Source of the DNA: Oscillatoriales cyanobacterium
GTDB taxonomy: Bacteria; Cyanobacteriota; Cyanobacteriia; Cyanobacteriales; Microcoleaceae
NCBI GenBank assembly: GCA_004292955.1
Contig: RDXX01000009.1
Location: 248,001-312,000 of the forward strand
Reading direction: 5' to 3'
Length of the DNA stretch: 64,000 bases
Below are positions 1 through 64,000 of this stretch, piece by piece. Every line of letters starts with the position of its first letter. The stretch's first letter is position 1. Both the position numbers and the translations under genes were made by a program. The notes under the pieces were generated by a model that was not told the DNA's origin, searched no databases, and saw nothing but the letters and a program-made list of their open reading frames with translations.

Positions 1-100
1 TTGATTGCTTCTTGTCCCCCCCGACCTAAGGGGGGCTAGGGGGGATCGAGAGCTTAATCGTCAGACAGCAGAGCGGTACTAGGTTTGACGTGTTTGTTGA
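1..100 (+). repeat. Truncated copy of MITE-like repeat (copy C)
   Basis: The run from the left edge to about position 100 (C-rich arm, then GGGGGGATCGA, then a TTAATCGTCA block and GGTTTGACG) matches the right half of the elements at 10059-10271 and 31101-31337. The terminal inverted repeat seen in those copies (TTAAGTTGACAC...) is missing here and the left half lies outside the window, so this is a degenerate or partial copy downstream of ctaD. Confidence 0.6.
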
Positions 101-152
101 CTGATGACTGATGACGTTCGCGAGCGGGGACGCTCGCGCTAATCACTAATGA

Positions 153-1958
153 CTAATTGCTATCTTGACTTTCATCACCAGGAGAATCAACGTTTATCTC
201 TGATTCAGGCTCGACCAAAGTAGCAGTCCCGCCAAAGAAAGTGGAAACTTGAGCCTCCGCAATCGGAATACCCCGTTTCTGGGCGTTGCGTGTCGCATTT
301 TCCCTCAACTTCAGCCTGAGACGTTCGCCAGTGTTCTGAATTTTTTCCATGCCGTAATCGTAAGGCCCGGTTGCCAATACCGGTATTCCTTCAAAATTTT
401 CGATCGGCGGTGGCGAAGTCGTCATCCATTCCAAACTTAAAGCTTGCCAAGGATTGTCACCTGCTTTCGGGCCGTACCTCCAACTCCAAATCACGTTAAC
501 AATAAACGGGATTGTCGAGACTGCCAGCATATAAGCGCCCACAGTACAAATGACATTAATTGTCGTAAATTTCGGGTCGTACATTGCCACCCGCCTGGGC
601 ATTCCCTGCATCCCCAAAGCGTGCATCGGCAAGAAAGTTACAGTAAAGCCCACATAGGTTAAAACAAAGTGAACTCTACCCCAAAATTCGTTAAGCATCC
701 GCCCCGTCATTTTGGGGAACCAGTGGTAAAAAGCCGCGTAAATTCCAAACACTGAGCCGCCAAACAGCACGTAGTGTAAGTGAGCGACGATAAAATAAGT
801 ATCGTGAACGTGAATGTCGAATGGTACGGAAGCTACCATGATCCCGGTGATGCCACCGAGGAGGAATGTTGAGATAAAGCCCATCCCAAATAGCATGGCA
901 CTGACGAGTCGGAGTTTGCCACCCCAAATAGTCGCCAACCAGCTAAATATTTTAATCCCAGTGGGCACGGCGATGATCATGGTGGTGATCATGAAAAACA
1001 TCCGCAGCCAGCCGGGAGTACCGCTGGTAAACATATGGTGCGCCCACACGATTAAGCCTAAAAAGCTGATGGCGAGACTGGAATAGGCGATCGCCAAATA
1101 ACCAAAAATTGGCTTGCGCGAGTGCACTGGCAACACTTCTGAAATCACCCCAAAAAAGGGCATGATCATAATGTAAACAGCCGGGTGCGAATAAAACCAG
1201 AATAAATGCTGGTAGACGACCGGATCGCCGTTACCAGTCGGGTTAAAAAATGCCGTTCCCGCTAACAAGTCAAAGGATAGCAAAATCAAGGCTGCTGCTA
1301 GCACTGGAGTAGCAACTAAAGTCAGCGCTGAAGTCGCAATCATTGCCCAGCAAAACAAAGGCATTTCATTGAGACTCATGCTCGGAACCCGCATCGTGAA
1401 TATGGTAACGGCAAAATTTACCGCCCCCAAAATCGAAGAAGTTCCCAGGAACAAAACGCTGAGAATCCAAATTTCTTCCCCCATTTGAGCAGTAACTAAG
1501 CTCAAAGGCGGATAGGAAGTCCAACCAGCCTGGGGAGCTCCCACCAAAAAACTGCTCAACAGCAATACGCCGGCTACGGGAATCATCCAAAAAGCCAGGG
1601 CATTGAGCCGGGGAAATGCCATATCTTTTGCCCCAATCATCAGGGGAATCAAAAAGTTAGCAAATCCGGCGCCTGCGGGGACAATCCATAGGAAAATCAT
1701 CACCGTGGCGTGAACAGTAAATAAACTGTTATAGAGTTCCGGGGCGACAAAATCGGAGTCGGGTGTGGCGAGTTCGGTTCGCACTAAGGTAGCCATCACG
1801 CCGCCGATTAGATAGAATCCAAAAGTTGTAACTAGGTATTGAATACCGATGACTTTGTGGTCGGTATTAAATGTGAAATAATCTCGCCAATGTCTATCGG
1901 CGGGTGCTGTTCCGCGAGCATCTATGTTGGCAGTTTCTTGGAACTGTGCTTGTGTCAT
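153..1958 (-). CDS. ctaD: Cytochrome c oxidase subunit I (aa3 type, A2 'YS' variant)
   Basis: Catalytic subunit of the terminal respiratory oxidase, reducing O2 at the haem a3/CuB centre and pumping protons in thylakoid or plasma membrane. The 601 aa protein has about 12 membrane segments. Haem and copper ligands are visible: H83 (haem a), H257 and Y261 of the cross-linked CuB His-Tyr pair, H306/H307 (CuB), and H392/H394 (haem a3/haem a) in HVHDTYFIVAHLHYVL. Instead of the D-channel glutamate in HPEVY, it has YSHPAVY (residues 255-261), the signature of type A2 haem-copper oxidases where Tyr-Ser replaces Glu. It starts at ATG and lies 72 bp downstream of ctaC on the same strand; a ctaE subunit III gene would be expected next but would lie beyond the left edge. 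The acidic C-terminal tail of about 40 aa is typical of cyanobacterial forms. Very sure of identity. Confidence 0.97.
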   Translation of the reverse strand: MTQAQFQETANIDARGTAPADRHWRDYFTFNTDHKVIGIQYLVTTFGFYLIGGVMATLVRTELATPDSDFVAPELYNSLFTVHATVMIFLWIVPAGAGFANFLIPLMIGAKDMAFPRLNALAFWMIPVAGVLLLSSFLVGAPQAGWTSYPPLSLVTAQMGEEIWILSVLFLGTSSILGAVNFAVTIFTMRVPSMSLNEMPLFCWAMIATSALTLVATPVLAAALILLSFDLLAGTAFFNPTGNGDPVVYQHLFWFYSHPAVYIMIMPFFGVISEVLPVHSRKPIFGYLAIAYSSLAISFLGLIVWAHHMFTSGTPGWLRMFFMITTMIIAVPTGIKIFSWLATIWGGKLRLVSAMLFGMGFISTFLLGGITGIMVASVPFDIHVHDTYFIVAHLHYVLFGGSVFGIYAAFYHWFPKMTGRMLNEFWGRVHFVLTYVGFTVTFLPMHALGMQGMPRRVAMYDPKFTTINVICTVGAYMLAVSTIPFIVNVIWSWRYGPKAGDNPWQALSLEWMTTSPPPIENFEGIPVLATGPYDYGMEKIQNTGERLRLKLRENATRNAQKRGIPIAEAQVSTFFGGTATLVEPESEINVDSPGDESQDSN

Positions 1959-2000
1959 AGTTATTAGTCATTAGTTATTAGTCATTAGTTATTTGCTCTG
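1958..2000. repeat. Heptamer tandem repeat (STRR-like, TTAGTCA/TTAGTTA)
   Basis: Alternating TTAGTCAT and TTAGTTAT units fill the ctaC-ctaD spacer. Similar heptamers recur at 37042-37160 and elsewhere in the window; they resemble the short tandemly repeated repetitive (STRR) sequences known from filamentous cyanobacteria. Confidence 0.7.
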
Positions 2001-2030
2001 GATTAAATATCCATTGCCAGGAACTAATGA

Positions 2031-3038
2031 CTATTTTTTGTGATGAGTTGGATGAAGTTGTTCTAGACTTTCGGGATTAATTTTTATTTCCCTGACGTAG
2101 GGAGCTAAGAATTCCCCGTCTGACATTTTTTCGGGATTGATGGCAACTGCTTGCTCTAAGTTTTGAGCGCTAGCAACTTGCTGTTCTTTCACCCAAAGGT
2201 CGAAGTCTTCGGGTGTGTGAACGAATGCTACAGCTTTCATTGCTCCGTGATATGCGCCGCACAATTCAGCACAAACAATTCGGTATTCGCCGACTTTGTT
2301 TGGTATAAATCTTAGTTCGCTTCCTCGCCCAGGAATTGCATCTTGTTTGAGCCGAAATTCGGGCATCCAAAATGCGTGCAGCACGTCTTGAGCTGCAAGA
2401 TTTAGCTGTACGTCGCCGTTGAGTGGCATATGCAGTTCACCGGAACTAACGCCACTTTCTGGATAGCTAAAAATCCAGGCGTACTGCAAACCCATGACAT
2501 TTACTACTAAGTCTGCTGGTTTTTCTTCGTTTTCTGGGGCAGCACCTACGCCTAGGGCAATTTGTTTTTCTGGCTGAATTTGAGGTGCTTTTTGTGGTGT
2601 ATCTGACAGGGTGCCTGCGATCGCACTTCCGCGCATTTTAGAGTGCGATTGCATTGTACCGTGATCGTGATTACCCATCGGATCGAGGCCACCCATTGAG
2701 TTGTAAATCTCAAAACTGTAGACTCCGATACCTAAAATAATCACCGCTGGTAGGGCTGTCCATAGAATTTCTAAGGGAAAGTTATCATGCCAAGCTGGCC
2801 CGTCTGTATTGTCTCCTTCACGACGGCGATATTTAATTACAGCAACGACTATCACTCCGTGGACTAGGATAAATAATCCTATGGAAAGTGTCATCATTGT
2901 GTTGAATAGTCCGTCTATCTGCGATGCTTGAGCCGAGGCGGCGATCGGCATTAATCCATGATTCTGGCCGTACCAGAGACTGATCAGAGTCACTCCGATG
3001 CCGACGAGCATGGTGAGGATGGAACTTGGAATGTTCAA
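2031..3038 (-). CDS. ctaC: Cytochrome c oxidase subunit II
   Basis: Carries the binuclear CuA centre that takes electrons from cytochrome c or plastocyanin and passes them to subunit I. Two to three hydrophobic segments near the N-terminus anchor it. The CuA site is intact in the cupredoxin domain: HAFWMPEFRLKQDAIPG upstream and CAELCGAYHGAM with both Cys, Glu, His and Met ligands. A low-complexity His/Met-rich insert (GNHDHGTMQSHSKM) follows the membrane part. No ATG is available at the 5' end: the frame is open from a TTG at 3104, but the TTG at 3038 gives MNIPSSILTML followed by a hydrophobic segment and SLWYGQNHGL, the usual cyanobacterial CtaC N-terminus, and has AAGG upstream, so I prefer it. 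Upstream of ctaD, same strand. Confidence 0.95.
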   Translation of the reverse strand: MNIPSSILTMLVGIGVTLISLWYGQNHGLMPIAASAQASQIDGLFNTMMTLSIGLFILVHGVIVVAVIKYRRREGDNTDGPAWHDNFPLEILWTALPAVIILGIGVYSFEIYNSMGGLDPMGNHDHGTMQSHSKMRGSAIAGTLSDTPQKAPQIQPEKQIALGVGAAPENEEKPADLVVNVMGLQYAWIFSYPESGVSSGELHMPLNGDVQLNLAAQDVLHAFWMPEFRLKQDAIPGRGSELRFIPNKVGEYRIVCAELCGAYHGAMKAVAFVHTPEDFDLWVKEQQVASAQNLEQAVAINPEKMSDGEFLAPYVREIKINPESLEQLHPTHHKK

Positions 3039-3257
3039 GCTAGTACCTTTTAGTAGCGACACTTCTTCGCTGGAATAATTAGGGAAGCGCCTCTGGGTTG
3101 TCAATTTTTAATTGTAGATTGACATTTTGAACACAATGCCTATCTTAAGGCTTACTTAATGCTTAGTATTTTTGGGCGATCGCTCCTTCGCATGAATACG
3201 GCTTATGTCCCTTGACAAAAATCAGAAAAAATGGTAACAAATTTGTTTTCTTTGCTA

Positions 3258-4019
3258 CTAAATTTGAGATTGTTTTTCAAACACCATTAAATGCTGCTGG
3301 GGTAACATATCTTTTGTCTCTTTCCATACTAAACCGACGGCGGCCATTTCTTTTTTCACCTGTTTCTGGGTCATTTTGTGCAAACCTTTAATGGGAAGCA
3401 GCGGATTTTCGCCCCGATACTCGATCGATACTGTGCGGCCTCCTGGTTTCAGTGCTTTGACAATTCCTTGCATCATTTCTCTGGGATAGGCAAACTCATG
3501 ATAGGCATCCACCATCACAACTAAATCGACGCTGTTTTCCGGCAAATTGGGATTGTCGATACTTCCCAAAACTGGCTCAACGTTAGAGATATTTTTTTCT
3601 TGTTTATTTAATTCAATAAAGTTGAGCATTTCCGGCTGTACGTCAACGGCGAAAACTTTTCCTTCGGGAACTAGGGGGGCGATACGAAAGCTAAAATATC
3701 CGGTTCCGGCTCCAATATCTGCTACAATGTCGGTTGGTTTTAAATCTAGATTGTTGACTAATCGAGCTGATTTTTCTTCCATGCCACGAGATGGTCTTTC
3801 CAGCCAACTAGCGCCTTGATATCCCATGACTTGGGCAATTTCTCGACCCATGTAAAATTTGCCGGTGCCGTCGGGATTGTGGATTGTTCGCTGCTGATAG
3901 ATTGTATCTTGGTTGGCGATTTTATTGGCTGCTGATGCGCCGAGATTGAGCGGAAATACGCAAACTATTGTCAGGATGATTGCTGTTAATAATTTAATGA
4001 ATTGTGGGATTTTATTCAC
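3258..4019 (-). CDS. Exported class I SAM-dependent methyltransferase
   Basis: The 253 aa protein begins with a signal peptide (about residues 1-31: basic start, hydrophobic core, cleavage near GASAANK). The methyltransferase core has the SAM-binding motif I VADIGAGTGYFSFRIA, an acidic end of strand 2 (VFAVDVQPEML), and motif VDLVVMVDAYHEF. Such periplasmic methyltransferases are frequent in cyanobacteria and proteobacteria; the substrate cannot be read from the sequence. The start is GTG at 4019, giving a well-formed signal peptide directly. It stands alone: 153 bp separate it from ctaC and a hairpin repeat (4094-4162) lies upstream. Confidence 0.85.
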   Translation of the reverse strand: MNKIPQFIKLLTAIILTIVCVFPLNLGASAANKIANQDTIYQQRTIHNPDGTGKFYMGREIAQVMGYQGASWLERPSRGMEEKSARLVNNLDLKPTDIVADIGAGTGYFSFRIAPLVPEGKVFAVDVQPEMLNFIELNKQEKNISNVEPVLGSIDNPNLPENSVDLVVMVDAYHEFAYPREMMQGIVKALKPGGRTVSIEYRGENPLLPIKGLHKMTQKQVKKEMAAVGLVWKETKDMLPQQHLMVFEKQSQI

Positions 4020-4093
4020 GGTATTTATGATTGTGTATTTGAATGGTTACTCGCGATCTGCCCATTGGTGACGACTTAATGTTAAACGTAATT

Positions 4094-4162
4094 AGGTACG
4101 TAGTTGCGCTTGGGCGCTCTTTATAATATAAGCTAAGAGCGCTGAAGCGCAACTACGTACCT
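4094..4162. repeat. Dispersed 69-bp inverted repeat
   Basis: The outer arms AGGTACGTAGTTGCGCTT and AAGCGCAACTACGTACCT are fully complementary, and an inner GCGCTCTT...AAGAGCGC continues the stem, so the transcript would fold into one long hairpin. A second copy lies at 51354-51423. It sits between two minus-strand genes and could act as a terminator or be a small mobile palindrome. Confidence 0.75.
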
Positions 4163-4188
4163 TAGGAATATTGAGAATAGTTCAAGAT

Positions 4189-5202
4189 TTAGCTGACGGC
4201 GGATGATAATAATTTGATTGTACCAGCAGTTGCGTCGATTTCGACTTCTTTGCCGATCGGCAAAGTGAACTTATCCCGAATGTGTCCCACCATCGAACCG
4301 TACCAGGCGGGAATATTCAAGGGGCGAATGCGATCCGTCAAGACTTGAGACAAGGTGAGGGACTCTTGCGGTTTTTCGGCCTCGCACTTGGTGCACTGTC
4401 CGAAAACAAAACCGGATATTTTATCAAGAATGCCTGCTAATTGGAGCTGCGTCAACATTCGATCGATACGATAAACCTCTTCGCTAACTTCCTCGACAAA
4501 CAAAATACTGTTTTCCCAATCCGGCAAATAAGCTGAACCGATTAGTGTTGAGATTACTGATAAATTGCCGCCGATGAGTTTTCCCCTAGCTGTGCCGCGC
4601 CGGATGGTCTCTACAGGCATAGTTTTGGAGTTTTGCATGGTCACAGAACCTCCGTCAAACAAAACTTTTTTGACGTAATCTACTGTAAATGGACTCCAAC
4701 TTGAAACACCTAAAGGGCCGTGGAAAGTAACTATATTAGTTTTAGCATGAATTGCCAATAATAGCGCAGTAATATCGCTGAATCCCATAATAATTTTGGG
4801 ATTGTTGCGGATTATATTGTAATCCAGGAGTGGCAAGATGCGACCGCAGCCCCAGCCGCCCATCCCGGTAAAAATAGCTTGCACTGAGTCGTCGGCAAAG
4901 GCTGCGTTGACATCGGCGGCGCGATCGGCATCTTTGCCTGCTAAGTAGCCGTAGCGGTCGTAAAAATGCTCTCCTAGCTTAACTTTTAAGCCTAGGTTAT
5001 CCAGCACTTTGAAAAATTGCTGCACTTCTTTTTCGTAGTTGAAAGCGGCAGGATTGATTAAGGCTACTGTATCGCCGACTTTGAGGCGGCGCGGCTCGAT
5101 CGCACTTTTGGCAAAAAGGTTGTTTTGGGCGATCGGCAAAAGTTGAGTACCAATAGCAGTCAGCCCAAAAGTTCTGAGCAGGTAGCGGCGGGCGAAAGTC
5201 AT
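4189..5202 (-). CDS. S66 family LD-carboxypeptidase, exported
   Basis: Muropeptide L,D-carboxypeptidase (LdcA/MccF type) that removes the terminal D-Ala of tetrapeptides during murein recycling or cleaves related amide bonds. Family marks: DTVALINPA near the start of the domain, FTGMGGWGCGRILPLLD, the nucleophile motif MGFSDIT (Ser), FVEEVSEEVYRIDRML with the catalytic Glu, and the C-terminal VGHIRDKFTLPIG containing the catalytic His. ATG at 5202 gives MTFARRYLLRTFGLTAIGTQ, a twin-arginine-like or Sec signal sequence; the frame stays open upstream but that extension is not needed. Its start is 73 bp from the divergent carotenoid oxygenase gene, so the two share a promoter region. Confidence 0.88.
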   Translation of the reverse strand: MTFARRYLLRTFGLTAIGTQLLPIAQNNLFAKSAIEPRRLKVGDTVALINPAAFNYEKEVQQFFKVLDNLGLKVKLGEHFYDRYGYLAGKDADRAADVNAAFADDSVQAIFTGMGGWGCGRILPLLDYNIIRNNPKIIMGFSDITALLLAIHAKTNIVTFHGPLGVSSWSPFTVDYVKKVLFDGGSVTMQNSKTMPVETIRRGTARGKLIGGNLSVISTLIGSAYLPDWENSILFVEEVSEEVYRIDRMLTQLQLAGILDKISGFVFGQCTKCEAEKPQESLTLSQVLTDRIRPLNIPAWYGSMVGHIRDKFTLPIGKEVEIDATAGTIKLLSSAVS

Positions 5203-5275
5203 AACTGTTAGGTAATTTGTGCTATAATTGTATAGCAAAAATTCTGCCAGCTCAGCTAAAAATTGCCAGTTGCCA

Positions 5276-6709
5276 ATGAAAACAGACAGTAAAATCTCAG
5301 CTAAAAAATCCTGGGCCAAATCTTTAGCCCGTCCTGCTGCGGAGTTTCCGTTGACTCAGCTATCGGTTAAAACTGGTAAAATTCCCGACGGATTGCGCGG
5401 CACTCTCTACCGCAACGGGCCCGCACGTTTGGAACGCGGCGGTGTTGCTGCGGGACACTGGTTTGATGGCGACGGTGCAATTTTGGCAGTACATTTTACT
5501 GATGTCGGTGCTGCTGCTGTTTATCGCTACGTGCAAACAGCGGGATATCTAGCTGAAGAAAAAGCCGATCGATTTCTCTACAGTAATTACGGCATGACAG
5601 CGCCGGGCCCTGTGTGGTTGCGGTGGACGAAAACAGTTAAAAATGCTGCGAATACTTCTGTTTTAGCTTTGCCCGATCGCCTTTTGGCACTATGGGAAGG
5701 TGGGCCGCCTCATAGCCTTGATTTACAAACCCTAGAAACTCTGGGAACGGACGATTTAGGCAATTTAGATAAGGAATTTAGTTATTCCGCTCACTGCAAG
5801 TGCGATCCGATTACTGGGAATATTTTTAATTTTGGAATTACACCGGGTCTGAGTCCAAAATTGAATGTGTATAAAAGCGATTTTACTGGCAAAGTCGTAC
5901 AAAAATCAACTGTTTCTTTAGATGGAATTTCCCCGATCCACGATTTTGTGTTTGCGGGAAAGTATTTGATATTTTTTATTCCGCCGGTGCAAGTCAATTT
6001 GTTGCCATTGTTAGCGGGAATTAGCAGTTATAGCGAGTCCTTTAAGTGGAAACCGGAATTAGGAACGCAGATATTAGTTTTTGAATCGGAAACTCTGTCT
6101 TTAGTTAGTCGCGGCGAAACCGATGCTTGGTTTCAGTGGCATTTTGCTAACGGTTTTGTCAAGGAAGATGGTTCGGTGGCGGTAGATTTTGTGCGCTTTG
6201 CTGATTTTACAACTAATCAGCGACTGAAAGAAGTAGCGACTGGTGAAACTCACACCGATGCGGAGGGTATTCTTTGCCGAGTGCATCTCAATCCTTTGAC
6301 AGGGAAAGTGACAGGAATAGAAGAATTGTTGGATAAACCTTGTGAGTTTCCGGTTGTACCTGCTTCAGAAGTAGGACAAGACTCGCGGTATATTTATCTG
6401 GCAATGTATCGGCCTGATGTTGATATTGTAGCGGAACGTTACGGCGCGATCGCCCGTTTGGACACGCAAACCCGCAATCTCACAATTGCCGACTGCGGCG
6501 AAAATCGCTATCCCGCAGAACCCATCTACGTTCCAGATATTTCATCGGAGAAAGGTTGGATTTTGACAGTTATTTACGACGGCAATTCTGATAGCAGCGA
6601 AGTGTGGATATATGAGTGCGACGGACTTTCGCGCCCGCCTGTTTGTCAGCTAGAATTGCCTGGTGTCATACCTTTGGGCTTTCACGGTACTTGGAAATCG
6701 ACCGTCTGA
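5276..6709 (+). CDS. Carotenoid cleavage oxygenase
   Basis: Fe(II)-dependent dioxygenase of the RPE65/CCD/apocarotenoid-oxygenase family, cleaving a double bond of (apo)carotenoids; the cyanobacterial Diox1/ACO group makes retinal. The 477 aa length and the N-terminal GLRGTLYRNGPARL and HWFDGDGAI motifs are diagnostic. The seven-bladed propeller iron histidines fit SYSAHCKCDP (first), ISPIHDFVF (second), WQFHFANGF-like QWHFANGF (third) and the C-terminal GFHGTW (fourth). Cleavage site and substrate are not readable. ATG 5276 is preferred to an upstream TTG at 5228. Divergent from the LD-carboxypeptidase gene; stop at 6709 is followed by more than 550 bp of repeat-containing DNA. Confidence 0.93.
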   Translation: MKTDSKISAKKSWAKSLARPAAEFPLTQLSVKTGKIPDGLRGTLYRNGPARLERGGVAAGHWFDGDGAILAVHFTDVGAAAVYRYVQTAGYLAEEKADRFLYSNYGMTAPGPVWLRWTKTVKNAANTSVLALPDRLLALWEGGPPHSLDLQTLETLGTDDLGNLDKEFSYSAHCKCDPITGNIFNFGITPGLSPKLNVYKSDFTGKVVQKSTVSLDGISPIHDFVFAGKYLIFFIPPVQVNLLPLLAGISSYSESFKWKPELGTQILVFESETLSLVSRGETDAWFQWHFANGFVKEDGSVAVDFVRFADFTTNQRLKEVATGETHTDAEGILCRVHLNPLTGKVTGIEELLDKPCEFPVVPASEVGQDSRYIYLAMYRPDVDIVAERYGAIARLDTQTRNLTIADCGENRYPAEPIYVPDISSEKGWILTVIYDGNSDSSEVWIYECDGLSRPPVCQLELPGVIPLGFHGTWKSTV

Positions 6710-7268
6710 GAAGATTGTAAAGAAGTGTTGCGGAAGATTTATTAAAAATTGTTGCAGCTTTGAGGTGGAGTTGTTAACGTGTGTGTAGATAGGAGATTCT
6801 CATATCTAGGAGGTTTCATCAGTTGACAGTTGACAGTTGACAGTTGACAGCTACCTATAGCCGTCGATAGAAGAGGATTGGAGCAATGAATCATTTTGTT
6901 TGATTTTCCCCTAAATGGGGAAGCTTCAGACCCAATTTTAAGGTATGGAATTTATGCTCTGTATTGCTCAAAAATCCCGGCGAAGGTCATTCGCGACTAC
7001 ACAAACAAAGTCTGCCTTCGCAGACTAAAGAAAGAGGGAAATTAAGCCAAAGTCGGTATGATTTTCCACCTGGTTTTCCCATCTCAGGTTTGTCTGCTTG
7101 AATGAGGTTGAGTAGCCAGATTTACAACCAATTTCTGGCAAACCAAAAGTTTAGTTCAACTCACGCGCCCGTTGGCGATTCAAAAGTTTTGAGTTAACTC
7201 CACAAAATTCATAACTCGCAACTTATAACTTCGCGCGCGGTGAGTATCAAAATCAGAGGGTTTTATCT
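6710..7268. other. Intergenic region with repeats
   Basis: No convincing gene. It holds a heptamer tandem array (CAGTTGA units, about 6822-6853), a fragment of the dispersed GTCTACACAAAC/TCCGC repeat near 6990-7027 (GCGACTACACAAACAAAGTC...GCAGACTAAAG), and A/T-rich DNA before the SDR gene with GAGGG about 8 nt upstream of its ATG. Confidence 0.6.
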
Positions 7269-8090
7269 ATGCAGCTTCAAGGAAAAACAGCTCTAGTTAC
7301 AGGGGCTTCACGTGGAATTGGGCGATCGATCGCCCTGGAATTAGCCAGACAAGGAGTCAAACGCTTGCTGATTGTAGCGCGCAACCGCCACCAGTTGATC
7401 GAATTGGCAGAGGAAATCGATGTTTTTGGTACAGAAGTAGTGCCGTTAGCTTTAGATTTAACTCAGTCAGTGGCGGTGAATATTGCGATCGCCCAAGCTT
7501 GGCGAGATAACGGCCCGATTCACCTGCTAGTCAACTGTGCAGGCGTCGCGCACCAAGCATCATTCTTGCGATCGCCGCTACCGTTAATTGAGGAAGAAAT
7601 CGCCTTAAATTTGCTGGGAACTTACACGATTACCCGCTTGATAGCCCGACGAATGGCAACTCAAAAAGACGGAACAATCGTCAATGTTTCGAGCTTGATG
7701 GGCAAAATTGCTGCTCCGACAATGGCAACTTATTCTGCTACGAAATTTGCCATTTTGGGCTTTACCCAAGCATTACGCAGCGAGTTAGCCGCCTACAATG
7801 TTCGAGTCACAGCTTTGCTACCATCTCTAACAGATACCGACATGGTGCGAGACTTAGAGCAATTTCGCTGGGTAGTGCCCACAACTCCCGAAAAAGTGGC
7901 CCTCGCACTTGTCGCGGGATTGCACAAAGATGCGCCGGAAATCTTGGTGGGATATCAAAGTCATTTAGCGGTTTGGTGTCACCGAATTGCGCCTTGGTTG
8001 CTGGATTTGGTGTTGCGGATGGCCACTCCCGAACTTAGGGATAAATCGCGGGGCCGTAAATTGCGAGAGGCTTTAGCTGGCGGGCGATAA
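7269..8090 (+). CDS. SDR family NAD(P)-dependent oxidoreductase
   Basis: Classical short-chain dehydrogenase/reductase of 273 aa. The Rossmann nucleotide motif TGASRGIG lies at residues 10-17, NCAGVA follows strand 4, and the catalytic tetrad has Ser in NVSSLMG and YSATKFAILGF with the Tyr-x-x-x-Lys pair. The C-terminal extension (about residues 225-273) is hydrophobic (WLLDLVLRM) and basic, suggesting membrane contact. Substrate unknown; the family acts on hydroxysteroid-like, acyl-chain or sugar alcohol/ketone pairs. ATG 7269 has GAGGG upstream. It reads toward the asparagine-synthetase-like gene 170 bp downstream on the same strand, so it may be part of that locus, though a hairpin repeat separates them. 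Confidence 0.9.
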   Translation: MQLQGKTALVTGASRGIGRSIALELARQGVKRLLIVARNRHQLIELAEEIDVFGTEVVPLALDLTQSVAVNIAIAQAWRDNGPIHLLVNCAGVAHQASFLRSPLPLIEEEIALNLLGTYTITRLIARRMATQKDGTIVNVSSLMGKIAAPTMATYSATKFAILGFTQALRSELAAYNVRVTALLPSLTDTDMVRDLEQFRWVVPTTPEKVALALVAGLHKDAPEILVGYQSHLAVWCHRIAPWLLDLVLRMATPELRDKSRGRKLREALAGGR

Positions 8091-8103
8091 ATCTGTTTCG
8101 GCT

Positions 8104-8132
8104 ACGTAGGGTGCGCTTCGGCGCACCTTACG
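8104..8132. terminator. GC-rich hairpin after SDR gene (dispersed palindrome)
   Basis: GTAGGGTGCGCTTCGGCGCACC folds into a perfect GGTGCGC/GCGCACC stem with a TTCG-type loop 14 bp past the SDR stop. A near-identical hairpin (GGTGCGTTTCGGCGCACC) follows gnd at about 50069-50094. No U-tract follows, so a terminator role is only inferred. Confidence 0.45.
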
Positions 8133-8135
8133 GTT

Positions 8136-8189
8136 ACTCGGCGGTTGAAACCGCGTCTACACAAACGATGTCCGCCTCCGCGGACTAAG
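8136..8189 (-). repeat. Dispersed 54-bp repeat, copy 1
   Basis: ACTCGGCGGTTGAAACCGCG, TCTACACAAACGATGTCC and GCCTCCGCGGACTAAG in sequence; the reverse complement matches the copies at 12860-12912, 34374-34425, 34433-34484 and 59617-59669. It contains two small hairpins, CGGCGGTTGAAACCGCCG-like and AGTCCGC...GCGGACT. Confidence 0.8.
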
Positions 8190-8261
8190 AAATAAAGCGA
8201 TCGCAGGGTGTACGTTTCTGTTAAAGTTAATATTATTCTAAATAATATTAAGCTTGCCAGA

Positions 8262-10016
8262 ATGAACAATATAAAATCATTACTGAATTACAAGAGTAGC
8301 CAAAAACAAAAAATTTCAGTTCCTCCAAGTCCTCTGGTTGAATTTGCCTCAAGTTGGCGGATAGCTTGGGGGAAAATAGATGCGATCGCAGATAATGCAG
8401 CGTGGCGAGATGGTCAAATTGCGATTATTTGCTCTAACCCAAGCGTTCAGCTAGTTCTCAGTCCCTCTGAAAAATTTGTGATTGTAGGCGATATTTGGCT
8501 CAGCAATCGATCGCAATTGCTGGAAAAATTGGGCATTTCTGCGAGTAGTTGGCAGGGGTGCGATCGCCAATTAGTGGCTCAACTGTGGGAACGCTGGGGC
8601 CCTGAATGCTTGCCGCTGCTGGCGGGTATGTTTGCGTTTGCGGTTTGGGATCGTCAATCGCAGGTTTTGCGGCTGGCGCGCGATCGCACGGGCGCGCGCA
8701 CTCTCTACTACACTACTGTTGGCGCGACTCGCTGGATTGCGCCTCAACTGCGGGCGATCGCACAATACCACTCAAGGGCGATCGACCTCACAGCCCTGCG
8801 AGATTACCTCTGTTGTTCGTTCGTTCCGGGCGATCGTACCCTCTGGCAGCAAGTCCGAGAACTGCGTCCAGGAAGCATTTTAAGCTTGCCTGACGAGACA
8901 ATTTCGGCTTACTGGGAACTGCGAGAACAAGTTGTCGAGGCGGAACAATCTTTGGAATGGCACGGCGCGAGATTGCGAACTCTTTTAGACGAAATTGTCC
9001 GGGAATATTTGCCAGCAAATCAACCTGTAGGCGTGTTTCTTTCCGGCGGGTTAGACTCTAGCTGCATTGCGGCTTTAGCTGCTCAATTTTGCGATCGGCC
9101 AATTCACACTTACTCAATTCATTTTGGCGAAGAATGCGCCAACGAATTAGAGTTTTCCAGTTTAGTCGCCCAACACTGTCAAACTGAACACCACATTTTA
9201 GAAATTAGCTTTCGGGATATGTGGGAAAAGTTGCCAGAAACTATGGGTTACTTAGACGATCCGATCGGCGATCCGCTGACAGTGCCAAACTTGCTATTAG
9301 GAAGAATGGCGCGGGAATCAGTCGAAGTAATTCTGAACGGCGAAGGTGGCGATCCTTGTTTTGGTGGCCCCAAAAATCAACCGATGCTAATGAACAGTTT
9401 GTACAATTCTGTCACTAATTTGGATGCGCTGCCAGCATATTTGCTGTCATTTCAAAAGTGCGCGGCGGATTTACCTCAACTTTTAAAACCGGAATTTTGG
9501 GCCGCGATGCAAGCAGAACCTTCGGTATTTAGTGCGGATTTGAATGCTAGCGGGAATTATCTCAATCGATTAATGGCATTAAATATCAAGTTTAAGGGGG
9601 CAGACCAGATTTTGACCAAAGTGAACAATTTGACTCAAGCTGCGGGGTTGCACGGGCGATCGCCTTTGTTCGATCGGCGAATCGTGGATTTGAGTATGAC
9701 GATTCCGCCTGAGTACAAATTATCCGGGGTTGTGGAGAAAGCTGTGCTCAAACAAGCGGTGGCAAATTTGCTGCCGGCTCAAATTTTAGACAGGCCCAAA
9801 AGCGGGATGCTAGTTCCCGTACAGCAAGGGTTTAAGAGGTTTTGGCAGCGGGAGGCTAGGGGTTTGCTATTGTCAAGAAGAGCTGCTATTGCTCCTTATT
9901 GTAATCAATCTTTAATTGCTCAATGGTTAGATTATGAAGGAGATACTTGGGGGCGTTATGGCGTTAAGCTGTGGCTATTGACAAGTTTAGAGCTTTGGCT
10001 GCAAAGTAATAAGTAA
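8262..10016 (+). CDS. Asparagine-synthetase-like amide-forming enzyme (no glutaminase Cys)
   Basis: The 584 aa protein has the two-domain asparagine synthetase B plan: a degenerate Ntn-hydrolase-like N-terminus (residues 1-200, with GMFAFAVWD and ARDRTGARTLYY) and an ATP-pyrophosphatase domain with the PP-loop SGGLDSS at 261-267 and NGEGGD further on. The N-terminal Cys2 nucleophile needed to release ammonia from glutamine is absent, as in beta-lactam synthetase and lasso-peptide macrolactam cyclases. I infer AMP activation of a carboxylate with an amine acceptor other than glutamine-derived ammonia. ATG 8262 is preferred over GTG 8208 because the domain starts after it. It converges with the minus-strand operon 15442-10300 that contains a second enzyme of this kind. 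Confidence 0.85.
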   Translation: MNNIKSLLNYKSSQKQKISVPPSPLVEFASSWRIAWGKIDAIADNAAWRDGQIAIICSNPSVQLVLSPSEKFVIVGDIWLSNRSQLLEKLGISASSWQGCDRQLVAQLWERWGPECLPLLAGMFAFAVWDRQSQVLRLARDRTGARTLYYTTVGATRWIAPQLRAIAQYHSRAIDLTALRDYLCCSFVPGDRTLWQQVRELRPGSILSLPDETISAYWELREQVVEAEQSLEWHGARLRTLLDEIVREYLPANQPVGVFLSGGLDSSCIAALAAQFCDRPIHTYSIHFGEECANELEFSSLVAQHCQTEHHILEISFRDMWEKLPETMGYLDDPIGDPLTVPNLLLGRMARESVEVILNGEGGDPCFGGPKNQPMLMNSLYNSVTNLDALPAYLLSFQKCAADLPQLLKPEFWAAMQAEPSVFSADLNASGNYLNRLMALNIKFKGADQILTKVNNLTQAAGLHGRSPLFDRRIVDLSMTIPPEYKLSGVVEKAVLKQAVANLLPAQILDRPKSGMLVPVQQGFKRFWQREARGLLLSRRAAIAPYCNQSLIAQWLDYEGDTWGRYGVKLWLLTSLELWLQSNK

Positions 10017-10058
10017 GATCGTGTCCGAGCGATTGCACATTATATTTGTAGGGACTTA

Positions 10059-10271
10059 GGCAGTGCCCATTAGTGTCAACTTAAGCCTGAAACCCCTGAG
10101 AATTCTCGCTTTTACCCCAGTCTAGATCCCCCTAAATCCCCCTTAATAAGGGGGACTTTGAGGATATTTCTTGTCCCCCCCTTATTAAGGGGGGTTAGGG
10201 GGGATCGAAACTTTGATACCAACAAGAGAGACGGCCGGTTTGACGTTAAGTTGACACCAATGGGCACTGCC
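10059..10271. mobile_element. MITE-like element with 25-bp terminal inverted repeats (copy A)
   Basis: The left end GGCAGTGCCCATTAGTGTCA is mirrored by the right end TGACACCAATGGGCACTGCC, with the match continuing inward through ACTTAA/TTAAGT (one mismatch in about 26 bp). Internally it holds a long C-rich/G-rich palindrome (GATCCCCCTAAATCCCCC ... GGGGGGATC). A 237-bp copy lies at 31101-31337 and a partial one at the left edge. No ORF inside; it sits between two convergent genes. Confidence 0.75.
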
Positions 10272-10299
10272 GTGTCCTTTCCTCGTAACCCCACAAACC

Positions 10300-11592
10300 T
10301 CAACCAAAACTATCAACAACATAGATAGAACTCTCCGTACCACCTAGCAGAATCAAAGTGCTATCATCGCTGCCTATATCTCGACTTCCAGCAATTCCTC
10401 GATTCAGAATTTGAATCAGTTTCTGAGGACTAAACGATTCCAATTCTACATAATTACCTAATTCCAACCACTGCAATTCCTCAGCGGATAAATCTTGGCG
10501 GATTGCTGGCGGCAATTGTACAGCATCTCGTGCCGAACTCTCAGAACTTAGAACAAACATATTGTCGCCAGCCGCCAGAATTTGCTTCGGTAACAATCCA
10601 ATATCAATAATTATCGCGCTGTTACCTGGGAACCAATTAGGACTCGTGCGTAGGTGGTTAACTAAACCAATTCCTTTGGGACTGCAATCGTGCAAAGCGT
10701 ACACTTTTAAGTCGGGATTGCGGCGCAGCATTTCCATCGTTGTATCGAAGATACTTTGAGGATATCCGGTAATACTGAGGACTGCACAGTTGTTTTCAAA
10801 GTGAAAATAGTTGGCGATTAAGAATTGGGCAATTTCCGGGCGATCGCACACCAGCAATCTGTCAAAACTGTAAGCGCTGACATCGGGACTGACGGTGGCA
10901 TTTTGATTTGTATCGCGGGAAGGTGGCAGCATTTTTGCGATCGAGGAGTTGATTTCTGTCCACTTATTAATCCAGTATTGAAACAGGTTGAATGTAAGAA
11001 TAACTTCTTGAGTTAGTTTAGGAATTTTTAGGCTTCCCAAATAGATAGATAGGATTCCGATCGCAGAACTAGCGAAAAACACTTCGGAGGAATATAACAA
11101 CTGACTCAAGCCGATCCCGCAGAGCATAAATATTCCTCCCCAAATTTGCAAAGCTCTTGCAAAAGTCTGCCGTTGTTTGTACGGATATTTTCGAGAACGG
11201 CTCTTCACAAAAAATATCGCTAACAATAAAATGTTTACTGCAAACATGGCGTAAATCAATTCAGTTGTCATTCCCAAAGACGATAAAAAAATACCAGCAA
11301 AAAAATAGCACCCAAAATTAGGAAATATACACAGATAAACCAAGCCAAACAAATTCTCATTTTGTACTCTAGATCGCTGATCTAAAAAGTAAAATAACTG
11401 TCGGGGAGTAAAAAACAGCGTATCGTTCACAGAAACATCGGCGATCGCCTTAGCAAACATGGGGTCAGTTATTTTTAAATTTGTCATTAGAGTTGGTTCA
11501 AAAGCAAACTGATGGCTGCATTGTTTACAGCGGCCGCGCCAGGCTGTGCGGTCTTTTAATTTATTGTCAGTTCCACATTTAATGCACTTCAT
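10300..11592 (-). CDS. Membrane zinc-ribbon protein with possible TOPRIM-like domain
   Basis: I do not recognise a named family. In the 430 aa product an N-terminal zinc ribbon (CIKCG at 3-7, CKQC at 22-25) is followed by a soluble part, four hydrophobic segments (roughly residues 82-205), a linker, and a C-terminal domain of about 190 aa. The latter reads RLLVCDRPEIAQFLIANYF, then CAVLSITGYP, then KVYALHDCSPKGIGLVNHL, in the order and spacing of the TOPRIM fold of Spo11/Topo VI-A (VVE..., GxGYP, yaLxDxDpxG), but the first Glu is Asp and the DxD is DxS, so catalytic metal binding is doubtful. It is the last gene of a minus-strand set; 16 bp separate it from the PLP-enzyme homologue upstream, which suggests one operon. 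Confidence 0.7.
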   Translation of the reverse strand: MKCIKCGTDNKLKDRTAWRGRCKQCSHQFAFEPTLMTNLKITDPMFAKAIADVSVNDTLFFTPRQLFYFLDQRSRVQNENLFGLVYLCIFPNFGCYFFAGIFLSSLGMTTELIYAMFAVNILLLAIFFVKSRSRKYPYKQRQTFARALQIWGGIFMLCGIGLSQLLYSSEVFFASSAIGILSIYLGSLKIPKLTQEVILTFNLFQYWINKWTEINSSIAKMLPPSRDTNQNATVSPDVSAYSFDRLLVCDRPEIAQFLIANYFHFENNCAVLSITGYPQSIFDTTMEMLRRNPDLKVYALHDCSPKGIGLVNHLRTSPNWFPGNSAIIIDIGLLPKQILAAGDNMFVLSSESSARDAVQLPPAIRQDLSAEELQWLELGNYVELESFSPQKLIQILNRGIAGSRDIGSDDSTLILLGGTESSIYVVDSFG

Positions 11593-11608
11593 AAAAATCT
11601 CCTATTGA

Positions 11609-12841
11609 TTATTCAAAAACTTGATTGGCTAACAAAACGCTGTAATCTTCTCTGTGGCGAATTAGGCGATGTCCGCCATTTTCTAACAGCACTTCCGCAG
11701 GTTTGGGGCGGTGCAAAAAGTGCGACGACATGGCATATCCGTAAGCGCCAACATCCAAAATACCAAGGATTTCGCCAATAGTCAAAGCCGGAAGTTGACA
11801 GTTTTTCCCCAAATAATCTCGCGAATAAGTCGTATTGCCACAAACATCAGTAAAATGTAGAGCATCCCGACAATTCCAGGTATAAATTTCTCGATAACCA
11901 CCATGAACCGACGGTACTGAAAGATTAGCAACAGTCGTATCTACACCGACAATTTGTTTAGCTTCCTGCCATTTTGTGGAAACAACTTGAGCCAGCAAAG
12001 TAGCACATCCTGCTACAGCGGCTCTTCCAGGTTCAATTATTAAGTCAATTGCGCGGTCTAATTGACTAATTCTACTGGTCAATTCTGCCCCAAATAGTTC
12101 CCAGTCAAAGGCTGTACCCCCGCTGTGGTAAGGATAGCCAAAGCCCCCGCCAAAGTCGAGATATTCCCAATCTGGCAATTGCTGGGCTGCGGCAATTATG
12201 GTATCAATTACTTGAGTAAAGGCTGCGGTTGAATTAGTGCCGGTACCGCGATAGAAATGTAAGCCACTTAGCTTTAATCCGGCTGTTTTGGCGATCGCAA
12301 TTGCTGCGGGAAATTCGGGCGATCGCACTCCAATACGACTTTCCCCCGTTAATTCGGGCAAATTCAGCCTCAAACCCAGACTGGGCGGTTCTAAAGCCTG
12401 CTGGTTTTCCCTCAGAGATTGGTACACTTCGCAGCACAACTGCAACTGGCTAAGACTGTCGAAATTCAAAGTTTTGACACCCCATTTGAGAACTTGTTCC
12501 ATCTCATCTCGGTGCAAATTACTGCCACTATAAACAATATTTTTGGGTGCAAAACCTGCCTGAATTCCTAAATAAATATCTCCCGGTGTATTGGCGTGCA
12601 ATCCCCACCCGCTATCCCGAAAAATTTGCAGCAGGGCGATGCTACCATTGGTGACGCTGGCAAAACAAAATTGAGTTCGCGGATAGTCGATCGCCTTAGT
12701 AATGCGGTCAATAGTTCGGCGCAAAATGTCGCTTTGATAAACGTACAGCGGCGAACCGTAGGTGGCTAATAACTCTTGGGCTATAGCTAGAGTGAAAGGC
12801 GGTTGTTTGATGATTGATTTGCGATCGGTAATTGTTTGCAT
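11609..12841 (-). CDS. Fold-type III PLP decarboxylase homologue lacking catalytic Lys and Cys
   Basis: The 410 aa length and motif order match diaminopimelate/ornithine decarboxylases: SPLYVYQSDILR at the barrel start, LDFGGGFGYPY (phosphate-binding glycine loop), IIEPGRAAVAG, and DVGAYGYAMSSHF at the C-terminus. However the PLP-lysine motif, normally Y/F-A-x-K-A-N, reads FASVTNGS; the aligned position is V63 (codon GTC on the coding strand, 12653-12655). The cysteine motif G-P-x-C-x-S-x-D reads GNTTYSRD, with Thr in place of Cys. The glycine loop and EPGR are kept. So it is either a non-catalytic homologue or uses the fold differently. The frame is intact and the protein not truncated. Located between an asparagine-synthetase-like gene (87 bp upstream) and the zinc-ribbon membrane gene (16 bp downstream). 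Confidence 0.85.
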   Translation of the reverse strand: MQTITDRKSIIKQPPFTLAIAQELLATYGSPLYVYQSDILRRTIDRITKAIDYPRTQFCFASVTNGSIALLQIFRDSGWGLHANTPGDIYLGIQAGFAPKNIVYSGSNLHRDEMEQVLKWGVKTLNFDSLSQLQLCCEVYQSLRENQQALEPPSLGLRLNLPELTGESRIGVRSPEFPAAIAIAKTAGLKLSGLHFYRGTGTNSTAAFTQVIDTIIAAAQQLPDWEYLDFGGGFGYPYHSGGTAFDWELFGAELTSRISQLDRAIDLIIEPGRAAVAGCATLLAQVVSTKWQEAKQIVGVDTTVANLSVPSVHGGYREIYTWNCRDALHFTDVCGNTTYSRDYLGKNCQLPALTIGEILGILDVGAYGYAMSSHFLHRPKPAEVLLENGGHRLIRHREDYSVLLANQVFE

Positions 12842-12859
12842 AAGTGTAAAGTATGTATT

Positions 12860-12912
12860 TAGTCCGCGAAGGCGGACTTGGTTTGTGTAGACGCGGTTTC
12901 AACCGCCGAGTA
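12860..12912 (+). repeat. Dispersed 54-bp repeat, copy 2
   Basis: TAGTCCGCGAAGGCGGACTT, GGTTTGTGTAGACGCGG and TTTCAACCGCCGAG in order; inverted relative to copy 1 at 8136-8189. It occupies most of the 87-bp spacer between two genes of the same putative operon. Confidence 0.8.
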
Positions 12913-12928
12913 ATCAAGGGAGTAGCTT

Positions 12929-14785
12929 TCATTCTCCCCACCGCTGACGGTAATTCCAAACCTGTCGAGGCAACCAAAAGGGATGATTCCAAGATTTATT
13001 TTTCACATTTTTACCTAAAATTTGCGATCGCCAATTTTGCCACATCACCAACAGCCAAATCATTTCCCCAATACGCCGCCCTTGAATTCCGGCTGCGAAT
13101 TTGCCGGACATAATTTGAGCCGCTAAATCTGGTTTCCAGTGTTTCTCCGATCGCAACACGGCAGGATTCAACCAATCGCCGATGTCATGCCAAAATTCGT
13201 TAAAACACCACGAAGTTAAGGGCACGCCCATACCGCGCTTTTCCCGCCACACTATGTCCGCAGGTAGCCAATTTTCTACCGCCCGTTTGAGGATGTATTT
13301 CTCGCAAGCACCTCGCAAACACAGTTCTCCCGACAGTTGAAATGTCCAGTCTGTGAGGGCAAAATCGCAAAAGGGCGATCGCACTTTCAGACCAAAAGCC
13401 AAAGCCAAATTAGCAGCCCGCGGATGGATGTTCTGCGCCCCTTTCAGCATCAAACCTCCGCGGCGGAGGCGGTGCAGCAAAGACGCGCCCACAGAAGGAT
13501 TAAGAGCCTCTAACAGCCAATCTTGAGGCTGCAAATCCTGAATTTGAGTGTAAATTTCCGGCTGATAAACTTTAGATTCGTATCCCCAAAGGCGGTGAAA
13601 AGTTCGCAAATATTGCAAGGCAAAAGTTTGGTCTCCGGCGGGATTTGCTGCTTGATAAACAGCCGCTGCAATCAGGGGTTTATTCGTCCAGCCTGCAAAT
13701 AATTGATCGCCACCTTCGCCGTTAAAAACGATCGCGCATTCTTGACTCGCAGCCTCATTTAACAGGTACAGCGGGACTGTAACTCCGTCACCAAAGGGCA
13801 AATCTAAAGCTTTCACCGCAGAATGCAAGACTTGTTTAATCCGATGTGGCCTAGCATCTACTTTTACCAAGGGAATGTTCAGCGAATCGGCAACTTTTTG
13901 GGCCCAAGGATATTCGGGAATTCCGGCCTCGCCGAAGTCGAGAGTATAAGCGCGGACTTTGACTCCGGCTTTGATTAATAATGCTGCGACTACTGAGGAA
14001 TCTAAACCGCCTGACAGAAATACTCCGACTGTTTCATTGCTATTGATGTCGGAAATTTGACGTTCAACGGCATCTTTAAGTAAGTTTTGTAATTGTGTTA
14101 TTGCTTCTGCTTCGTCTTGTATTTTTTCTGAACTTTCTCGCCATTCTAACAAGCATTTTGATGGATTGTTCAGAATGACACCGCTATCTCGATCGCACTC
14201 CCATGTCAATTCGGTTCCGGCGGGAACTGCGAACACATTTTCTACAGGAGTTAAGGGAGTTGGAACGTAGGAAAAACAGCTATAACCGTACAAACTTGGA
14301 ATGCTGATATCTGGTTTTTTGCAAATATTTAACAGCAGTTGTAAACTCGATGCAAACCAAATACTCTGCCCGATTTGCGTCCAGTAAAGTGTTACTCGCC
14401 CAAAGGGTTCTCGTCCCAAAATTAGGCAATTTTCGCGGACGTTTGCCCAGGCATCAGGTAACAGCAAACCGTTGGATGATGGATTAGTCGATAGCCCAGA
14501 TGCTGAGAGGGCAGCGATTTGCCAAGTTTTAGCGCTTTTTTGGGTTGGCAAGTGCTGCGGGCGATCCTCTTCGAGGGCTTCGCTAACGCACTCCGTACTG
14601 ACAACATTCCAAATTGGGTAATTTTCGTCGCCTGTGGTGGCGAAACTGGACAAATTATCGACTTTTTGGACTGGGATTTCTGTTGCAGATTGGCTAACTA
14701 TTTTGGCTAGCAGTGCTTCCAATTTATCGCGGGAATCGCTGCCCCAGTATCCTATAAATTGACGCTTTTTGTTTATTTTTACCAT
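12929..14785 (-). CDS. Second asparagine-synthetase-like amide-forming enzyme
   Basis: The 618 aa protein has the same domain plan as the product of 8262-10016: N-terminal domain lacking Cys2 (it begins MVKINKKRQF), LGREPFGRVTLYW in the position of the ARDRxGxxPLYY motif, PP-loop SGGLDSS at 258-264, NGEGGDQLFAGW, and RSPFCDFALTDW and REKRGMGVPLTSW near the end. ATP-dependent carboxylate activation is therefore likely intact and glutaminase activity not. Residues 66-75 (CVSEALEEDR) are encoded by a 29-bp repeat found identically in two unrelated genes of this window. A 33-bp gap separates it from the one-TM protein gene upstream. Two paralogues with the same lost nucleophile in one locus argue for a common product pathway. 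Confidence 0.85.
   Translation of the reverse strand: MVKINKKRQFIGYWGSDSRDKLEALLAKIVSQSATEIPVQKVDNLSSFATTGDENYPIWNVVSTECVSEALEEDRPQHLPTQKSAKTWQIAALSASGLSTNPSSNGLLLPDAWANVRENCLILGREPFGRVTLYWTQIGQSIWFASSLQLLLNICKKPDISIPSLYGYSCFSYVPTPLTPVENVFAVPAGTELTWECDRDSGVILNNPSKCLLEWRESSEKIQDEAEAITQLQNLLKDAVERQISDINSNETVGVFLSGGLDSSVVAALLIKAGVKVRAYTLDFGEAGIPEYPWAQKVADSLNIPLVKVDARPHRIKQVLHSAVKALDLPFGDGVTVPLYLLNEAASQECAIVFNGEGGDQLFAGWTNKPLIAAAVYQAANPAGDQTFALQYLRTFHRLWGYESKVYQPEIYTQIQDLQPQDWLLEALNPSVGASLLHRLRRGGLMLKGAQNIHPRAANLALAFGLKVRSPFCDFALTDWTFQLSGELCLRGACEKYILKRAVENWLPADIVWREKRGMGVPLTSWCFNEFWHDIGDWLNPAVLRSEKHWKPDLAAQIMSGKFAAGIQGRRIGEMIWLLVMWQNWRSQILGKNVKNKSWNHPFWLPRQVWNYRQRWGE
14560..14588 (-). repeat. 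29-bp intragenic palindromic repeat (copy in Asn-synthetase-like gene)
   Basis: The minus strand reads CGTTAGCGAAGCCCTC followed by GAAGAGGATCGCC, identical over all 29 bp to 41641-41669 and 50283-50311. It can fold as GCGA-ag-CCCTC-gaa-GAGG-a-TCGC. Here it is translated as V-S-E-A-L-E-E-D-R. Confidence 0.9.
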
Positions 14786-14818
14786 GTTAAAATGAATCCA
14801 TAGGCGAGTTTTTGATGA

Positions 14819-15442
14819 TTATTTAACTTCAAAGGATGTACTGCCGATCGCCCGACTTTCAAGAAACATTTTAACTTGCCACTTTCCGGTAGCAGTAGCA
14901 CTACCAATTTTGTAACGACAGTGAGTATTCCAAATGGATTTGTCGATTTCGCGAGTTTGATAGCGGTTTTGTTTGACAACTTGACCGCTGGGATCGATCC
15001 AATCGCAGGATATCGATAGTTTTTTGCCTAATGGTGCGTCTTTTAAGGTAGTACGGTAAAAGATTTCGGGATTGTTTTGGCGGGAAATAACAGTCAAATT
15101 GCCGCCATCATCCTGCACGGAAGTTATGCGGTTTTGTTGCATTGAAACGCGGGCGATCGCTTGTTCATTTTGGTAAATGTAGAATCCGGTAATTGCGATC
15201 GGTACCACCCCAACTACCACCGCTAACAATCCAAAAATCCACCGATTGCGTTGCTGCTTTGCCAGTGCTTCCCGACGCTGTAACTGGATTAAAGCCTCAT
15301 CTAGCAACTCAGTCGGCAAGCCCAATTCCTGCAAAACTTGTGTGACTTCTTCGGAACTAAGTTCAGCCTCCCGGACGTTAGAAAGGCGTTCTACTTCAGC
15401 TACTATTTGCGTTAATTGAATTTGAGTCAGTCGATTTTCCAT
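14819..15442 (-). CDS. Hypothetical single-pass membrane protein
   Basis: Not recognised. The 207 aa protein has a soluble N-terminus rich in Glu/Leu/Gln (about residues 1-65, helical, LTQIQLTQIVAEVERL... with a possible coiled coil), one membrane segment at about 69-90 (WIFGLLAVVVGVVPIAITGFY), and an extracytoplasmic C-terminal domain of 115 aa with two Cys (ISCDWID, NTHCRYKIG) and a beta-rich look ending KWQVKMFLESRAIGSTSFEVK, similar in style to small Ig-like or DUF3859-type domains. It is the first gene of the minus-strand run that continues with the Asn-synthetase-like, PLP-homologue and zinc-ribbon genes, so may be co-transcribed with them. Confidence 0.75.
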   Translation of the reverse strand: MENRLTQIQLTQIVAEVERLSNVREAELSSEEVTQVLQELGLPTELLDEALIQLQRREALAKQQRNRWIFGLLAVVVGVVPIAITGFYIYQNEQAIARVSMQQNRITSVQDDGGNLTVISRQNNPEIFYRTTLKDAPLGKKLSISCDWIDPSGQVVKQNRYQTREIDKSIWNTHCRYKIGSATATGKWQVKMFLESRAIGSTSFEVK

Positions 15443-15682
15443 ATATTAAGAAGCTGTAGGATTTTTTCATGAATGTGGTTTACTAACACCAGTCAATTAA
15501 CATTATGAAACAGGCTGAGCTTCAAGTCAATTCATAAACATCATAATTTTGAACTCATAAAAGTCATAATTAATCGTTGGCGCTGTTGAATTTTGTTCGG
15601 AATTTCCCCAACCAATTGCTAAACTGAGCTTGTAGTGCGATTAAGAGCCCGATAGCTACGCGCACGCGTACTTTTGCCTAAA

Positions 15683-15946
15683 ATGAACAACAGCCTAATC
15701 GAGTCCAATTCGATAAACACCCACTGGGATTGCCCCGAGTGCGAAGGCACAGGTACAGTCAACGGAGAAACTTGCCCCGAATGTCTCGGAGCAAAATACA
15801 TTGATATTGATGCGCTAACTAGCTGGATGCTCGATTTTATGGAATCTCGCGGCTGCAATCCTGATGAAATCGACCAATTGCGAACCGAAAACCCAGACCC
15901 GCTGACATTAACATTTTGCCTCGAACTTTGTATCGCCCTTAAATAA
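15683..15946 (+). CDS. Small DnaJ-type zinc-finger protein
   Basis: An 87 aa protein with a central DnaJ-like cysteine motif: CPECEGTGTVNGETCPEC, i.e. two CxxC pairs spaced as in CxxCxGxG zinc fingers, followed by an acidic helical C-terminus (DIDALTSWMLDFMESRGCNPDEID). Similar stand-alone zinc fingers occur in cyanobacteria near photosynthesis or assembly genes, but no specific function can be assigned. I start it at ATG 15683 (MNNSLIES); a TTG three codons upstream is in frame. It is divergent from the minus-strand gene ending its leader at 15442 and has no close partner downstream. Confidence 0.75.
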   Translation: MNNSLIESNSINTHWDCPECEGTGTVNGETCPECLGAKYIDIDALTSWMLDFMESRGCNPDEIDQLRTENPDPLTLTFCLELCIALK

Positions 15947-16121
15947 ACAACGATATCAAGTCTGCTTAATTGCTTATAAATCATTTACGGGCATCGGCCA
16001 AAGAGGGCATCGGCCAAAGAGGGCAAACAGTCGGAAAAAACGCACTCTACAAGTTGATTTAACTGAAACGAAATAATGCCCAATTCCCTATTCCCTATTC
16101 CCAATGCCCTATTCCCTAGAT

Positions 16122-16781
16122 TCAGTGTCCCTGCACGGGATGTTGCCCGTAATAAGGCAAAGCATCCCACCAATCAGGGCGACTTCCTTGTTTCCACTCC
16201 CAATAAGCCAAATCCAACACGCCAGAAACCGACGCACCCAACTCGCTACCAACTTCAATCAACTGATAGGAACTTCCCCAACTTGCCAACTTTTCCTGCC
16301 AAGATTCAGGAGTCATCACCGTATCAGGAAACAACCCAGTTAAACCAGAATTACCGTTAACTGAATAAACCGCGCCAAACAATTGACCTCGCTGTGCGGG
16401 CATTTGCAGCGCAATATCCTGAGTTGACATAGATTTTTTACTGATATCATAAGCAACAGCCGCCAAAGTTGAAATAGTAAAAACCGGAATATTCAACTGT
16501 TGAGCCAAAGTTCGCGCCGTCACCATACCCATGCGAGTCCCCGTAAAACCTCCGGGCCCCTTTGCTACTGCAATAAAAGCCAAATCTGCCCAAGTTTGCG
16601 GCGCGATAAACTCTACTAAATACTGGTGTAAATCCGTTGCTAAACTGCGGCCCAAATTCCAAGTTTGGCAGCGATTATCGCCGGAAAAATTGCTGATTGC
16701 TAAACCTAATTCTGGTGTTGAGGTGTGCAACGCTAAGCCGTATTTTTTTACTAATGTTTTGTCTTGGGGATTGCTATTCAC
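16122..16781 (-). CDS. tsaB: tRNA threonylcarbamoyladenosine biosynthesis protein TsaB
   Basis: TsaB is the inactive ASKHA-fold partner that holds TsaD in the complex making t6A37 on ANN-decoding tRNAs. Family marks in this 219 aa protein: YGLALHTSTPELGLAI (phosphate-1-like motif), VAKGPGGFTGTRMGMVTARTLAQQL (the highly conserved GPGSFTGLR-type motif), and TISTLAAVAYD. I choose GTG at 16781, only 2 nt after the TAA (16784-16786) of the upstream kinase gene; the frame remains open upstream inside the kinase gene but that part is not TsaB-like. The arrangement kinase TAA-TC-GTG implies translational coupling to the kinase. Confidence 0.92.
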   Translation of the reverse strand: MNSNPQDKTLVKKYGLALHTSTPELGLAISNFSGDNRCQTWNLGRSLATDLHQYLVEFIAPQTWADLAFIAVAKGPGGFTGTRMGMVTARTLAQQLNIPVFTISTLAAVAYDISKKSMSTQDIALQMPAQRGQLFGAVYSVNGNSGLTGLFPDTVMTPESWQEKLASWGSSYQLIEVGSELGASVSGVLDLAYWEWKQGSRPDWWDALPYYGQHPVQGH

Positions 16782-16783
16782 GA

Positions 16784-18493
16784 TTACTGATAATTTTCCT
16801 TCACAAAAAACAGCGGCAATGCCACAACCAAGCAACCCAATAGAATGCCAAATATTCCCGTGTTTAAAATCCTTGAATTGCCCATGCCACCAGTTATCAA
16901 AAACAGCACTACTAAACTGGCAAATAAATTCTTGTTCGCAAATTCTTTGTCTTGAGAAACTTGATGTTTGACAACCATAAAACCGGATGCAACTATAAGC
17001 GCGAACCAAGAATTAAAAATGACTATTTGAGAGCCAAAGATAAACCAAACTAAAGCAAACATGAGCGAATCGAGCCAGAAATCCTGAGTTTTCAACTTCG
17101 GAAGCCAAAATTCTTGGGTAACAACTGGGGCGATTTTCTTGGCTAATTGATTGTGTTGCAGCCGCAGGAGTTTGTTTTTTAATTGAATTTTGGGATCGAT
17201 TTGCAATACTTCCTTCCACTCGGGGACGCGAGAATTGTTTACTCTTCCCAACAGCTTAATGGTTGCGACTTTATTTAACTGCAAAGTGGTGAGTCTGGTG
17301 GCAATTATTTGGGATAAGTGCGGATAGTGAACGGGATTGTCTTGGGTTCTGTTGATGACGAGATTCAGCTTTTGCTTGGCTTGACTGATTTGGATTGTAA
17401 CATTGTACGGGGCGATCGCCTCTTGTAAAGCTTGCTGAATTTCGGCTTGCTGTTCCCGACCCAAAAGCGCAGGTGTCGGGGCCAGTGCAGGCTTCGATTC
17501 TGCGCTTGTTTCCGGCGCATCCAGCACGGGCTGCGCGTCTAAATAGACCGGCTTGGGGTTCAACTGCCGGATGACTGCGGATGCTGAATTGTAGCGCCGG
17601 TTGGTGGCACTTTGGAGCATGGTGTCGAGGATGCGGCCGAAATCGTCGCTAACAGCACTCTTCAAATAATTGCGCCAAGCCCAGGAATCTTCGGCGCCCT
17701 CGAACAAGTCGAAGGGAGGAATGTGAGTCAGCAAGTGAATGCAAGTAACACCCAAACTGTAGATATCGCTAGCAAAAACTGCTTTTCCCATCAATTGTTC
17801 TGGGGCTGTATAAGCAGCGCTGCCGATAATTGTACCAGTTTGTGGCAATCCGGTTGCTGTTACTTTCTTTGCTGCACCAAAGTCTACTAAAACTATATCT
17901 TTTTGGAAAGGAGAGGGTTGATAGGAATTTTCTAAGGCGGGTAAAGGGGCGGGAGATAGGCGGCGGCGAATGATATTTTCTGGTTTGATATCGCGGTGAA
18001 TGACTTTGGATTTGTGAACGAAGTGGATTACGGGCAATAAATCGTTGAGGATTTGTCGAATTTGGGTTTCGGTGAATGCTCCTTTTTGTTCTAATTCTTG
18101 AGCTAAATTTTTGCCGTCTATAAATTCTTGTACTAAATATTGTCTTCCCTCTTGTTCAAAATGCGCGATTAATTCGGGAATTTGGGGATGTTTTCCCAAG
18201 GTTTCTAGCTGGGCTGCTTCTTGGTGGAAGAGTTGGGCGGCTTTTTCGGCTGCGGTGTTTTGCGGGAAAAATTGCTTGATGACGCACTGCCCAAAAGTCT
18301 GGGGTTTGGTTTCATCAACTGCTAGGAAAGTTCTGCCGAAGCCTCCTTGCGCGATCGGCTTTATGGTACGGTAGCGAGATGCTGATGGCGATTGTTCGTT
18401 AGTTAACAACAATTTTGAGCCGCAACTTTGGCAAAATTCTGCATCACCGGGGTTTTGCGGATTCTGACAAGTTGGGTTTAAGCAATAGGACAT
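16784..18493 (-). CDS. Zinc-ribbon Ser/Thr protein kinase with C-terminal membrane segments
   Basis: Eukaryotic-type kinase of 569 aa. An N-terminal four-Cys ribbon (CLNPTCQNP...FCQSCGSKL, residues 4-27) is followed by the kinase domain at about 40-310: glycine loop IAQGGFGRTFLAVDE, catalytic loop VIHRDIKPENI, DFG in LVDFGAAK, TAPEQ in the P+1 loop, and SDIYSLGVTCIHLLT. A linker and a basic domain follow, then about four hydrophobic segments near the C-terminus (FWLDSLMFALVWFIFGSQIVIF, WFALIVASGFMVV, LVVLFLITGG, ILLGCLVVALPLFFV). Cyanobacteria carry many such kinases; the substrate is unknown. The stop overlaps closely with the tsaB start, so the two are one operon. The gene 57533-59533 encodes a paralogue with WD40 repeats. 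Confidence 0.93.
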   Translation of the reverse strand: MSYCLNPTCQNPQNPGDAEFCQSCGSKLLLTNEQSPSASRYRTIKPIAQGGFGRTFLAVDETKPQTFGQCVIKQFFPQNTAAEKAAQLFHQEAAQLETLGKHPQIPELIAHFEQEGRQYLVQEFIDGKNLAQELEQKGAFTETQIRQILNDLLPVIHFVHKSKVIHRDIKPENIIRRRLSPAPLPALENSYQPSPFQKDIVLVDFGAAKKVTATGLPQTGTIIGSAAYTAPEQLMGKAVFASDIYSLGVTCIHLLTHIPPFDLFEGAEDSWAWRNYLKSAVSDDFGRILDTMLQSATNRRYNSASAVIRQLNPKPVYLDAQPVLDAPETSAESKPALAPTPALLGREQQAEIQQALQEAIAPYNVTIQISQAKQKLNLVINRTQDNPVHYPHLSQIIATRLTTLQLNKVATIKLLGRVNNSRVPEWKEVLQIDPKIQLKNKLLRLQHNQLAKKIAPVVTQEFWLPKLKTQDFWLDSLMFALVWFIFGSQIVIFNSWFALIVASGFMVVKHQVSQDKEFANKNLFASLVVLFLITGGMGNSRILNTGIFGILLGCLVVALPLFFVKENYQ

Positions 18494-18748
18494 TGGATTT
18501 TAGATTTTGGATTTTAGATTTTAGATTTAGGAATGGGGAATTGGGAATTGGGAATTGGGAATTGGGCATCGGGCATCGGGCATCGGGAATTGGGAATTGG
18601 AACTAAAAAATACCAACTGTTAACGAAGAGGGCGGGCACGGGGGCACTGCCCCTACCACAGGTCAAATGTCTACGGTCTACTAACAACTAATAACTAATA
18701 ACTAACAACTAACAACTGTCAACTGTCAACTGTCAACTGTCAACTGAC
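18494..18748. repeat. Low-complexity and heptamer tandem repeats
   Basis: Three simple-sequence blocks in the spacer between the kinase start and ycf34: TTTTAGATTTTGGA units (18494-18525), GGGAATT/GGGCATC heptamers (18537-18602), and ACTGTCA heptamers (about 18712-18747). They resemble STRR heptamers of filamentous cyanobacteria. Similar arrays lie at 6822-6853, 32166-32278, 47836-47880 and 60418-60450. Confidence 0.75.
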
Positions 18749-18997
18749 TCAAGTCGGTACGAGTTCGCCCGGCCGCAATTTTGCCCATTTGCCGATCTCT
18801 TGCTTAAAACTTTGACACCCGACTACATCCCATTCCATTTCTACTTCGTCTTGACGGGGGCGGATGTTGACGTTGATGGTGGGTTCTACGGGGTCGAAAT
18901 CGGGTGTTTCGGTGAGGTGGATTTGTTCGTGCTGTCCTTCTACGGCGTGGTATGTGAAGCAGCGGTCTACATAGTGGCAGTTAATACAAATACACAT
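18749..18997 (-). CDS. ycf34: Ycf34 family protein (iron-sulfur, photosynthesis-related)
   Basis: The 82 aa sequence MCICINCHYVDRCFTYHAVE... is the highly conserved start of Ycf34, a protein of cyanobacteria and algal plastids. Four cysteines (residues 2, 4, 7 and 13) match the cluster-binding set; Ycf34 of Synechocystis has been reported to bind an Fe-S cluster and to affect photosynthetic electron transport. The conserved middle (TPDFDPVEPTINVNIR) is also present. Length is normal for the family. It starts at ATG 18997 and is divergent from the nucleotidyltransferase gene 109 bp away. Confidence 0.93.
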   Translation of the reverse strand: MCICINCHYVDRCFTYHAVEGQHEQIHLTETPDFDPVEPTINVNIRPRQDEVEMEWDVVGCQSFKQEIGKWAKLRPGELVPT

Positions 18998-19105
18998 TCT
19001 TGATATCCTCTGTGCATTTCAAAAAGATTGGTGAATTTTGAGCTTTCTGTTAATCTAGCGTAGCAAGAGTTTAATTGTTTGTAAGGAAAGTAGATTTTTG
19101 TTGCG

Positions 19106-20371
19106 ATGCCGATGAATTTGCCACCTGCGTTATCTCCTGAGACTTGGCCGTTCGATTTGGAACTGCTGACACCGCCTGTTTATTTGGTGGGCGGCGCGGT
19201 GCGGGATGCGCTGCTGGGCCGCCGATCGCACTATTTTGATTTGGATTTCGTTATGTTAGCACGGGCAGTGAAAACTGCTAGAAAAATTGCCGATCGCACG
19301 AAAGGCGGATTTGTGTTGTTGGATGCGGAACGACAGATTGCGCGGGTGGTGTTTGCGGGCGGTACGGTGGATTTTGCACAGGCTTTCGGGGGGAGTCTGG
19401 AGGAGGATTTGCACCGCCGCGATTTTCGGATAAATGCGATCGCCTGCAATCCTTTTACCGGAGAAATCATCGATCCTTTGGACGGTCAAGCTGATTTGCG
19501 GTTGGGTTTGCTGCGGATGATTTCGCGATCGAATTTAGAGGACGATCCGCTGAGGTTATTAAGAGCTTACCGCCAAGCGGCACAGTTGGGTTTTGCGATC
19601 GAACCGGAAACTTTGCAGGCGATTCGGGAATTGGCGCCGTTGTTGAGTCGGGTGGCGGTGGAACGGGTGCGGACAGAATTAGGTTATTTGTTGAGCAATA
19701 ATAACGGCGTTCCTTGGATTTGTAAGGGTTGCGAAGATGGGTTGTTTTCGATTTGGTTTGAAAGCGCGATCGACCGTTTCGATATCTTGACAAAAATTGA
19801 CTCGTGTGCTGCTGAATTGGCGGCAATTTACCCGGAGTTGGAGAGAGAGTTTGGGCGATCGATTCGAGATACAATTAAAACGCCGTTGTTGGCGATCGGG
19901 AAGTTGGCTGTTTTGGCAAATTCCGACCCGACAATCGCTGAAACCGAGTTGCTGCGGTTGAAGTACAGCAATGCAGAGATTAAAAGTGCGATCGAGCTTT
20001 TGAAATATTTGCCACAACTTCAAGCACAACCGATTGCAGAAATGTCCTTACGAGAACAGTATTTCTTGTTTCGCGACGTGGGAATAGTATTTCCAATTTT
20101 AGCAGTTTTAGCCATGGCAGCGGGAATTGCGGTTGAGGAGATTGCACTGTTAATTAATCGCTATCTCGATGTCGGTGATATAGTCGCCCATCCCACACAA
20201 TTAGTGAGCGGCAATGAGTTAATGGAATCTTTGAATATTCCCAGAAGTCCACGCATCGGTCAATTGTTAATGGAGATTCAATTAGCGCGGGTGGAAGGGA
20301 GAATTGCGACTCGCGAAGATGCCCTGAAATTGGCGTCAGACTTTGTTGCGGTACAGCCAGATTTGATATAA
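19106..20371 (+). CDS. CCA tRNA nucleotidyltransferase / poly(A) polymerase family
   Basis: Class II nucleotidyltransferase of 421 aa that adds CCA, or in the split systems only CC or A, to tRNA 3' ends. It shows VYLVGGAVRDALLG (residues 24-37), the metal-binding DLDFV, DFAQAFGGSLEEDLHRRDFRINAIA (motif with RRDFxxNA), LIDPLDGQADL, and EDDPLRLLRAYRQAAQLGF (RRxR-like basic helix). The C-terminal half is helical (tRNA-binding). Whether it is the CC-adding, A-adding or full CCA-adding enzyme cannot be told from the sequence. ATG 19106, with a second in-frame ATG two codons on. Confidence 0.92.
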   Translation: MPMNLPPALSPETWPFDLELLTPPVYLVGGAVRDALLGRRSHYFDLDFVMLARAVKTARKIADRTKGGFVLLDAERQIARVVFAGGTVDFAQAFGGSLEEDLHRRDFRINAIACNPFTGEIIDPLDGQADLRLGLLRMISRSNLEDDPLRLLRAYRQAAQLGFAIEPETLQAIRELAPLLSRVAVERVRTELGYLLSNNNGVPWICKGCEDGLFSIWFESAIDRFDILTKIDSCAAELAAIYPELEREFGRSIRDTIKTPLLAIGKLAVLANSDPTIAETELLRLKYSNAEIKSAIELLKYLPQLQAQPIAEMSLREQYFLFRDVGIVFPILAVLAMAAGIAVEEIALLINRYLDVGDIVAHPTQLVSGNELMESLNIPRSPRIGQLLMEIQLARVEGRIATREDALKLASDFVAVQPDLI

Positions 20372-20411
20372 ATACAAATCCCTAAAATGTATAGCGGTTA
20401 TCAGAAAGATT

Positions 20412-20579
20412 AGGTACGTTGTTGGGCTTTAGCCCTCTGACTGCCGCATACAAAATACGACTTTGAAACCTCGTTGACTCCTAAATTCGCCTCGGCAGAT
20501 TAAAGATGAGGTATGAGGTACGTTGTTGGGCTTTAGCCCTCTGACTACCGCATACAAAATACGACTTTCAAACCTCGTT
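20412..20579 (+). repeat. 64-bp direct repeat pair with internal hairpin
   Basis: 20412-20475 and 20516-20579 are 64-bp direct copies with two mismatches; each begins AGGTACGTTGTTGGGCTTTA and contains the hairpin GGGCTTTAGCCC. The first bases match the ends of the 69-bp inverted repeats at 4094 and 51354 (AGGTACGT). Located between convergent genes. Confidence 0.8.
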
Positions 20580-20627
20580 TATCCCTGAGCCAGCCTAGTT
20601 TGTTGAGGATAAGTTTAAACCGCCGAT

Positions 20628-21752
20628 TTATCTTTGAGCTCCGTGCTGTTTGAGTAACTTAACAATCTCCGGAGTTGATGATTTGTAAGCAATACTTAAG
20701 GCAGTTGCACCATTTTTATTTCGAGCGTTCACATCTGCACCTTTTGAAAGAAATAACTTCACTAATGCAGGTTTTAATTGCGGAGAGATACCAGTATTGG
20801 ATTGCACAATTCTCATCAACAGAGTAGTATTATCGTAGGGATCTGGAGCGTTCACATCAGCACCGCGATCGATCAATAATTTTACAAGCTCAATATTTCG
20901 ACCGGAGACAGCGCTGTACAGTAAACCTGATGGTACTTGGGCTTTATTCTTGAGAAGTAATTCAATTATCTCTTGCTTCTTTTTTTCAGACTCAAACCTA
21001 TTGATTACAGAAAAAAAGGTGTTATCATTCACCTTGGCGCCTCGCTCGATCAAGGCTTTCATTGCTTGAGAATTGCCACTTTCTGCTGCGATGTTGAGTG
21101 CTGTTTGTCCAGTATCGTGACGGGGGAGATCGATCGCCTCCATGTCTGCACCGCTGGCGATTAAAAGGTCGATCGCCCCGCTACCCCGTCCAGCAGCCGC
21201 CGCGTGCAGGGGCGTTTGTCCTGATTTGTCGAAATCCCTTACATCCAATCCTTTTTGGAGAAACAACTGTACAATTGCCTGATTTGGGCCAAAAGCAGCC
21301 GCGTGTAACAGTGTTTGGTTTAAATAAGTCTTGAAATGGATATCTGCATTTTTTGCCAAGAGCTTTTCGACTGCTGCGCGATCGCCCGTGTAAGCAGCAC
21401 TAAACAGCAAAATGTTGATATTATCTATTTTCGGCAATTCCCATTCATCTAACATATCCCCAATTCTCACCCGATCGCCCTGCCAACTCACAGACACAAG
21501 TTGCACCATGTCAACACTTGTACTATTCAACTCTTTTCCAGCCGCATCCAACAGAAATACATCGCAGGGGGCATCACTTCCTCCACCGGGCATAGAAAAC
21601 AGCATCGGATATCTGAGAATCGCGATCGAATATTTGCCATCAGGACTAAATTCGGCCGTGCGAATACCCAATTTCATAATTTGTCGGGGGGCAACGGAGA
21701 GGATAATTAACAAGCCTAAAATACCAAGACAGCCAAAACGAAAGAAACGCAT
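20628..21752 (-). CDS. Ankyrin-repeat protein with N-terminal membrane anchor
   Basis: A 374 aa protein from ATG 21752 (MRFFRFGCLGILGLLIILS: one N-terminal membrane segment or uncleaved signal). Residues to about 130 form a beta-rich domain (EFSPDGKYSIAILRYPM...) like those found in other cyanobacterial sensor proteins. The rest is at least six ankyrin repeats, for example TLLHAAAFGPNQAIVQLFLQKG, TPLHAAAAGRGSGAIDLLIASG and ATALSIAYKSSTPEIVKLLKQHG. Ankyrin arrays bind proteins; no partner can be inferred. It stands alone and converges with the nucleotidyltransferase gene. Confidence 0.9.
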   Translation of the reverse strand: MRFFRFGCLGILGLLIILSVAPRQIMKLGIRTAEFSPDGKYSIAILRYPMLFSMPGGGSDAPCDVFLLDAAGKELNSTSVDMVQLVSVSWQGDRVRIGDMLDEWELPKIDNINILLFSAAYTGDRAAVEKLLAKNADIHFKTYLNQTLLHAAAFGPNQAIVQLFLQKGLDVRDFDKSGQTPLHAAAAGRGSGAIDLLIASGADMEAIDLPRHDTGQTALNIAAESGNSQAMKALIERGAKVNDNTFFSVINRFESEKKKQEIIELLLKNKAQVPSGLLYSAVSGRNIELVKLLIDRGADVNAPDPYDNTTLLMRIVQSNTGISPQLKPALVKLFLSKGADVNARNKNGATALSIAYKSSTPEIVKLLKQHGAQR

Positions 21753-22687
21753 AATTATCTTAAGGTAGCTTATGCGATCGACTATAGCAGTGCTAAATGA
21801 GTCGTAAAGTTTTTTACCCCACCCCAACCCTCCCCTTATTAAGGGGAGGGAGTAAGAAATTTACAAATGATTTAGGATTGCTATATAACTTTTAACCTAT
21901 GTCGGTCGATCGCACTTTGGGAATTAGCAAACAACGATCGCGATCGCACCTGCAAATCTTTCAGCAGCATGGTGACGCCAGATAGAGCGACTTTTGGACG
22001 ATCGGCAAAATTTACTGCAAGCTAGACTAGAGTTGTAATGGTCGTTCTCGATCGACAATTTACAACAACTCATCAAAAAACATTCATCCAGCAAAGTCCG
22101 GGAATTCCCGTTGGAGCTTGTGCTGGTTGTTCCCTTCGTGTTACTACTGAGTTACGAAACTTCCGCATATCCTCGGCGAGGAACTAAGCTTTTCCCAAGT
22201 CTGAGCAATTGCTGCATTCCTATCCGCTGTTTCCGTTAAACTTTGGTCAGGAACCCAACTCTAAAGAGATTGGGCTTGCAAGAGAAATCAAGTAAGCCAT
22301 TCTGACCAGCCTAAGTCTTCACTGACTACGTTATTTGGGTCACGACACCCTGTGGATGCGACGCCAGTCTCCTGCTCTGTCGCTAGTGGTTAAACAGTTT
22401 TAAGGTCACTGAAACAGTGCTGCTAGCCCAACAAGCCCTTATAACATTGGCGAGGCGAACATTACCCCGCAAGGGAGGCTCCACAAGAGCAAACATTATG
22501 CGTACAGGGTTGCAAGGTTTGAAACGGTAACTGTCCCGTTGAAAGTGCATTACAAAAGTACACCAAACCAAGCAACTCCAAGGCGGTAATGGCAAGAAAG
22601 ATTCAAGGCGGTTGAAACCGCCCGGGTTGTTTCCCTCTCAGGTCTAAAGACTCTGAGTTTCTCACTTACCGAATAGTTTGATGATTT
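21753..22687. ncRNA. Long non-coding region with structured sequence, possible IS605/TnpB-type remnant
   Basis: No convincing gene in 935 bp. 21820-21856 is the C/T-rich palindrome family (CCTCCCCTTATTAAGGGGAG). From about 22050 to 22620 the base composition and short stems look like structured RNA rather than decayed coding DNA. On the minus strand near 22250-22282 there is AAGCCCAATCTCTTTAGAG followed by TTGGG, a hairpin preceded by AAG, which resembles the 3' end of TnpB-associated guide RNAs. Towards the right are CAAGGCGGTTGAAACCGCC (a hairpin shared with the 54-bp repeat family) and the 42-nt leader repeat 22631-22672. The interpretation as a transposon remnant is a guess. Confidence 0.3.
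22631..22672 (+). repeat. 42-nt hairpin leader repeat, copy upstream of 2OG oxygenase
   Basis: TTCCCTCTCAGGTCTAAAGA followed by CTCTGAGTTT and CTCACTTACCGA; CTCAGGTC/GACTCTGAG forms a hairpin with loop TAAA at 22637-22657. The same 42 nt, with one or two changes, lies at 48553-48594 immediately upstream of gnd. Confidence 0.8.
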
Positions 22688-23299
22688 TTGAGCGCCTTGA
22701 AATACTACAGCCAACATCCTAACGCTTTCTCGATCGACTATCTCAACGACTTACGAGGAGCAATTCTCGCCTCACCTTACTTTGCAACCAACAACCTCAA
22801 CCGCGATTTCATCGGCACAAAAGGCTTTTCCGTGGTATTTGGGCGCGCTCAAATCGCCGAAGTCGAGCGCCGATTCCCGTTGTTCAAACCCTATCTAGAC
22901 CAAGCATTACAGCCGGAATGCAACGCTTTTTACCTCAATCCCCTGCTTCTGGGCGAAGGTTCCCGCGTCGATCCGCATATCGATCGATCTTTGCGATCGT
23001 ACTGCAAAACGGTTGAACCTCCCGCCGCCGTCAGCGTTTTGTACGTACAAGTTCCCCCAAATTTGCAAGGCGGAGAATTGATACTCCGGCGCAACAAACA
23101 GCAAGTCGGACAGATTAAGCCACAAGTCAATTCACTGATCTATTTTCAAGGAGATTTGACACACTCAGTCAACGCCGTAAAAAGTAGCGGGACTCGCTTA
23201 AGTTTGGTTTGCGAACAGTACAGTTTGAGCGCCACAGAATTACAAGATATTCCCGGATTTACAATCGAGTCTCGGGCCGCGAAAGCAAAGAATAAGTGA
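22688..23299 (+). CDS. 2OG-Fe(II) dioxygenase
   Basis: 203 aa protein with the prolyl-hydroxylase-like double-stranded beta-helix pattern: iron ligands HxD in VDPHIDRSL and a distal His in YFQGDLTHSVNAV, followed by Arg of RLSLVCEQYSL for 2-oxoglutarate. The N-terminal part (YYSQHPNAFSIDYLNDLRGAI) is typical of cyanobacterial small 2OG oxygenases. The substrate (protein residue, amino acid or metabolite) is unknown. No ATG is available: TTG at 22688 (MSALKYY) or TTG at 22697 must serve, since no Met codon occurs within the N-terminal half. The upstream ATG at 22681 is out of frame. Confidence 0.85.
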   Translation: MSALKYYSQHPNAFSIDYLNDLRGAILASPYFATNNLNRDFIGTKGFSVVFGRAQIAEVERRFPLFKPYLDQALQPECNAFYLNPLLLGEGSRVDPHIDRSLRSYCKTVEPPAAVSVLYVQVPPNLQGGELILRRNKQQVGQIKPQVNSLIYFQGDLTHSVNAVKSSGTRLSLVCEQYSLSATELQDIPGFTIESRAAKAKNK

Positions 23300-23595
23300 A
23301 GTTTATTCGATAATTGATATCTGATCCAGTGAATGAATCAAAATGCTTGTAGGGGCGGGTTAACCAACAATTTATGGCTCAAACCAACAATCTCATAAAC
23401 CCGCCCCCACCACGCGACAAAATTAGCTCGCGCGCAATTCAACGGACATGAAATGAGCTAGTAGCTAGTAGGGTGCGTCAGCTTTGAACTCTCAATTATT
23501 GACAAAATAACCCGCTGCTGACACACCCTACAACTCAAATTCTGCCGTTATGTGCGATCGGGCGATCGCCACCTTGGAAAAAAAACTAAAATTCT
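23300..23595. other. Intergenic palindromes
   Basis: Two weak long inverted repeats and no gene: GGGGCGGGTTAACC...AACCCGCCCCC (about 23351-23410) and GTAGGGTGCGTCAGC...GCTGACACACCCTAC (about 23469-23532). Both are of the dispersed type seen throughout the window. Confidence 0.6.
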
Positions 23596-23637
23596 GTAGC
23601 CTACGATACATTTATTTTCTTAATGATTGTTTACAAT
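23596..23637 (+). promoter_or_regulatory. NtcA-activated-type promoter (GTA-N8-TAC, N22, TACAAT)
   Basis: GTA (23596-23598), 8 nt, TAC (23607-23609) gives the NtcA consensus; 22 nt later TACAAT (23632-23637) matches the -10 box TAN3T. This is the textbook class II NtcA promoter architecture of cyanobacterial nitrogen-regulated genes. It points to glnN, whose ATG is about 480 nt further on, so transcription would create a long leader, or a separate small RNA lies in between. NtcA activation of glnN is known in other cyanobacteria; that this site is used is inferred. Confidence 0.65.
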
Positions 23638-24119
23638 TTCCAAGTGTAGATTGTGTACTCTCCATAATTCCCCAAAACCCTAAACAAGTGCGTTGTTTGG
23701 TGGACAGCGATTTATCGATCGTCGAACCATTAAAAACCATAAGTAGTTTTGACCAGAATTCATAGGAATTAACTCGCACAAAATTTTTGAGCTTACCAGG
23801 GTGAAAATTAGCCAGCAAATCTGTGCAGCGCCGACATCTACGATGTTGACTCAAATTAGTACAGTCTCCAGTCATCTATTTGCTTGCTAATAATCGAAAT
23901 CCAACCGCATCTATGGAACACCGGATTCTCACCAACACCGACGGCGAAGAGATTCCGCCTCGCTCCTCCAATCTTTGAGAGCCAGCCAAACAAGGCATTC
24001 TCCAAAAAGTTAGGTCAGACTAAAAATGTTGGTAAATCCAACATATTCGTCAACGGTTAGAATTGCACTAACCTATATTTTTTCACAGCTACTCGTCCTT
24101 AATTCGCATAAAAATAACC
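23638..24119 (+). other. Putative long 5' leader of glnN
   Basis: No convincing ORF. About 475 nt lie between the NtcA-type promoter and the glnN start. A short stem GGTTAG/CTAACC (24055-24073) lies near the gene. I do not see a glutamine riboswitch core. The stretch may hold a small RNA or a second promoter. Confidence 0.4.
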
Positions 24120-26294
24120 ATGAGTGGAAACGAATCGCGCATTCAAGCAATTTCTCAAATCGTCAACCGCCAAATAACTCCTGCAAAGCCTCCCAAGCGG
24201 TTAGAAGAAATGTGGGCAACAGACGTGTTTAGTCTGAGCAAAATGCAAGAAAGCCTGCCCAAAAGCATTTTTAAATCAGTCAAAAATACCATTCAAACAG
24301 GTACAACACTCGATCCTTCCGTAGCCGATGTAGTTGCAGTAGCAATGAAAGATTGGGCTATTTCCAAAGGAGCCCTCTACTACGCCCACGTATTCTATCC
24401 ACTAACAAATAGCACCGCCGAAAAACACGACGGTTTCATCTCCGTCCAAAGCGACGGCTCCGTCATCTCAGAATTTGCAGGTAAACTGCTAGTACAAGGC
24501 GAACCCGACGGTTCATCCTTCCCCAACGGTGGCATTCGCTCCACCGCAGCAGCTCGCGGATACACAGCCTGGGATGTCACCAGCCCCGCCTATGTCATGG
24601 AAACAGACAACGGCATGACATTGTGCATTCCCACTGTTTTCATCTCCTGGACAGGTGAAGCCCTAGACAAGAAAACCCCGCTTTTGCGCTCCATTGCTGC
24701 CATGAACAAAGCAGCAACCAGAGTCTTAAAACTGCTAGGAAATACCGAAGTCGCTCCCGTAAATTCCAGTTGCGGTGCCGAGCAAGAATACTTCCTGATC
24801 GATTCCAACTTCGCCAACAGCCGCCCCGATTTGTTATTAGCAGGTCGCACCCTGTTTGGCAAGCCTCCTGCCAAAGGTCAGCAATTTGACGACCACTATT
24901 TTGGAGCAATTCCAGAGCGCGTTCAAGTCTTCATGCAAGAAGTAGAAGAAAGAATGTACCGCCTGGGAATTCCTGCCAAAACTCGCCACAACGAAGTAGC
25001 ACCAGGTCAGTTTGAAATTGCACCCTTTTTTGAAGCAGCAAACGTCGCCAGCGACCACCAACAATTAACCATGACAATTCTCCGCAACACCGCGAAGAAA
25101 CATGGTTTTATGTGCTTGCTGCACGAGAAGCCTTTCGCAGGAATCAACGGTTCCGGCAAACACGTCAACTGGTCAGTCGGTAACGCCACCCAAGGCAACT
25201 TATTAGATCCAGGCGATACACCACACTCCAACATACAGTTCCTAGTTTTCTGCGGCGCTGTAATTCGCGGCGTTCACAAATACGGCCCCTTGTTGCGCGC
25301 CGTAGTTGCAACTGCTAGCAACGACCACCGCTTGGGCGCCAATGAAGCTCCGCCAGCAATTATCTCTGTCTATTTGGGATCCCAATTAGAAGATATCTTC
25401 GATCAAATTAGCAAGGGGGGTATTAAGGATTCCCAAGGTCGCGGAATCATGAATTTAGGCGTAGAAACACTGCCTGTTTTCGTCAAAGATGCCGGCGACA
25501 GAAACCGGACTTCGCCCTTTGCCTTTACTGGAAACCGCTTTGAATTCCGCGCAGTAGGTTCGGGTCAATCTGTTTCCGGCCCGCTGGTCGCGATGAATAC
25601 AATTCTCGCAGATTCTTTGGACTGGGTTGCTAACAAATTAGAAAGCGCTTTGACCAACGGAACTGACTTGAATGCTGCCATCCAAACACTCTTGAAAGAA
25701 GTGATGGACGAGCACGGCGCTGTGGTATTTGGCGGCAACGGCTATTCTGAAGAATGGCACAAAATGGCCGTTGAAGAACGCGGTTTAGCTAACTTGCGGA
25801 CTACCGCTGATGCTTTGCCCGTATTGAAGGCAGAATACATTGAGGACTTGTTTGAAAAGACAGGTGTTCTCACTCCGGTTGAATTGGAAAGCCGTTTTGA
25901 TGTGTATGCAGAGCAGTATATACTGGCTATTGAAGTCGAAGCAAAACTGGTCGGCAGCATTTCCAAAACAATGATTTATCCGGCAGCGGTGAGATATTTG
26001 TCGGATCTTTCTAACACAATTGCTGGCTTGAAAGAGATTGGCATTGAATTAGAAAAGGCAACTGCTCAACAAGTCGCGACGCTGGTTAAGTCGATGATGG
26101 ATACTGCGAGCAAGTTGAGTGATGCTTTGAGCAAGCACGATTTTGCTACAACTGAAGAGCATATGCAGTATGCTTCGCAAACCATTCGTCCTTTGATGGA
26201 TGAGGTTCGTCAGTATGCTGATGCTTTGGAAGCTGAAGTGGCTGATGATTTGTGGCCGCTTCCTACTTATCAAGAAATGCTGTTTGTTAAGTAA
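24120..26294 (+). CDS. glnN: Glutamine synthetase type III
   Basis: ATP-dependent amidation of glutamate to glutamine; the 724 aa length is that of the GSIII (GlnN) class, much longer than GSI. Characteristic pieces are [34 protein letters not shown] (Glu metal ligands), [39 protein letters not shown] (His and Asn of the active site), [13 protein letters not shown], and [21 protein letters not shown]. The C-terminal helical extension (from about residue 590) is specific to the class. In cyanobacteria GlnN is induced by nitrogen starvation through NtcA and acts together with, or instead of, GlnA; the site at 23596 fits this. Start ATG 24120 gives MSGNESRIQ, the common N-terminus. Confidence 0.97.
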
Positions 26295-26557
26295 GCTGTT
26301 GGGCATCTAAATTGTATTTTTGGGGCGGGCTTTCTGGCCCACCCCACAAGACTTTTCTTAAACTTGACTATACAATTTCAATGCACTTGTGCTTAATCGC
26401 AAACCTGGTTAATTTCTGGTGAGATTTGTGGGGACACGGCAATGCCGTGTCCCTACAATATTATTTTGGGGTAGGGACACGGCACTGCCGTCTCCTTTGA
26501 TGTTATGGTTAAAAACTTTATTTTAATCAACGCCCTACAGTTGCTATCAACCGGATT
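26295..26557. other. Intergenic palindromes between convergent genes
   Basis: Contains GGGGCGGGC...GCCCACCCC (26321-26345) and two copies of the GGGACACGGCA-(A/C)TGCCGT(G)TCCC hairpin (26432-26452 and 26473-26497), a sequence that also forms the outer edge of the MITE-like element at 31101. These may serve as bidirectional terminators. Confidence 0.5.
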
Positions 26558-29455
26558 TCAGCGCTCCCGGCAAACAGGCAAAGCAGGCTTCGATCGCTGC
26601 GGAACTTGAGCCATTTGATTGTATGCTACAAGCGTTACTTGTCCATCAGCATTTATCACCCAACCTTGAGCGGGAATCACTGGCTGGGGCTGAATTTCTA
26701 TTTCTGCTTTTGTACCCTGTAGATTTTGACTGCTACCGACGGCCGGTTCCACCCAACTAAACAGGGTAGAATCGCTGCTGAGCAAATCATTTGGGTTCGC
26801 AGGTATTCCTCCTTTACCAGTAATAGTAAACTCACTTCCCGCCCCTTGAGTGCAAGGATTAGCTACAATTAACGCCTCTGGAGAGATAACATTTTGTGGC
26901 AATTCTACCAATCCTTGAGCCGGATTGACACCAGAAGTGCTAAACGTTACTGCCCCTTGCAAAGCCGGGCCAGCCTGTTGCGAAATAGCCGCGATGTCGC
27001 TAGTGGGAATTAAAGAAGTTGGATTCACTTGTAAGTTAGCAAATTCAGCATCAGTCAGTCCTAAACTGCTTCTAGCTGCTTCGCGATTAATGCTCGTAAA
27101 ACCAAATATATTCGGTACATTGACTGTAACTTGTCCGCCCCTGGCTGTGCGAGCATTGGCTGTAATATCGCTATTTTCACGCGGGAGGGCTAACAAAATA
27201 TCGCTATTAATTCTGATATTTCCACCTTCAGAAATACCAGCATCGGTGGTAATTCTGCTATTGCGCCGCAACTGGATGGATCGCGATCGCAGATTAATAT
27301 TTGCCCCAGTACCAGATACGGTTGTACCATCAATGCTGGCTTTGTTATCCAGGGCGATCGCATCAGCAACAACGTTGATATTGCCAGCGCGTCCCGATCC
27401 AATACTTGCCACATTGACCGTTGCCCCATCCCTAATAATCAATTGATTAACATTCAGATTCAACGAGCCCGCATTCCCCGTAGCGTTGGGATTGACAAAA
27501 CTAAACGCCCTGCCAGCCGAAGCCTCAATTCTACTGCTGAACCGACCGTTATTCCCACTGCCTTGGACTTCTGTGCGATCGGCATTAATCGTAATATCTC
27601 CCGCATCTGCTGCACTCAAAGAACCCGCAGTAATAATGCCCCCATCCCGCAGAGTGAGCCTGGGTGTAGAAAGGCGGATATCTCCACCTCTACCAGAGCT
27701 TGTAGTTTGAGTGCCAAGAACACTCGGTGCGAAGCCCGCATTCCCCCCTGTCAAAACTCCAGACACGCCGCTCACTTCGATCGAGTCTGAAGCTCTGATA
27801 GTTAAAGTTCCTCCTGGCCCCCCACCGGTAGAAAACACATTTTCACCAATAATCGTACCCGTCGATAAAGTAATTACAGCTCCATTAGAAACAGTCAGCC
27901 GCTTAGTGTCGATCGTAATATCCCCAGCTTTCCCCTTTCCATCGAAAGAGCTAGTAGCCAGAGTAGTTTGCGCCGTACCTCCACCCAGACTCCCCGACAA
28001 TTCTACAGATTCATTCGTTTTAATCGCGATATTCCCCGATGCTCCATCACTACGGCTGATGCCGATCAGACTGGCTCCATCGCGCATGATTAACCGTTGT
28101 GCGTCAACAGTGATACTTCCGCCTTGGCCGGTACTTCCACGAGTTGTGCCGCTGTTGAGCACTGAACCGATCAATTCGACGGTGTTAGCACGGATATTCA
28201 GATTTCCGGCATTTGCAGCAGTAAAGGTACTGGTACCGCCCAGTGCCCCATCGCGCAGCAGCAGCCGAGGAGTGTCAATGTTAATATTTCCAGCGGCTCC
28301 ACTACCAGCAGTACCAGCACTCAGCATAATTTGCGGGTCAAAAGGGTTGAACGCTCCAGAGGCTAGATATTGGCTATAAACCCGCTGATAGCCTTCAATT
28401 CCCAGCCCGCTCATTTCTACTGAGTCAGTAGCGTGGATGTTTAAATTGTTCCCCTTCCCATCTCCGAGTGTGGCGCTGAGAATTTGCGACCCTTTATCTA
28501 CTCGCAAGTTTTGGGCATTAATATCAATACTTCTGCCATCAAGATTTCCGAGTGTTAGGCTATAAATTCCTGAACTACTGACGGTGACATTAGAACCTCT
28601 GATGTCAATTTTTCCACCGCCTAATCCGCTGGTATTTATCAATGCACCGTTCATTTCAATGTTGCCAAAGTTCTGAATATTGCTGTAGTTTAAATTCAGA
28701 CCTAAAGCTGTTGGTTCAAATTGTACTAAACCTGGAGTTTTCACACTTCCTAATAATATTTGTCCGGTATAAGCTGTTAAATTGCCGCCGTTTAGTTGAA
28801 TGTCTCCACCAATTAAGGCTAAAGTTTGACCGGGGTCTACGGCTAAACCAAGTTTGTTAGAAACAGGAACCTCTATCGGTAGTGGTGGTAAGGTTGGTGT
28901 GGGGCCAATTGCTTGGGAAGTGTTGACAATTGTACCGGGATTGTCTCGAAATCTCAAGCCCACAGGAATATTAATCGCTAATAACGGCACGGCGCTGGGG
29001 TTCGCGCTGCTAAATTCAAAGCCATTATTAAACAGAACGCTATCAGCAGTTGAACCTAAGAATGAGCCGCGCAAATCTAACCGCGCATTGGGGCCGAAGA
29101 TAATTCCTTTCGGATTAATTAAAAATAAGTTGGCGTTTCCTTGTACTCCTAATGTTCCTAAAATATTGGAAGAATTGCTACCTGTGACGCGGGTAAAAAT
29201 GTTAGCAATGCCGTTAGGATTGGCAAAATATGCGCCTCTACCTTCACCGACGTTGAATTCGCGGAAACTGTGAAATAAGCTAGAACCGCGACTTGCACCG
29301 CCTTCTATGCGGTCTGATGGTAGGTTATTGATGCTGTCGGAGACTGTGCGGGAGTTTTCAGTTGCTAAAGTGCGATCGGGGATGATTTGAGCAATTGTGG
29401 CAGTGGGAAATAGCAATAAGAAAGCAAAAAATAGAGTAGAAGATAGGCGGGGCAT
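26558..29455 (-). CDS. Two-partner-secretion exoprotein (filamentous haemagglutinin N-domain)
   Basis: 965 aa secreted protein. Residues 1-22 are a signal peptide (LSSTLFFAFLLLFPTATIAQ). The TPS/haemagglutination-activity domain follows (about 25-280): DSINNLPSDRIEGGASRGSSLFHSF, FREFNVGEGRGAYFANPNGI, NIFTRVTGSNSSNILGTLGV, and NLFLINPKGIIFGPNARLDL, the last being the NPNG/NPxGIIFG hallmark. The rest is a right-handed beta-helix with repeated GNI.I.T..L.LRDGA units up to about residue 800. The transporter partner TpsB is not in this window, as usual for the many dispersed TpsA genes of filamentous cyanobacteria. It ends with a region having Cys (NPCTQGAGSEF) and a short C-terminal tail with VCRER. 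Confidence 0.92.
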   Translation of the reverse strand: MPRLSSTLFFAFLLLFPTATIAQIIPDRTLATENSRTVSDSINNLPSDRIEGGASRGSSLFHSFREFNVGEGRGAYFANPNGIANIFTRVTGSNSSNILGTLGVQGNANLFLINPKGIIFGPNARLDLRGSFLGSTADSVLFNNGFEFSSANPSAVPLLAINIPVGLRFRDNPGTIVNTSQAIGPTPTLPPLPIEVPVSNKLGLAVDPGQTLALIGGDIQLNGGNLTAYTGQILLGSVKTPGLVQFEPTALGLNLNYSNIQNFGNIEMNGALINTSGLGGGKIDIRGSNVTVSSSGIYSLTLGNLDGRSIDINAQNLRVDKGSQILSATLGDGKGNNLNIHATDSVEMSGLGIEGYQRVYSQYLASGAFNPFDPQIMLSAGTAGSGAAGNINIDTPRLLLRDGALGGTSTFTAANAGNLNIRANTVELIGSVLNSGTTRGSTGQGGSITVDAQRLIMRDGASLIGISRSDGASGNIAIKTNESVELSGSLGGGTAQTTLATSSFDGKGKAGDITIDTKRLTVSNGAVITLSTGTIIGENVFSTGGGPGGTLTIRASDSIEVSGVSGVLTGGNAGFAPSVLGTQTTSSGRGGDIRLSTPRLTLRDGGIITAGSLSAADAGDITINADRTEVQGSGNNGRFSSRIEASAGRAFSFVNPNATGNAGSLNLNVNQLIIRDGATVNVASIGSGRAGNINVVADAIALDNKASIDGTTVSGTGANINLRSRSIQLRRNSRITTDAGISEGGNIRINSDILLALPRENSDITANARTARGGQVTVNVPNIFGFTSINREAARSSLGLTDAEFANLQVNPTSLIPTSDIAAISQQAGPALQGAVTFSTSGVNPAQGLVELPQNVISPEALIVANPCTQGAGSEFTITGKGGIPANPNDLLSSDSTLFSWVEPAVGSSQNLQGTKAEIEIQPQPVIPAQGWVINADGQVTLVAYNQMAQVPQRSKPALPVCRER

Positions 29456-29535
29456 TGTTTAACCTCTCTTAGAAGTTACGCTGCTGAATAAAATTGGACG
29501 ATCGACATTAGATATCTGGCGAAAAACTAATCTCG

Positions 29536-29555
29536 AACAGGCTTTCCGGCCTGTT
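29536..29555. repeat. 20-bp palindrome AACAGGCTTTCCGGCCTGTT
   Basis: Imperfect hairpin found again, identically, at 48519-48538 (both followed by a CACAA-type sequence). It lies between the antiporter stop and the exoprotein start and belongs to the small dispersed palindromes of this genome. Confidence 0.75.
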
Positions 29556-29628
29556 GCACAAGAATTATACCAGATGTCTAATTGTATTTTTCAATCAGCC
29601 GATCGCCCTGAACTCAAATTCCCCTAAA

Positions 29629-31038
29629 TCAAACGATTTGTTTGCTCGCGGGTTCCCCCGTACCAGGAGGTACTACTGAATCGCCAAAAGCAATCCGCAG
29701 AAAAGGCGGAGCCAAGAAAGTCGTCAGAATCACCATGATAATAATCGAGACTTCCAACGGCTTATCCAACACCCCACTCGCCGAACCAATTCCGGCAAAA
29801 ACCAAACCGACTTCGCCCCGAGGAATCATCCCAACTCCGATCGCCAATCGATTGATTCCGGGCACACCGAACACCACCCAACCAGTCACAATTTTGCCAA
29901 CAATCGCCACCACAATCAAGAAAGCCGCAATCAAAAGGCCGGCGCGATTATCCGGCACTGCTGGGTTCAAAACTCGCAAATCGGCCCTAGCTCCCACTGT
30001 CACAAAAAAGATGGGGACAATGACATCTGAGATGGGTTTCACCAATTCATCCAACTCTGTGCGCGCATCGCTTTTATCCAACACCAAACCAGCCGCAAAC
30101 GCACCCAAAATCGCTTCCAGATGAATTGCGTTGCCCAGAAATGCCATGAATAAGGCGAAAATAAAGGCCGGGATAATAATATTGCCGCGAGTTTTGAGTT
30201 GGCCCACCACCGCCGAGAAGGTTTTGTCGAAGACACCGCCCAACAGAATCGAACCTAACAGAAATACAGTGGCGCTGACAATCAAATAGATGACATTAAC
30301 AACATCAATTTCACCAGTTTTAGCTAAGCTAGCGACAACAGCTAGGACAATAATTCCCAGCACATCATCAATCACTGCCGCACCGACAATAATTTGACCT
30401 TCTTTAGATGTCAGTTGTCCTAAATCAGACAACACTTTCGAGGTAATTCCGATGCTGGTTGCTGTCAAAGCCGCACCTGCAAAAATTGCCGGAATTGCTG
30501 GAGTGTGGAAAATTACCATCAAGCCAACAGTACCTGCGGCAAAGGGAACAGCCACGCCTACACAGGCGACAACGACGGCTTGAACTCCGACTTGTTTTAG
30601 TTGATTGAGATCGGACTCTAAGCCAATTTCAAACAGCAGAATAATTACGCCTAATTCGCCCAGCACAGAAATGATTTCACTCTGCGACTCAAAGACACTG
30701 GTAAGGGCGGCAGGGGATAGATGGTTGAGCGATTGTAGAACACTCATAATCCCGGAGTCTGAAGCTGACAGCCCGCTTTCGGAAAAAACGATCAGGTGTA
30801 AAGCAGACACCCCGACAATTACCCCTGCTACCAATTCACCCAATACGGGCGGTAAATCGAAGTTTCTCGCTACTTCTGCGCCGAATTTACTGGCGATATA
30901 AATCACTACTAAACTGAGCAAAACTCCGCTGAGGACGATCGGCGAATTTTCGGGATCGACTGTTGCTAGCAAAGGTATGGGAGCAATTAGCGGTGCTATC
31001 CCTGAACTGAAAGCTGTAATTGTATGGTTCACAAACAT
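29629..31038 (-). CDS. Cation:proton antiporter (CPA2/NapA-KefB type)
   Basis: Membrane protein of 469 aa with about 12-13 transmembrane segments; exchanges Na+ or K+ for H+. Diagnostic motifs: LPPVLGELVAGVIVG, ILLFEIGLESDLNQL (with FExGLE), TATSIGITSKVLSDLG, and the paired acidic motif AAVIDDVLGIIVLAV (ion-binding DD). LGAFAAGLVLDKSDAR and IPIFFVTVGARADL complete the fold. No C-terminal RCK/TrkA_N domain. The frame is open to a GTG at 31110, but that codon lies in the terminal repeat of a MITE-like element; ATG 31038 gives MFVNHTITAFSSGI and is preferred. Confidence 0.93.
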   Translation of the reverse strand: MFVNHTITAFSSGIAPLIAPIPLLATVDPENSPIVLSGVLLSLVVIYIASKFGAEVARNFDLPPVLGELVAGVIVGVSALHLIVFSESGLSASDSGIMSVLQSLNHLSPAALTSVFESQSEIISVLGELGVIILLFEIGLESDLNQLKQVGVQAVVVACVGVAVPFAAGTVGLMVIFHTPAIPAIFAGAALTATSIGITSKVLSDLGQLTSKEGQIIVGAAVIDDVLGIIVLAVVASLAKTGEIDVVNVIYLIVSATVFLLGSILLGGVFDKTFSAVVGQLKTRGNIIIPAFIFALFMAFLGNAIHLEAILGAFAAGLVLDKSDARTELDELVKPISDVIVPIFFVTVGARADLRVLNPAVPDNRAGLLIAAFLIVVAIVGKIVTGWVVFGVPGINRLAIGVGMIPRGEVGLVFAGIGSASGVLDKPLEVSIIIMVILTTFLAPPFLRIAFGDSVVPPGTGEPASKQIV

Positions 31039-31100
31039 GAGTGATGTGATGGTAATAAAGATGATTCTACGCTGATTGATGATTGAATTTATGAAGTGTA

Positions 31101-31337
31101 GTAGGGACACGGCGCCGTGCCCATAGGTGTCAACTTATGACTACAACCCTTGATAAGTCTCGTTTTTACCTGAGTCCAGATCCCCCTAAATCCCCCTTAA
31201 GAAGGGGGACTTTGAGAAGACTCCTGTCCCCCCCTTCTTAAGGGGGGTTAGGGGGGATCTGGCTTTAATCGTCAAACAATAGTCTCTGAATGGGTTTGAC
31301 GTTAAGTTGACACTAATGGGCATTGCCGTGTCCCTAC
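31101..31337. mobile_element. MITE-like element with long terminal inverted repeats (copy B)
   Basis: Left end GTAGGGACACGGCGCCGTGC then CCATAGGTGTCAACTTA; right end TTAAGTTGACACTAATGGGC then ATTGCCGTGTCCCTAC. About 36 bp of near-matching inverted termini enclose the same internal C-rich palindrome as in copy A (10059-10271). It lies 62 bp upstream of the antiporter start and 50 bp downstream of hisA. Confidence 0.75.
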
Positions 31338-31387
31338 GGGGATTGAGCGATAGGCGGGTGTACTTCATAAATGTGGAATTTGCTGTA

Positions 31388-32161
31388 TCAAGCAAAACTT
31401 GAAGAACCCAAATCTGGGGGAACATCCTGCCATCTTCCTTGTCCTACTGCTTGAATTGCTTCTTTTAGCATGATATCGCCGGTATAAATTGCTCTACCAA
31501 CGATCGCACTTTTGACACCAATTGGTTCCAAAGCCAACAAACTTAACAAATCTGCGATCGAACTGACGCCGCCGGAAGCAATCACCGGAATCGAGATGGC
31601 GCTAGCAATTTCCCGCAAAGATTCCAAATTCGGCCCTTCCATGGTGCCGTCGCGGTGAATGTCGGTGTAAATAATTTCAGCCGCCCCTAATTCTGCCATT
31701 TTTTGCGCCAATTCTGTCGCTAAAACTTCGGAAGTTTCCAGCCAGCCTCTAGTCGCAACTTTACCGTTTCTGGCATCGATTCCGACGAGAATTTGACCTG
31801 GAAATTCGGCACACAATTCACCGACTAATTGCGGTTGTTCGACGGCGACAGTGCCGAGAATGGCGCGCTGAACGCCTAATTTGAGAATTGCCGCGACAGA
31901 AGGGCGATCGCGCATTCCGCCTCCTAATTGACAGGGAACGTCTACTGCGCGGACGATCGCCTCAATGGCTGCTAAGTTTACAGGATGACCTGCTTTTGCC
32001 CCATCGAGGTCTACCAAATGCAGCATTGTGGCGCCTTCATTTACCCACTGTCTGGCGACTTCGACGGGATTTTCGTTAAAAGTTTGGGACTTGGCGTAGT
32101 CTCCCTGATAGAGTCTGACGCATTTTCCGTCCAAAAGGTCGATCGCTGGAATTACATTCAT
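31388..32161 (-). CDS. hisA: ProFAR isomerase HisA
   Basis: 1-(5-phosphoribosyl)-5-[(5-phosphoribosylamino)methylideneamino]imidazole-4-carboxamide isomerase, the fourth step of histidine biosynthesis, a cytoplasmic TIM barrel. The 257 aa protein begins [22 protein letters not shown] with the catalytic Asp at residue 8, has [38 protein letters not shown], the second catalytic Asp in [16 protein letters not shown], and the C-terminal phosphate loop [10 protein letters not shown]...VGRAIYTG. Length and motifs are normal. No other his gene is near, as is usual in cyanobacteria where the pathway is dispersed. Confidence 0.97.
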
Positions 32162-32165
32162 AATA

Positions 32166-32278
32166 TTTGGGAATTGGGGAATTGGGGAATTGGGAATTGG
32201 GAATTGGGAATTGGGAATTGGGAATTGGGAATTGGTAATTGACTGCTGTCAACTGTCAACTGTCAACTGTCAACTGTT
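32166..32278. repeat. Heptamer tandem arrays (GGGAATT and CAACTGT)
   Basis: GGGAATT-type heptamers repeat about nine times upstream of the hisA start (32166-32236), followed by CAACTGT heptamers to 32278, directly at the stop of the next gene. The CAACTGT unit is close to the described STRR3 heptamer of Calothrix. Confidence 0.75.
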
Positions 32279-32961
32279 TAAATACCTTCACAACCGCTAT
32301 TTAAATGAAACATAATCGATGACGATAGAGTTGACCACAAAGGAGTATCAATCTCAGCTTCTCGCAAAGCTTCAGCCGTCCAGTCATTGCAAGTTCTCAA
32401 AATAGAGTAACTGCCTTTTGCTTCATAAAAACTGTCAGTGTTGTAGTAGCCGTAGCTGATTTTTATTTTATTACCTGCTGCGTCTAATTGGAATGTATTT
32501 TTAAGGAAATTTACCAGCCTCCGATAATTTTTCCCACTAATTTTAACACATTTGGTTTCTATATCTTGAGGAAAAACTCGATAACCTTGAACGTGGAGGG
32601 TAGACGGAGTAGGGAGAAATAGAGCATTGAAAGCTATAACTGGGTTGATGGTTGCTGAGGTGGGACTTTCCAGCATAAAAGCTCGATCTCCCCAGCCAAA
32701 AGACAAATATTTATAATCATAATTTGCCTCTCGTCCTATTTGTGTAATTGGTAAATATTGATTCCAGTCAAAGTATTGATTTTTAACTGGAACGATGATT
32801 TCGGTGTGGATGCCTTGGTTAGAAACTTGTACGCTAACTGTGCAATTTTTTTGCGAGGATTGTTCCCACTTTCGGGGAGTCAGGTAGCCGATTGCAGCAA
32901 GGATAGCAATCAGACATAAATTAAGAATACAAATGCGGTAAATTAATTTAGTGTTAAACAT
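32278..32961 (-). CDS. DUF2459/TIGR02117 family membrane-anchored protein
   Basis: 227 aa protein with one N-terminal hydrophobic segment (about 7-27: [21 protein letters not shown]), then the domain with [35 protein letters not shown] and [11 protein letters not shown]. These are the conserved blocks of TIGR02117, first noticed near urease genes in proteobacteria and of unknown function; the His, Asp and Arg pattern suggests a hydrolytic or NlpC-like fold and the C-terminal part has [15 protein letters not shown], where Cys-Asn-x-Trp is reminiscent of papain-like active sites (inference). ATG 32961 is preferred to TTG 32976. Confidence 0.8.
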
Positions 32962-32987
32962 TATATCTATTTTCAAGGTTCGTAGTG

Positions 32988-33114
32988 AGGACTTTAGTCC
33001 TTAATAATCTTAAGAAGAAGGACTGAAGTCCTCACTACGAACGAAGAAGAAGAAGGACTGAAGTCCTCACTACGAACGAAGAAGAAGAAGGACTGAAGTC
33101 CTCACTACGAACGG
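32988..33114. repeat. 35-bp tandem repeat with GGACTGAAGTCC palindrome
   Basis: Three tandem units of GAAGAAGAAG-AAGGACTGAAG-TCCTCACTACGAAC (the first slightly shorter) follow an inverted unit (TTCGTAGTGAGGACTTTAGTCC). The same GAGGACTTCAGTCCG sequence occurs singly at 37932 and 59738. Confidence 0.85.
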
Positions 33115-33116
33115 TT

Positions 33117-34307
33117 TTAAACAGGCGGGCGTTGCATCTTTGTGGGAAAGAATTCTTGCAGGGCAGAATTTCGCTGTTCGGGAGTTTCGCTGGCCCAATT
33201 TGACAAGCTTTCATAGAAAAAGAAGGAAACTCCTGCAAAATTCCTGTTTCGGACTGCTTGCACTTGCTCTTGAATTTGTGACAGCGGAATAGAACTGTTT
33301 TTCAAACCTGTTAAAATACCGATCGCAGTTGGAATGTGCTTTTTGGCGAGTTTGACTTCTTCCCGTTCCAGTTCGGCATTAAAACGCTTGATATCGCTGC
33401 GATACACCTGTACTATAAGTTCTTCGATGTAACCGCGTCTTTCCCAGGTAAACCAGTCCTGCAAGTGGGCGGGTAAAGCAAAGTGCAAGGGATTGGGAGA
33501 TAAACTAATAATACATTTTTGTTTGCGGGATTTGATGGCGCGGGAAATTTGCCCCATGAAGTCGTTGATTTTGTCGGCGCGCCAGCGGATCCAGAAGGTT
33601 TCGCGGGCGTCATTGGAGGGAGGACTTTTGATTTGTTTTTCATACATTAACACTGTTTGCGGCTCGTAGCCAAACTCTACGGGCAAACCGAAATGGTCGT
33701 CAAATTGAATGCCATCTAGATCGTAATTATCGACGATTTCTAAGATTAAATCTAAGATAAATTTCTGAACTTCCGGATGAAAAGGATTCAGCCAAACTCG
33801 ATCGTGCGTGCCTTCTTTCCAAATAGTTGAACCGTCGCGTCGCGTCGCCAGCCAGTCAGGGTGAAGTCTGGCTAATTCCGATTCGGCGGGAGCCATGAAA
33901 CCAAACTCAAACCACGGGATTACTGCTATACTTTTTTTGTGGGATTGTGCTATAATTTCTTTGAGAATGTCTCGGTCTTGCAATCCTGGTGATGGGTCGA
34001 TCGACTTTCCGAATACTCGTTTGGCTACAGCGCTGGGATAAAGCGTATAGCCTCCTTGCCAAACCGTAGGATAAATGGTGTTAAAGTTGAGTTTGTCCAG
34101 TCGATTTACAGCGTCAATGATGTTGCTGGGGGAGAAAATAACGTCGCTGTCAATATTAGTCAGCCAGATGCCGCGCAATTCGGTGGTTGGGGTTTTGGGT
34201 GCAGTTTGAGCTTCCATTCGGGGGGAGAAAATTGCGGCGGAGGTAAGGGCGATCGCAAAAACAACTATTAAAGCCAGTATCCGCCGCCATTTGTGCAGTT
34301 TAATCAT
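33117..34307 (-). CDS. Glycosyl hydrolase-like 10 (DUF187) family protein, exported
   Basis: 396 aa protein beginning with a hydrophobic signal/anchor (WRRILALIVVFAIALTSAAIFSP), then a TIM-barrel hydrolase domain: TELRGIWLTNIDSDVIFS, FNTIYPTVWQGGYTLYPSAV, SIAVIPWFEFGFM, HPDWLATRRDG, VWLNPFHPEVQKFILDLILEIVDNYDLDGIQFDDHFG (conserved DGIQFDD) and CIISLSPNP. The family (GHL10/YngK) occurs in bacterial cell envelopes and is thought to act on polysaccharide or peptidoglycan. ATG 34307 is chosen because the signal sequence begins immediately after; the upstream extension to 34436 runs through repeat-like DNA. Confidence 0.88.
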   Translation of the reverse strand: MIKLHKWRRILALIVVFAIALTSAAIFSPRMEAQTAPKTPTTELRGIWLTNIDSDVIFSPSNIIDAVNRLDKLNFNTIYPTVWQGGYTLYPSAVAKRVFGKSIDPSPGLQDRDILKEIIAQSHKKSIAVIPWFEFGFMAPAESELARLHPDWLATRRDGSTIWKEGTHDRVWLNPFHPEVQKFILDLILEIVDNYDLDGIQFDDHFGLPVEFGYEPQTVLMYEKQIKSPPSNDARETFWIRWRADKINDFMGQISRAIKSRKQKCIISLSPNPLHFALPAHLQDWFTWERRGYIEELIVQVYRSDIKRFNAELEREEVKLAKKHIPTAIGILTGLKNSSIPLSQIQEQVQAVRNRNFAGVSFFFYESLSNWASETPEQRNSALQEFFPTKMQRPPV

Positions 34308-34373
34308 CAATTTTTCGCAAACACCACAATCTAATATCATACTGTAACGTTCGCACTGCAAACCTGACTTTCT

Positions 34374-34484
34374 TGAACCCGCGGAGGCGGGTTTTGTCTG
34401 TATAGTCGCGGTTTCAACCGCCGAGTCTTTCTTCAACCCGCCTCCTCGGGTTTTGTCTGTCTAGTCGCGGTTTCAACCGCCGAG
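34374..34484 (+). repeat. Dispersed 54-bp repeat, tandem copies 3 and 4
   Basis: Two tandem copies (34374-34425 and 34433-34484) reading AACCCGCGGAGGCGGGTTTT, GTCTGTATAGTCGCGG, TTTCAACCGCCGAG. The second copy contains the stop codon of the adjacent amidohydrolase gene: ...CTCGGCGGTTGA on the minus strand. Confidence 0.85.
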
Positions 34485-35882
34485 TGGCAATTTCATCACT
34501 TGGCGGTAGTGCGATTCAATCTCGCCCACCATCGGCGATTGGCGCTTGCTACTCCACTCGCTGCGATCGAATAATTGCCGCCTCAAACCATCAACATCAA
34601 TGGTTTTCACCTTACCTTCAGCGACAATTTGTTTGCCGTTTACCCAAACGCTATCTACCGTATTTGTCGGGCGTCCCAAAATTAGCAAACCAATCGGATC
34701 GGTGCGCGGCAACAATGATAAACTGGTTAAATCGTACAGCACTAAATCGGCTTTTTTGCCGACAGTTAGCGAACCCATTTTATCGCCCAGATTCAAGCCT
34801 TTTGCTCCGCCCAGCGATGCCATTTCTACAGACTGGCGCGGTGTAATCCAGTGGCGGTAATCCAAATCCGTAATATTGTGCAGAATTGAACCCATTTTAA
34901 TCGCTTCCAGCAAATCTTGAGAGTCGTTGCTAGCGGCGCCGTCGCAGCCAAAAGATACGTTTACTCCGGCTTTGCGGTATTTCAAAATCGGTGCAATCCC
35001 GCTTCCCAGCCGCAGGTTGCTGAGGGGATTGTGTACGACTGTCGATTGGGTTTCTGCCATAATTGCAATATCAGAATCGTCCAGCCACACGCAGTGCGCT
35101 AAGGAAGTGCGCGGACTTAAATAACCGATTTGTTGCAAATGTTCGACAGCGCTACAGCCGTATTTTTCGCGAGCTAACTGTTTTTGAGCGGGCGTTTCTA
35201 AGAGGTGGGCGTGCAGGCAAAGATTGTAGCGATCGCCCAAATCGATGCAGCCTTCAAACAAAGCATCAGAACACAGTTGAATTCCCGTCGGTGCCAGCAA
35301 TATATTAACACCTTTTTCTGGATAGTGAAACTGTTTGATAGCTGCTTCCATGAGTTCCAAAGTTGCATTTGTCGAGCGAATGTAAGCCGCGTGCTCGATG
35401 CCACCCTCGCCCGCAGGCATTCCCGCTGTCAGGGATTCATCTTGAATTAACGGCCCGATAAAAGCGCGGATGCCGATTTCTTGATAAGCGCGAACTGCGG
35501 CGGCGATCGTCTCTAATTCTTGCCCCGGAATCAAAACTAAATGATCGACTACGCTTGTGCCGCCCGAGAGCAATGTTTCTACCGCAGTTCCCAAGGCACT
35601 CAAGTAAACTTGTTCCGGATCGAGAGGCGTGAAATCGTACAGTTCGCCAATCCACAACTCCAGCGGTAAAGGCGGAATAATCCCGCGCTGCCACATTTCA
35701 GAAGAGTGCGTGTGCGCGTTGACAAAACCGGGCAGCAGCAGCTTATTTTTGCCATCGATTGCTGTTTCTGTAGGAGCTAAATTTTGGGCGATCGCACTTA
35801 TGCAATTATCGGCCACTTGCACGTCTGCGGTTTCATAACCACTCTCAACCGGAATCAAAGCATTTTGGATTGTAAAACTCAT
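34473..35882 (-). CDS. Amidohydrolase (TRZ/ATZ, SAH/guanine deaminase-like)
   Basis: 469 aa cyclic-amidohydrolase superfamily enzyme. Metal-site motifs: GFVNAHTHSSEMWQRG (HxH), LHAHLLET, SLAHCVWLDDSD, and FGCDGAASNDSQDLLEAIKMG with the catalytic Asp. Closest relatives by pattern are the SsnA/AtzA/MtaD deaminase and chlorohydrolase group acting on purines, S-adenosylhomocysteine or s-triazines; the exact substrate cannot be read. It is divergent from a cysteine hydrolase gene (36271), and a cupin follows that, suggesting a small catabolic set for a nitrogenous ring compound. Its stop lies inside a dispersed repeat, so the last residues (LPLGG) are repeat-encoded. Confidence 0.88.
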   Translation of the reverse strand: MSFTIQNALIPVESGYETADVQVADNCISAIAQNLAPTETAIDGKNKLLLPGFVNAHTHSSEMWQRGIIPPLPLELWIGELYDFTPLDPEQVYLSALGTAVETLLSGGTSVVDHLVLIPGQELETIAAAVRAYQEIGIRAFIGPLIQDESLTAGMPAGEGGIEHAAYIRSTNATLELMEAAIKQFHYPEKGVNILLAPTGIQLCSDALFEGCIDLGDRYNLCLHAHLLETPAQKQLAREKYGCSAVEHLQQIGYLSPRTSLAHCVWLDDSDIAIMAETQSTVVHNPLSNLRLGSGIAPILKYRKAGVNVSFGCDGAASNDSQDLLEAIKMGSILHNITDLDYRHWITPRQSVEMASLGGAKGLNLGDKMGSLTVGKKADLVLYDLTSLSLLPRTDPIGLLILGRPTNTVDSVWVNGKQIVAEGKVKTIDVDGLRRQLFDRSEWSSKRQSPMVGEIESHYRQVMKLPLGG

Positions 35883-35976
35883 ATATTTACCCTTTCTGGT
35901 GAATTCACATCTCTTTCTATTTTAGGACTAGATCATCTTCTTTTATCTCGTTCTCAGCCTTTTAAATATCGTTTAA

Positions 35977-36088
35977 TCTCGTTCCCAGGCTATGGCTGGT
36001 AATGCATATAAGCGAGAAAGAGCCTCGCCTGTGGTTTACTGGAGGTAGAGCCTCCTGCAAGGAATTTCCAGGCTATGGCTGGGAACGA
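35977..36088. repeat. Long imperfect palindrome repeat (CGTTCCCAGGC family), copy 1
   Basis: Begins TCTCGTTCCCAGGCTATGGC and ends GGCTATGGCTGGGAACGA, with GAGCCTC/GAGGTAGAGCCTC stems inside; a related copy lies at 60251-60370. It fills the 388-bp spacer between the divergent amidohydrolase and cysteine hydrolase genes, where I see no gene. Confidence 0.75.
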
Positions 36089-36270
36089 TAAAATAGCCTG
36101 GAAACTAGAAACTTTTTGCCTAAATTTGGTTAATTTCAATAAAGCATCAAGTAGATCGAAACAGTTACGTTTGATACTGAGACTTAATCTTAGCAAAGAT
36201 TTAAGATATCGCAAGTTAGCAACAATCAAAGAGTTATAAAATTGAAGTGGTTTTTCAGTCGCAATCTAAT

Positions 36271-37041
36271 ATGAATCCAGATAGCCTCCGCACCTTGGGC
36301 GTTGCGCCAAATGCTTGGAAAGTTGATGCTAAAATTGCCGACATCACCCGATCGCCGATCGCGCCTCAACCTGTTACCCTAGAAACAGAAACGAAAACCC
36401 TGCGATTGGACTTAGCAAAAGCAGCGATGCTAGTGATAGATATGCAAAACGATTTCTGTCACCCCGACGGTTGGCTATCACACATCGGCGTCGATGTAAC
36501 CCCTGCGCGCACTCCAATTAATCCTTTGCAAAATTTGCTGCCAAAATTGCGATCGCACGCAGTACCCATTATTTGGATAAACTGGGGAAACCGCCCCGAT
36601 TTGCTCAATATTAGCGCAGCTTCGCGCCACGTTTACAATCCCACGGGCGAGGGCGTAGGTTTGGGAGATCCGCTACCCAAAAACGGCGCATCTGTTTTGA
36701 TGGCGGGGAGTTGGGCGGCCGCGGTTGTTGATGAATTAGAACAGAAACCAGAGGATATTTGCATTGATAAATATCGCATGAGTGCCTTTTGGGATACTCC
36801 TTTAGATAGTATCCTACGGAACCTGGGAAGAACTACACTTTTTTTTGGCGGAGTCAACGCCGATCAATGTGTCATGGCTACCCTACAAGATGCTTGTTTT
36901 CTAAACTACGACTGCATTTTAGTCAAAGATTGTACAGCTACCACATCTCCAGAGTATTGCTGGCAGGCTACTCTTTATAACGTTAAACAATGTTTTGGGT
37001 TTTTGTCTGATTCTCAGGCTATGTTAGAAGCAATTAAATAA
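36271..37041 (+). CDS. Cysteine hydrolase (isochorismatase-like)
   Basis: 256 aa protein of the isochorismatase-like amidase family. The Asp-Lys-Cys triad is visible: D in AMLVIDMQNDFCHPDGW, K in IDKYRMSAFWDTPLDSIL, and C in FFGGVNADQCVMATLQDA. This long form with an N-terminal extension resembles biuret/ureidoacrylate-type amidohydrolases; the reaction is likely C-N bond hydrolysis releasing ammonia and possibly CO2. ATG 36271 is preferred over GTG 36247. It sits between a divergent amidohydrolase and a downstream cupin, consistent with breakdown of a ring or ureide compound (inference). Confidence 0.88.
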   Translation: MNPDSLRTLGVAPNAWKVDAKIADITRSPIAPQPVTLETETKTLRLDLAKAAMLVIDMQNDFCHPDGWLSHIGVDVTPARTPINPLQNLLPKLRSHAVPIIWINWGNRPDLLNISAASRHVYNPTGEGVGLGDPLPKNGASVLMAGSWAAAVVDELEQKPEDICIDKYRMSAFWDTPLDSILRNLGRTTLFFGGVNADQCVMATLQDACFLNYDCILVKDCTATTSPEYCWQATLYNVKQCFGFLSDSQAMLEAIK

Positions 37042-37160
37042 CTAGGGAATTAGTCATTAGTCATTAGTCATTAGTCATTAGTCATTAGTCATTAGTCATT
37101 AGTTATTGGTTATTGGTCATTGGTCATTGGTCATTAGTCATTGGTCATTAGCAATAAACT
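37042..37160. repeat. Heptamer array (TTAGTCA / TTGGTCA)
   Basis: About 16 heptamers, first TTAGTCA, then TTGGTCA. TTGGTCA is identical to the STRR2 unit described in Calothrix. It follows directly after the cysteine hydrolase stop. Confidence 0.85.
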
Positions 37161-37219
37161 GGGGAGGTTGAGCCACGGACTAATGACTCTGAATGCTCAC
37201 TAATGACAGCAGAAACATA

Positions 37220-37341
37220 GGGTGCATCTCATTTTGGCAAGGGCGAAGCATTTCGGCACATAATTTATGAGTGAGAATCAGAGATTTACTGCCGAAATGC
37301 TTCGCCCCTACGAGTATATTTGCATTCATTGAGATGCACCC
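37220..37341. mobile_element. Nested 122-bp palindrome (MITE-like)
   Basis: Terminal inverted repeats GGGTGCATCTCA / TGAGATGCACCC enclose a second, inner pair GGGCGAAGCATTTCGGCA / TGCCGAAATGCTTCGCCC. No coding capacity. Single copy in the window. Confidence 0.7.
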
Positions 37342-37472
37342 GAAACATATAGCAACTGTCCGAGACGGTTAGGAAGTTCTTAATTGCTAAAATCCTGGGT
37401 TCTGCTTCCCTCTTCCCTCTTCCCTCTTCCTTCTTCCTTCAGCTATAACAACTCACAACTAAGAATAAAAAA

Positions 37473-37925
37473 ATGACAAACCAGTGCATGATTCCGGTGA
37501 TGAAATCGCCTCAAGACTACCAAGCATTTCGCATCAGCCCGGGGGATACTAATAGATTAGCCATAGTTTTCGATCCGGCAACCGCGAATGCCTCATTAAC
37601 TGTTTGCATCGAGATTTTCGATCCGGGCGGAAAAACTCCTCCCAACCGCCATCAATTTGCGGTAGAAATGTTTTTTGTACTCAAAGGAAGAGGGCAAGCG
37701 ACTTGCGACGGCAAAACAGTTAGTATTAAACCGGGTGATAGTTTGTTAGTGCCTCCAACTGGCACTCACGTCATTGAAAATACGGGCAGCGAACGTCTTT
37801 ACACTTTGTGCATTATGGTGCCAAACGAGGATTTTGTGGAACTAATTCGCAGCGGTACACCAGTCGAACTCGATGAGGAAGATATGAGGGTTCTCGGGCG
37901 ATCGGATGTACTCGTGCCGTGCTAG
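37473..37925 (+). CDS. Cupin-domain protein
   Basis: 150 aa single-domain cupin_2. Motif 1 reads PNRHQFAVEMFFVLKGRG (His and Glu in the usual G-x5-HxH-x3,4-E-x6-G frame, but one His is replaced) and motif 2 GDSLLVPPTGTHVIENTG with its His. So it may bind a metal or small ligand; an enzymatic role is uncertain. It follows the cysteine hydrolase gene in the same direction after 431 bp filled with heptamers and a nested palindrome, so co-transcription is possible but not evident. Confidence 0.85.
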   Translation: MTNQCMIPVMKSPQDYQAFRISPGDTNRLAIVFDPATANASLTVCIEIFDPGGKTPPNRHQFAVEMFFVLKGRGQATCDGKTVSIKPGDSLLVPPTGTHVIENTGSERLYTLCIMVPNEDFVELIRSGTPVELDEEDMRVLGRSDVLVPC

Positions 37926-38049
37926 GTTTGTAGTGAGGACTTCAGTCCGCAAAATAAACAGCTAAACGCGCTAAGTTAGATCGTTCGGACTTCAGTATAC
38001 CTCTTGCAGAAATAGGTAGGAACGGGCAAGATGCCAGTTTCACAATTCA

Positions 38050-38220
38050 ATGCGCCTGAGTTTGAGTGCCGCTTGTTTTCCAGCTTATGACGTGAATCCG
38101 GGAACTTGTGCGCCTCCGGGTGCAGCGCGGTTAATTGATGCTAAAATTATGACGCTGACAGTAAGTTGTGGCGGGAGTTGTCCTTCTCAGATTTTACTGC
38201 CAATTGGCGATCGCACTTAA
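38050..38220 (+). CDS. Small ORF or gene fragment, 56 aa
   Basis: ATG 38050 to TAA 38218-38220 encodes MRLSLSAACFPAYDVNPG and onward, with two cysteines spaced as CGGSC near the end. It ends within a HIP1-like site and 14 nt before the DUF952 ATG. I do not recognise it; it could be a real small protein, or the decayed end of a gene. Confidence 0.3.
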   Translation: MRLSLSAACFPAYDVNPGTCAPPGAARLIDAKIMTLTVSCGGSCPSQILLPIGDRT

Positions 38221-38233
38221 AATCCATCAAACT

Positions 38234-38593
38234 ATGAGCGTTATCTTTCACATCACCCGCAGCCAACAGTGGGAAGAAGCAAAACAAGTGCAATCCTATC
38301 GCGGAGATACGTTAGATACAGAAGGATTTATCCACTGTTCGACTCTGCCGCAAGTTTTGAAATCTGCCAATAAATTTTTTGTAGGACAAACAGGATTGCT
38401 GCTGCTGTGGATTGACTCGGAAAAAATAGAATCTGAACTTAAGTATGAATTTGCCGCCGGTGAGGATTACCCGCACATTTACGGGCCGCTAAATGTGGAT
38501 GCTGTGTTGCAAGTTTTTGAGTTTGAACCCGGTGCCGATGGCAAGTTTGAATTGCCGGCAGAGTTAACAGCAACTATCAACGAACAAGCTTAG
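38234..38593 (+). CDS. DUF952 family protein
   Basis: 119 aa protein with IFHITRSQQWEEAKQVQSYRGDTLDTEGFIHCST at the start, the DUF952 hallmark (H-I..., GFIHCS), followed by LLLLWIDSEKIESELKYE, FPHIYGPL-like YPHIYGPLNVDAVL. DUF952 proteins are small cytoplasmic proteins of the ART/PARP-like fold group by structure prediction in the literature; function is not established. ATG 38234 is chosen since the conserved domain begins at once (MSVIFHITRS). It starts 13 nt after the stop of the small ORF 38050-38220. Confidence 0.88.
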   Translation: MSVIFHITRSQQWEEAKQVQSYRGDTLDTEGFIHCSTLPQVLKSANKFFVGQTGLLLLWIDSEKIESELKYEFAAGEDYPHIYGPLNVDAVLQVFEFEPGADGKFELPAELTATINEQA

Positions 38594-38636
38594 TATCCTG
38601 TGAAGATACTTCAACAAACATCACTTATTAGTCAAG

Positions 38637-38720
38637 GTGTTTGATGATATTACTTTGGTGGTTATCGAGCGCATGAATGAAGAGATAGCATCTAAGGATC
38701 GCGAATTAAATAATTTACAC
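38637..38720 (+). pseudogene. Possible C-terminal fragment of a PP2C/SpoIIE-type phosphatase
   Basis: The frame KVFDDITLVVIERMNEE resembles the DDxTLVV ending of PP2C serine phosphatases (RsbU/SpoIIE), where the Asp pair binds metal. It is followed by ASKDRELNN and then runs into a 57-bp perfect palindrome. No upstream part of a phosphatase is present. Weak evidence based on a short motif. Confidence 0.25.
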
Positions 38721-38724
38721 ATAT

Positions 38725-38781
38725 TTGTGGGATGGGCGTCCCGCCCGTCCTTTCGTGACGGGCGGGACGCCCATCCCACAA
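38725..38781. repeat. 57-bp near-perfect palindrome
   Basis: TTGTGGGATGGGCGTCCCGC then CCGTC, a loop of 7 nt, and the full complement GACGG-GCGGGACGCCCATCCCACAA. The stem of about 25 bp would be extremely stable as RNA; one copy in the window. Confidence 0.8.
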
Positions 38782-38908
38782 GAACAATAAAAATTGTAAG
38801 TTATTTAATTCTCATTCCTAAGTATTGCCGATAAATCTTCTAATCTGCAAATTATTAAGCTATTAAAACAGCATGGTGCTAAAATTTGACCGAGGATATT
38901 TTTTCAAT

Positions 38909-39484
38909 ATGATGCTATTCAAATTATTGCCGATCGCCCTGCTATTATTAAGCTCTGCCATCAGTGGCGGTGCACTAGCACAATCGGCGAAACCCAGCAG
39001 ACAGATCGGGCCGGCGATTGATTGCGATCGCGACGGACAACAGGACGACATCCGCATGGATGATGATGGTGATGGTATACCCGATCGCTGTTTGCTAAAT
39101 CAAATTAAGCCTGTCATGAATCGGGAAAATTACGATCTAGAATTGAAACAACTTCAGGCTCAACCCTGTCAAAAAGCCACAAAAACCGTCAAAAATATTA
39201 GCTACATCATGTGTTCTACCAATGGCGGTAAAACCATTGTCAGTGCATCGGAAGCCCTGGTGGAAGTGGGAGATGGAGTGGGATTTTGGCTAAAAGGCGA
39301 TCGGGTAAGGGCGATCGTCTTTTTTGGTACGGGTGAAGTTGTTTTCTTCAACCGTGGAGTTTTGGAAGCACAAATGTCGGATAAACGGGAAGTTACAACT
39401 GTTTTTACTGCTGATGAACGGCAGCAGTTTGAGAGGCTAGAAAAGAACGGAGTGCAGAAAATTTTGCAAGTATTTAGCAGGTAG
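38909..39484 (+). CDS. Secreted hypothetical protein with Asp-rich calcium-type loop
   Basis: 191 aa from ATG 38909: signal peptide (MMLFKLLPIALLLLSSAISGGALAQ, cleavage after ALA), then DCDRDGQQDD-IRMDDDGDGIPDRC with two Cys flanking DxDxDG-like loops as in thrombospondin type 3 or dockerin/EF-hand calcium motifs. The remaining part (from about residue 70) is not recognised: KQLQAQPCQKATKTVKNISYIMCSTNGGKT has a further Cys pair, and GVGFWLKGDRVRAIVFFGTGEVVFFNRG looks beta-rich. Probably periplasmic or extracellular. No partner evident. Confidence 0.75.
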   Translation: MMLFKLLPIALLLLSSAISGGALAQSAKPSRQIGPAIDCDRDGQQDDIRMDDDGDGIPDRCLLNQIKPVMNRENYDLELKQLQAQPCQKATKTVKNISYIMCSTNGGKTIVSASEALVEVGDGVGFWLKGDRVRAIVFFGTGEVVFFNRGVLEAQMSDKREVTTVFTADERQQFERLEKNGVQKILQVFSR

Positions 39485-39608
39485 ATCGGGTTTTTAATAG
39501 GGAGAGAGTTTTATGTTTAATGAGGTTGATTTACTTGTTTCTTCCTTTTGCCAGATGACAACCCTTAACTCATCAAACGACAATTTATAATATTTCGATT
39601 CATAGTAT

Positions 39609-41963
39609 ATGCCGCAATACTTCGGAAAACTCCAAACTACCGAACAGCCTTGGTCAATTATTGGCTCTATACAATCGATCGACAAAACCGATCGCACAAT
39701 TCACTTCAACTGTACCAACTCCTCTCTCAAAATCAGCATCCTCGCGCCGAATTTAATTCGAGTGCGAATGTCCCCGACAGGTGAATTTAAAGATAGATCG
39801 CACTCCGTAACTCTCCCCGACGAAGAATGGCAAATTGTACCTTTTGAAGTGCGAGAAACAGCGGAAAAAATCGAAATTGAAACAGCACAAATAACAATTT
39901 CTGTCAAGCGCGATCGCCCTGCCATCGAATGCTTTGACAAATCAGGAAAACCCTTTGCTAGCGACTGCGATCGCCCGATGGGATGGCGCACAGGTGCAAC
40001 CGCCGCCTGGAAGCGCATCGAAACAGACGAACACTTCTACGGTTTCGGCCAACGCACCGGCTTCCTCGACAAACTCTCCGAAGTCAAGACAAACTGGACA
40101 ATTGACGCCCTCGACTACAATTCCGTCACCGATGAAATGTACCAGGCGATCGCATTTTACATCGCCCTGAATCCCGATCGCGCTTACGGCATCTTTTTCA
40201 ACACCACATTTTGGAGTCAATTCGACATCGGCGCGGAAACACCAGGGGTTTTGCGGATGGAAACCAGAGACACGGAACTCGACTACTACATCATTTACGG
40301 CCCGGAACCCGCCCAAATTCTCGCCACCTACACGCAGTTGACCGGCCGGATGCCGATTCCGCCAAAATGGGCGCTGGGATACCACCAGTGCCGCTGGAGC
40401 TACGAATCCGAGGACGTTGTGCGGGAGTTGGCGCGGGAATTTCGCGATCGCAGCATTCCCTGCGATGTCATCCACCTCGACATCGACTATATGCGCGGCT
40501 ACCGCGTTTTTACTTGGAGCCCGAAGCGCTTCCCCGATCCGGCGAAACTGATCGCAGATTTGAAAGCAGCGGGCTTTAAAGTGGTGACGATTGTCGATCC
40601 CGGTGTCAAGTACGAACCGGAAGCAGATTATCCAATATTCGATCGCGGTGTGGAAAACGACTATTTCGTCCGCACCGCCGACGGAAAGCTTTTCCACGGT
40701 TACGTTTGGCCCGACAAAGCCGTGTTTCCCGACTTCATGCGCCCCGACGTGCGCCAGTGGTGGGGGGAATTGCACAAAAGCCTGACAGATATGGGCGTTG
40801 CGGGGATTTGGAACGACATGAACGAACCTGCGATCGCCGATCGACCTTTTGGCGATGGTGGCGAACACATTTGGTTTCCGCTGGATGCACCGCAGGGCCC
40901 GGAATTCGATCGCACAACTCACGCCGAAACCCACAATTTGTACGGGTTGATGATGGCGAAAGCTTGTGCGGAAGGGTTGCAAAAAGTCCGAGGGGGCGAT
41001 CGATCTTTTGTGTTGACGCGATCGGGATTTGCGGGGGTGCAGCGCTACTCCTCCGTGTGGATGGGCGACAATCAATCGCAGTGGGAACACTTAGAAATGT
41101 CGCTACCAATGCTTTGCAACATGGGGCTTTCCGGCGTCGCCTTTGTCGGTTGCGACATCGGCGGCTTTGCGGGGAATGCAACGGCTGAATTGTTCGCGCG
41201 GTGGATGCAGATGGGGATGCTGTATCCGTTGATGCGCGGTCATTCGGCGATGACGACAGCGCAACATGAACCGTGGGTTTTTGGCGATCGCACCGAGCAG
41301 ATTTGCCGCGAATACATCAATTTACGCTATCAGTTATTGCCGTACATTTACACGCTTTTTTGGGAAGCTGCGATCGCGGGAACACCGATTTTGCGACCGC
41401 TACTTTATCACTTTCCGCGCGATCGTACAACTTATCACCTTTACGATCAAGTATTGCTCGGCCCATCGCTGATGGCTGCACCCGTTTACCGACAGGGAGT
41501 TGAGCATCGCGCCGTGTATTTGCCGGAGGGGACTTGGTACGATTGGTGGACGGGCGAATGCTATCAGGGCCCGACGCACATTTTGGCTGATGCACCTGTG
41601 GAGAGAATGCCGTTGTACGCGCGCGGTGGGGGGATAATTGCGTTAGCGAAGCCCTCGAAGAGGATCGCCCCTGTGAGACAATTTGTTGAGGAAAGGGCGA
41701 TCGATTCTTTGAAAATGCGAATTTGGCCCGGAACTGGTGAATGGACGCTTTATGAGGACGACGGACACACTTTTGAGTACGAAAAAGGTGTCTGGGCTAC
41801 GACTAATTATCAGGTGTATTTTGAAGGGGAAAAAGTAATAGTGGAAATTGCGGCGCGGGAGGGGGAATTTGCGATTTCGGAGCGCGAAATTACTGTCGAA
41901 GTTGTGGGGATTGGGGAACAGCAATTTACAGATGATGGCACGGTGCGGCGTTTGATATTTTAA
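39609..41963 (+). CDS. GH31 alpha-glucosidase
   Basis: 784 aa glycoside hydrolase family 31 enzyme releasing alpha-linked glucose (or xylose) from oligosaccharides. The order is N-terminal beta-sandwich (to about 230), then the TIM barrel: FHLDIDYMRGYRVFTW region with the HLDIDYM motif, the nucleophile motif GIWNDMNEPA, SFVLTRSGFAGVQRYSSVWMGDNQSQWEHL (acid/base Asp region), CDIGGFAGNATAELFARWMQMG, and PLMRGHS. The C-terminal domain has WYDWWTGECYQGP and PLYARGGGII. Residues LAKPSKRIA near 680 are encoded by the 29-bp repeat found also in two other genes. Probably cytoplasmic (no signal peptide), in glycogen or imported oligosaccharide use. Confidence 0.95.
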   Translation: MPQYFGKLQTTEQPWSIIGSIQSIDKTDRTIHFNCTNSSLKISILAPNLIRVRMSPTGEFKDRSHSVTLPDEEWQIVPFEVRETAEKIEIETAQITISVKRDRPAIECFDKSGKPFASDCDRPMGWRTGATAAWKRIETDEHFYGFGQRTGFLDKLSEVKTNWTIDALDYNSVTDEMYQAIAFYIALNPDRAYGIFFNTTFWSQFDIGAETPGVLRMETRDTELDYYIIYGPEPAQILATYTQLTGRMPIPPKWALGYHQCRWSYESEDVVRELAREFRDRSIPCDVIHLDIDYMRGYRVFTWSPKRFPDPAKLIADLKAAGFKVVTIVDPGVKYEPEADYPIFDRGVENDYFVRTADGKLFHGYVWPDKAVFPDFMRPDVRQWWGELHKSLTDMGVAGIWNDMNEPAIADRPFGDGGEHIWFPLDAPQGPEFDRTTHAETHNLYGLMMAKACAEGLQKVRGGDRSFVLTRSGFAGVQRYSSVWMGDNQSQWEHLEMSLPMLCNMGLSGVAFVGCDIGGFAGNATAELFARWMQMGMLYPLMRGHSAMTTAQHEPWVFGDRTEQICREYINLRYQLLPYIYTLFWEAAIAGTPILRPLLYHFPRDRTTYHLYDQVLLGPSLMAAPVYRQGVEHRAVYLPEGTWYDWWTGECYQGPTHILADAPVERMPLYARGGGIIALAKPSKRIAPVRQFVEERAIDSLKMRIWPGTGEWTLYEDDGHTFEYEKGVWATTNYQVYFEGEKVIVEIAAREGEFAISEREITVEVVGIGEQQFTDDGTVRRLIF
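41641..41669 (+). repeat. 29-bp intragenic palindromic repeat (copy in GH31 gene)
   Basis: Plus strand CGTTAGCGAAGCCCTC then GAAGAGGATCGCC; identical to 14560-14588 (inverted) and 50283-50311. Translated here as A-L-A-K-P-S-K-R-I-A. Confidence 0.9.
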
Positions 41964-41974
41964 CTAATACGAGT

Positions 41975-42411
41975 GGGAAGTCCCGCACTCTATCCGTTTA
42001 CAGGATGAGTGACGGGATGAAAACGAGCAGCAAAGAAATTGAGCGATAGCGAATCCATGATAGGATCGAACTAACCGGAGATGACAAGAGTAGCCGTGGT
42101 GGGCGAACTTTCCGTTGTATAAAGGCTAGACACCACCTATCAGTTTCTGACTGGTAGCCCCAATATCCCGCTAAGCCATAAAAGAGCTGATGGATGGGTG
42201 AAAAAATCAACAATTCTACTCCTTGGGACACAGGGAGTCTGCCGGAAAAGATAAGTAATTATCTTGCTAGTAAGTACCACATAAAATAAAGGTGAGTAAA
42301 ACCTACGGAGGGAGGATAAGACCAGCTTAGAGATGGCTCGCGTCGAGGCTCTCCCGTTGAAAGAGGAAGCCTGCACTCTATTTGTTTACAAAATGAGTGC
42401 CGGGTATGTCA
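41975..42411 (+). mobile_element. Non-autonomous IS200/IS605-like element, possible guide-type RNA
   Basis: Similar hairpins bound a 437-bp stretch without ORFs: CCCGCACTC...GAGTGACGGG (41982-42016) and CTGCACTC...GAGTGCCGGG (42371-42404), each with TATNNGTTTACANNAT in the loop region. Right before the right hairpin comes CGTCGAGGCTCTCCCGTTG and AAAGAGGAAGC, and the right hairpin is followed by TATGTCA; this order (stem, GAAGC, hairpin, TGTCA-like end) resembles the right end and omega-RNA of cyanobacterial TnpB elements as I remember them. No transposase gene is present. Inference. Confidence 0.45.
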
Positions 42412-42424
42412 CGCAAGGTTCTCA

Positions 42425-42515
42425 ACCATATCCGCAGGGACACAGCACTGCTGTGTCCTCCTGTCTCAACCATATCCGTAGGGACACAGCACTGCTGTAT
42501 CCTCGTATTGCGATC
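42425..42515. repeat. Tandem pair of CAGGGACACAGCACTGCTGTGTCC palindromes
   Basis: CTCAACCATATCCG(C/T)AGGGACACAGC plus ACTGCTGT(G/A)TCCTC occurs twice in tandem (about 42420-42466 and 42467-42511). The hairpin GGACACAGCA-CTGCTGTGTCC is a variant of the GGGACACGGC family seen at the ends of the MITE-like element. Confidence 0.75.
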
Positions 42516-42646
42516 GAGTTGGCCTGTCCTGGCAATCTTATTATACTAAAAAGACTTTTGCTATAATAAGATTCCGCGACCGCCGTCTTATTTCACTGGA
42601 ATAACATAAGATAACAAGACCTCAACCTTTGTCCCTCCGTCACCCA

Positions 42647-43819
42647 ATGATGCGATCTGGTCGATACGTCCAACAAACTGAAGGATACAGCGCCTTCATT
42701 CCAGCGCCCCTCCCTCCCGAACCGCCCATTAAAATGGACGCAGAGCTTCATCGCTTGCTCTCCAATGCCGATCGGGCTTTAGGAAGACTAGACGGTGCTA
42801 CCTCTATTTTGCCCAACCCTGACCTATTCGTAGCGATGTACGTCCGTCAGGAAGCCGTTCTTAGTTCGCAAATTGAAGGAACGCAAAGCACCCTAGAGGA
42901 CGTACTTCAATATGAAATTGATGTCAAAGGTCAAGAACGCTTTAAAGATGTGCAAGAGGTTGTTAACTACGTTAACGCCATGAACTACGGTTTAAAGCGG
43001 CTTCAAGAATTTCCACTTTGTCTGCGCTTGCTGCGAGAAATTCATACAGAATTACTCAAAGACGTGCGAGGAAGCGATCGCACACCGGGAGAATTTCGGA
43101 AAAGTCAAAATTGGATTGGCCCTCAAGGTTGTAACCTGGGTACTGCGGCCTATGTACCTCCAACAGTTGCAGAAATGCACCAATCTCTCGACAACCTAGA
43201 GAGATTTTTGCACGATACCAATTCTTTACCTGTACTGATTCATTGCGGATTAGCTCACGCTCAATTTGAAACAATACACCCATTTTTAGATGGAAATGGA
43301 CGGATTGGACGATTGCTAATTACTTTTCTGCTTTGTCAGCAAGGAATCCTACAAAAGCCTTTACTATACCTCAGTCATTATCTAAAGTTTCACAGAATAG
43401 AGTATTACGATCGCCTGATGGCAATTCGCACTCATGGAGATTGGGAAGGATGGTTAAAGTTTTTTCTTCAAGGTATTTTTGAAGTCAGCCAGTCAGCAAC
43501 AACTACAGCCCGTTCTATTCTGGAAATGCGCGAAAATCACCGCGAAATTATCGGTCAGCAAATTTCCAGTAGCAGTTATGGTTTGCGCTTGCTAGATATA
43601 CTTTTCCAGCACCCAATCGTGAATATTCGTTTAGTAGAAAACGAATTGCAATGTAGTTACGCAACAGCTAGGAAAATAGTCGATAAATTTGTAGAAATTG
43701 CTTTGCTTGATGAAGTCACAGGTTGGCAACGCAACAGACTTTATCGTTACAAACCCTATCTGGATCTTTTTGAAAGCAGCTACTCACTAATCAATCCTGA
43801 CAATTCTGATTCTCACTAA
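42647..43819 (+). CDS. Fic family protein (autoinhibited AMPylase type)
   Basis: 390 aa protein with the Fic motif IHPFLDGNGRIGRLL (HPFxDGNGRxGR, complete, so nucleotidyl-transfer chemistry should be possible). An N-terminal inhibitory helix motif SSQIEGT (S/T-x-x-x-E-G) lies in the same chain, the class II arrangement in which Glu blocks ATP binding. A C-terminal winged-helix-like domain (LLDILFQHPIVNIRLVENELQCSYATARKIVDKFVE) suggests DNA binding or autoregulation. The first in-frame ATG pair is at 42647/42650 (MMRSGRYV); a TTG at 42629 is less likely. It is 54 bp ahead of the AAA ATPase/TOPRIM-like pair in the same direction, so it may belong to that module. Confidence 0.92.
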   Translation: MMRSGRYVQQTEGYSAFIPAPLPPEPPIKMDAELHRLLSNADRALGRLDGATSILPNPDLFVAMYVRQEAVLSSQIEGTQSTLEDVLQYEIDVKGQERFKDVQEVVNYVNAMNYGLKRLQEFPLCLRLLREIHTELLKDVRGSDRTPGEFRKSQNWIGPQGCNLGTAAYVPPTVAEMHQSLDNLERFLHDTNSLPVLIHCGLAHAQFETIHPFLDGNGRIGRLLITFLLCQQGILQKPLLYLSHYLKFHRIEYYDRLMAIRTHGDWEGWLKFFLQGIFEVSQSATTTARSILEMRENHREIIGQQISSSSYGLRLLDILFQHPIVNIRLVENELQCSYATARKIVDKFVEIALLDEVTGWQRNRLYRYKPYLDLFESSYSLINPDNSDSH

Positions 43820-43873
43820 AACGCTAGTAAAAATTAACTCTATGATTAAGTATTTCTTGATTAGGTTAAAATA

Positions 43874-45022
43874 ATGATTATCTCCCATATAGTTCTGCAA
43901 AATTGGCGCAATTTTCAGTCAGTGAATGTTGAGTTGCGCGATCGCGTTTTTCTGGTAGGCCCGAATGCCTGTGGTAAGTCAAACTTTCTCGATTCATTGC
44001 GCTTTTTGCGGGATCTGGCCAAAGCAGGAGGCGGATTGCAGAAAGCCGTGAGCGATCGAGGCGGCGTCTCAAAAATTCGCAGTCTTTATGCACGTCGATA
44101 TCCCGATGTAGAAATAGAAATTCACCTTTCAGAATCTAATTCCGAACAGCCATTATGGAGGTATGGGCTGGGAATTAAACAGAAAAAAGGTGGGAAAAAT
44201 GAGCCGATTGTTGCCTACGAGCGAGTTTGGAAGGGCGATCGGCAAATTATCGATCGCCCTACTCAAGAAGATGAGAACGATGAGCTACGTCTCACCCAGA
44301 CTTATTTAGAGCAAATTAATGCTAATGCAGAATTTAGAGAAATTGCTAAATTTTTAGAATCGATTTTATATTTACATTTAATTCCTCAGTTAGTTCGTCA
44401 TCCCGAAGCTTTTGCTACTCCTGGACTTTCCGAAGATCCTTTTGGTAGAACTTTTTTAGAGCGAGTTGCTAAAACTCCCGAAAAAACCCGAAAATCACGA
44501 TTAAAAAAAATTGAAGATGCTTTAAAGTTAGCTGTACCACAATTGAAAAACCTCACAGATACCAAAGATGTGATGGGAGTTCCGCATTTAGAAGCTGTTT
44601 ACGAACATTGGCGGCCCGGAGCGGGGAAACAACGGGAAGACCAATTTTCTGACGGAACGTTACGGTTAATTGGTTTGCTTTGGTCGCTGTTAGAAACTGA
44701 TTCATTATTGTTACTAGAAGAACCAGAACTCTCCTTAAATTCGGCGATTGTTAGCAATCTACCGTCTCTGATTTATCGCCTTCAGCGTCCGAGAAAGCGA
44801 CAGGTTATTCTCAGTACCCATAGTGCCGATTTGCTCTCAGACAAAGGCATTGGCGGCGAAGAGGTGCTGCTAATGACACCGACTGCTGAAGGAACTCAAG
44901 TAAAACTTGCCTCTAGTAACGAACAAATAACAATGCTATTAGAAGGAGGTTTAAGTATAGCTGATGCTGCACTTCCTCTCACAGCACCGCCCGCCATCGA
45001 ACAACTCAGTTTATTCAAATGA
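43874..45022 (+). CDS. AAA family ATPase (OLD/RecF-like)
   Basis: 382 aa ATPase of the ABC/SMC-like AAA_21/AAA_15 group. Walker A is GPNACGKS at about residues 29-36, the signature-like QFSDGTLRLIGLLWSLL lies near 260, Walker B LLLLEEPELSLN near 280, and the switch His in ILSTHSADLLSD. The middle part is helical. No nuclease domain is fused; instead the next gene, which overlaps by 4 bp (ATGA), encodes a protein with TOPRIM-like features. Together they look like a split OLD-type pair, an architecture found in several antiphage systems (for example PARIS AriA/AriB and other ATPase plus nuclease pairs). Role in defence is inferred. Confidence 0.88.
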   Translation: MIISHIVLQNWRNFQSVNVELRDRVFLVGPNACGKSNFLDSLRFLRDLAKAGGGLQKAVSDRGGVSKIRSLYARRYPDVEIEIHLSESNSEQPLWRYGLGIKQKKGGKNEPIVAYERVWKGDRQIIDRPTQEDENDELRLTQTYLEQINANAEFREIAKFLESILYLHLIPQLVRHPEAFATPGLSEDPFGRTFLERVAKTPEKTRKSRLKKIEDALKLAVPQLKNLTDTKDVMGVPHLEAVYEHWRPGAGKQREDQFSDGTLRLIGLLWSLLETDSLLLLEEPELSLNSAIVSNLPSLIYRLQRPRKRQVILSTHSADLLSDKGIGGEEVLLMTPTAEGTQVKLASSNEQITMLLEGGLSIADAALPLTAPPAIEQLSLFK

Positions 45023-45630
45023 CGGATATTCCCATCAATTTAGTGTTTGAGGATGTACTGAGTGAAGCAGTTCTTAAAGAAATGCTTAAACAGTCTCAAC
45101 GTCGATTTTCAGTGGGAAATTGCTTGAACCAGAGAGGATATGGCAAAATCAAAAAGATTCTTCCTGGATTAAATCATGCGGCGAAGGGAATGCCATACTT
45201 AGTATTAACTGATTTGGATAATGCAGACTGTCCGCTAGTAATTCTTTCCGAGTGGCTAACTCAACCAAAACATCCTAATCTGCTGTTTCGGATTGCGGTT
45301 AAAGAAGTGGAAGCGTGGTTACTTGCACATCGGGAGGGATTTGCCGAATTTCTGGGTATTTCAGTAGACTTAATTCCTGGCGATGTGGATCGAATTTCCG
45401 ATCCCAAACAGCTTTTAATCACTCTGGCTAAAAAGTCAAGGAAGCGAAATCTGCGGGAGGGGATTGTCCCCGATCGTAATAGTACCGCAAAAATTGGTAA
45501 AGACTATAACGGTCAACTCATCCAGTTTGTCAATCAAAGTTGGCAGGTTGCATCAGCACAGACTAATTCCCCCAGTTTACAACGAGCTATGAATGCACTC
45601 ATAAGTTTTCAACCAACCTGGGAAACGTGA
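45019..45630 (+). CDS. DUF4276-like protein with TOPRIM-type motif order
   Basis: 203 aa. It starts NLVFEDVLSEAVLKEMLKQ (Glu followed by a helix), then PYLVLTDLDNADCP (DxD after a hydrophobic strand), then LFRIAVKEVEAWLLAHREGFAEFL, where VKEVEAWL is a common DUF4276/TOPRIM-like signature. The order Glu, DxD, Glu fits metal-dependent nuclease or OLD-like TOPRIM domains. The rest (residues 115-203) is basic. Its ATG overlaps the TGA of the ATPase gene, so the two are surely co-translated. Not a named defence gene to my knowledge; nuclease activity is an inference. Confidence 0.75.
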   Translation: MTDIPINLVFEDVLSEAVLKEMLKQSQRRFSVGNCLNQRGYGKIKKILPGLNHAAKGMPYLVLTDLDNADCPLVILSEWLTQPKHPNLLFRIAVKEVEAWLLAHREGFAEFLGISVDLIPGDVDRISDPKQLLITLAKKSRKRNLREGIVPDRNSTAKIGKDYNGQLIQFVNQSWQVASAQTNSPSLQRAMNALISFQPTWET

Positions 45631-45704
45631 GGAGAAAAAAAGAGAAATTATGCGCTCGCCAACGACAATTAATCAACTCATCATCTATAATATAACGGGA
45701 GGGG

Positions 45705-47639
45705 ATGAGTAGACCCGACACCTACCCACAAACTATGCAACCCATCCAAATCACCACATTCCAAGCTTTGCGGCGCAGCCTAAGCCTGATAATCAAAGCC
45801 GCACCGATCGAACTCCGCAATTTAATCATACTCAACATCATCCGCGGTGCCGCCCCATCTGGCGTGCTTGTTTTAGATAAACTAATCATTGATGAAGTAT
45901 CTCGGTTGCTGTTGCAAACCCAAACAGCACAGCCCTTAGCTTTGATCCTTTCCCACCCAATCTTGCTGTGGAGTATTGTCGGAGTCTTAACTCTCAAGTT
46001 AGTCAGCGATTCAATCGAAACCATGAGTTCTTTTGCAGCAACATCTTTGCGCGATCGCGTGCAAGGTGGAGTTGAAGGACAAGTTCTCGAAAAAGTCGCC
46101 AATTTCGACGATATCGCCCTGTTTGAAAACCCCGAACTATTAAATATCTTAGAACTTGCCAAAACCGGAGTTAAACAAGTACAGCAACTAGCATTCACCA
46201 TCAGCATGACAATCACGGGAATTTGTATCTTCATTCCCTCGATCGGCCTGGCTGCATCAATAGCTTGGTGGGTTCCTGTGGTGATGGTGGTGTCATCACT
46301 TCCCTCAATTCACATTGAAAGAAAATATCTCAAACTTATCTGGAGAGTTCAAAAAAAGCAAGCTAAAATCACTCGCGAGATGAACTTATCCGCTACGGTA
46401 TTGACAGGGGAAGAATATGCTAAAGAATTGCGTTTGTTTGGGTTGCAGGAACTTTGGCTCAAACGCTGGAATGGTCAGTATTTGCAGTTTTTTAGCGAGA
46501 TGCAGCAAGTGCGAAAAAAAGGAGCGATTGTTGTACTTTTGTGGTCGATATTTAGTAGAATAGGTGTAGCCTTGCCATTTGTTTATGTGGTCATGGGAGC
46601 TTTGGGAGGGCGCTACACTTTGGGAGATTTGGCGCTGTATTCTGGTTTGATTGTTCAAGTAGAAACCAGTTTGCAATTGCTGATTGGGAATTACACTAAT
46701 TTGTACGATATTTCCCTCGGCGTCAGTCCGATTTTTCAACTTTTGGATCTCAAACCCGAGTTGCAGTCTCCGCTGGTGAATGTGGCATCTCGCTTGCCTA
46801 GTTTAGAAGATTACGGGCAAGATGCCCGTGCCACAAATCAAGTATCAGATCACGGGCAAGATGCCCGTGCCACAAAAGATAAAATTGGTATCGAGATTAA
46901 GGATTTATCTTTTTGCTATCCCGGTAGCACTAAAAGCACGATCGCAAATATCGACTTAACCATTAATCCGGGTGAAATGCTAGTGCTTGTCGGGGAAAAT
47001 GGCGCGGGTAAGACGACTCTTGGCAAACTCCTCGGTCGCCTGTACGACCCGACAAGTGGTACGATCGCCTGGAATGGCAAAGATTTGCGATCGTACCCTC
47101 TAGCATACGTGCGATCGCGCATCGCCGTTGTCATGCAAGATTACGCCCGTTTCCCCTCCACAGTGCGCGAAAACGTCGGTTTTGGCGACTTGCTTTCACT
47201 GTCGGATGACACCGCAATTAACGAAGCTATTTCCGAAGCAGGAATTAGCGCAAAAGTCAATAGTCTTTCCGCAGGTTTAGAGACACCGTTGGGGAAACAA
47301 TTAGAAGACGGCATAGACTTATCGGGGGGACAGTGGCAAAGAATTGCGATCGCCCGCGCCTTAATGCGGCTTGATACAGCCGAAGTCCTAATTTTTGACG
47401 AACCAACCGCCGCCCTCGACCCCAAGACAGAACACGAAATTTACAGCATCTTCCGCCAAATCGCCGCCGGGAAAACCACGATTGTCATCAGCCACAGGTT
47501 GGGATTGGCCAAAATTGCCGATCGCATCGCCGTGATGGAAAATGGTAAAATAGTCGAAATCGGAACTCACGACGAATTGATAGAATTGGGCGAAATTTAC
47601 TGTTCCATGTTCACCCGTCAAGCTAGCAGCTATATTTAG
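45705..47639 (+). CDS. ABC transporter, fused permease and ATPase
   Basis: 644 aa half-transporter exporter: about five to six membrane segments within residues 1-350 and a nucleotide-binding domain with Walker A GENGAGKTT, Q-loop VVMQDYARFP, signature LSGGQWQRIAIARALM, Walker B VLIFDEPTAALDP and switch ISHRLG. Dimerises in the cytoplasmic membrane; substrate (peptide, lipid or drug) unknown. Residues about 370-392 contain YGQDARATNQVSDHGQDARAT, encoded by two copies of a 24-bp dispersed repeat lying in the linker between the two domains; the frame is kept. ATG 45705 has GGGAGG very close; ATG 45735 is an alternative. Confidence 0.93.
   Translation: MSRPDTYPQTMQPIQITTFQALRRSLSLIIKAAPIELRNLIILNIIRGAAPSGVLVLDKLIIDEVSRLLLQTQTAQPLALILSHPILLWSIVGVLTLKLVSDSIETMSSFAATSLRDRVQGGVEGQVLEKVANFDDIALFENPELLNILELAKTGVKQVQQLAFTISMTITGICIFIPSIGLAASIAWWVPVVMVVSSLPSIHIERKYLKLIWRVQKKQAKITREMNLSATVLTGEEYAKELRLFGLQELWLKRWNGQYLQFFSEMQQVRKKGAIVVLLWSIFSRIGVALPFVYVVMGALGGRYTLGDLALYSGLIVQVETSLQLLIGNYTNLYDISLGVSPIFQLLDLKPELQSPLVNVASRLPSLEDYGQDARATNQVSDHGQDARATKDKIGIEIKDLSFCYPGSTKSTIANIDLTINPGEMLVLVGENGAGKTTLGKLLGRLYDPTSGTIAWNGKDLRSYPLAYVRSRIAVVMQDYARFPSTVRENVGFGDLLSLSDDTAINEAISEAGISAKVNSLSAGLETPLGKQLEDGIDLSGGQWQRIAIARALMRLDTAEVLIFDEPTAALDPKTEHEIYSIFRQIAAGKTTIVISHRLGLAKIADRIAVMENGKIVEIGTHDELIELGEIYCSMFTRQASSYI
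46811..46875 (+). repeat. Two 24-bp repeats (ACGGGCAAGATGCCCGTGCC) inside the ABC transporter gene
   Basis: ACGGGCAAGATGCCCGTGCC plus ACAA occurs at 46813-46836 and 46852-46875, 39 bp apart, so both are read as GQDARAT. The core ACGGGCAAGATGCCCGT is palindromic. A decayed copy (ACGGGCAAGATGCCAGT) lies at about 38025. Confidence 0.9.
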
Positions 47640-47881
47640 ATATTGGTTATTGGTTGCTTGTTATTAGTTATTGGTTATTTTGTATATCAAATCGGGTGAC
47701 ATCCGAATTATGTAGTGCTGTCCCCGCTCGCTATTGGGGTAGCGAGCGGGGACAGCACTGACTATTCCGATGCAACCAGAAACGATATTATTGTTATTTT
47801 TTGCCTGCTACGAATAACCAATAACCAATAACTAATCACCAACTGTCAACTGCCAACTGCCAACTGCCAACTGCCAACTGA
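47640..47881. repeat. Intergenic heptamers and palindrome
   Basis: TTGGTTA-type heptamers (47641-47680), the palindrome GTGCTGTCCCCGCTCGCTA...TAGCGAGCGGGGACAGCAC (about 47714-47758), and CAACTGC heptamers (about 47842-47880) fill the spacer between two convergent genes. No gene. Confidence 0.75.
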
Positions 47882-48304
47882 CTATCTCCCAGTCAGCGTA
47901 TCCGCATAAGGATCGGGCAAAGCTTGCTGCACCTCCAACACCGACAAAGAATCTCCACTTACAGGTTGGCTAATTGACTTTTTTTTTAGTCCGTCTCCCC
48001 GCATATCGCGCTCTTGCAACTTCACCAATTCCTCCTGATAAACAGCAACAATTCGCCCCAAACTGATTACCAAATCATCCCAATTCTCATCTCCGACCAA
48101 CTTCTCAGAAATCCCCTCAAACAACTCTCCAGCCTGCCGTTTTTGCACGTAAGCCTTCAACAGCTTTCCCGACTTTTGCAAAACCGCCTGATAAATCTCT
48201 CCATCCGACCACCACAGCCCCTGTTGACTCAGCAGCCAAGTCAAAATATACTCCCGAGCGTGTTGCTCCTTCACCCAGGCTGCCAGATACTGCAAATCTT
48301 CCAT
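47882..48304 (-). CDS. Hypothetical protein, 140 aa
   Basis: Not recognised. A soluble, helical protein without signal peptide or membrane segment: MEDLQYLAAWVKEQHAREYILTWLL, a Trp-rich patch (QQGLWWSDGEIYQAVL), and a more polar C-terminal tail (KKKSISQPVSGDSLSVLEVQQALPDPYADTLTGR). Normal start (ATG 48304). It is divergent from gnd, 298 bp away, and convergent with the ABC transporter gene. Codon pattern fits its neighbours, so I believe it is real. Confidence 0.65.
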   Translation of the reverse strand: MEDLQYLAAWVKEQHAREYILTWLLSQQGLWWSDGEIYQAVLQKSGKLLKAYVQKRQAGELFEGISEKLVGDENWDDLVISLGRIVAVYQEELVKLQERDMRGDGLKKKSISQPVSGDSLSVLEVQQALPDPYADTLTGR

Positions 48305-48518
48305 AATTACAACAGTCTCCTAAATTTTCCTCAAAATGTCCGCTTATCTGTATCTATCGTTACTGCGATCGAATTAATATCCGTCTCATTATCCCTCACC
48401 GCTCTCTTTAATATCGCTAATATCGCTTAAATCTTAAAAAAACCCTAGTGATTCACCAAACATCAATTTTTTGAATATAAAAATACACTTAAACTGACAT
48501 CTTGCATCATGCTCGCTT

Positions 48519-48594
48519 AACAGGCTTTCCGGCCTGTTCCACAAAGAGTAAATTCCCTCTCAGGTCTAAAGACTCTGAGTTTCCCACTTACCGA
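48519..48594 (+). repeat. Palindrome plus 42-nt hairpin leader repeat upstream of gnd
   Basis: 48519-48538 is AACAGGCTTTCCGGCCTGTT (also at 29536). 48553-48594 repeats the leader sequence seen at 22631-22672, with the CTCAGGTC-TAAA-GACTCTGAG hairpin at 48559-48579, ending 8 nt before the gnd ATG. Both copies are just ahead of a start codon. Confidence 0.8.
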
Positions 48595-48602
48595 GTATTT
48601 TT

Positions 48603-50057
48603 ATGGCAAAGCAAAATTTTGGTTTAATCGGTCTAGCAGTTATGGGCGAAAACCTAGCCCTCAACGTCGAAAGCAGAGGCTTCTCCGTAGCGGTATACAA
48701 CCGCACAGCAGCCAAAACCGACGAATTCATGGCAAAACGGGCTCAGGGCAAAAACATTGTAGCCACCAAGACTCTGGCGGAATTCGTCGAAGCTCTAGAA
48801 CGTCCTCGAAGAATCTTAGTCATGGTACAAGCTGGCAAAGCCGTAGATGCGGTAATTGACCAGCTCAAACCCATGCTAGACCCCAATGACATGATTATTG
48901 ACGGCGGCAACTCCCTCTACGATGACACCGAACGTCGCACCAAAGATTTAGAAGCTGCCGGACTGGGATTTGTCGGCATGGGCATTAGCGGCGGCGAAGA
49001 AGGCGCACTGAATGGCGCTAGCATGATGCCCGGTGGCACGCTGGCAGCCTACAAGGAATTAGAGCCAATTCTCGTCAAAATAGCGGCTCAAGTAGATGAC
49101 GGCCCCTGCGTCACATTCATCGGCCCTGGCGGTGCCGGTCACTATGTGAAAATGGTGCACAACGGTATTGAGTACGGGGATATGCAGCTCATTGCTGAAG
49201 CCTACGATTTGCTAAAAAACGTCGGTGGACTCAGCGGCCAGGAGTTGCAGGAAGTTTTTGCCGAATGGAATACCACGGACGAACTCAACTCGTTTTTGAT
49301 TGAAATTACGGCTAATATTTTCAAATACATTGACCCGGAAACTAAGCAACCCTTAGTTGAGGTAATTATGGATGCTGCCGGTCAAAAAGGTACTGGTCGC
49401 TGGACTGTAATGAGTGCTTTGGAATTGGGCGTGAGCATTCCCACAATTATCGCTGCTGTGAATGCCAGAATCATGTCTTCTTACAAAGCAGAGCGCGTCA
49501 AAGCTTCGGAACAACTGACGGGGCCTACCACCAAGTACGAAGGCGATCCTAAAGAGTTTGTGAACAAAGTTCGGGATGCTCTTTACTGCTCGAAAATTTG
49601 CTCCTACGCCCAAGGTATGGCGCTGTTGAGCGCGGCCTCAAAGTCGTATAATTATGACTTGAGTTTGAGCGAAATTTCCCGCATTTGGAAGGGCGGCTGT
49701 ATCATTCGGGCTGGATTTTTGGACAAGATTAAAAAAGCTTTCAAGGACGATCCCGCACTGCCGAATTTGCTGTTAGCGCCAGAGTTTAAACAGAGCATTC
49801 TCGATCGCCAATCAGCTTGGCGCGAAGTGTTATCTACGGCTAGCCTGCTGGGTATCGCTGTACCGGCCTTCAGCGCGTCCCTGGACTATTTCGACAGCTA
49901 TCGGCGCGATCGACTCCCGCAAAACCTGACGCAAGCTCAGCGCGATTATTTCGGGGCTCACACCTACGAGCGCACCGACAAACCGCGCGGTGAATTCTTC
50001 CACTCAGAGTGGACTCAGGCTGCTAAAGAGTCGCTGCAAACTGGTACTGCTGATTAA
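48603..50057 (+). CDS. gnd: 6-phosphogluconate dehydrogenase (decarboxylating)
   Basis: Oxidative pentose phosphate pathway enzyme making ribulose 5-phosphate, NADPH and CO2; important at night in cyanobacteria. The 484 aa protein starts MAKQNFGLIGLAVMGENLALN (dinucleotide-binding GLxxMGxN), has IIDGGNSLYDDTERR, GMGISGGEEGALNGASMMPGG, VKMVHNGIEYGDMQL (catalytic Lys) and RIWKGGCIIRAGFLD, and ends with ALDYFDSYRRDRLPQNLTQAQRDYFGAHTYER. Full length; no frame problem. The 42-nt leader repeat ends 8 nt upstream and there is no clear Shine-Dalgarno sequence. A GGTGCGTTTCGGCGCACC hairpin follows the stop. Confidence 0.97.
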   Translation: MAKQNFGLIGLAVMGENLALNVESRGFSVAVYNRTAAKTDEFMAKRAQGKNIVATKTLAEFVEALERPRRILVMVQAGKAVDAVIDQLKPMLDPNDMIIDGGNSLYDDTERRTKDLEAAGLGFVGMGISGGEEGALNGASMMPGGTLAAYKELEPILVKIAAQVDDGPCVTFIGPGGAGHYVKMVHNGIEYGDMQLIAEAYDLLKNVGGLSGQELQEVFAEWNTTDELNSFLIEITANIFKYIDPETKQPLVEVIMDAAGQKGTGRWTVMSALELGVSIPTIIAAVNARIMSSYKAERVKASEQLTGPTTKYEGDPKEFVNKVRDALYCSKICSYAQGMALLSAASKSYNYDLSLSEISRIWKGGCIIRAGFLDKIKKAFKDDPALPNLLLAPEFKQSILDRQSAWREVLSTASLLGIAVPAFSASLDYFDSYRRDRLPQNLTQAQRDYFGAHTYERTDKPRGEFFHSEWTQAAKESLQTGTAD

Positions 50058-50068
50058 TTAGTTTTTGT

Positions 50069-50094
50069 AGGGTGCGTTTCGGCGCACCTTACTA
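50069..50094. terminator. GC-rich hairpin after gnd (dispersed palindrome)
   Basis: GTAGGGTGCGTTTCGGCGCACCTTAC, a stem of GTGCG-type arms, 12 bp after the gnd stop; near-copy of the hairpin after the SDR gene. May terminate both gnd and the convergent gene; no U-tract. Confidence 0.45.
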
Positions 50095-50367
50095 ATTAAT
50101 CTGGGGTTGCAAATTGTTTTGACGTTTGTTTTTGAGATAGCTTTTAATATATTCGTCGTTAAAGAGCGATCGGGCGATCGTCAGTGCTTCTTGTCTTTCT
50201 GCGTCTGTCATGTAGTCATCGCCTTTTAAGCCTGATGGCGGGTGTCGGGGATCGCCGCCTGCATCGAGGAATCGCTGACGGACGTTAGCGAAGCCCTCGA
50301 AGAGGATCGCCATTAATTCTCCCAATCTCCGGTCTTGTTCTCGAATGATATCATGCGATTTCGTCAT
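50092..50367 (-). CDS. Small hypothetical protein carrying the 29-bp repeat
   Basis: 91 aa from ATG 50367 (MTKSHDIIREQDRRLGELM); a TTG at 50376 is the only alternative. Polar, helical, no membrane segment. Residues AILFEGFANVRQRF are encoded by the 29-bp repeat shared with the GH31 and Asn-synthetase-like genes, so about a tenth of the protein is repeat-derived. The C-terminal half (MTDAERQEALTIARSLFNDEYIKSYLKNKRQ) looks like a small regulatory or antitoxin-type protein but no family is recognised. It is divergent from the Mrr-like gene (50449). Confidence 0.6.
   Translation of the reverse strand: MTKSHDIIREQDRRLGELMAILFEGFANVRQRFLDAGGDPRHPPSGLKGDDYMTDAERQEALTIARSLFNDEYIKSYLKNKRQNNLQPQIN
50283..50311 (+). 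repeat. 29-bp intragenic palindromic repeat (copy in 91-aa gene)
   Basis: Plus strand CGTTAGCGAAGCCCTC then GAAGAGGATCGCC; the gene reads the opposite strand as A-I-L-F-E-G-F-A-N. Third identical copy. Confidence 0.9.
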
Positions 50368-50448
50368 AGTCTTCAACCTCGTCTATACGAACAACTCGCC
50401 ACTTTGTATTATAAACTATAGATATCTCTTTAAAGTAAGTGTAATTTT

Positions 50449-50919
50449 ATGAAACCTTTTCTAGTAAGAGCCGCTGCCATTATCGGTGATATTGCAGCAT
50501 TGGTATTTGATACAATTAAAGAAGAAGAATCAAAAAAACTTTTATCAGACAGCGGTATTCTCGAAGTGGATGCAATGACTGGCAAAGAGTTTGAAAAATT
50601 TCTAGCTGTCCATTTTAGAAACTGTGGTTATAGCGTCACTTTAACTCAAGACAGTCAAGATTATGGAGCAGATTTGATTTTGTACAAAGACGGATCGAAA
50701 ACAGTAGTTCAAGCAAAAAGAAGCAAAAATCCAGTTGGGATTAAAGCAGTTCAAGAAGTAGCAGGAGCCGTCAGACATTACAACGGAAATAAAGGCAGAG
50801 TCATCACCAACAACAGATTTACAGAAAATGCTTGCAAACTTGCCAAATCTAACGACGTAGAGTTATGGGATAGAAAAAAACTCATCGAATTCATCCTGAC
50901 AGCTAAGAATTATCAATAA
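50449..50919 (+). CDS. Restriction endonuclease-like (Mrr_cat) protein
   Basis: 156 aa single-domain PD-(D/E)xK nuclease-like protein. After a hydrophobic N-terminus (VRAAAIIGDIAALVF, possible membrane contact) comes MTGKEFEKFLAVHFRNCGYSVTLTQDSQDYGADLIL, then TVVQAKRSKNPVGIKAVQEVAGAVRHY; this gives the catalytic set E...D(YGAD)...QxK of Mrr-type type IV restriction enzymes. The end GRVITNNRFTENACKLAKSNDVELWDRKKLIEFI is also family-typical. Such proteins are thought to cut modified DNA or act on topologically closed DNA; target unknown. 3 bp separate it from arfB downstream, so they share a transcript. Confidence 0.88.
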   Translation: MKPFLVRAAAIIGDIAALVFDTIKEEESKKLLSDSGILEVDAMTGKEFEKFLAVHFRNCGYSVTLTQDSQDYGADLILYKDGSKTVVQAKRSKNPVGIKAVQEVAGAVRHYNGNKGRVITNNRFTENACKLAKSNDVELWDRKKLIEFILTAKNYQ

Positions 50920-50922
50920 ATC

Positions 50923-51336
50923 ATGTTACAAATCTCTAATACAGTGTTTATTCCAGATGCCGAAATTGAACTTACTGCCATTCGCTCCCAAGGCGCGGGC
51001 GGACAAAATGTAAATAAGGTGGCGAGTGCTATTCACCTGCGCTTTGATATCCCAGCTTCTTCATTACCCGATCGCTACAAAGAGCGTTTATTGCAACTCA
51101 ACGATGGGCGAATCACCTCCGAAGGTGTGATTATCATCAAAGCACAGGAGCACCGCAGCCAGGAACAAAACCGCGAGGAGGCTTTGAGGCGGCTGCAAGA
51201 ATTGATCAAAAGTGCGATCGTCATCCCGAAAAGGCGCAAACCCAGCAAAGCGACTCGTAGTTCCCAGCGCAAGCGTCTTGACAGCAAAACCAAGCGGGGG
51301 CAGATTAAGGCTCTGAGAGGGAAAATTACCGATTAA
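50923..51336 (+). CDS. arfB: Ribosome-rescue peptidyl-tRNA hydrolase ArfB
   Basis: 137 aa release-factor-like protein hydrolysing peptidyl-tRNA on ribosomes stalled without a stop codon. The GGQ loop is AIRSQGAGGQNVNKVASAIHLRFDI, and the basic C-terminal tail (KRRKPSKATRSSQRKRLDSKTKRGQIKALRGK) that probes the mRNA channel is present. No codon-recognition domain. Length matches ArfB/YaeJ. ATG 50923 lies 3 nt after the stop of the Mrr-like gene. Confidence 0.93.
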   Translation: MLQISNTVFIPDAEIELTAIRSQGAGGQNVNKVASAIHLRFDIPASSLPDRYKERLLQLNDGRITSEGVIIIKAQEHRSQEQNREEALRRLQELIKSAIVIPKRRKPSKATRSSQRKRLDSKTKRGQIKALRGKITD

Positions 51337-51353
51337 GGGATCAAAGGGCTCCC

Positions 51354-51423
51354 AGGTACGTAGTTGCGCTTCAGCGCTCTTTTTGGGATATCGGAAAGAG
51401 CGCTGAAGCGCAACTACGTACCT
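51354..51423. repeat. Dispersed 69-bp inverted repeat, second copy
   Basis: AGGTACGTAGTTGCGCTTCA ... TGAAGCGCAACTACGTACCT; stem of about 27 bp including GCGCTCTTT/AAAGAGCGC. Placed between the convergent arfB and XRE1 genes, where it could terminate both. First copy at 4094-4162. Confidence 0.8.
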
Positions 51424-51442
51424 AAGAATTAACCCCTGCGCG

Positions 51443-52033
51443 TTATTTGTCCGATCGCCCTCGCGATCTACTGGATAAGTCATCGGGAATTTTAGTTACG
51501 TCTAATCCTAAAAGCTCAAACATAGTTTTTAGAGAAACTTGGTATAGGTTAGCCAGTGCAGCCACGTTTTCAACAGTTGGCATAGACTTTCCTGATTCCC
51601 AGTCAGCTTGCATCCGCTCAGAAACGCCGATATGTTGTTTGACTTGAGGGCGGGTTAGCCCAGCTTGTTCTCTGAGAAGCCTTAATGGAGACTTTTCCTT
51701 TTCTTGCGAATTTTCTTCCCTAATACATGAAGCTTGTTTCACTGATTCTGGCTTCTTGACCTCCGTCGAAAGATGAAGTACACTTAATGCTTGTAGGTCA
51801 TCGGGAATTTTGGCTACGTCTAATCCCATACATCTAGCAAGTGTTTTTAGAGGTACGCCTAGCTCCCGCGCCAGAGCAATGACGCGATCGAAGCGAGGAA
51901 TGGCTTCTCCTCGTTCCCAATCACCAATAATGCGAATTCCTACCCCCATTCGACGACTAAGTTCGGGTTGGGTCAAATTTGCACTTTCTCTCAGGTTTTT
52001 CAAGGTTATCGTTTCTCGGTCTTCAGCTTCCAT
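51443..52033 (-). CDS. XRE family regulator with two HTH domains (array member 1)
   Basis: 196 aa protein made of two HTH_3/Xre domains: residues about 10-70 (LKNLRESANLTQPELSRRMGVGIRIIGDWERG) and 113-175 (LRLLREQAGLTRPQVKQHIGVSERMQADWESG). Each domain ends in the same tail (LGLDVAKIPDDL, LGLDVTKIPDDL), so this is an internal duplication. The single-domain proteins downstream on the plus coordinate side share that tail (IDISNIPDD; GLDVSGLVDD). Acts presumably as a repressor. Just upstream of its ATG are TAGCAATTAATTGCTA and TTGCTAGCAA palindromes and a divergent plus-strand promoter (52068-52096). Confidence 0.9.
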   Translation of the reverse strand: MEAEDRETITLKNLRESANLTQPELSRRMGVGIRIIGDWERGEAIPRFDRVIALARELGVPLKTLARCMGLDVAKIPDDLQALSVLHLSTEVKKPESVKQASCIREENSQEKEKSPLRLLREQAGLTRPQVKQHIGVSERMQADWESGKSMPTVENVAALANLYQVSLKTMFELLGLDVTKIPDDLSSRSRGRSDK

Positions 52034-52039
52034 TAACTA

Positions 52040-52100
52040 TAGCAATTAATTGCTAGCAAAATAGTGCTTGACAAAGTTGGTATCTGGCACTAAACTGCTA
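52040..52100 (+). promoter_or_regulatory. Divergent promoter P1 with palindromic operator
   Basis: Operator: perfect 16-bp palindrome TAGCAATTAATTGCTA (52040-52055) overlapping TTGCTAGCAA (52050-52059). Promoter on plus strand: TTGACA (52068-52073), 17 nt, TAAACT (52091-52096), with another half-site TGCTA on the -10 edge. Likely bound by XRE1, whose ATG is 7 bp left of the palindrome. Confidence 0.65.
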
Positions 52101-52111
52101 GTAGATAGGCA

Positions 52112-52345
52112 AAACAAAGGCGGCCTGGCAAGCCTCCTTCGATCAAAATGCAGGTTTGAATAACCGCCTCACTTGTAGTGTCTATCAATTATGCACCTGC
52201 ATAACCCTTAGTATTTTTGGGGCTTGAGTGCATACCTCAAGCTCCTTTCCCTGAACTCCGAGGAGGTGATGCGATGTCAATCGTCGATCGACCTACAACA
52301 CAGCCCAACTCAAAATTGTACCAAAGATTCCGACCATGACTTCCC
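52112..52345 (+). other. Leader module A downstream of P1
   Basis: Repeated block shared with B (52708-52938) and D (53676-53822). In order: GGCGGCCTGGCAAGCC, GTTTGAATAACCGCC, a hairpin GGGGCTTGAG/CTCAAGCTCC (about 52220-52246), a strong Shine-Dalgarno-like GAGGAGGTG, ATG CGA TGT..., GTCGATCGAC, and AACACAGCCCAACTCAAAA then TTGTACCAAA. It would be the 5' end of a transcript from P1 and then run antisense into XRE2. Confidence 0.6.
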
Positions 52346-52353
52346 TGTGCTTG

Positions 52354-52635
52354 TTAGTTGTCCGATCGTGAGGGCGATTTTACCAAAGGGATATCGTCAG
52401 GAATGTTGGAGATATCGATGCGTAGCAATCTAGCGACGGTTTTGGGCGAAAGCTTTAACTCCCTGCATAGGGCGAAAAAATTATCCGCCCGTGGCATTTT
52501 CCGACAATTAACCCAGGAATTCACTGTATTTAGAGAAACTCCTAGGTTTCGGGCTAGTTGTTCCTGCGTAGCTTCAGCCAATTGGATAGCTTCTTGAATA
52601 GTTTCTGGTTTGAGATAGTCTATATCTTGATTCAT
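52354..52635 (-). CDS. XRE family regulator (array member 2)
   Basis: 93 aa single HTH domain: ETIQEAIQLAEATQEQLARNLGVSLNTVNSWVNCRKMPRADNFFALCRELKLSPKTVARLL, followed by the array-typical tail IDISNIPDD. Starts MNQDIDYLK at ATG 52635. Directly before it lies an inverted repeat AACTAAAGTT/AACTTTAGTT that overlaps the divergent plus-strand promoter P2, so auto- and cross-control of the P2 transcript is likely. Small size and lack of an effector domain fit a simple repressor. Confidence 0.85.
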   Translation of the reverse strand: MNQDIDYLKPETIQEAIQLAEATQEQLARNLGVSLNTVNSWVNCRKMPRADNFFALCRELKLSPKTVARLLRIDISNIPDDIPLVKSPSRSDN

Positions 52636-52638
52636 TTA

Positions 52639-52690
52639 AACTAAAGTTATACAACTTTAGTTGACAAATTAGAATTGTCCAACTAAAGTT
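52639..52690 (+). promoter_or_regulatory. Divergent promoter P2 with palindromic operator
   Basis: Operator arms AACTAAAGTT and AACTTTAGTT with a 4-nt spacer (52639-52662). Promoter on plus strand: TTGACA (52661-52666), 17 nt, TAAAGT (52684-52689); the same half-site AACTAAAGTT (52681-52690) covers the -10 box. Half-site differs from those of P1, P3, P4. Confidence 0.7.
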
Positions 52691-52707
52691 GTAAGTGACG
52701 GACATGG

Positions 52708-52938
52708 CAGAAGGTGGTCGGCGAGCCTTCAAGTTCAAAACGTGCAGGTTTTAATAACCGCCTTGCTTGTGCTGTCTATCAATTGTGCTGGCATACAAGA
52801 GCCTATTTTTGGGGTTTGAGTGCATACTTTAAGCCCCTTTCTCTGAACTCCGAGGAGGTGGTGCCATGTAAAAGGTCGATCGACCTTACAACACAGCCCA
52901 ACTCAAAATTGTACCAAAAATCCCGACCAAAACTTCGC
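52708..52938 (+). other. Leader module B downstream of P2
   Basis: About 230 bp closely similar to module A. The hairpin reads GGGGTTTGAG/CTTTAAGCCCC here, keeping pairing (with G-U) despite changes. GAGGAGGTG is followed by GTG CCA TGT AAA AGG, giving a 29-aa frame with TTQPNSKLYQKSRPK; an ATG in the other frame is followed directly by TAA. AAGGTCGATCGACCTT is a perfect palindrome. Confidence 0.6.
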
Positions 52939-52946
52939 TCTGTTGG

Positions 52947-53219
52947 TTAGCTGTCCCTCGGCGGCACGTAATCATCAACAAGTCCTGACACATCTAGCCC
53001 GATCGAGTGACAGAACTGTTTCAAGCTAATATTTAGGGCTGTACAAATGGCTATTGCAGTATCAACTCTGGGTTTTTGTTTTCTTTTTTCTATGGAATAC
53101 AAAGTATCTTCAGAAACTTTCCCCGTCAGTTGCAGGCTCAGCTCACGGCGACTAAAGCCCCTGTATTCTCTAATTTCCGCAAGGCTCATTTCGTATAAAT
53201 CCCGTACTTCTTGATTCAT
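52947..53219 (-). CDS. XRE family regulator (array member 3)
   Basis: 90 aa from ATG 53219 (MNQEVRDLYEMSLAEIREYRGFSRRELS; compare member 2 MNQD), one HTH domain (FSRRELSLQLTGKVSEDTLYSIEKRKQKPRVDTAIAICTALNISLKQF), tail GLDVSGLVDDYVPP. An in-frame extension to 53252 would overlap the P3 operator and is unlikely. Its ATG is followed by the left arm of an 11-bp inverted repeat that encloses the divergent P3 promoter. Confidence 0.85.
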   Translation of the reverse strand: MNQEVRDLYEMSLAEIREYRGFSRRELSLQLTGKVSEDTLYSIEKRKQKPRVDTAIAICTALNISLKQFCHSIGLDVSGLVDDYVPPRDS

Positions 53220-53231
53220 TGTGCAGAAAAT

Positions 53232-53279
53232 TTCGTAGTTTACGCTTGACAAAGACAGGAAGCCTGACTAAACTACGAA
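53232..53279 (+). promoter_or_regulatory. Divergent promoter P3 enclosed by inverted repeat
   Basis: Arms TTCGTAGTTTA (53232-53242) and TAAACTACGAA (53269-53279), exact complements, 26 nt apart. Plus-strand promoter TTGACA (53246-53251), 17 nt, TAAACT (53269-53274), so the right arm contains the -10 box. Only a short remnant of the leader module follows (53281-53340, with CAACCCAACTCAAAATTGTA). Confidence 0.7.
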
Positions 53280-53356
53280 TAAAGGCATAGCAAGCAGCCG
53301 GCAAGCCTGAAAGCACAACCCAACTCAAAATTGTATCTGTTGGTTTAATTTAATTG

Positions 53357-53599
53357 CTAATTCGGCCCAAAGCTCTCTGGAAGTTCATCTATTTTTTCTA
53401 TTTTTAGTTCTCGGCAAATAGCTTTCAACTGAAAGAGAGAAAATTTTGGTTCTGTGGCTCCAGATATCCATCTATGATATGTGGCCCGCGGAATCCCGCA
53501 TCTAAAAGCAAACTCATCTTGTGATAAGTCTGTTTTGTTGATTCTTAGGGCTTCCAATGGTGAATTGCCCTCCTGTCTTCGTTCTTTTCTTGATGACAT
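53357..53599 (-). CDS. XRE family regulator (array member 4)
   Basis: 80 aa from ATG 53599 (MSSRKERRQEGNSPLEALRINKTDLSQDEFAFRCGIPRATYHRWISGATEPKFSLFQLKAICRELKIEKIDELPESF). HTH_3 domain with recognition helix PRATYHRWISG; the LDVxKIPDD tail of the others is replaced by IEKIDELPES. The most divergent member. It faces promoter P4, which drives the 332-aa gene, and ATCTCA...TGAGAT palindromes lie in between. Confidence 0.83.
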   Translation of the reverse strand: MSSRKERRQEGNSPLEALRINKTDLSQDEFAFRCGIPRATYHRWISGATEPKFSLFQLKAICRELKIEKIDELPESFGPN

Positions 53600-53610
53600 T
53601 GTAACATAAA

Positions 53611-53666
53611 ATCTCAAATTGAGATGTCATACTTGACAAAATTAAATCGACATCTCATAATGAGAC
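53611..53666 (+). promoter_or_regulatory. Divergent promoter P4 with two palindromic operators
   Basis: Operators ATCTCA-AAT-TGAGAT (53611-53625) and ATCTCA-TAA-TGAGAC (53652-53666). Plus-strand promoter TTGACA (53633-53638), 17 nt, CATAAT (53656-53661), so the second operator covers the -10 box exactly. Likely bound by XRE4. Confidence 0.75.
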
Positions 53667-53675
53667 AAAAGCGAC

Positions 53676-53822
53676 ATAACACAAGTCGGTCGGTCAGGCC
53701 GAACAGTCCAAACGTCCAAGTTTGAATAGCCGCCTTGAGGTGATGCGATGTAAAAGGTCGATCGACCTTACAACACAGCCCAACTCAAAATTGTACCAAA
53801 AATCCCGACCAAAAATTCCACT
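53676..53822 (+). other. Leader module D downstream of P4
   Basis: Shortened copy of modules A and B: GTTTGAATAGCCGCCTTGAGG joins the two conserved parts (the hairpin and spacer between them are deleted), followed by TGATGCGATGTAAAAGG, the AAGGTCGATCGACCTT palindrome and ACAACACAGCCCAACTCAAAA. Leads into the 332-aa gene. Confidence 0.6.
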
Positions 53823-53880
53823 TTGCGATCGCCCAACTTCCGTGCTATCGTTCCCTTTCTCGACCCCTTCCCGATCATGA
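53743..53880 (+). CDS. Possible 45-aa leader ORF overlapping the next start
   Basis: ATG 53743 opens MRCKRSIDLTTQPNSKLYQ and ends at TGA 53878-53880, which overlaps the ATG (53877) of the 332-aa gene as ATGA. The N-terminal part is repeat-encoded and has counterparts in modules A and B (MRCQSSIDL; VPCKRSIDLTTQPNSKLYQ). Whether it is translated is unknown; the overlap suggests translational coupling. Confidence 0.35.
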   Translation: MRCKRSIDLTTQPNSKLYQKSRPKIPLCDRPTSVLSFPFSTPSRS

Positions 53881-54875
53881 CCACATCTACCGACAACTTC
53901 TACCTAGGCGATATCGCCTCCAACTTTCACTTCGCAGGCCCGCTGCTAGACTTTGAAGAAGAAATCCAGAATCAATCGCCCTTTCACGATTTAGAGTATC
54001 TGACAGGCGAAATAAAAAGAGGATTCCTCGACTACGTGCGACAAGGGATCATGCTGGACGCGATCCGAAAACTGCGCTTGTACAAAGACAAGTTCAAAAC
54101 TTTCAAAATTTACTGCGAACAAGCCTTAGGCAGACAGTATTTTTATTGCACGCAAATTATCAAATCTGCGGCAATTTGCCTGCGCTTAATAAAAGCCGGA
54201 TTTGAGATTTTGCCTAGCTGCGTCGCTCAAGTTGTCCCCTTGTTCAAACACGCAGTCACAGATCAATACGGCGACTGTGCTTTACAGGAAAAGTGGCAAG
54301 AAGTTGTGGATGTCATCCCCAAAGAAAGGATTACAGCAATAACGATAGCCGAAACAGTTGACAACAATCCCAACCTCAGGTTAAAACAAATTCGGATTAA
54401 AACCGACACCTACGCCCTGTTGACCAAAAAAGCAGCCGCTGCGGGAATGTCAATTTCGGAATTTTTGGGGCGGCTGGTTGACGAATACAACCCCAGAATT
54501 GTAGAGCAGCCGGCGGAACACACTCCCGAACAAGAGGAGATTTTAGACCAATTGGACGCGGAGTTTAAGAAGCCCGCAGCGGAACAGATTTCAAATTCTG
54601 CTCCAGCCAAAGTTAAATCTAAAGGTTTTGGAGTAAAAAATGAGCCAAAAGGTGGTAAAAGGGAGGTGAAGGCGAAAAGTTCGGAAGGTAAAGTAAAAGC
54701 GAAAAGCTCTCCAAGTGAAAATAAGCTGAAAAATAAGCAAACAGAAATTCCAGTCGAGAAACTATCCAATTTATTTCAGGAACAAAATAATGAAGTCATC
54801 TGCCCAAAACCCAATCATGCGTCAACTGAAGCTGATGGAGGCTCAATTGACCCAGATTCAGTGCCAACTGATTAA
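53877..54875 (+). CDS. KilA/DUF3102-like protein with ribbon-helix-helix motif
   Basis: 332 aa from ATG 53877. The N-terminal half (LEYLTGEIKRGFLDYVRQGIMLDAIRKLRLYKDKFKTFKIYCEQALGRQYFYCTQIIKSA...) follows the pattern of DUF3102-type proteins of plasmids and phages (aLxxIrexxLYkxxFxtFxxYcexxlGxsrxyaxqlI). Next comes IRIKTDTYALLTKKAAAAGMSISEFLGRLVDEY, an RHH/CopG-like DNA-binding motif. The last 130 residues are low complexity, Lys/Ser/Glu rich and probably disordered. So I see a DNA-binding, plasmid- or element-like protein, exact role unknown. It is the first full gene downstream of promoter P4 and leader D, and overlaps the next ORF by 86 nt. Confidence 0.75.
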   Translation: MTTSTDNFYLGDIASNFHFAGPLLDFEEEIQNQSPFHDLEYLTGEIKRGFLDYVRQGIMLDAIRKLRLYKDKFKTFKIYCEQALGRQYFYCTQIIKSAAICLRLIKAGFEILPSCVAQVVPLFKHAVTDQYGDCALQEKWQEVVDVIPKERITAITIAETVDNNPNLRLKQIRIKTDTYALLTKKAAAAGMSISEFLGRLVDEYNPRIVEQPAEHTPEQEEILDQLDAEFKKPAAEQISNSAPAKVKSKGFGVKNEPKGGKREVKAKSSEGKVKAKSSPSENKLKNKQTEIPVEKLSNLFQEQNNEVICPKPNHASTEADGGSIDPDSVPTD

Positions 54876-55044
54876 AGCCACTGTGTTGAATTGGTGGCAA
54901 ATCGTTTTGCCTGACGGACAGAAGATTGCGATCGAGCACGCGGGCGGCGGACACTGGATTTTTCGGGCTAACGGCCTTGAAAAATCGCATCCTGAAGTGC
55001 GGCTAGCGGTGTTAAGGGCGATCGCCGAAGGCTGTCGTCGATAA
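54790..55044 (+). CDS. Small hypothetical protein
   Basis: 84 aa (ATG 54790; a second ATG at 54817), overlapping the end of the 332-aa gene in another frame by 86 nt. The sequence LMEAQLTQIQCQLIKATVLNWWQIVLPDGQKIAIEHAGGGHWIFRANGLEKSHPEVRLAVLRAIAEGC looks like a folded small protein rather than a chance frame. Not recognised. The overlap suggests it is translated together with the upstream gene. Confidence 0.55.
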   Translation: MKSSAQNPIMRQLKLMEAQLTQIQCQLIKATVLNWWQIVLPDGQKIAIEHAGGGHWIFRANGLEKSHPEVRLAVLRAIAEGCRR

Positions 55045-55172
55045 GCTACGATTAAGGACACGGCGCTGTGTCGTGTCCCTACTGGGTTATGGGAGTTGTC
55101 ATGATTTGCGGATGTTGGGGCGATACCTTCGGTCTGCTTCGCTTACGACATTAGTATCGAGATTGGTTAAAA
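55045..55172. repeat. Short palindromes and variant of the 29-bp repeat
   Basis: AGGACACGGCGCTGTGTCGTGTCCCT (55053-55079) is a GGGACACGGC-family hairpin. 55119-55147 (GGCGATACCTTCGG then TCTGCTTCGCTTACG) has the ends and the length of the 29-bp intragenic repeat with a different centre. Confidence 0.6.
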
Positions 55173-55295
55173 GTGCGATCGGAATGTCCCAACTGTGGGG
55201 CGAAGTTTAAGATTCCCGCGTTGTGGGCGGATGGCTGGTGTCAAGGAGGTTTTGTGAGGTTTAAAAAGATGGCGGAGTATCAGAAATATTGCTGA
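55173..55295 (+). CDS. Possible 40-aa zinc-ribbon peptide
   Basis: GTG 55173 to TGA 55293-55295: VRSECPNCGAKFKIPALWADGWCQGGFVRF and a short tail. CPNCG plus a downstream Cys could bind zinc, but only three Cys are present in the likely site (a fourth is the last residue). It overlaps the stop of the minus-strand AlbA_2 gene by 35 nt. Could be a real small gene or the stub of a longer one. Confidence 0.3.
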   Translation: MRSECPNCGAKFKIPALWADGWCQGGFVRFKKMAEYQKYC

Positions 55296-57168
55296 TTCCT
55301 TGAGACAATAAAGTTCTGTATGCTTGCTGAGGATGAGTTGGTTCATCAGGATATTTGAGTTCTAGTAATTTTTCTGACAACATTGGATTAATAAAATGAG
55401 TCCTAATTGTTTCAGAACTGCGATTCAATAGTTCAGCTAATCTTTTGACAGTTAAATATCTTTCCGAGCAAAGTTTCAGAATCGTGTTTCTCATCAACTC
55501 TGGACTTGCCCGTTGCTTTTCTCGAACCGGAGCAGCTATTTCTAGTAAAAAGAAATTTTCATCATTATGCACGGAGCTTGACTCATTATGCACGGAGCTT
55601 GAGTAATTATGCACGGAGCTTGACTCGTTATGCACGGAGCTTGGCTCATTATGCACGGAGCTTGGAATCAAGGAAAGTAAATCAGGTTGACTTTTATTTG
55701 GTAGAGCGTACTGAGTTCCGCGACCACGACCAGAGCGCTCTAACCAACCATTATTTACGAATTGCTTGAGACATTCCCCTATATCTCTGGGATGTTCTCG
55801 ACTATAACACTGAATGTCAGCATTGCTAATTTCTCCTGATTGATGTGCCAGTATCAAAATAATCCGCTCTAATTCGGTCAATTCGCAATAGTCATCTCCC
55901 ACAATTTCCCTTAACTCTGTTTCGACATTTTCGGGAATCATGCTCACCATTGGTAAAGCAACCAAAGTCATCTCTAACTCTAATTTCTCTGATACCAAAG
56001 GAAACCATTGCTGCTCTATCCATGCGCGGATCATCTTTCTAAAGCCCGATCCTGCTTTTTCTCCTAAGCCAAGCATTTGAAACATTTTTTGCAAATTAGG
56101 ATTGCGAGGATCGCTAACGCCGCCTTCGTAAAGCTGCTGAATAGAAATTCTCAGACGACCCGGATTGGAAAACGAAAAACCATTTTTATACTTGGTAATT
56201 TTTAAAGGGCGAGTAGATTGATAATCGGCATGAATAAGAGTATTGACCAAAGCCTCTCGCAATGCTTCATGGACATGAGTTTCGCCACGACGTATGGCAT
56301 CTTTGTCGAGTTGGAAAGGAACTTCTAAATCATTAACTACACGAGTATAAACACGATAGTAAAAATTAAACAAGTTAGGTTCCCACTTGCCGTCAAGTGT
56401 TAGTCTGTAAGTCCATCGTGTTTCTGGATCGTCAGAAAGTTGCTCCTGATAATCAAGTTGGTAGTGAGACAGTGCATCTAAAATACTACGTTCGCGACCA
56501 AACATGAGCAAACCAGCAATAGTTAACCCTTCTTGACCCGTGCTGCGATCGCGACTCCATCCCCCTAACTGACGCAACAAATCCGAATCATGTAATGCCA
56601 GCCAAGGATGATCTGGTTCTCTAGAGCTAAACCGTTGACGAAAGGATTTTAATGTTTCTGTATCGATATCACTAAGGTCGAAACCTTCTAAAATTTGGAT
56701 ATCTTGAGGTGCATCACTGGCATCGCGCAACATTTGACGGATTTCAGCATCAGTGCAACGATAATCCCCTTCATAATTGCGTTTATATGTGCCTGTTAAG
56801 GGATTATTGTTAATATAAACTGGTCGCTGTGTCCGAGTCGCTCTTGGCACTTTAATAATGACTAACTTATTAGTTTCAATCTCTAGTTGTTCTAGATCGG
56901 AGTTAAAACAGATAGGAGTGCTGAGTTTTTGCAGATTGTTATGATTGTTCCAAAATTCTTTTAATAGTACACTGGGGTTACGGACACCTGAAATCTCGAA
57001 CCCATTTCGATTTTCCGTGACACCTAGAACAATATAACCACCATCTGTATTGGCAAATGCTGATACTGTTTCCCAACTACTTTTGGGAAAACCACCGTCA
57101 GCAGACTTAAATTCAATGTCTTGGTCTTCTCCAAGGTTTATGCGATCGAGTAATGTTTCTAAATCCAT
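55261..57168 (-). CDS. ATP-binding protein with AlbA_2 (Schlafen-type) domain
   Basis: 635 aa COG2865-type protein. N-terminal AlbA_2 domain: LGEDQDIEFKSADGGFPKSSWETVSAFANTDGGYIVLGV. Next, a GHKL-like ATP-binding part with HEALREALVNTLIHADY and FSFSNPGRLRIS, then RNPNLQKMFQMLGLGEKAGSGFRKM. C-terminal winged-helix regions follow. Between residues about 510 and 545 lies a five-fold heptapeptide repeat SSVHNE(P/S)/SSVHNYS coded by a 21-bp tandem repeat. Proteins of this kind act as regulators, and some occur in phage-defence islands; function here unknown. It is convergent with the XRE/KilA-like cluster. Confidence 0.87.
   Translation of the reverse strand: MDLETLLDRINLGEDQDIEFKSADGGFPKSSWETVSAFANTDGGYIVLGVTENRNGFEISGVRNPSVLLKEFWNNHNNLQKLSTPICFNSDLEQLEIETNKLVIIKVPRATRTQRPVYINNNPLTGTYKRNYEGDYRCTDAEIRQMLRDASDAPQDIQILEGFDLSDIDTETLKSFRQRFSSREPDHPWLALHDSDLLRQLGGWSRDRSTGQEGLTIAGLLMFGRERSILDALSHYQLDYQEQLSDDPETRWTYRLTLDGKWEPNLFNFYYRVYTRVVNDLEVPFQLDKDAIRRGETHVHEALREALVNTLIHADYQSTRPLKITKYKNGFSFSNPGRLRISIQQLYEGGVSDPRNPNLQKMFQMLGLGEKAGSGFRKMIRAWIEQQWFPLVSEKLELEMTLVALPMVSMIPENVETELREIVGDDYCELTELERIILILAHQSGEISNADIQCYSREHPRDIGECLKQFVNNGWLERSGRGRGTQYALPNKSQPDLLSLIPSSVHNEPSSVHNESSSVHNYSSSVHNESSSVHNDENFFLLEIAAPVREKQRASPELMRNTILKLCSERYLTVKRLAELLNRSSETIRTHFINPMLSEKLLELKYPDEPTHPQQAYRTLLSQGISNISDTPPSF
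55560..55667 (-). repeat. 21-bp coding minisatellite (five units)
   Basis: Five tandem units of TTATGCACGGAGCTTGACTC-type sequence, read as S-S-V-H-N-E-S heptapeptides in the AlbA_2 gene. Unit-to-unit changes are few, so the array is young and may vary in length between strains. Confidence 0.9.
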
Positions 57169-57375
57169 TTCCTTATCTCTGAAGCAGGGTGAGTAAACTC
57201 CAGTTCTTTCTCATAAAGGCGTTTGAGCGCTGCCAGTATTTCAAAGCTCAAACCCACAGACCAACAAGAGTCGATCGCTGCCAGCGCGATTAAGTATGTT
57301 ATCAGTGATAAATATTTTGTTACTATACATTAAGTCAGAGTCCTAAATGTCGTAGCCATAAGGCTTAAAAAACTA

Positions 57376-57449
<74 letters not shown>

Positions 57450-57532
57450 TCACGAATTACCAATGTAGCAGAACATTAGATGGATTGTCAAGCATAAATA
57501 TAAAATTTTTCAAGCCACCCACAGCCACCACC

Positions 57533-59533
57533 CTAATTCCCAACCCGCCAAATCTTCACAGTTCGATCGCCCGAACCGCTAGCCAAACACCCCGCATCAG
57601 CACTAAAGGCCACCGACAAAACCTCCCCCCCGTGTCCCGTCAGAAGTTCCAGCAAACCCCCCGTAGCCGTATCCCACAAATAAATCGAACCATCCCGACT
57701 CCCCGTCGCCAAAAACCCACCATCCCGGCTTAACGCCACACACAAAACATCCCCAGAATTGTCCCTCATACTTCGCAGCAGTGTCCCTCGCCCCTGTGCA
57801 TCCACCCGCCACAGCTTCGCTGTACCGTCCCGACTCCCCGTCGCCAAAATCGATCCTTCTCCTACTCCCCCCCTTACCAAGGGGGGGCTGGGGGGGGTAG
57901 ATGCAAAGGCGATCGCCCGCACCCAATCCCCGTGCTCTGCTAAAGTACAAATCGATCGACCATTGCGCCAATCCCACAACTGCAAACTCTTATCCCGACT
58001 CCCCGTCGCCAAAAACTCCCCACCAGGACTAAAAGCCACAGCCTCAACCCCACCGACGTGACCATTCAAAGCCGACATCGGCCTACCCTTATTCAAATTC
58101 CACAACTGCACAGTCTTGTCCCGACTCCCCGTCGCCAAAACCTGACCGTCGGGACTAAAGGCCACAGCATAAACCCGATCCTCATGACCGCGCAAAGCAT
58201 ACCACCACTTACCCTTATTCAAATCCCAAATTTGAATCGTTTTATCCCGGCCGCCGCTAGCCAAAGTCGCGCCATCAGGACTAAACGCCACAGAAGTCAC
58301 CCAGTCAGAATGACCAGTGAGAGTGTACCACCGCTTACCCGCGTCCAACTTCCACATCTCGATCGTCTTATCCTCACTCCCGCTAGCTAAAGTCGCGCCA
58401 TCGGGACTGAAAGCTACTGACGTAACAGCATGGGAATGACCTACCAAAGTATGAACGCACCTCCAAGTAGGCGCGCGTGCCGGTACAACCCGCTGCATCG
58501 GCGGCACAGGTATAATAGTGCCTGCAACCGTTGGTGGCACGGCATTCTGCACCGCAGGCATCCTCTGTGGCACGGGAATTGCAGGCGCTGGTAGGGGCGG
58601 TGGATGGTGCGTGCCCGCCCCCGACTGCTGCGGCTGCAAATCTTGGAGAACTTCAGCTACAGATTTGTAGCGGCGACTGAGACTCGGTTCGATCATTCTG
58701 TCGATGATGCGGCTTAATTTCGGATCGATTTGAACCTTCAAAAAATCTCGCCAAACCCAAACATCTTGATTGATATCGAACAAATCAAACGGAGATATTT
58801 GAGTCAGTAAATAAATGCAAGTTACGCCCAAACTATACAAATCGCTAGCATAAACCGCTTGACCTCGAATTTGTTCCGGCGCCACGAATTCAGGCGAACC
58901 AATCACTGTACCTGTTTCTCTCAAACCCTCCACAAGTTTTGCAGCACCAAAGTCAACTAAAACTAATTCCCCGGTTAGTGTTGGGTAAGTATAAATAATC
59001 GGAGTTTGAGAAACGCGGCGGCGGATAATGTTAGGTGGTTTAATGTCTCGGTGAATTACATTGCGATCGTGCACGAACTGCAATACTGGCAATAAATCAT
59101 TCAGCATACCGAGAATCTGATTTTCGCTAAAAGCCCCAGCCCCCGCCAATTCTTGCTGTAAATTTTGACCTTCTATAAATTCCTGCACTAAATACTGATA
59201 TCGTTCCTGCTGAAAGTGCGCCAGCAATTCGGGAATTTGCGGGTGTTTTCCCAATTCGTCCAGCCGCACCGCTTCTCGGTTGAATAATTCTGCTGCTTTT
59301 TCGGCGCTGCTGGTTCCTTGGGATAGCGGGAAAAACTGTTTGATTGCACAGCGCGGTTTTGAGGGTTTGTCTTCGTCAACGGCTAAAAAAGTACGGCCAA
59401 AACCGCCGCGCCCGAGGGGTTTGATGGCGCGGTAACGCTCTCTCAGCAACAGTTTTGTGCCACAATTCAGGCAGAATTGAGTTCGATCGGCATTTTGCGG
59501 GTTTTGACAGGCGGGGTTTAGGCAATAACTCAT
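57533..59533 (-). CDS. Ser/Thr protein kinase with seven WD40 repeats
   Basis: 666 aa from ATG 59533 (MSYCLNPACQNPQ; a start six codons upstream is less likely because the paralogue at 18493 also begins MSYCLNP). N-terminal four-Cys ribbon, then kinase domain: LGRGGFGRTFLAVDE, VIHRDIKPPNII, LVDFGAAKL, VAPEQIRGQAVYASDLYSLG. A Pro-rich linker follows, then seven WD40 blades, e.g. HTLVGHSHAVTSVAFSPDGATLASGSEDKTIEMW, forming one propeller for protein binding. Blade 5 carries an insert STPPSPPLVRGGVGEGS, coded by a C-rich dispersed palindrome (57855-57903), read in frame. Signalling role; targets unknown. Confidence 0.93.
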   Translation of the reverse strand: MSYCLNPACQNPQNADRTQFCLNCGTKLLLRERYRAIKPLGRGGFGRTFLAVDEDKPSKPRCAIKQFFPLSQGTSSAEKAAELFNREAVRLDELGKHPQIPELLAHFQQERYQYLVQEFIEGQNLQQELAGAGAFSENQILGMLNDLLPVLQFVHDRNVIHRDIKPPNIIRRRVSQTPIIYTYPTLTGELVLVDFGAAKLVEGLRETGTVIGSPEFVAPEQIRGQAVYASDLYSLGVTCIYLLTQISPFDLFDINQDVWVWRDFLKVQIDPKLSRIIDRMIEPSLSRRYKSVAEVLQDLQPQQSGAGTHHPPPLPAPAIPVPQRMPAVQNAVPPTVAGTIIPVPPMQRVVPARAPTWRCVHTLVGHSHAVTSVAFSPDGATLASGSEDKTIEMWKLDAGKRWYTLTGHSDWVTSVAFSPDGATLASGGRDKTIQIWDLNKGKWWYALRGHEDRVYAVAFSPDGQVLATGSRDKTVQLWNLNKGRPMSALNGHVGGVEAVAFSPGGEFLATGSRDKSLQLWDWRNGRSICTLAEHGDWVRAIAFASTPPSPPLVRGGVGEGSILATGSRDGTAKLWRVDAQGRGTLLRSMRDNSGDVLCVALSRDGGFLATGSRDGSIYLWDTATGGLLELLTGHGGEVLSVAFSADAGCLASGSGDRTVKIWRVGN
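57855..57903. repeat. C-rich palindrome read through in the WD40 kinase gene
   Basis: CTCCCCCCCTTACCAAGGGG and GGGCTGGGGGGGTAG; matches the internal arm of the MITE-like elements (TCCCCCCCTTCTTAAGGGGG...GGGGGGATC at 31228-31259). Encodes PPSPPLVRGGVGEG inside WD40 blade 5 without breaking the frame. Confidence 0.8.
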
Positions 59534-59616
59534 AACTGAACCGGGAAGCAATCAGCAGCATATTTCTATGATACTGAGGCAATACCAAATCCGACTTAAA
59601 TATCCCCTTTATTTCT

Positions 59617-59669
59617 TAGTCCGCGGAGGCGGACATCGTTTGTGTAGTCGCGGTTTCAACCGCCGAGTC
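59617..59669 (+). repeat. Dispersed 54-bp repeat, copy 5
   Basis: TTAGTCCGCGGAGGCGGACA, TCGTTTGTGTAGTCGCGG, TTTCAACCGCCGAG. Followed by an isolated GGACTGAAGTCC palindrome and by GAGGACTTCAGTCC at 59738. Confidence 0.85.
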
Positions 59670-59755
59670 TTATCTCTCGCGTTACAATTTAAAATTAAAG
59701 GACTGAAGTCCGAACGATCAAACCAGTTTGTAGTGAGGACTTCAGTCCGCAGCAT

Positions 59756-60202
59756 TTAAGATCTAGCTTTAACATTCAGAGCATACTCTTTAAACCTTTC
59801 CAAGTCAGCCTGAATAGTCGATTCAACAACTCGCCCTACAAATGAATTGTCCATCAATGTTGCCAACCAGCCGGGAACTCCATAAGCCACCGTTAGTTTG
59901 ACAATGCTGCTGTTTTTGCGATCGTAAAACCGCACCGCACCCCGATTGGGCAAACCATCTACCGATTCCCACTGAATTATCTGATTCGGCACTAATTTGA
60001 GAATCCGAGAAAGCCAGCTAAATTGTAACCCCCCGGTTGCAAGTTTCCAGCGCGATAATTCTGGATCTTCTTCGAGAACTCGAACTGATTCTATCCACTT
60101 CATCCAGCGCGGCATTTGCTCTAAGTCAGACCAAAGTTCCCACGCTAATTCGATAGGAATTGCCACTTCTACTTGTACACTATGCTCTAACCAATCAGTC
60201 AT
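59756..60202 (-). CDS. SRPBCC/START-like (cyclase/dehydrase) protein
   Basis: 148 aa START-fold protein of the polyketide cyclase/dehydrase or COQ10-like group: VQVEVAIPIELAWELWSDLEQMPRWMKWIESVRVLEEDPELSRWKLATGGLQFSWLSRI, then WESVDGLPNRGAVRFYDRK and VKLTVAYGVPGWLATLMDNSFVGRVVESTIQADLERFKEYA. The fold holds hydrophobic ligands. It lies 249 bp downstream of crtQ in the same direction, an arrangement common in cyanobacteria, so it may help in carotenoid or lipid handling (inference). Confidence 0.88.
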   Translation of the reverse strand: MTDWLEHSVQVEVAIPIELAWELWSDLEQMPRWMKWIESVRVLEEDPELSRWKLATGGLQFSWLSRILKLVPNQIIQWESVDGLPNRGAVRFYDRKNSSIVKLTVAYGVPGWLATLMDNSFVGRVVESTIQADLERFKEYALNVKARS

Positions 60203-60250
60203 TCGATTTTAGATTTTAGATTTTAGATTTTAGATTGAAGAATTGTTTCT

Positions 60251-60370
60251 TCTCGTTTCCAGGCTCGGCCTGGTAACGCATATCCAGAGGCTCCGCCTCG
60301 GTTTTCAAAAGCGAATATCAGAGGCAGAGCCTCCTCCAAGGCATTCCCAGCCAGAGCCTGGAAACGAGAG
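60251..60370. repeat. Long imperfect palindrome repeat (CGTTCCCAGGC family), copy 2
   Basis: TCTCGTTTCCAGGCTCGGCC ... GCCAGAGCCTGGAAACGAGA with inner GAGGC/GCCTC stems. Counterpart of 35977-36088. It lies between crtQ and the SRPBCC gene, next to CAACTGC heptamers (60418-60450). Confidence 0.75.
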
Positions 60371-60451
60371 AAAATCATTAGCTTTTAGCTTTTAGCATTT
60401 TTCACTGGAGCGACTAATGCCAACTGCCAACTGCCAACTATCAACTGCCAA

Positions 60452-61885
60452 CTAACTGTAAGTTTCCAGAATAGCCTTAGCCGCTTGATGACCGGAAAGA
60501 GTCGCACCTTCCATGCTATCAATGTAGTCTTGCTGAGTGTAACTTCCTGCTAAAAAGAAATTAGCAACAGGAGTTTTTTGAGCGGGGCGGTAAACATCCA
60601 TTCCCGGCGCTTCCCGATACAAAGATTGAGCGAGCTTAACCACACTGTACCAAGTCATATTTAATTCCCGTGCTGAGGGGAATAAATCCTGAACTTGCTT
60701 GAGTACGTGTTGGGCGATCGCCTCATTGCTTTGTTTGATAAACGGATCGCCCGGTGTCAGCACCAACTGCAACAGAGAACCTTGTCCTTCTTTATAATAA
60801 TCCTTAGGACTTGTCAGCGCCAAATCGGCAAAACAAGAAAAATCTGCATCTGCTGAATATAGCAAATTATCGATGCCTACAGCGTGGCTCAACTGTTTGC
60901 GCTTGGCTTCATCTTCCAGTTCCGTTACCCAACCGTCGAACCGCAATTGTACTGTCGCAACAGGTACCGCATCTAACTTATAAATGTTGTCAAATTCCGA
61001 CCATTTGCGCCAAGCTGGAGGCAATATTTTCTGAATTCCAGGCACGTCGCAGGCGAAAACGTAGGCATCTGCGGTAATATGTTCTTCAGTTTCGCCGTTA
61101 GCTACTAGCAAACCTGTTACGCGCGTTTCTGTGCCTTCTTCAAACTGAATTTCTCGGACTCGGCGCCGCGTGTAAATTTTGGTTCCTTTACTTTCCAAAT
61201 ATTCGACAATTGGTTTGTGCAAATATTCGTTGGGAGAACCGGACAGCATCCGCATGACAGAGGCTTCGGTTTTTGATGCAAAGAATTGGAATATTGTCAA
61301 CATACACCGGGCTGAAATATTTTCAGTGTCGATAAAACCTAGTGCGTAGGCGATCGGGTTCCACATTCTTTTGAGGGAGTTTTGGTTGCCGCCTTGACTG
61401 CGGAACCAGTCAGCAAAGCTAATTTTATCCAAATTGCGGATAGTTTTCATTGCTCCGTCAAAGTCGATCAAACCACGGACGATGGGGCTTGTTCCCAGGG
61501 CGATCGCATTTTGAATTTTGTCTTGTACCGTTAGCTGGGATGTAGTGAAAAATGCCTTCAAACCATGCAAAGGAGCACCCACGGGAAAGCGAAAATCCAA
61601 AGAACCAGTTTCGCCGCCTCGATTGATAAAAGTGTGGACGTGATCTTTGAGGAGCAAATCGTCAAAAGCTCCCACCTTTTTCATTAGGGCAAATAAGTTA
61701 TAATAGCAGCCGAAGAATACGTGCAAACCCATTTCAACGTGATTCCCGTCGGGATCTACCCAACTGCTGACTTTGCCGCCGACAAAAGGGCGGGACTCAA
61801 AAATTTCTACTTCGTGGCCGGCATCCACTAAATCGACTGCTGTGGTCATTCCAGCCAGTCCCGCACCTGCGATCGCAACCCGCAT
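60452..61885 (-). CDS. crtQ: 9,9'-di-cis-zeta-carotene desaturase
   Basis: FAD-dependent plant/cyanobacterial-type desaturase (CrtQ/ZDS) that converts zeta-carotene via neurosporene to tetra-cis-lycopene. The 477 aa protein begins [42 protein letters not shown] (dinucleotide motif and ESRPF/GGK), has [28 protein letters not shown], the substrate region [19 protein letters not shown], and the C-terminal [29 protein letters not shown], which binds FAD. The distinction from phytoene desaturase CrtP rests on the zds-type [13 protein letters not shown] motif. Thylakoid-associated. Standard ATG 61885. Confidence 0.95.
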
Positions 61886-61947
61886 TTTACCTATCCTTAT
61901 CCAGTATTTTTACAAATTGTAACAAGTTTTAGAGTTTCCGAAACATT

Positions 61948-62320
61948 CTAAAGTGCGTAAATGCCGATCGGCACTTGCACCCCTCTCTGAATTCTTGCCA
62001 AAAAATCCGCACTAATTGCACCGTAAGGGCTTTGTTCCAGATAAGTCTGGCGCAAAGCAGACACATTTTCGCAGACAGCTAAAGAATCAGCTTGTAATCC
62101 TCCCTCACCAGCCGGAATTAAGATGCGATTAGGATTATCTACGCCTGTAAGGTTACTTGTGAAAGGAACAACAATCACAGAATCGCTAAACTCGTTGCGG
62201 ATGTCAGGAGAAACCACAACTACAGGTCTTTTTTTTTGTATCTCCTAACTGACGCAAAGCCCTTGAAAGATAAATCTCTCCTTGTCTGGGATAAGTTGTA
62301 GTTATTGAATTAGAGTCCAT
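61948..62320 (-). pseudogene. MazF/PemK-family toxin with frameshift at an A9 run
   Basis: ATG 62320 starts MDSNSITTTYPRQGEIYLSRALRQLGDTKK, and after a run of nine A (complement of 62229-62237) the frame goes to a stop 10 codons later. With eight A the frame would read DTKKRPVVVVSPDIRNEFSDSVIVVPFTSNL and continue through VDNPNRILIPAGEGGLQADSLAVCENVSALRQ to the stop at 61948, a complete PemK/MazF mRNA interferase. Either a one-base mutation, an assembly error at a homopolymer, or transcriptional slippage. The start overlaps the end of the antitoxin gene by 11 nt. Confidence 0.8.
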
Positions 62321-62564
62321 CGGCGTTCCATGCTTCCTCTATCTGTTCTTCTACAAAATCAAACCACTCTTTTTCATCCTGAATATCTTCTTGACTGCGG
62401 TTGAGATAAAATTTCCGCAATTTATCTTCTATTTGCTTGGCGTACCAGAGACGGAGAGCTTGTTCGATCGCCTCCGTCCAATTATCGGTAAGCTGGTCTA
62501 TTTTATCAGCAAACTCGGCATCAAGGGCGACCAACACTTCTCGCTTTTGAGTAGAATTTGACAC
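62310..62564 (-). CDS. Antitoxin partner of the MazF-like toxin
   Basis: 84 aa from GTG 62564 (VSNSTQKREVLVALDAEFADKIDQLTDNWTEAIEQALRLWYAKQIEDKLRKFYLNRSQEDIQDEKEWFDFVEEQIEEAWNADGL), preceded by AAGGAG at good spacing (ggcaAGGAGaacgaac). The first 50 residues look like an RHH/MetJ-type N-terminal dimerisation and DNA-binding domain (KREVLVALDAEF... IEQALRLWY), the acidic rest would wrap the toxin. An in-frame extension to 62630 lacks support. The stop overlaps the toxin ATG, the usual toxin-antitoxin layout. Confidence 0.8.
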   Translation of the reverse strand: MSNSTQKREVLVALDAEFADKIDQLTDNWTEAIEQALRLWYAKQIEDKLRKFYLNRSQEDIQDEKEWFDFVEEQIEEAWNADGL

Positions 62565-62639
62565 GTTCGTTCTCCTTGCCAATTCAAATAAAAAAATGAC
62601 TGCTAACTGTTGACTGGCGACTAATATCATTGGTTGTTA

Positions 62640-62719
62640 GTTATTGGTTATTAGCAGCATCACACGAGTAACAAATAACAAATAACAAATAACAAATAAC
62701 TAACAACTAACAACTGACT
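62640..62719. repeat. Heptamer arrays (TAACAAA, TTGGTTA)
   Basis: TTGTTAGTTATTGGTTATT followed by AACAAATAACAAATAACAAA and CTAACAA units; STRR-like tandem repeats between two minus-strand genes. Confidence 0.7.
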
Positions 62720-64000
62720 TTAAAACATCGGCATCAACTGAAGTGGCCCAATTCCTAAGTCTTTAGGAGAAACCCAGCGCACCTCAAACAAAGCGACCAT
62801 ATCCTTAAACTGAGGCTGACCGCGAGAAGCACCCATCAACCCTTTAGCAATCACCAAACCGCACCAACCGTTAGTTGATTTACAGCGGCGCTCCCACTTT
62901 TTGCGAGCTTCCTGATGCACCGGGTCGTTTTCATTAAACTCGCCAAACAAATACAATTCCCCATTTTTTGTTTGCAAAATACCCAAGTCGTATTGCTCGT
63001 CTTGAAAAGGATCTTCGCCCGGATTAAAACAAATTGCCTTCACCCCTCCAGCTTCTTTCAAATCTTGAATCATAGTTTTAGCCTTGGGATTGGAAGTTTG
63101 AATCATCACTACAGGCAAACCATCCCCGGCGGTATTAATATCGACTTCTGCACCTTCGTGAAACTGGACACTTCCGCGTAGAAAATCTACCGTTTCCCAA
63201 GGTACGACACCCAGACTCAAGAATGAATTTTGCGGCACCAAATCGTCCCGCAGCCGTGGCATTTCAAATTCATCATCCTCATCGTCATCGTCATCGCCCA
63301 GCATCTGTAATAATTCGTCTGACACCTCAGGCATCGTCGAAACTTTAACCGATACCTGTTGAATTTCTCCATCAGACTGCGGAACAGGGATGCGGTAGCG
63401 ACTGTTGAGAGCGGGAAATGTGTCTGCTGCCAATTTCCGGCGGCCGTTGTGGAAAAAGCGGTGGAATGCTTCGAGAGCAACTAACATCGTCAGGGCTTCT
63501 TCTTCGTAAAGAATCGATCGCAATCCTTCTAAAGGATGCAGGTTGCCAAAATTCGGTTCAATTTCCGATGGAGGCAAATCGGCTAAATCAATTTCGTCAT
63601 CGTCATCCTCATCAAGCTCGCCGGCGCTTTCAAAGGTGAGAAACAAACAGTCTTGCCCTAAAAAAGCCTGTTCTAAATCTTCAAAAGAGTCATCGTTGAC
63701 AACTCGCTCTCGAAACCGCTTCAAGGATTCTAGAGATCGGTACAGCAAAACTCCGTAATCCATTCTCCCTTGGCCCAATACGGATACGTAGAGGCTGGCG
63801 ACATCCCACTGATTGATTTCAATAGATATAATTTGATGTTCGCTCAAAGTCCGCCACGGAGCATCGTGCCAAATTTGAGCGGCTTTTTCCATTAGCACTT
63901 CGGCGTACTCAGGCGGTAATTCGGGAGGCCGATTCACAGCGACCTCTTCCATGCCCCGAAAGATTTCATCAATTAAGGGCAATTCCGGTACGTAGTCAAT
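62720..64000 (-). CDS. Conserved cyanobacterial acidic protein (partial at window edge)
   Basis: At least 427 residues visible; the frame is open from the right edge (...IDYVPELPLIDEIFRGMEEV), and no convincing start lies in the window (a TTG at 63982 is only the first start-like codon), so the 5' end is outside. Two acidic tracts (AGELDEDDDDEIDLADL, LLQMLGDDDDDEDDEFEM) separate three conserved parts; the C-terminal one (GILQTKNGELYLFGEFNENDPVHQEARKKWERRCKSTNGWCGLVIAKGLMGASRGQP) looks like a DUF-type domain found in filamentous cyanobacteria. Cytoplasmic; function unknown to me. Confidence 0.75.
   Translation of the reverse strand: MDYVPELPLIDEIFRGMEEVAVNRPPELPPEYAEVLMEKAAQIWHDAPWRTLSEHQIISIEINQWDVASLYVSVLGQGRMDYGVLLYRSLESLKRFRERVVNDDSFEDLEQAFLGQDCLFLTFESAGELDEDDDDEIDLADLPPSEIEPNFGNLHPLEGLRSILYEEEALTMLVALEAFHRFFHNGRRKLAADTFPALNSRYRIPVPQSDGEIQQVSVKVSTMPEVSDELLQMLGDDDDDEDDEFEMPRLRDDLVPQNSFLSLGVVPWETVDFLRGSVQFHEGAEVDINTAGDGLPVVMIQTSNPKAKTMIQDLKEAGGVKAICFNPGEDPFQDEQYDLGILQTKNGELYLFGEFNENDPVHQEARKKWERRCKSTNGWCGLVIAKGLMGASRGQPQFKDMVALFEVRWVSPKDLGIGPLQLMPMF

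What the first reader, a model, noticed from the sequence alone, without database searches (positions are those of the whole stretch)
51443..53880. Tandem array of four XRE repressors, each facing its own promoter with a different palindromic operator
Seen: four minus-strand XRE genes, and in each upstream gap a plus-strand promoter with strict 17-nt spacing: TTGACA-TAAACT (52068), TTGACA-TAAAGT (52661), TTGACA-TAAACT (53246), TTGACA-CATAAT (53633). Each carries a distinct operator: TAGCAATTAATTGCTA (P1), arms AACTAAAGTT/AACTTTAGTT (P2), arms TTCGTAGTTTA/TAAACTACGAA (P3), ATCTCA-N3-TGAGAT twice (P4). In P2-P4 an operator half or whole lies on the -10 box. The layout is repeated but the operator sequences differ, so the units look like duplicated modules that have acquired separate specificities (inference). 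Three of the four plus-strand transcripts would run into the next XRE gene in antisense; the fourth leads to a 332-aa DUF3102/RHH-like gene. I do not know this array as a described system.
Basis: partly seen in the sequence, partly recalled or inferred. Interest (0 to 1): 0.78.

Follow-up and report, generated by a model that had tools for sequence, protein, structure and literature searches.

The report
Stacked mobile-element immunity repressor modules
At one spot in a filamentous cyanobacterium's chromosome (probably Microcoleus), four repressor-promoter modules stand in a row, related strains carry none to six of them in changing combinations, and several resemble the control switches of a family of mobile DNA elements, so the row was likely captured from such elements and would act as an inherited, repressor-based protection against them.

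Summary
In detail: four minus-strand XRE genes, each facing a TTGACA-17-nt promoter with its own operators; these are the only four such promoters in the window. In the genus, 17 of 21 RHH/NikA-like genes have one to six such modules ahead of them, four have none. Operator blocks are conserved per type while the spacer drifts in six of seven types; XRE genes are under purifying selection (dN/dS 0.09-0.31); in A-type modules a helix change (AISN/AISK) tracks the operator change in 12 of 12 readable cases. New: modules of the same make-up lie in the control regions of DEDD/IS110-transposase elements of cyanobacteria (14 of 75 element loci examined have an XRE there); array and element repressors interleave, and one origin of four array types is rejected (p-AU 2.4e-5). 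One resident element nearly shares the X1 operator (26 of 28 positions). A second XRE stack lies in another family. Best reading: an accumulated bank of element immunity modules. Protection is inferred; X2 and X3 have no close element relative, and the exclusion test is underpowered.

The parts
51443..52033 (-). XRE X1, 196 aa, two HTH domains (HTH-a residues 11-63, HTH-b 117-167); fusion of an a-type and a b-type repressor
   Evidence: HTH-b matches stand-alone proteins in G016, G021, G028 and G005 at 90-92%
51701..51797 (+). fossil of the former b-module promoter/operator, now inside the X1 coding linker
   Evidence: aligned to the b-module promoter of L036 over about 97 nt; weak TTGACC-17-TACACT
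52053..52067 (.). P1 left operator CTAGCAAAATAGTGC
   Evidence: conserved in 4 strains but for one letter and in element L139
52068..52096 (+). P1 promoter TTGACA-17-TAAACT
52087..52101 (.). P1 right operator GCACTAAACTGCTAG, over the -10
52103..52190 (+). leader 1, end-to-end 5' hairpin
   Evidence: (z -5.6)
52219..52245 (+). leader 1 terminator-like hairpin GGGGCTTGAG..CTCAAGCTCC followed by TTTCCC
52354..52635 (-). XRE X2, 93 aa
52639..52662 (.). P2 left operators AACTAAAGTT / AACTTTAGTT
52661..52689 (+). P2 promoter TTGACA-17-TAAAGT
52681..52690 (.). P2 right operator AACTAAAGTT over the -10
52696..52783 (+). leader 2, end-to-end 5' hairpin
52811..52837 (+). leader 2 terminator-like hairpin
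52855..52936 (+). C-block, copy of the segment that precedes the RHH gene
   Evidence: D1, 96% to 53737-53818
52947..53219 (-). XRE X3, 90 aa
53232..53243 (.). P3 left operator TTCGTAGTTTAC
53246..53274 (+). P3 promoter TTGACA-17-TAAACT
53266..53279 (.). P3 right operator GACTAAACTACGAA over the -10
53306..53335 (+). degenerate leader/C-block remnant of unit 3
   Evidence: D2
53357..53599 (-). XRE X4, 80 aa
53611..53625 (.). P4 left operator ATCTCAAATTGAGAT
53633..53661 (+). P4 promoter TTGACA-17-CATAAT, faces the RHH gene in this strain
53652..53666 (.). P4 right operator ATCTCATAATGAGAC over the -10
53737..53818 (+). C-block directly ahead of the RHH gene
   Evidence: the block is found ahead of RHH in other strains
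53877..54875 (+). RHH/NikA-like protein, 332 aa; fixed end of the array in the genus; about 270-aa paralogs in elements
54790..55044 (+). 84-aa ORF overlapping the RHH gene; present after RHH in 15 of the 16 maps (not L045), and not found in the five loci L087-L091

Best explanation
The four XRE-operator-promoter-leader units belong to a strain-variable chromosomal stack of modules of the same make-up as the control regions of DEDD (IS110-type) transposase elements of cyanobacteria; they were likely captured from such elements, and each repressor is predicted to keep protecting the cell by binding the matching early-promoter operators of an incoming element. Shown: each module pairs one XRE gene with its own conserved operators; array and element repressors interleave in the tree; strains hold different subsets in a nearly fixed order; the module nearest the RHH gene differs between strains; repressor genes are under purifying selection. 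Inferred: that each XRE binds its operators and silences its own + promoter; that modules enter and leave by recombination between the shared leader/C-block stretches; that a stacked repressor shuts off the early operon of a like element that arrives later (superinfection immunity), so that the stack is a heritable, repressor-coded record of past elements. A side effect would be that the RHH gene (itself related to an element early gene) comes under whichever captured promoter lies last.
For: Layout and promoters. Fixed locus, variable content: RHH gene at >=75% identity in 21 of 29 genus genomes; 17 of these 21 have at least one XRE module ahead of it, 4 have none; the module nearest RHH is A (6), X2 (3), X4 (3), b (3), X3 (1), X1 (1). 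Order A-B-X1(b)-X2-X3-X4 kept in 9 of 10 multi-module arrays, exception L033. Binding inferred from covariation: 12 of the 13 A-type modules have both parts readable, and all 12 agree; operator blocks more conserved than the spacer in 6 of 7 types, X4 nearly invariant throughout. Selection: dN/dS 0.09-0.31 (9 of 13 A-type and 3 of 4 X1-type genes used). Element homology: 14 of 75 element loci examined have an XRE in the control position; A 63-67%, B 71-72%, X1a 57-77%, X4 56-61% to element repressors. Of 12 element/solo operators tested the cognate array operator ranks first in 8; among the 9 with a clear protein type in 7 (L168 tied with sister type b; L171 and L203 only at chance level, 18 against a 99% null of 18); L139 reaches 26/28 against a 99.9% null of 21. 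AU test rejects one origin for 4 array types against 8 element repressors; the 35-row tree needs at least 5 label changes. Element mobility: two roughly 19-kb copies in G018, one splitting a pirin-like gene; transposase in 64 loci of many cyanobacteria. Leader hairpin shared by array, solo and element modules: 35 of 35 chosen leaders. Second stack at an unrelated site in G123/G206, where two repressor genes overlap and so likely share one promoter.
Against: No binding or immunity experiment exists. X2 has no relative outside the arrays above 47% and X3 none above 35% (X3 was searched in the genus only). Only one Microcoleus element with a near-identical operator was found (L139); B and X4 element relatives are in other genera, and L163, L082, L081 and L162 fail the operator match. 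Operator patterns for X1 and X2 gave 0 hits in viral contigs. The exclusion prediction could be looked at in two genomes only (G005: a-type element, array without a; G013: A-type element, no array), because 8 of 9 further element stretches are cut by contig ends. Four RHH loci have no XRE module. Some modules are decaying: L032 X4 lacks TTGACA, L033 X2 has TTGGCA, L036 A has TTGACT and a shortened spacer, L035 has a truncated B unit, and the second stack has a truncated gene and a GTGACA box. RNAalifold on the MAFFT alignment of leaders found only 4 pairs.
Confidence: 0.52

Rival explanations
1. A promoter-swap switch: the array serves to change the repressor/promoter pair that drives the RHH gene, and upstream modules are spare or spent parts.
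For: RHH is the constant downstream gene and has six different module types next to it in 17 genomes; leaders and C-blocks give homology for deletion.
Against: Repressors far from RHH stay under purifying selection (A, B: dN/dS 0.09 and 0.19; some of the A genes are RHH-proximal); the second stack (G123/G206) and the solo pair in G014 have no RHH gene beside them; four RHH loci lack any module.
Confidence: 0.2
2. A graveyard: repeated element insertions at one spot left inert control regions behind.
For: Truncated units (unit 3 and 4 leaders, L035 B), a fusion (X1) with a fossil promoter, modules without TTGACA, a truncated gene in the second stack.
Against: dN/dS well under 1 in all six types tested, operator conservation against a drifting spacer and helix/operator covariation are not expected of relics.
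Confidence: 0.12
3. A tripwire: an incoming element's operators titrate the matching array repressor, the array promoter fires, and the RHH protein or the leader RNA is the effector.
For: The last module faces RHH in the strains with modules; leaders carry conserved hairpins; Mrr-like nuclease and SLFN/AlbA_2 genes lie beside the locus in the window.
Against: Only the last module reaches RHH directly; stacks without RHH exist.
Confidence: 0.1
4. One reading: local duplication of one module followed by divergence of specificity, perhaps with antisense coupling between neighbours.
For: Shared leaders and C-blocks; B and b are 78% identical with related operators, so at least one pair fits; X2 and X3 lack close element relatives.
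Against: A, B, X1a and X4 are closer to element repressors than to each other; one origin of these four rejected (p-AU 2.4e-5).
Confidence: 0.06

Closest known systems
Repressor-mediated superinfection immunity of temperate phages (lambda/434 CI; Cluster A mycobacteriophage Rep; PMC6550527, abstract and twelve passages seen)
   Same: Small repressor, cognate operators on the early promoter, heteroimmune relatives with different operators; in Cluster A a cloned repressor with its upstream region largely reproduces lysogen immunity.
   Different: Here several unlike repressor/operator modules stand side by side at one chromosomal site without the rest of an element, in strain-variable sets; immunity is not shown.
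IS110-family elements (PMC11208160 and PMC11187229, only abstract beginnings seen in the listing)
   Same: The donor-type elements carry a DEDD_Tnp_IS110 domain transposase.
   Different: The G018 elements are about 19 kb with an early operon, tyrosine integrase and tail-fibre-like genes; the array has no transposase.
CRISPR arrays (from general knowledge)
   Same: Strain-variable, ordered, record-like stack at a fixed locus (analogy only).
   Different: Units encode repressors, not spacers; no adaptation genes were seen; growth end not shown.
Cryptic prophage repressor loci such as that of the E. coli Qin prophage (PMC10448788, only the abstract beginning seen; details recalled)
   Same: Leftover repressor/operator unit of a mobile element kept in the chromosome.
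   Different: Not, as far as recalled, a stack of several specificities.

Membership tests
Repressor-type immunity region | repressor gene divergent from a promoter with operators on that promoter | tested here: met
Repressor-type immunity region | repressor recognises its own operators | tested here: inconclusive
   A-type helix/operator covariation in 12 of 12 readable modules; no binding data
Repressor-type immunity region | module controls the early genes of a mobile element | tested here: not met
   layout is that of element relatives L139, L168, L081 etc.; at the array the constant downstream gene is RHH, and one search finds no element transposase in the window's genome
Repressor-type immunity region | confers superinfection immunity | not testable with these tools
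   needs an assay
IS110-family element | DEDD transposase with its non-coding RNA end | tested here: not met
   window genome G000 has no match to the element transposase; the RNA end was not looked for
CRISPR-Cas | identical repeats with spacers and cas genes | tested here: not met
   units are genes; no cas match among the eight neighbouring proteins scanned
Type II toxin-antitoxin with XRE antitoxin | toxin gene paired with each XRE | tested here: inconclusive
   XREs match HTH families, some antitoxin models below cut-off; seven small + strand ORFs in and between the XRE genes have no Pfam match at E<=0.01; an unknown small toxin cannot be excluded
   0 of 24 members at E<=0.5; NikA-like 24 of 24
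Known structured RNA (leader) | Rfam match | tested here: not met
   no family at E<=1 in the leaders; the one weak match lies inside the RHH gene

The most novel reading that the evidence does not exclude
Bacteria keep a heritable, protein-coded immune memory of mobile elements: a chromosomal stack in which each entry is the captured repressor/operator module of one element type, read out as repression of any later element with the same operators, gained and lost module by module like spacers, and arisen at least twice in cyanobacteria.
Probability: 0.35. Interest if true: 0.92.

Novelty: new variant of a known kind. Interest (0 to 1): 0.74.

Why it matters
Repressor immunity is normally a property of a resident prophage or plasmid. 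A chromosomal stack of unlike immunity modules, kept without the elements, would be a defence strategy in which the memory is a set of DNA-binding specificities. It would also give a natural series of paired repressor and operator variants (A-type AISN/AISK, B/b) for reading the HTH recognition code, and a testable link between array content and element carriage in a genus with many genomes. I found no description in nine full-text searches of an open-licence library, of which only the listed titles and abstract beginnings were seen; the library lacks most subscription journals and preprints.

Tried and rejected
Rfam for the leaders: nothing in the array. RNAalifold on the mixed leader alignment: 4 pairs only, alignment not structure-aware, so I relied on single-sequence folds with shuffles (35 of 35 observed against 249 of 1400 shuffles with 13 or more end-joining pairs). 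For that count I took 35 of the 41 leaders folded; dropped were L041, L045 and L191, which do not show the same long hairpin, and L203, L202 and L204, of which the first two do. Leaders never folded: window units 3 and 4, L032 X3 and X4, L035 B, L087, L090. A short-ORF reading of the C-block was considered from the sequence and dropped: frames differ between units. C-block similarity as a sign of recent duplication was mixed: two near-identical within-strain pairs (0.97, 0.96) but a lower within-strain mean (0.80, 5 pairs) than between-strain mean (0.85, 86 pairs). AlphaFold of the RHH protein was poor (mean pLDDT 50) and gave no PDB match at E<=0.001. Phage and plasmid records had no RHH paralog; viral contigs none by two relatives searches and two operator patterns. 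PADLOC hits on the XREs look like generic HTH matches. The exclusion test was given up as underpowered. Polarity of array growth was considered (internal modules often keep a C-block) but not established.
Full report
OBSERVATION. The sequence of 51000-55200, ORFs, promoter scan and repeats confirm four minus-strand XRE genes and four + strand promoters. All four proteins match HTH_3 above the Pfam cut-off; X1 has two HTH domains. With TTGACA exact, 17-nt spacing and at least four -10 matches, the four promoters are the only such sites in the 64 kb, and 0 of 300 dinucleotide shuffles of the region reach four.

RELATIVES. A 281-nt leader query hit 16 of 59 genomes searched, all in the window's genus. 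The RHH gene is present at >=75% identity in 21 of 29 genus genomes. Maps of the window plus 15 loci and of 17 further loci, five of them such RHH loci, show 17 of these 21 RHH genes with one to six XRE modules ahead and four (G009, G017, G023, G027) with none. Types, named here: A, B, X1 (a+b fusion), b, X2, X3, X4. G004 has A-B-X1-X2-X3-X4; the window has X1-X2-X3-X4; others have subsets. The order is kept in 9 of 10 multi-module arrays (b counted at X1's place); L033 has X4 before X2. The RHH-proximal module is A in 6 genomes, X2 in 3, X4 in 3, b in 3, X3 in 1 and X1 in 1. On the other side of the array lie a release-factor-like gene (12 of the 16 maps) and an Mrr-like nuclease gene (10 of 16; for the match).

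FUNCTION OF THE PARTS. Operators: per type, the blocks next to and inside the promoter are more often invariant than the first 14 nt of the spacer in six of seven types; in X4 nearly everything is invariant. A-type covariation: eight promoters with ACAAG/CTTGT go with AISN, four with ACAAC/GTTGT go with AISK; the thirteenth A-type locus, L091, is masked there. That this residue lies in the recognition helix is recalled, from no call. XRE genes: dN/dS 0.22 (X2, n=5), 0.09 (X3, n=3), 0.11 (X4, n=4), 0.09 (A, n=9), 0.19 (B, n=4), 0.31 (X1, n=3). X1 is a fusion: its second half matches stand-alone proteins at 90-92%, and the former b promoter is readable inside its coding linker.

WHERE THE MODULES COME FROM. 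Shorter RHH paralogs (the longer ones 46-53% identical) sit in other loci of the genus. Two copies in G018 define a roughly 19-kb element with a DEDD_Tnp_IS110 transposase at one end, a tyrosine integrase, a tail-fibre-like gene and a weak Tlde1 match; one copy splits a pirin-like gene. The pirin and HU names are read from the sequence, not from a scan. A genome scan with the transposase gave 64 loci in Nostoc, Anabaena, Calothrix, Crocosphaera, Microcoleus and others. Of 75 element loci examined (these 64 and 11 from the genus), 14 have an XRE in the control position; the rest are cut short, carry another repressor or were not resolved. Where seen, the repressor faces a TTGAC promoter with flanking operators. 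Repressor matches to array types: L168 and L179 to B (71, 72%), L082 and L201 to A (67, 63%), L139 and L163 to X1a (77, 57%), L203, L171 and L169 to X4 (61, 57, 56%), L081 to X1a/X2 (45/42%), L202 to X2 (35%); L162, L204 and L191 39-41% to X4 or A; none best to X3. Array types are 26-45% identical to each other apart from B/b, where BLAST aligns them. In a 35-row tree array and element repressors interleave with at least five forced label changes. Holding A, B, X1a and X4 together against eight element repressors is rejected, p-AU 2.4e-5 (the group was chosen after seeing the similarity searches). Operators: of 12 element or solo modules tested the cognate array operator ranks first in 8 (L168, tied with sister type b, L179, L139, L201, L280, L171, L203, L202) and not in L163, L082, L081 and L162; L171, L203 and L202 score only 18-19, near the 99% null of 18; L139 reaches 26 of 28 against a 99.9% null of 21.

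LEADER. Right after the promoter, 35 of 35 chosen leaders (25 array, 9 element, 1 solo) fold into one long end-to-end hairpin with 13 or more end-joining pairs; 249 of 1400 shuffles do so, and in 30 of 35 at most one of 100 shuffles is as stable. The stem letters differ between genera. Six of the 41 leaders folded were left out, and three of these lack the hairpin. A terminator-like hairpin follows in 18 of 26 array leaders, 16 at the same place. Its role is unknown; attenuation of the early operon is my guess. In the window only units 1 and 2 keep the full leader.

OTHER STACKS. G014 carries two tandem A-type XREs (69%) with operator, leader and terminator-like hairpin, ahead of an 875-aa ORF that looks like a glycogen phosphorylase (read from sequence); this genome has no RHH or transposase match. 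G123 and G206, another family of the order, have four and three tandem XREs including an a-type gene (73% to X1a) beside genes that look like host genes. In G123 one of the four is truncated, one promoter reads GTGACA, and two neighbouring genes overlap and so likely share one promoter. What persists there is mainly the repressors, which speaks for a role of the proteins.

READING. The simplest account is a chromosomal collection of element immunity modules. Protection is by analogy with phage immunity, where a cloned repressor with its upstream region largely reproduces lysogen immunity (PMC6550527, passages seen). Direct support is thin: the elements found in genus genomes with array-like XRE repressors are in G005 (a-type element, array lacking a) and G013 (A-type and X1a/X2-like elements, no array). 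Both agree with exclusion, but two genomes prove nothing, and 8 of 9 further element stretches are cut by contig ends. The own genome has no element transposase. Promoter swapping of RHH, relic status and a titration tripwire remain open.

NOVELTY. Nine searches of the open-licence library listed no described stack of this kind; I saw passages of one paper and otherwise listings only. I rate it a new variant of a known kind, with a bolder reading kept in the section on the most novel reading.

Noticed in passing
window 22246-22465: HEARO RNA (RF02033, 156 bits).
   Followed up: no
window 51354-51423: Perfect 29-nt inverted repeat with a 12-nt loop between the release-factor-like gene and X1.
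   Followed up: no
window 50449-50919: 156-aa Mrr-like nuclease gene near the array, at the same place in 10 of the 16 maps (match).
   Followed up: partly
window 55261-57168: 635-aa SLFN/AlbA_2 protein with SSVHN-type repeats; PADLOC pAgo-model hit E 1.7e-16.
   Followed up: no
L145 and L077 (G018): About 19-kb element with IS110-type transposase, small tyrosine integrase, tail-fibre-like gene and weak Tlde1 match, inserted in a pirin-like gene; transposase relatives in many cyanobacteria.
   Followed up: partly
L280 7363-8071 (G014): Solo module: two tandem A-type XREs with operator and leader ahead of an 875-aa glycogen-phosphorylase-like ORF.
   Followed up: partly
L292 and L293 (G123, G206): Second XRE stack in another family, one gene truncated, two overlapping genes that likely share one promoter.
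   Followed up: partly
L143 5936-6792 (G008): Two tandem X4/A-like XREs followed by a small CopG-like ORF (CopG-like by reading).
   Followed up: no
L077 3075-3275, L083 3277-3474: Some elements have a small ORF that reads like an RHH (CopG-like) repressor in the place of the XRE, next to an operator-flanked TTGACA promoter.
   Followed up: no
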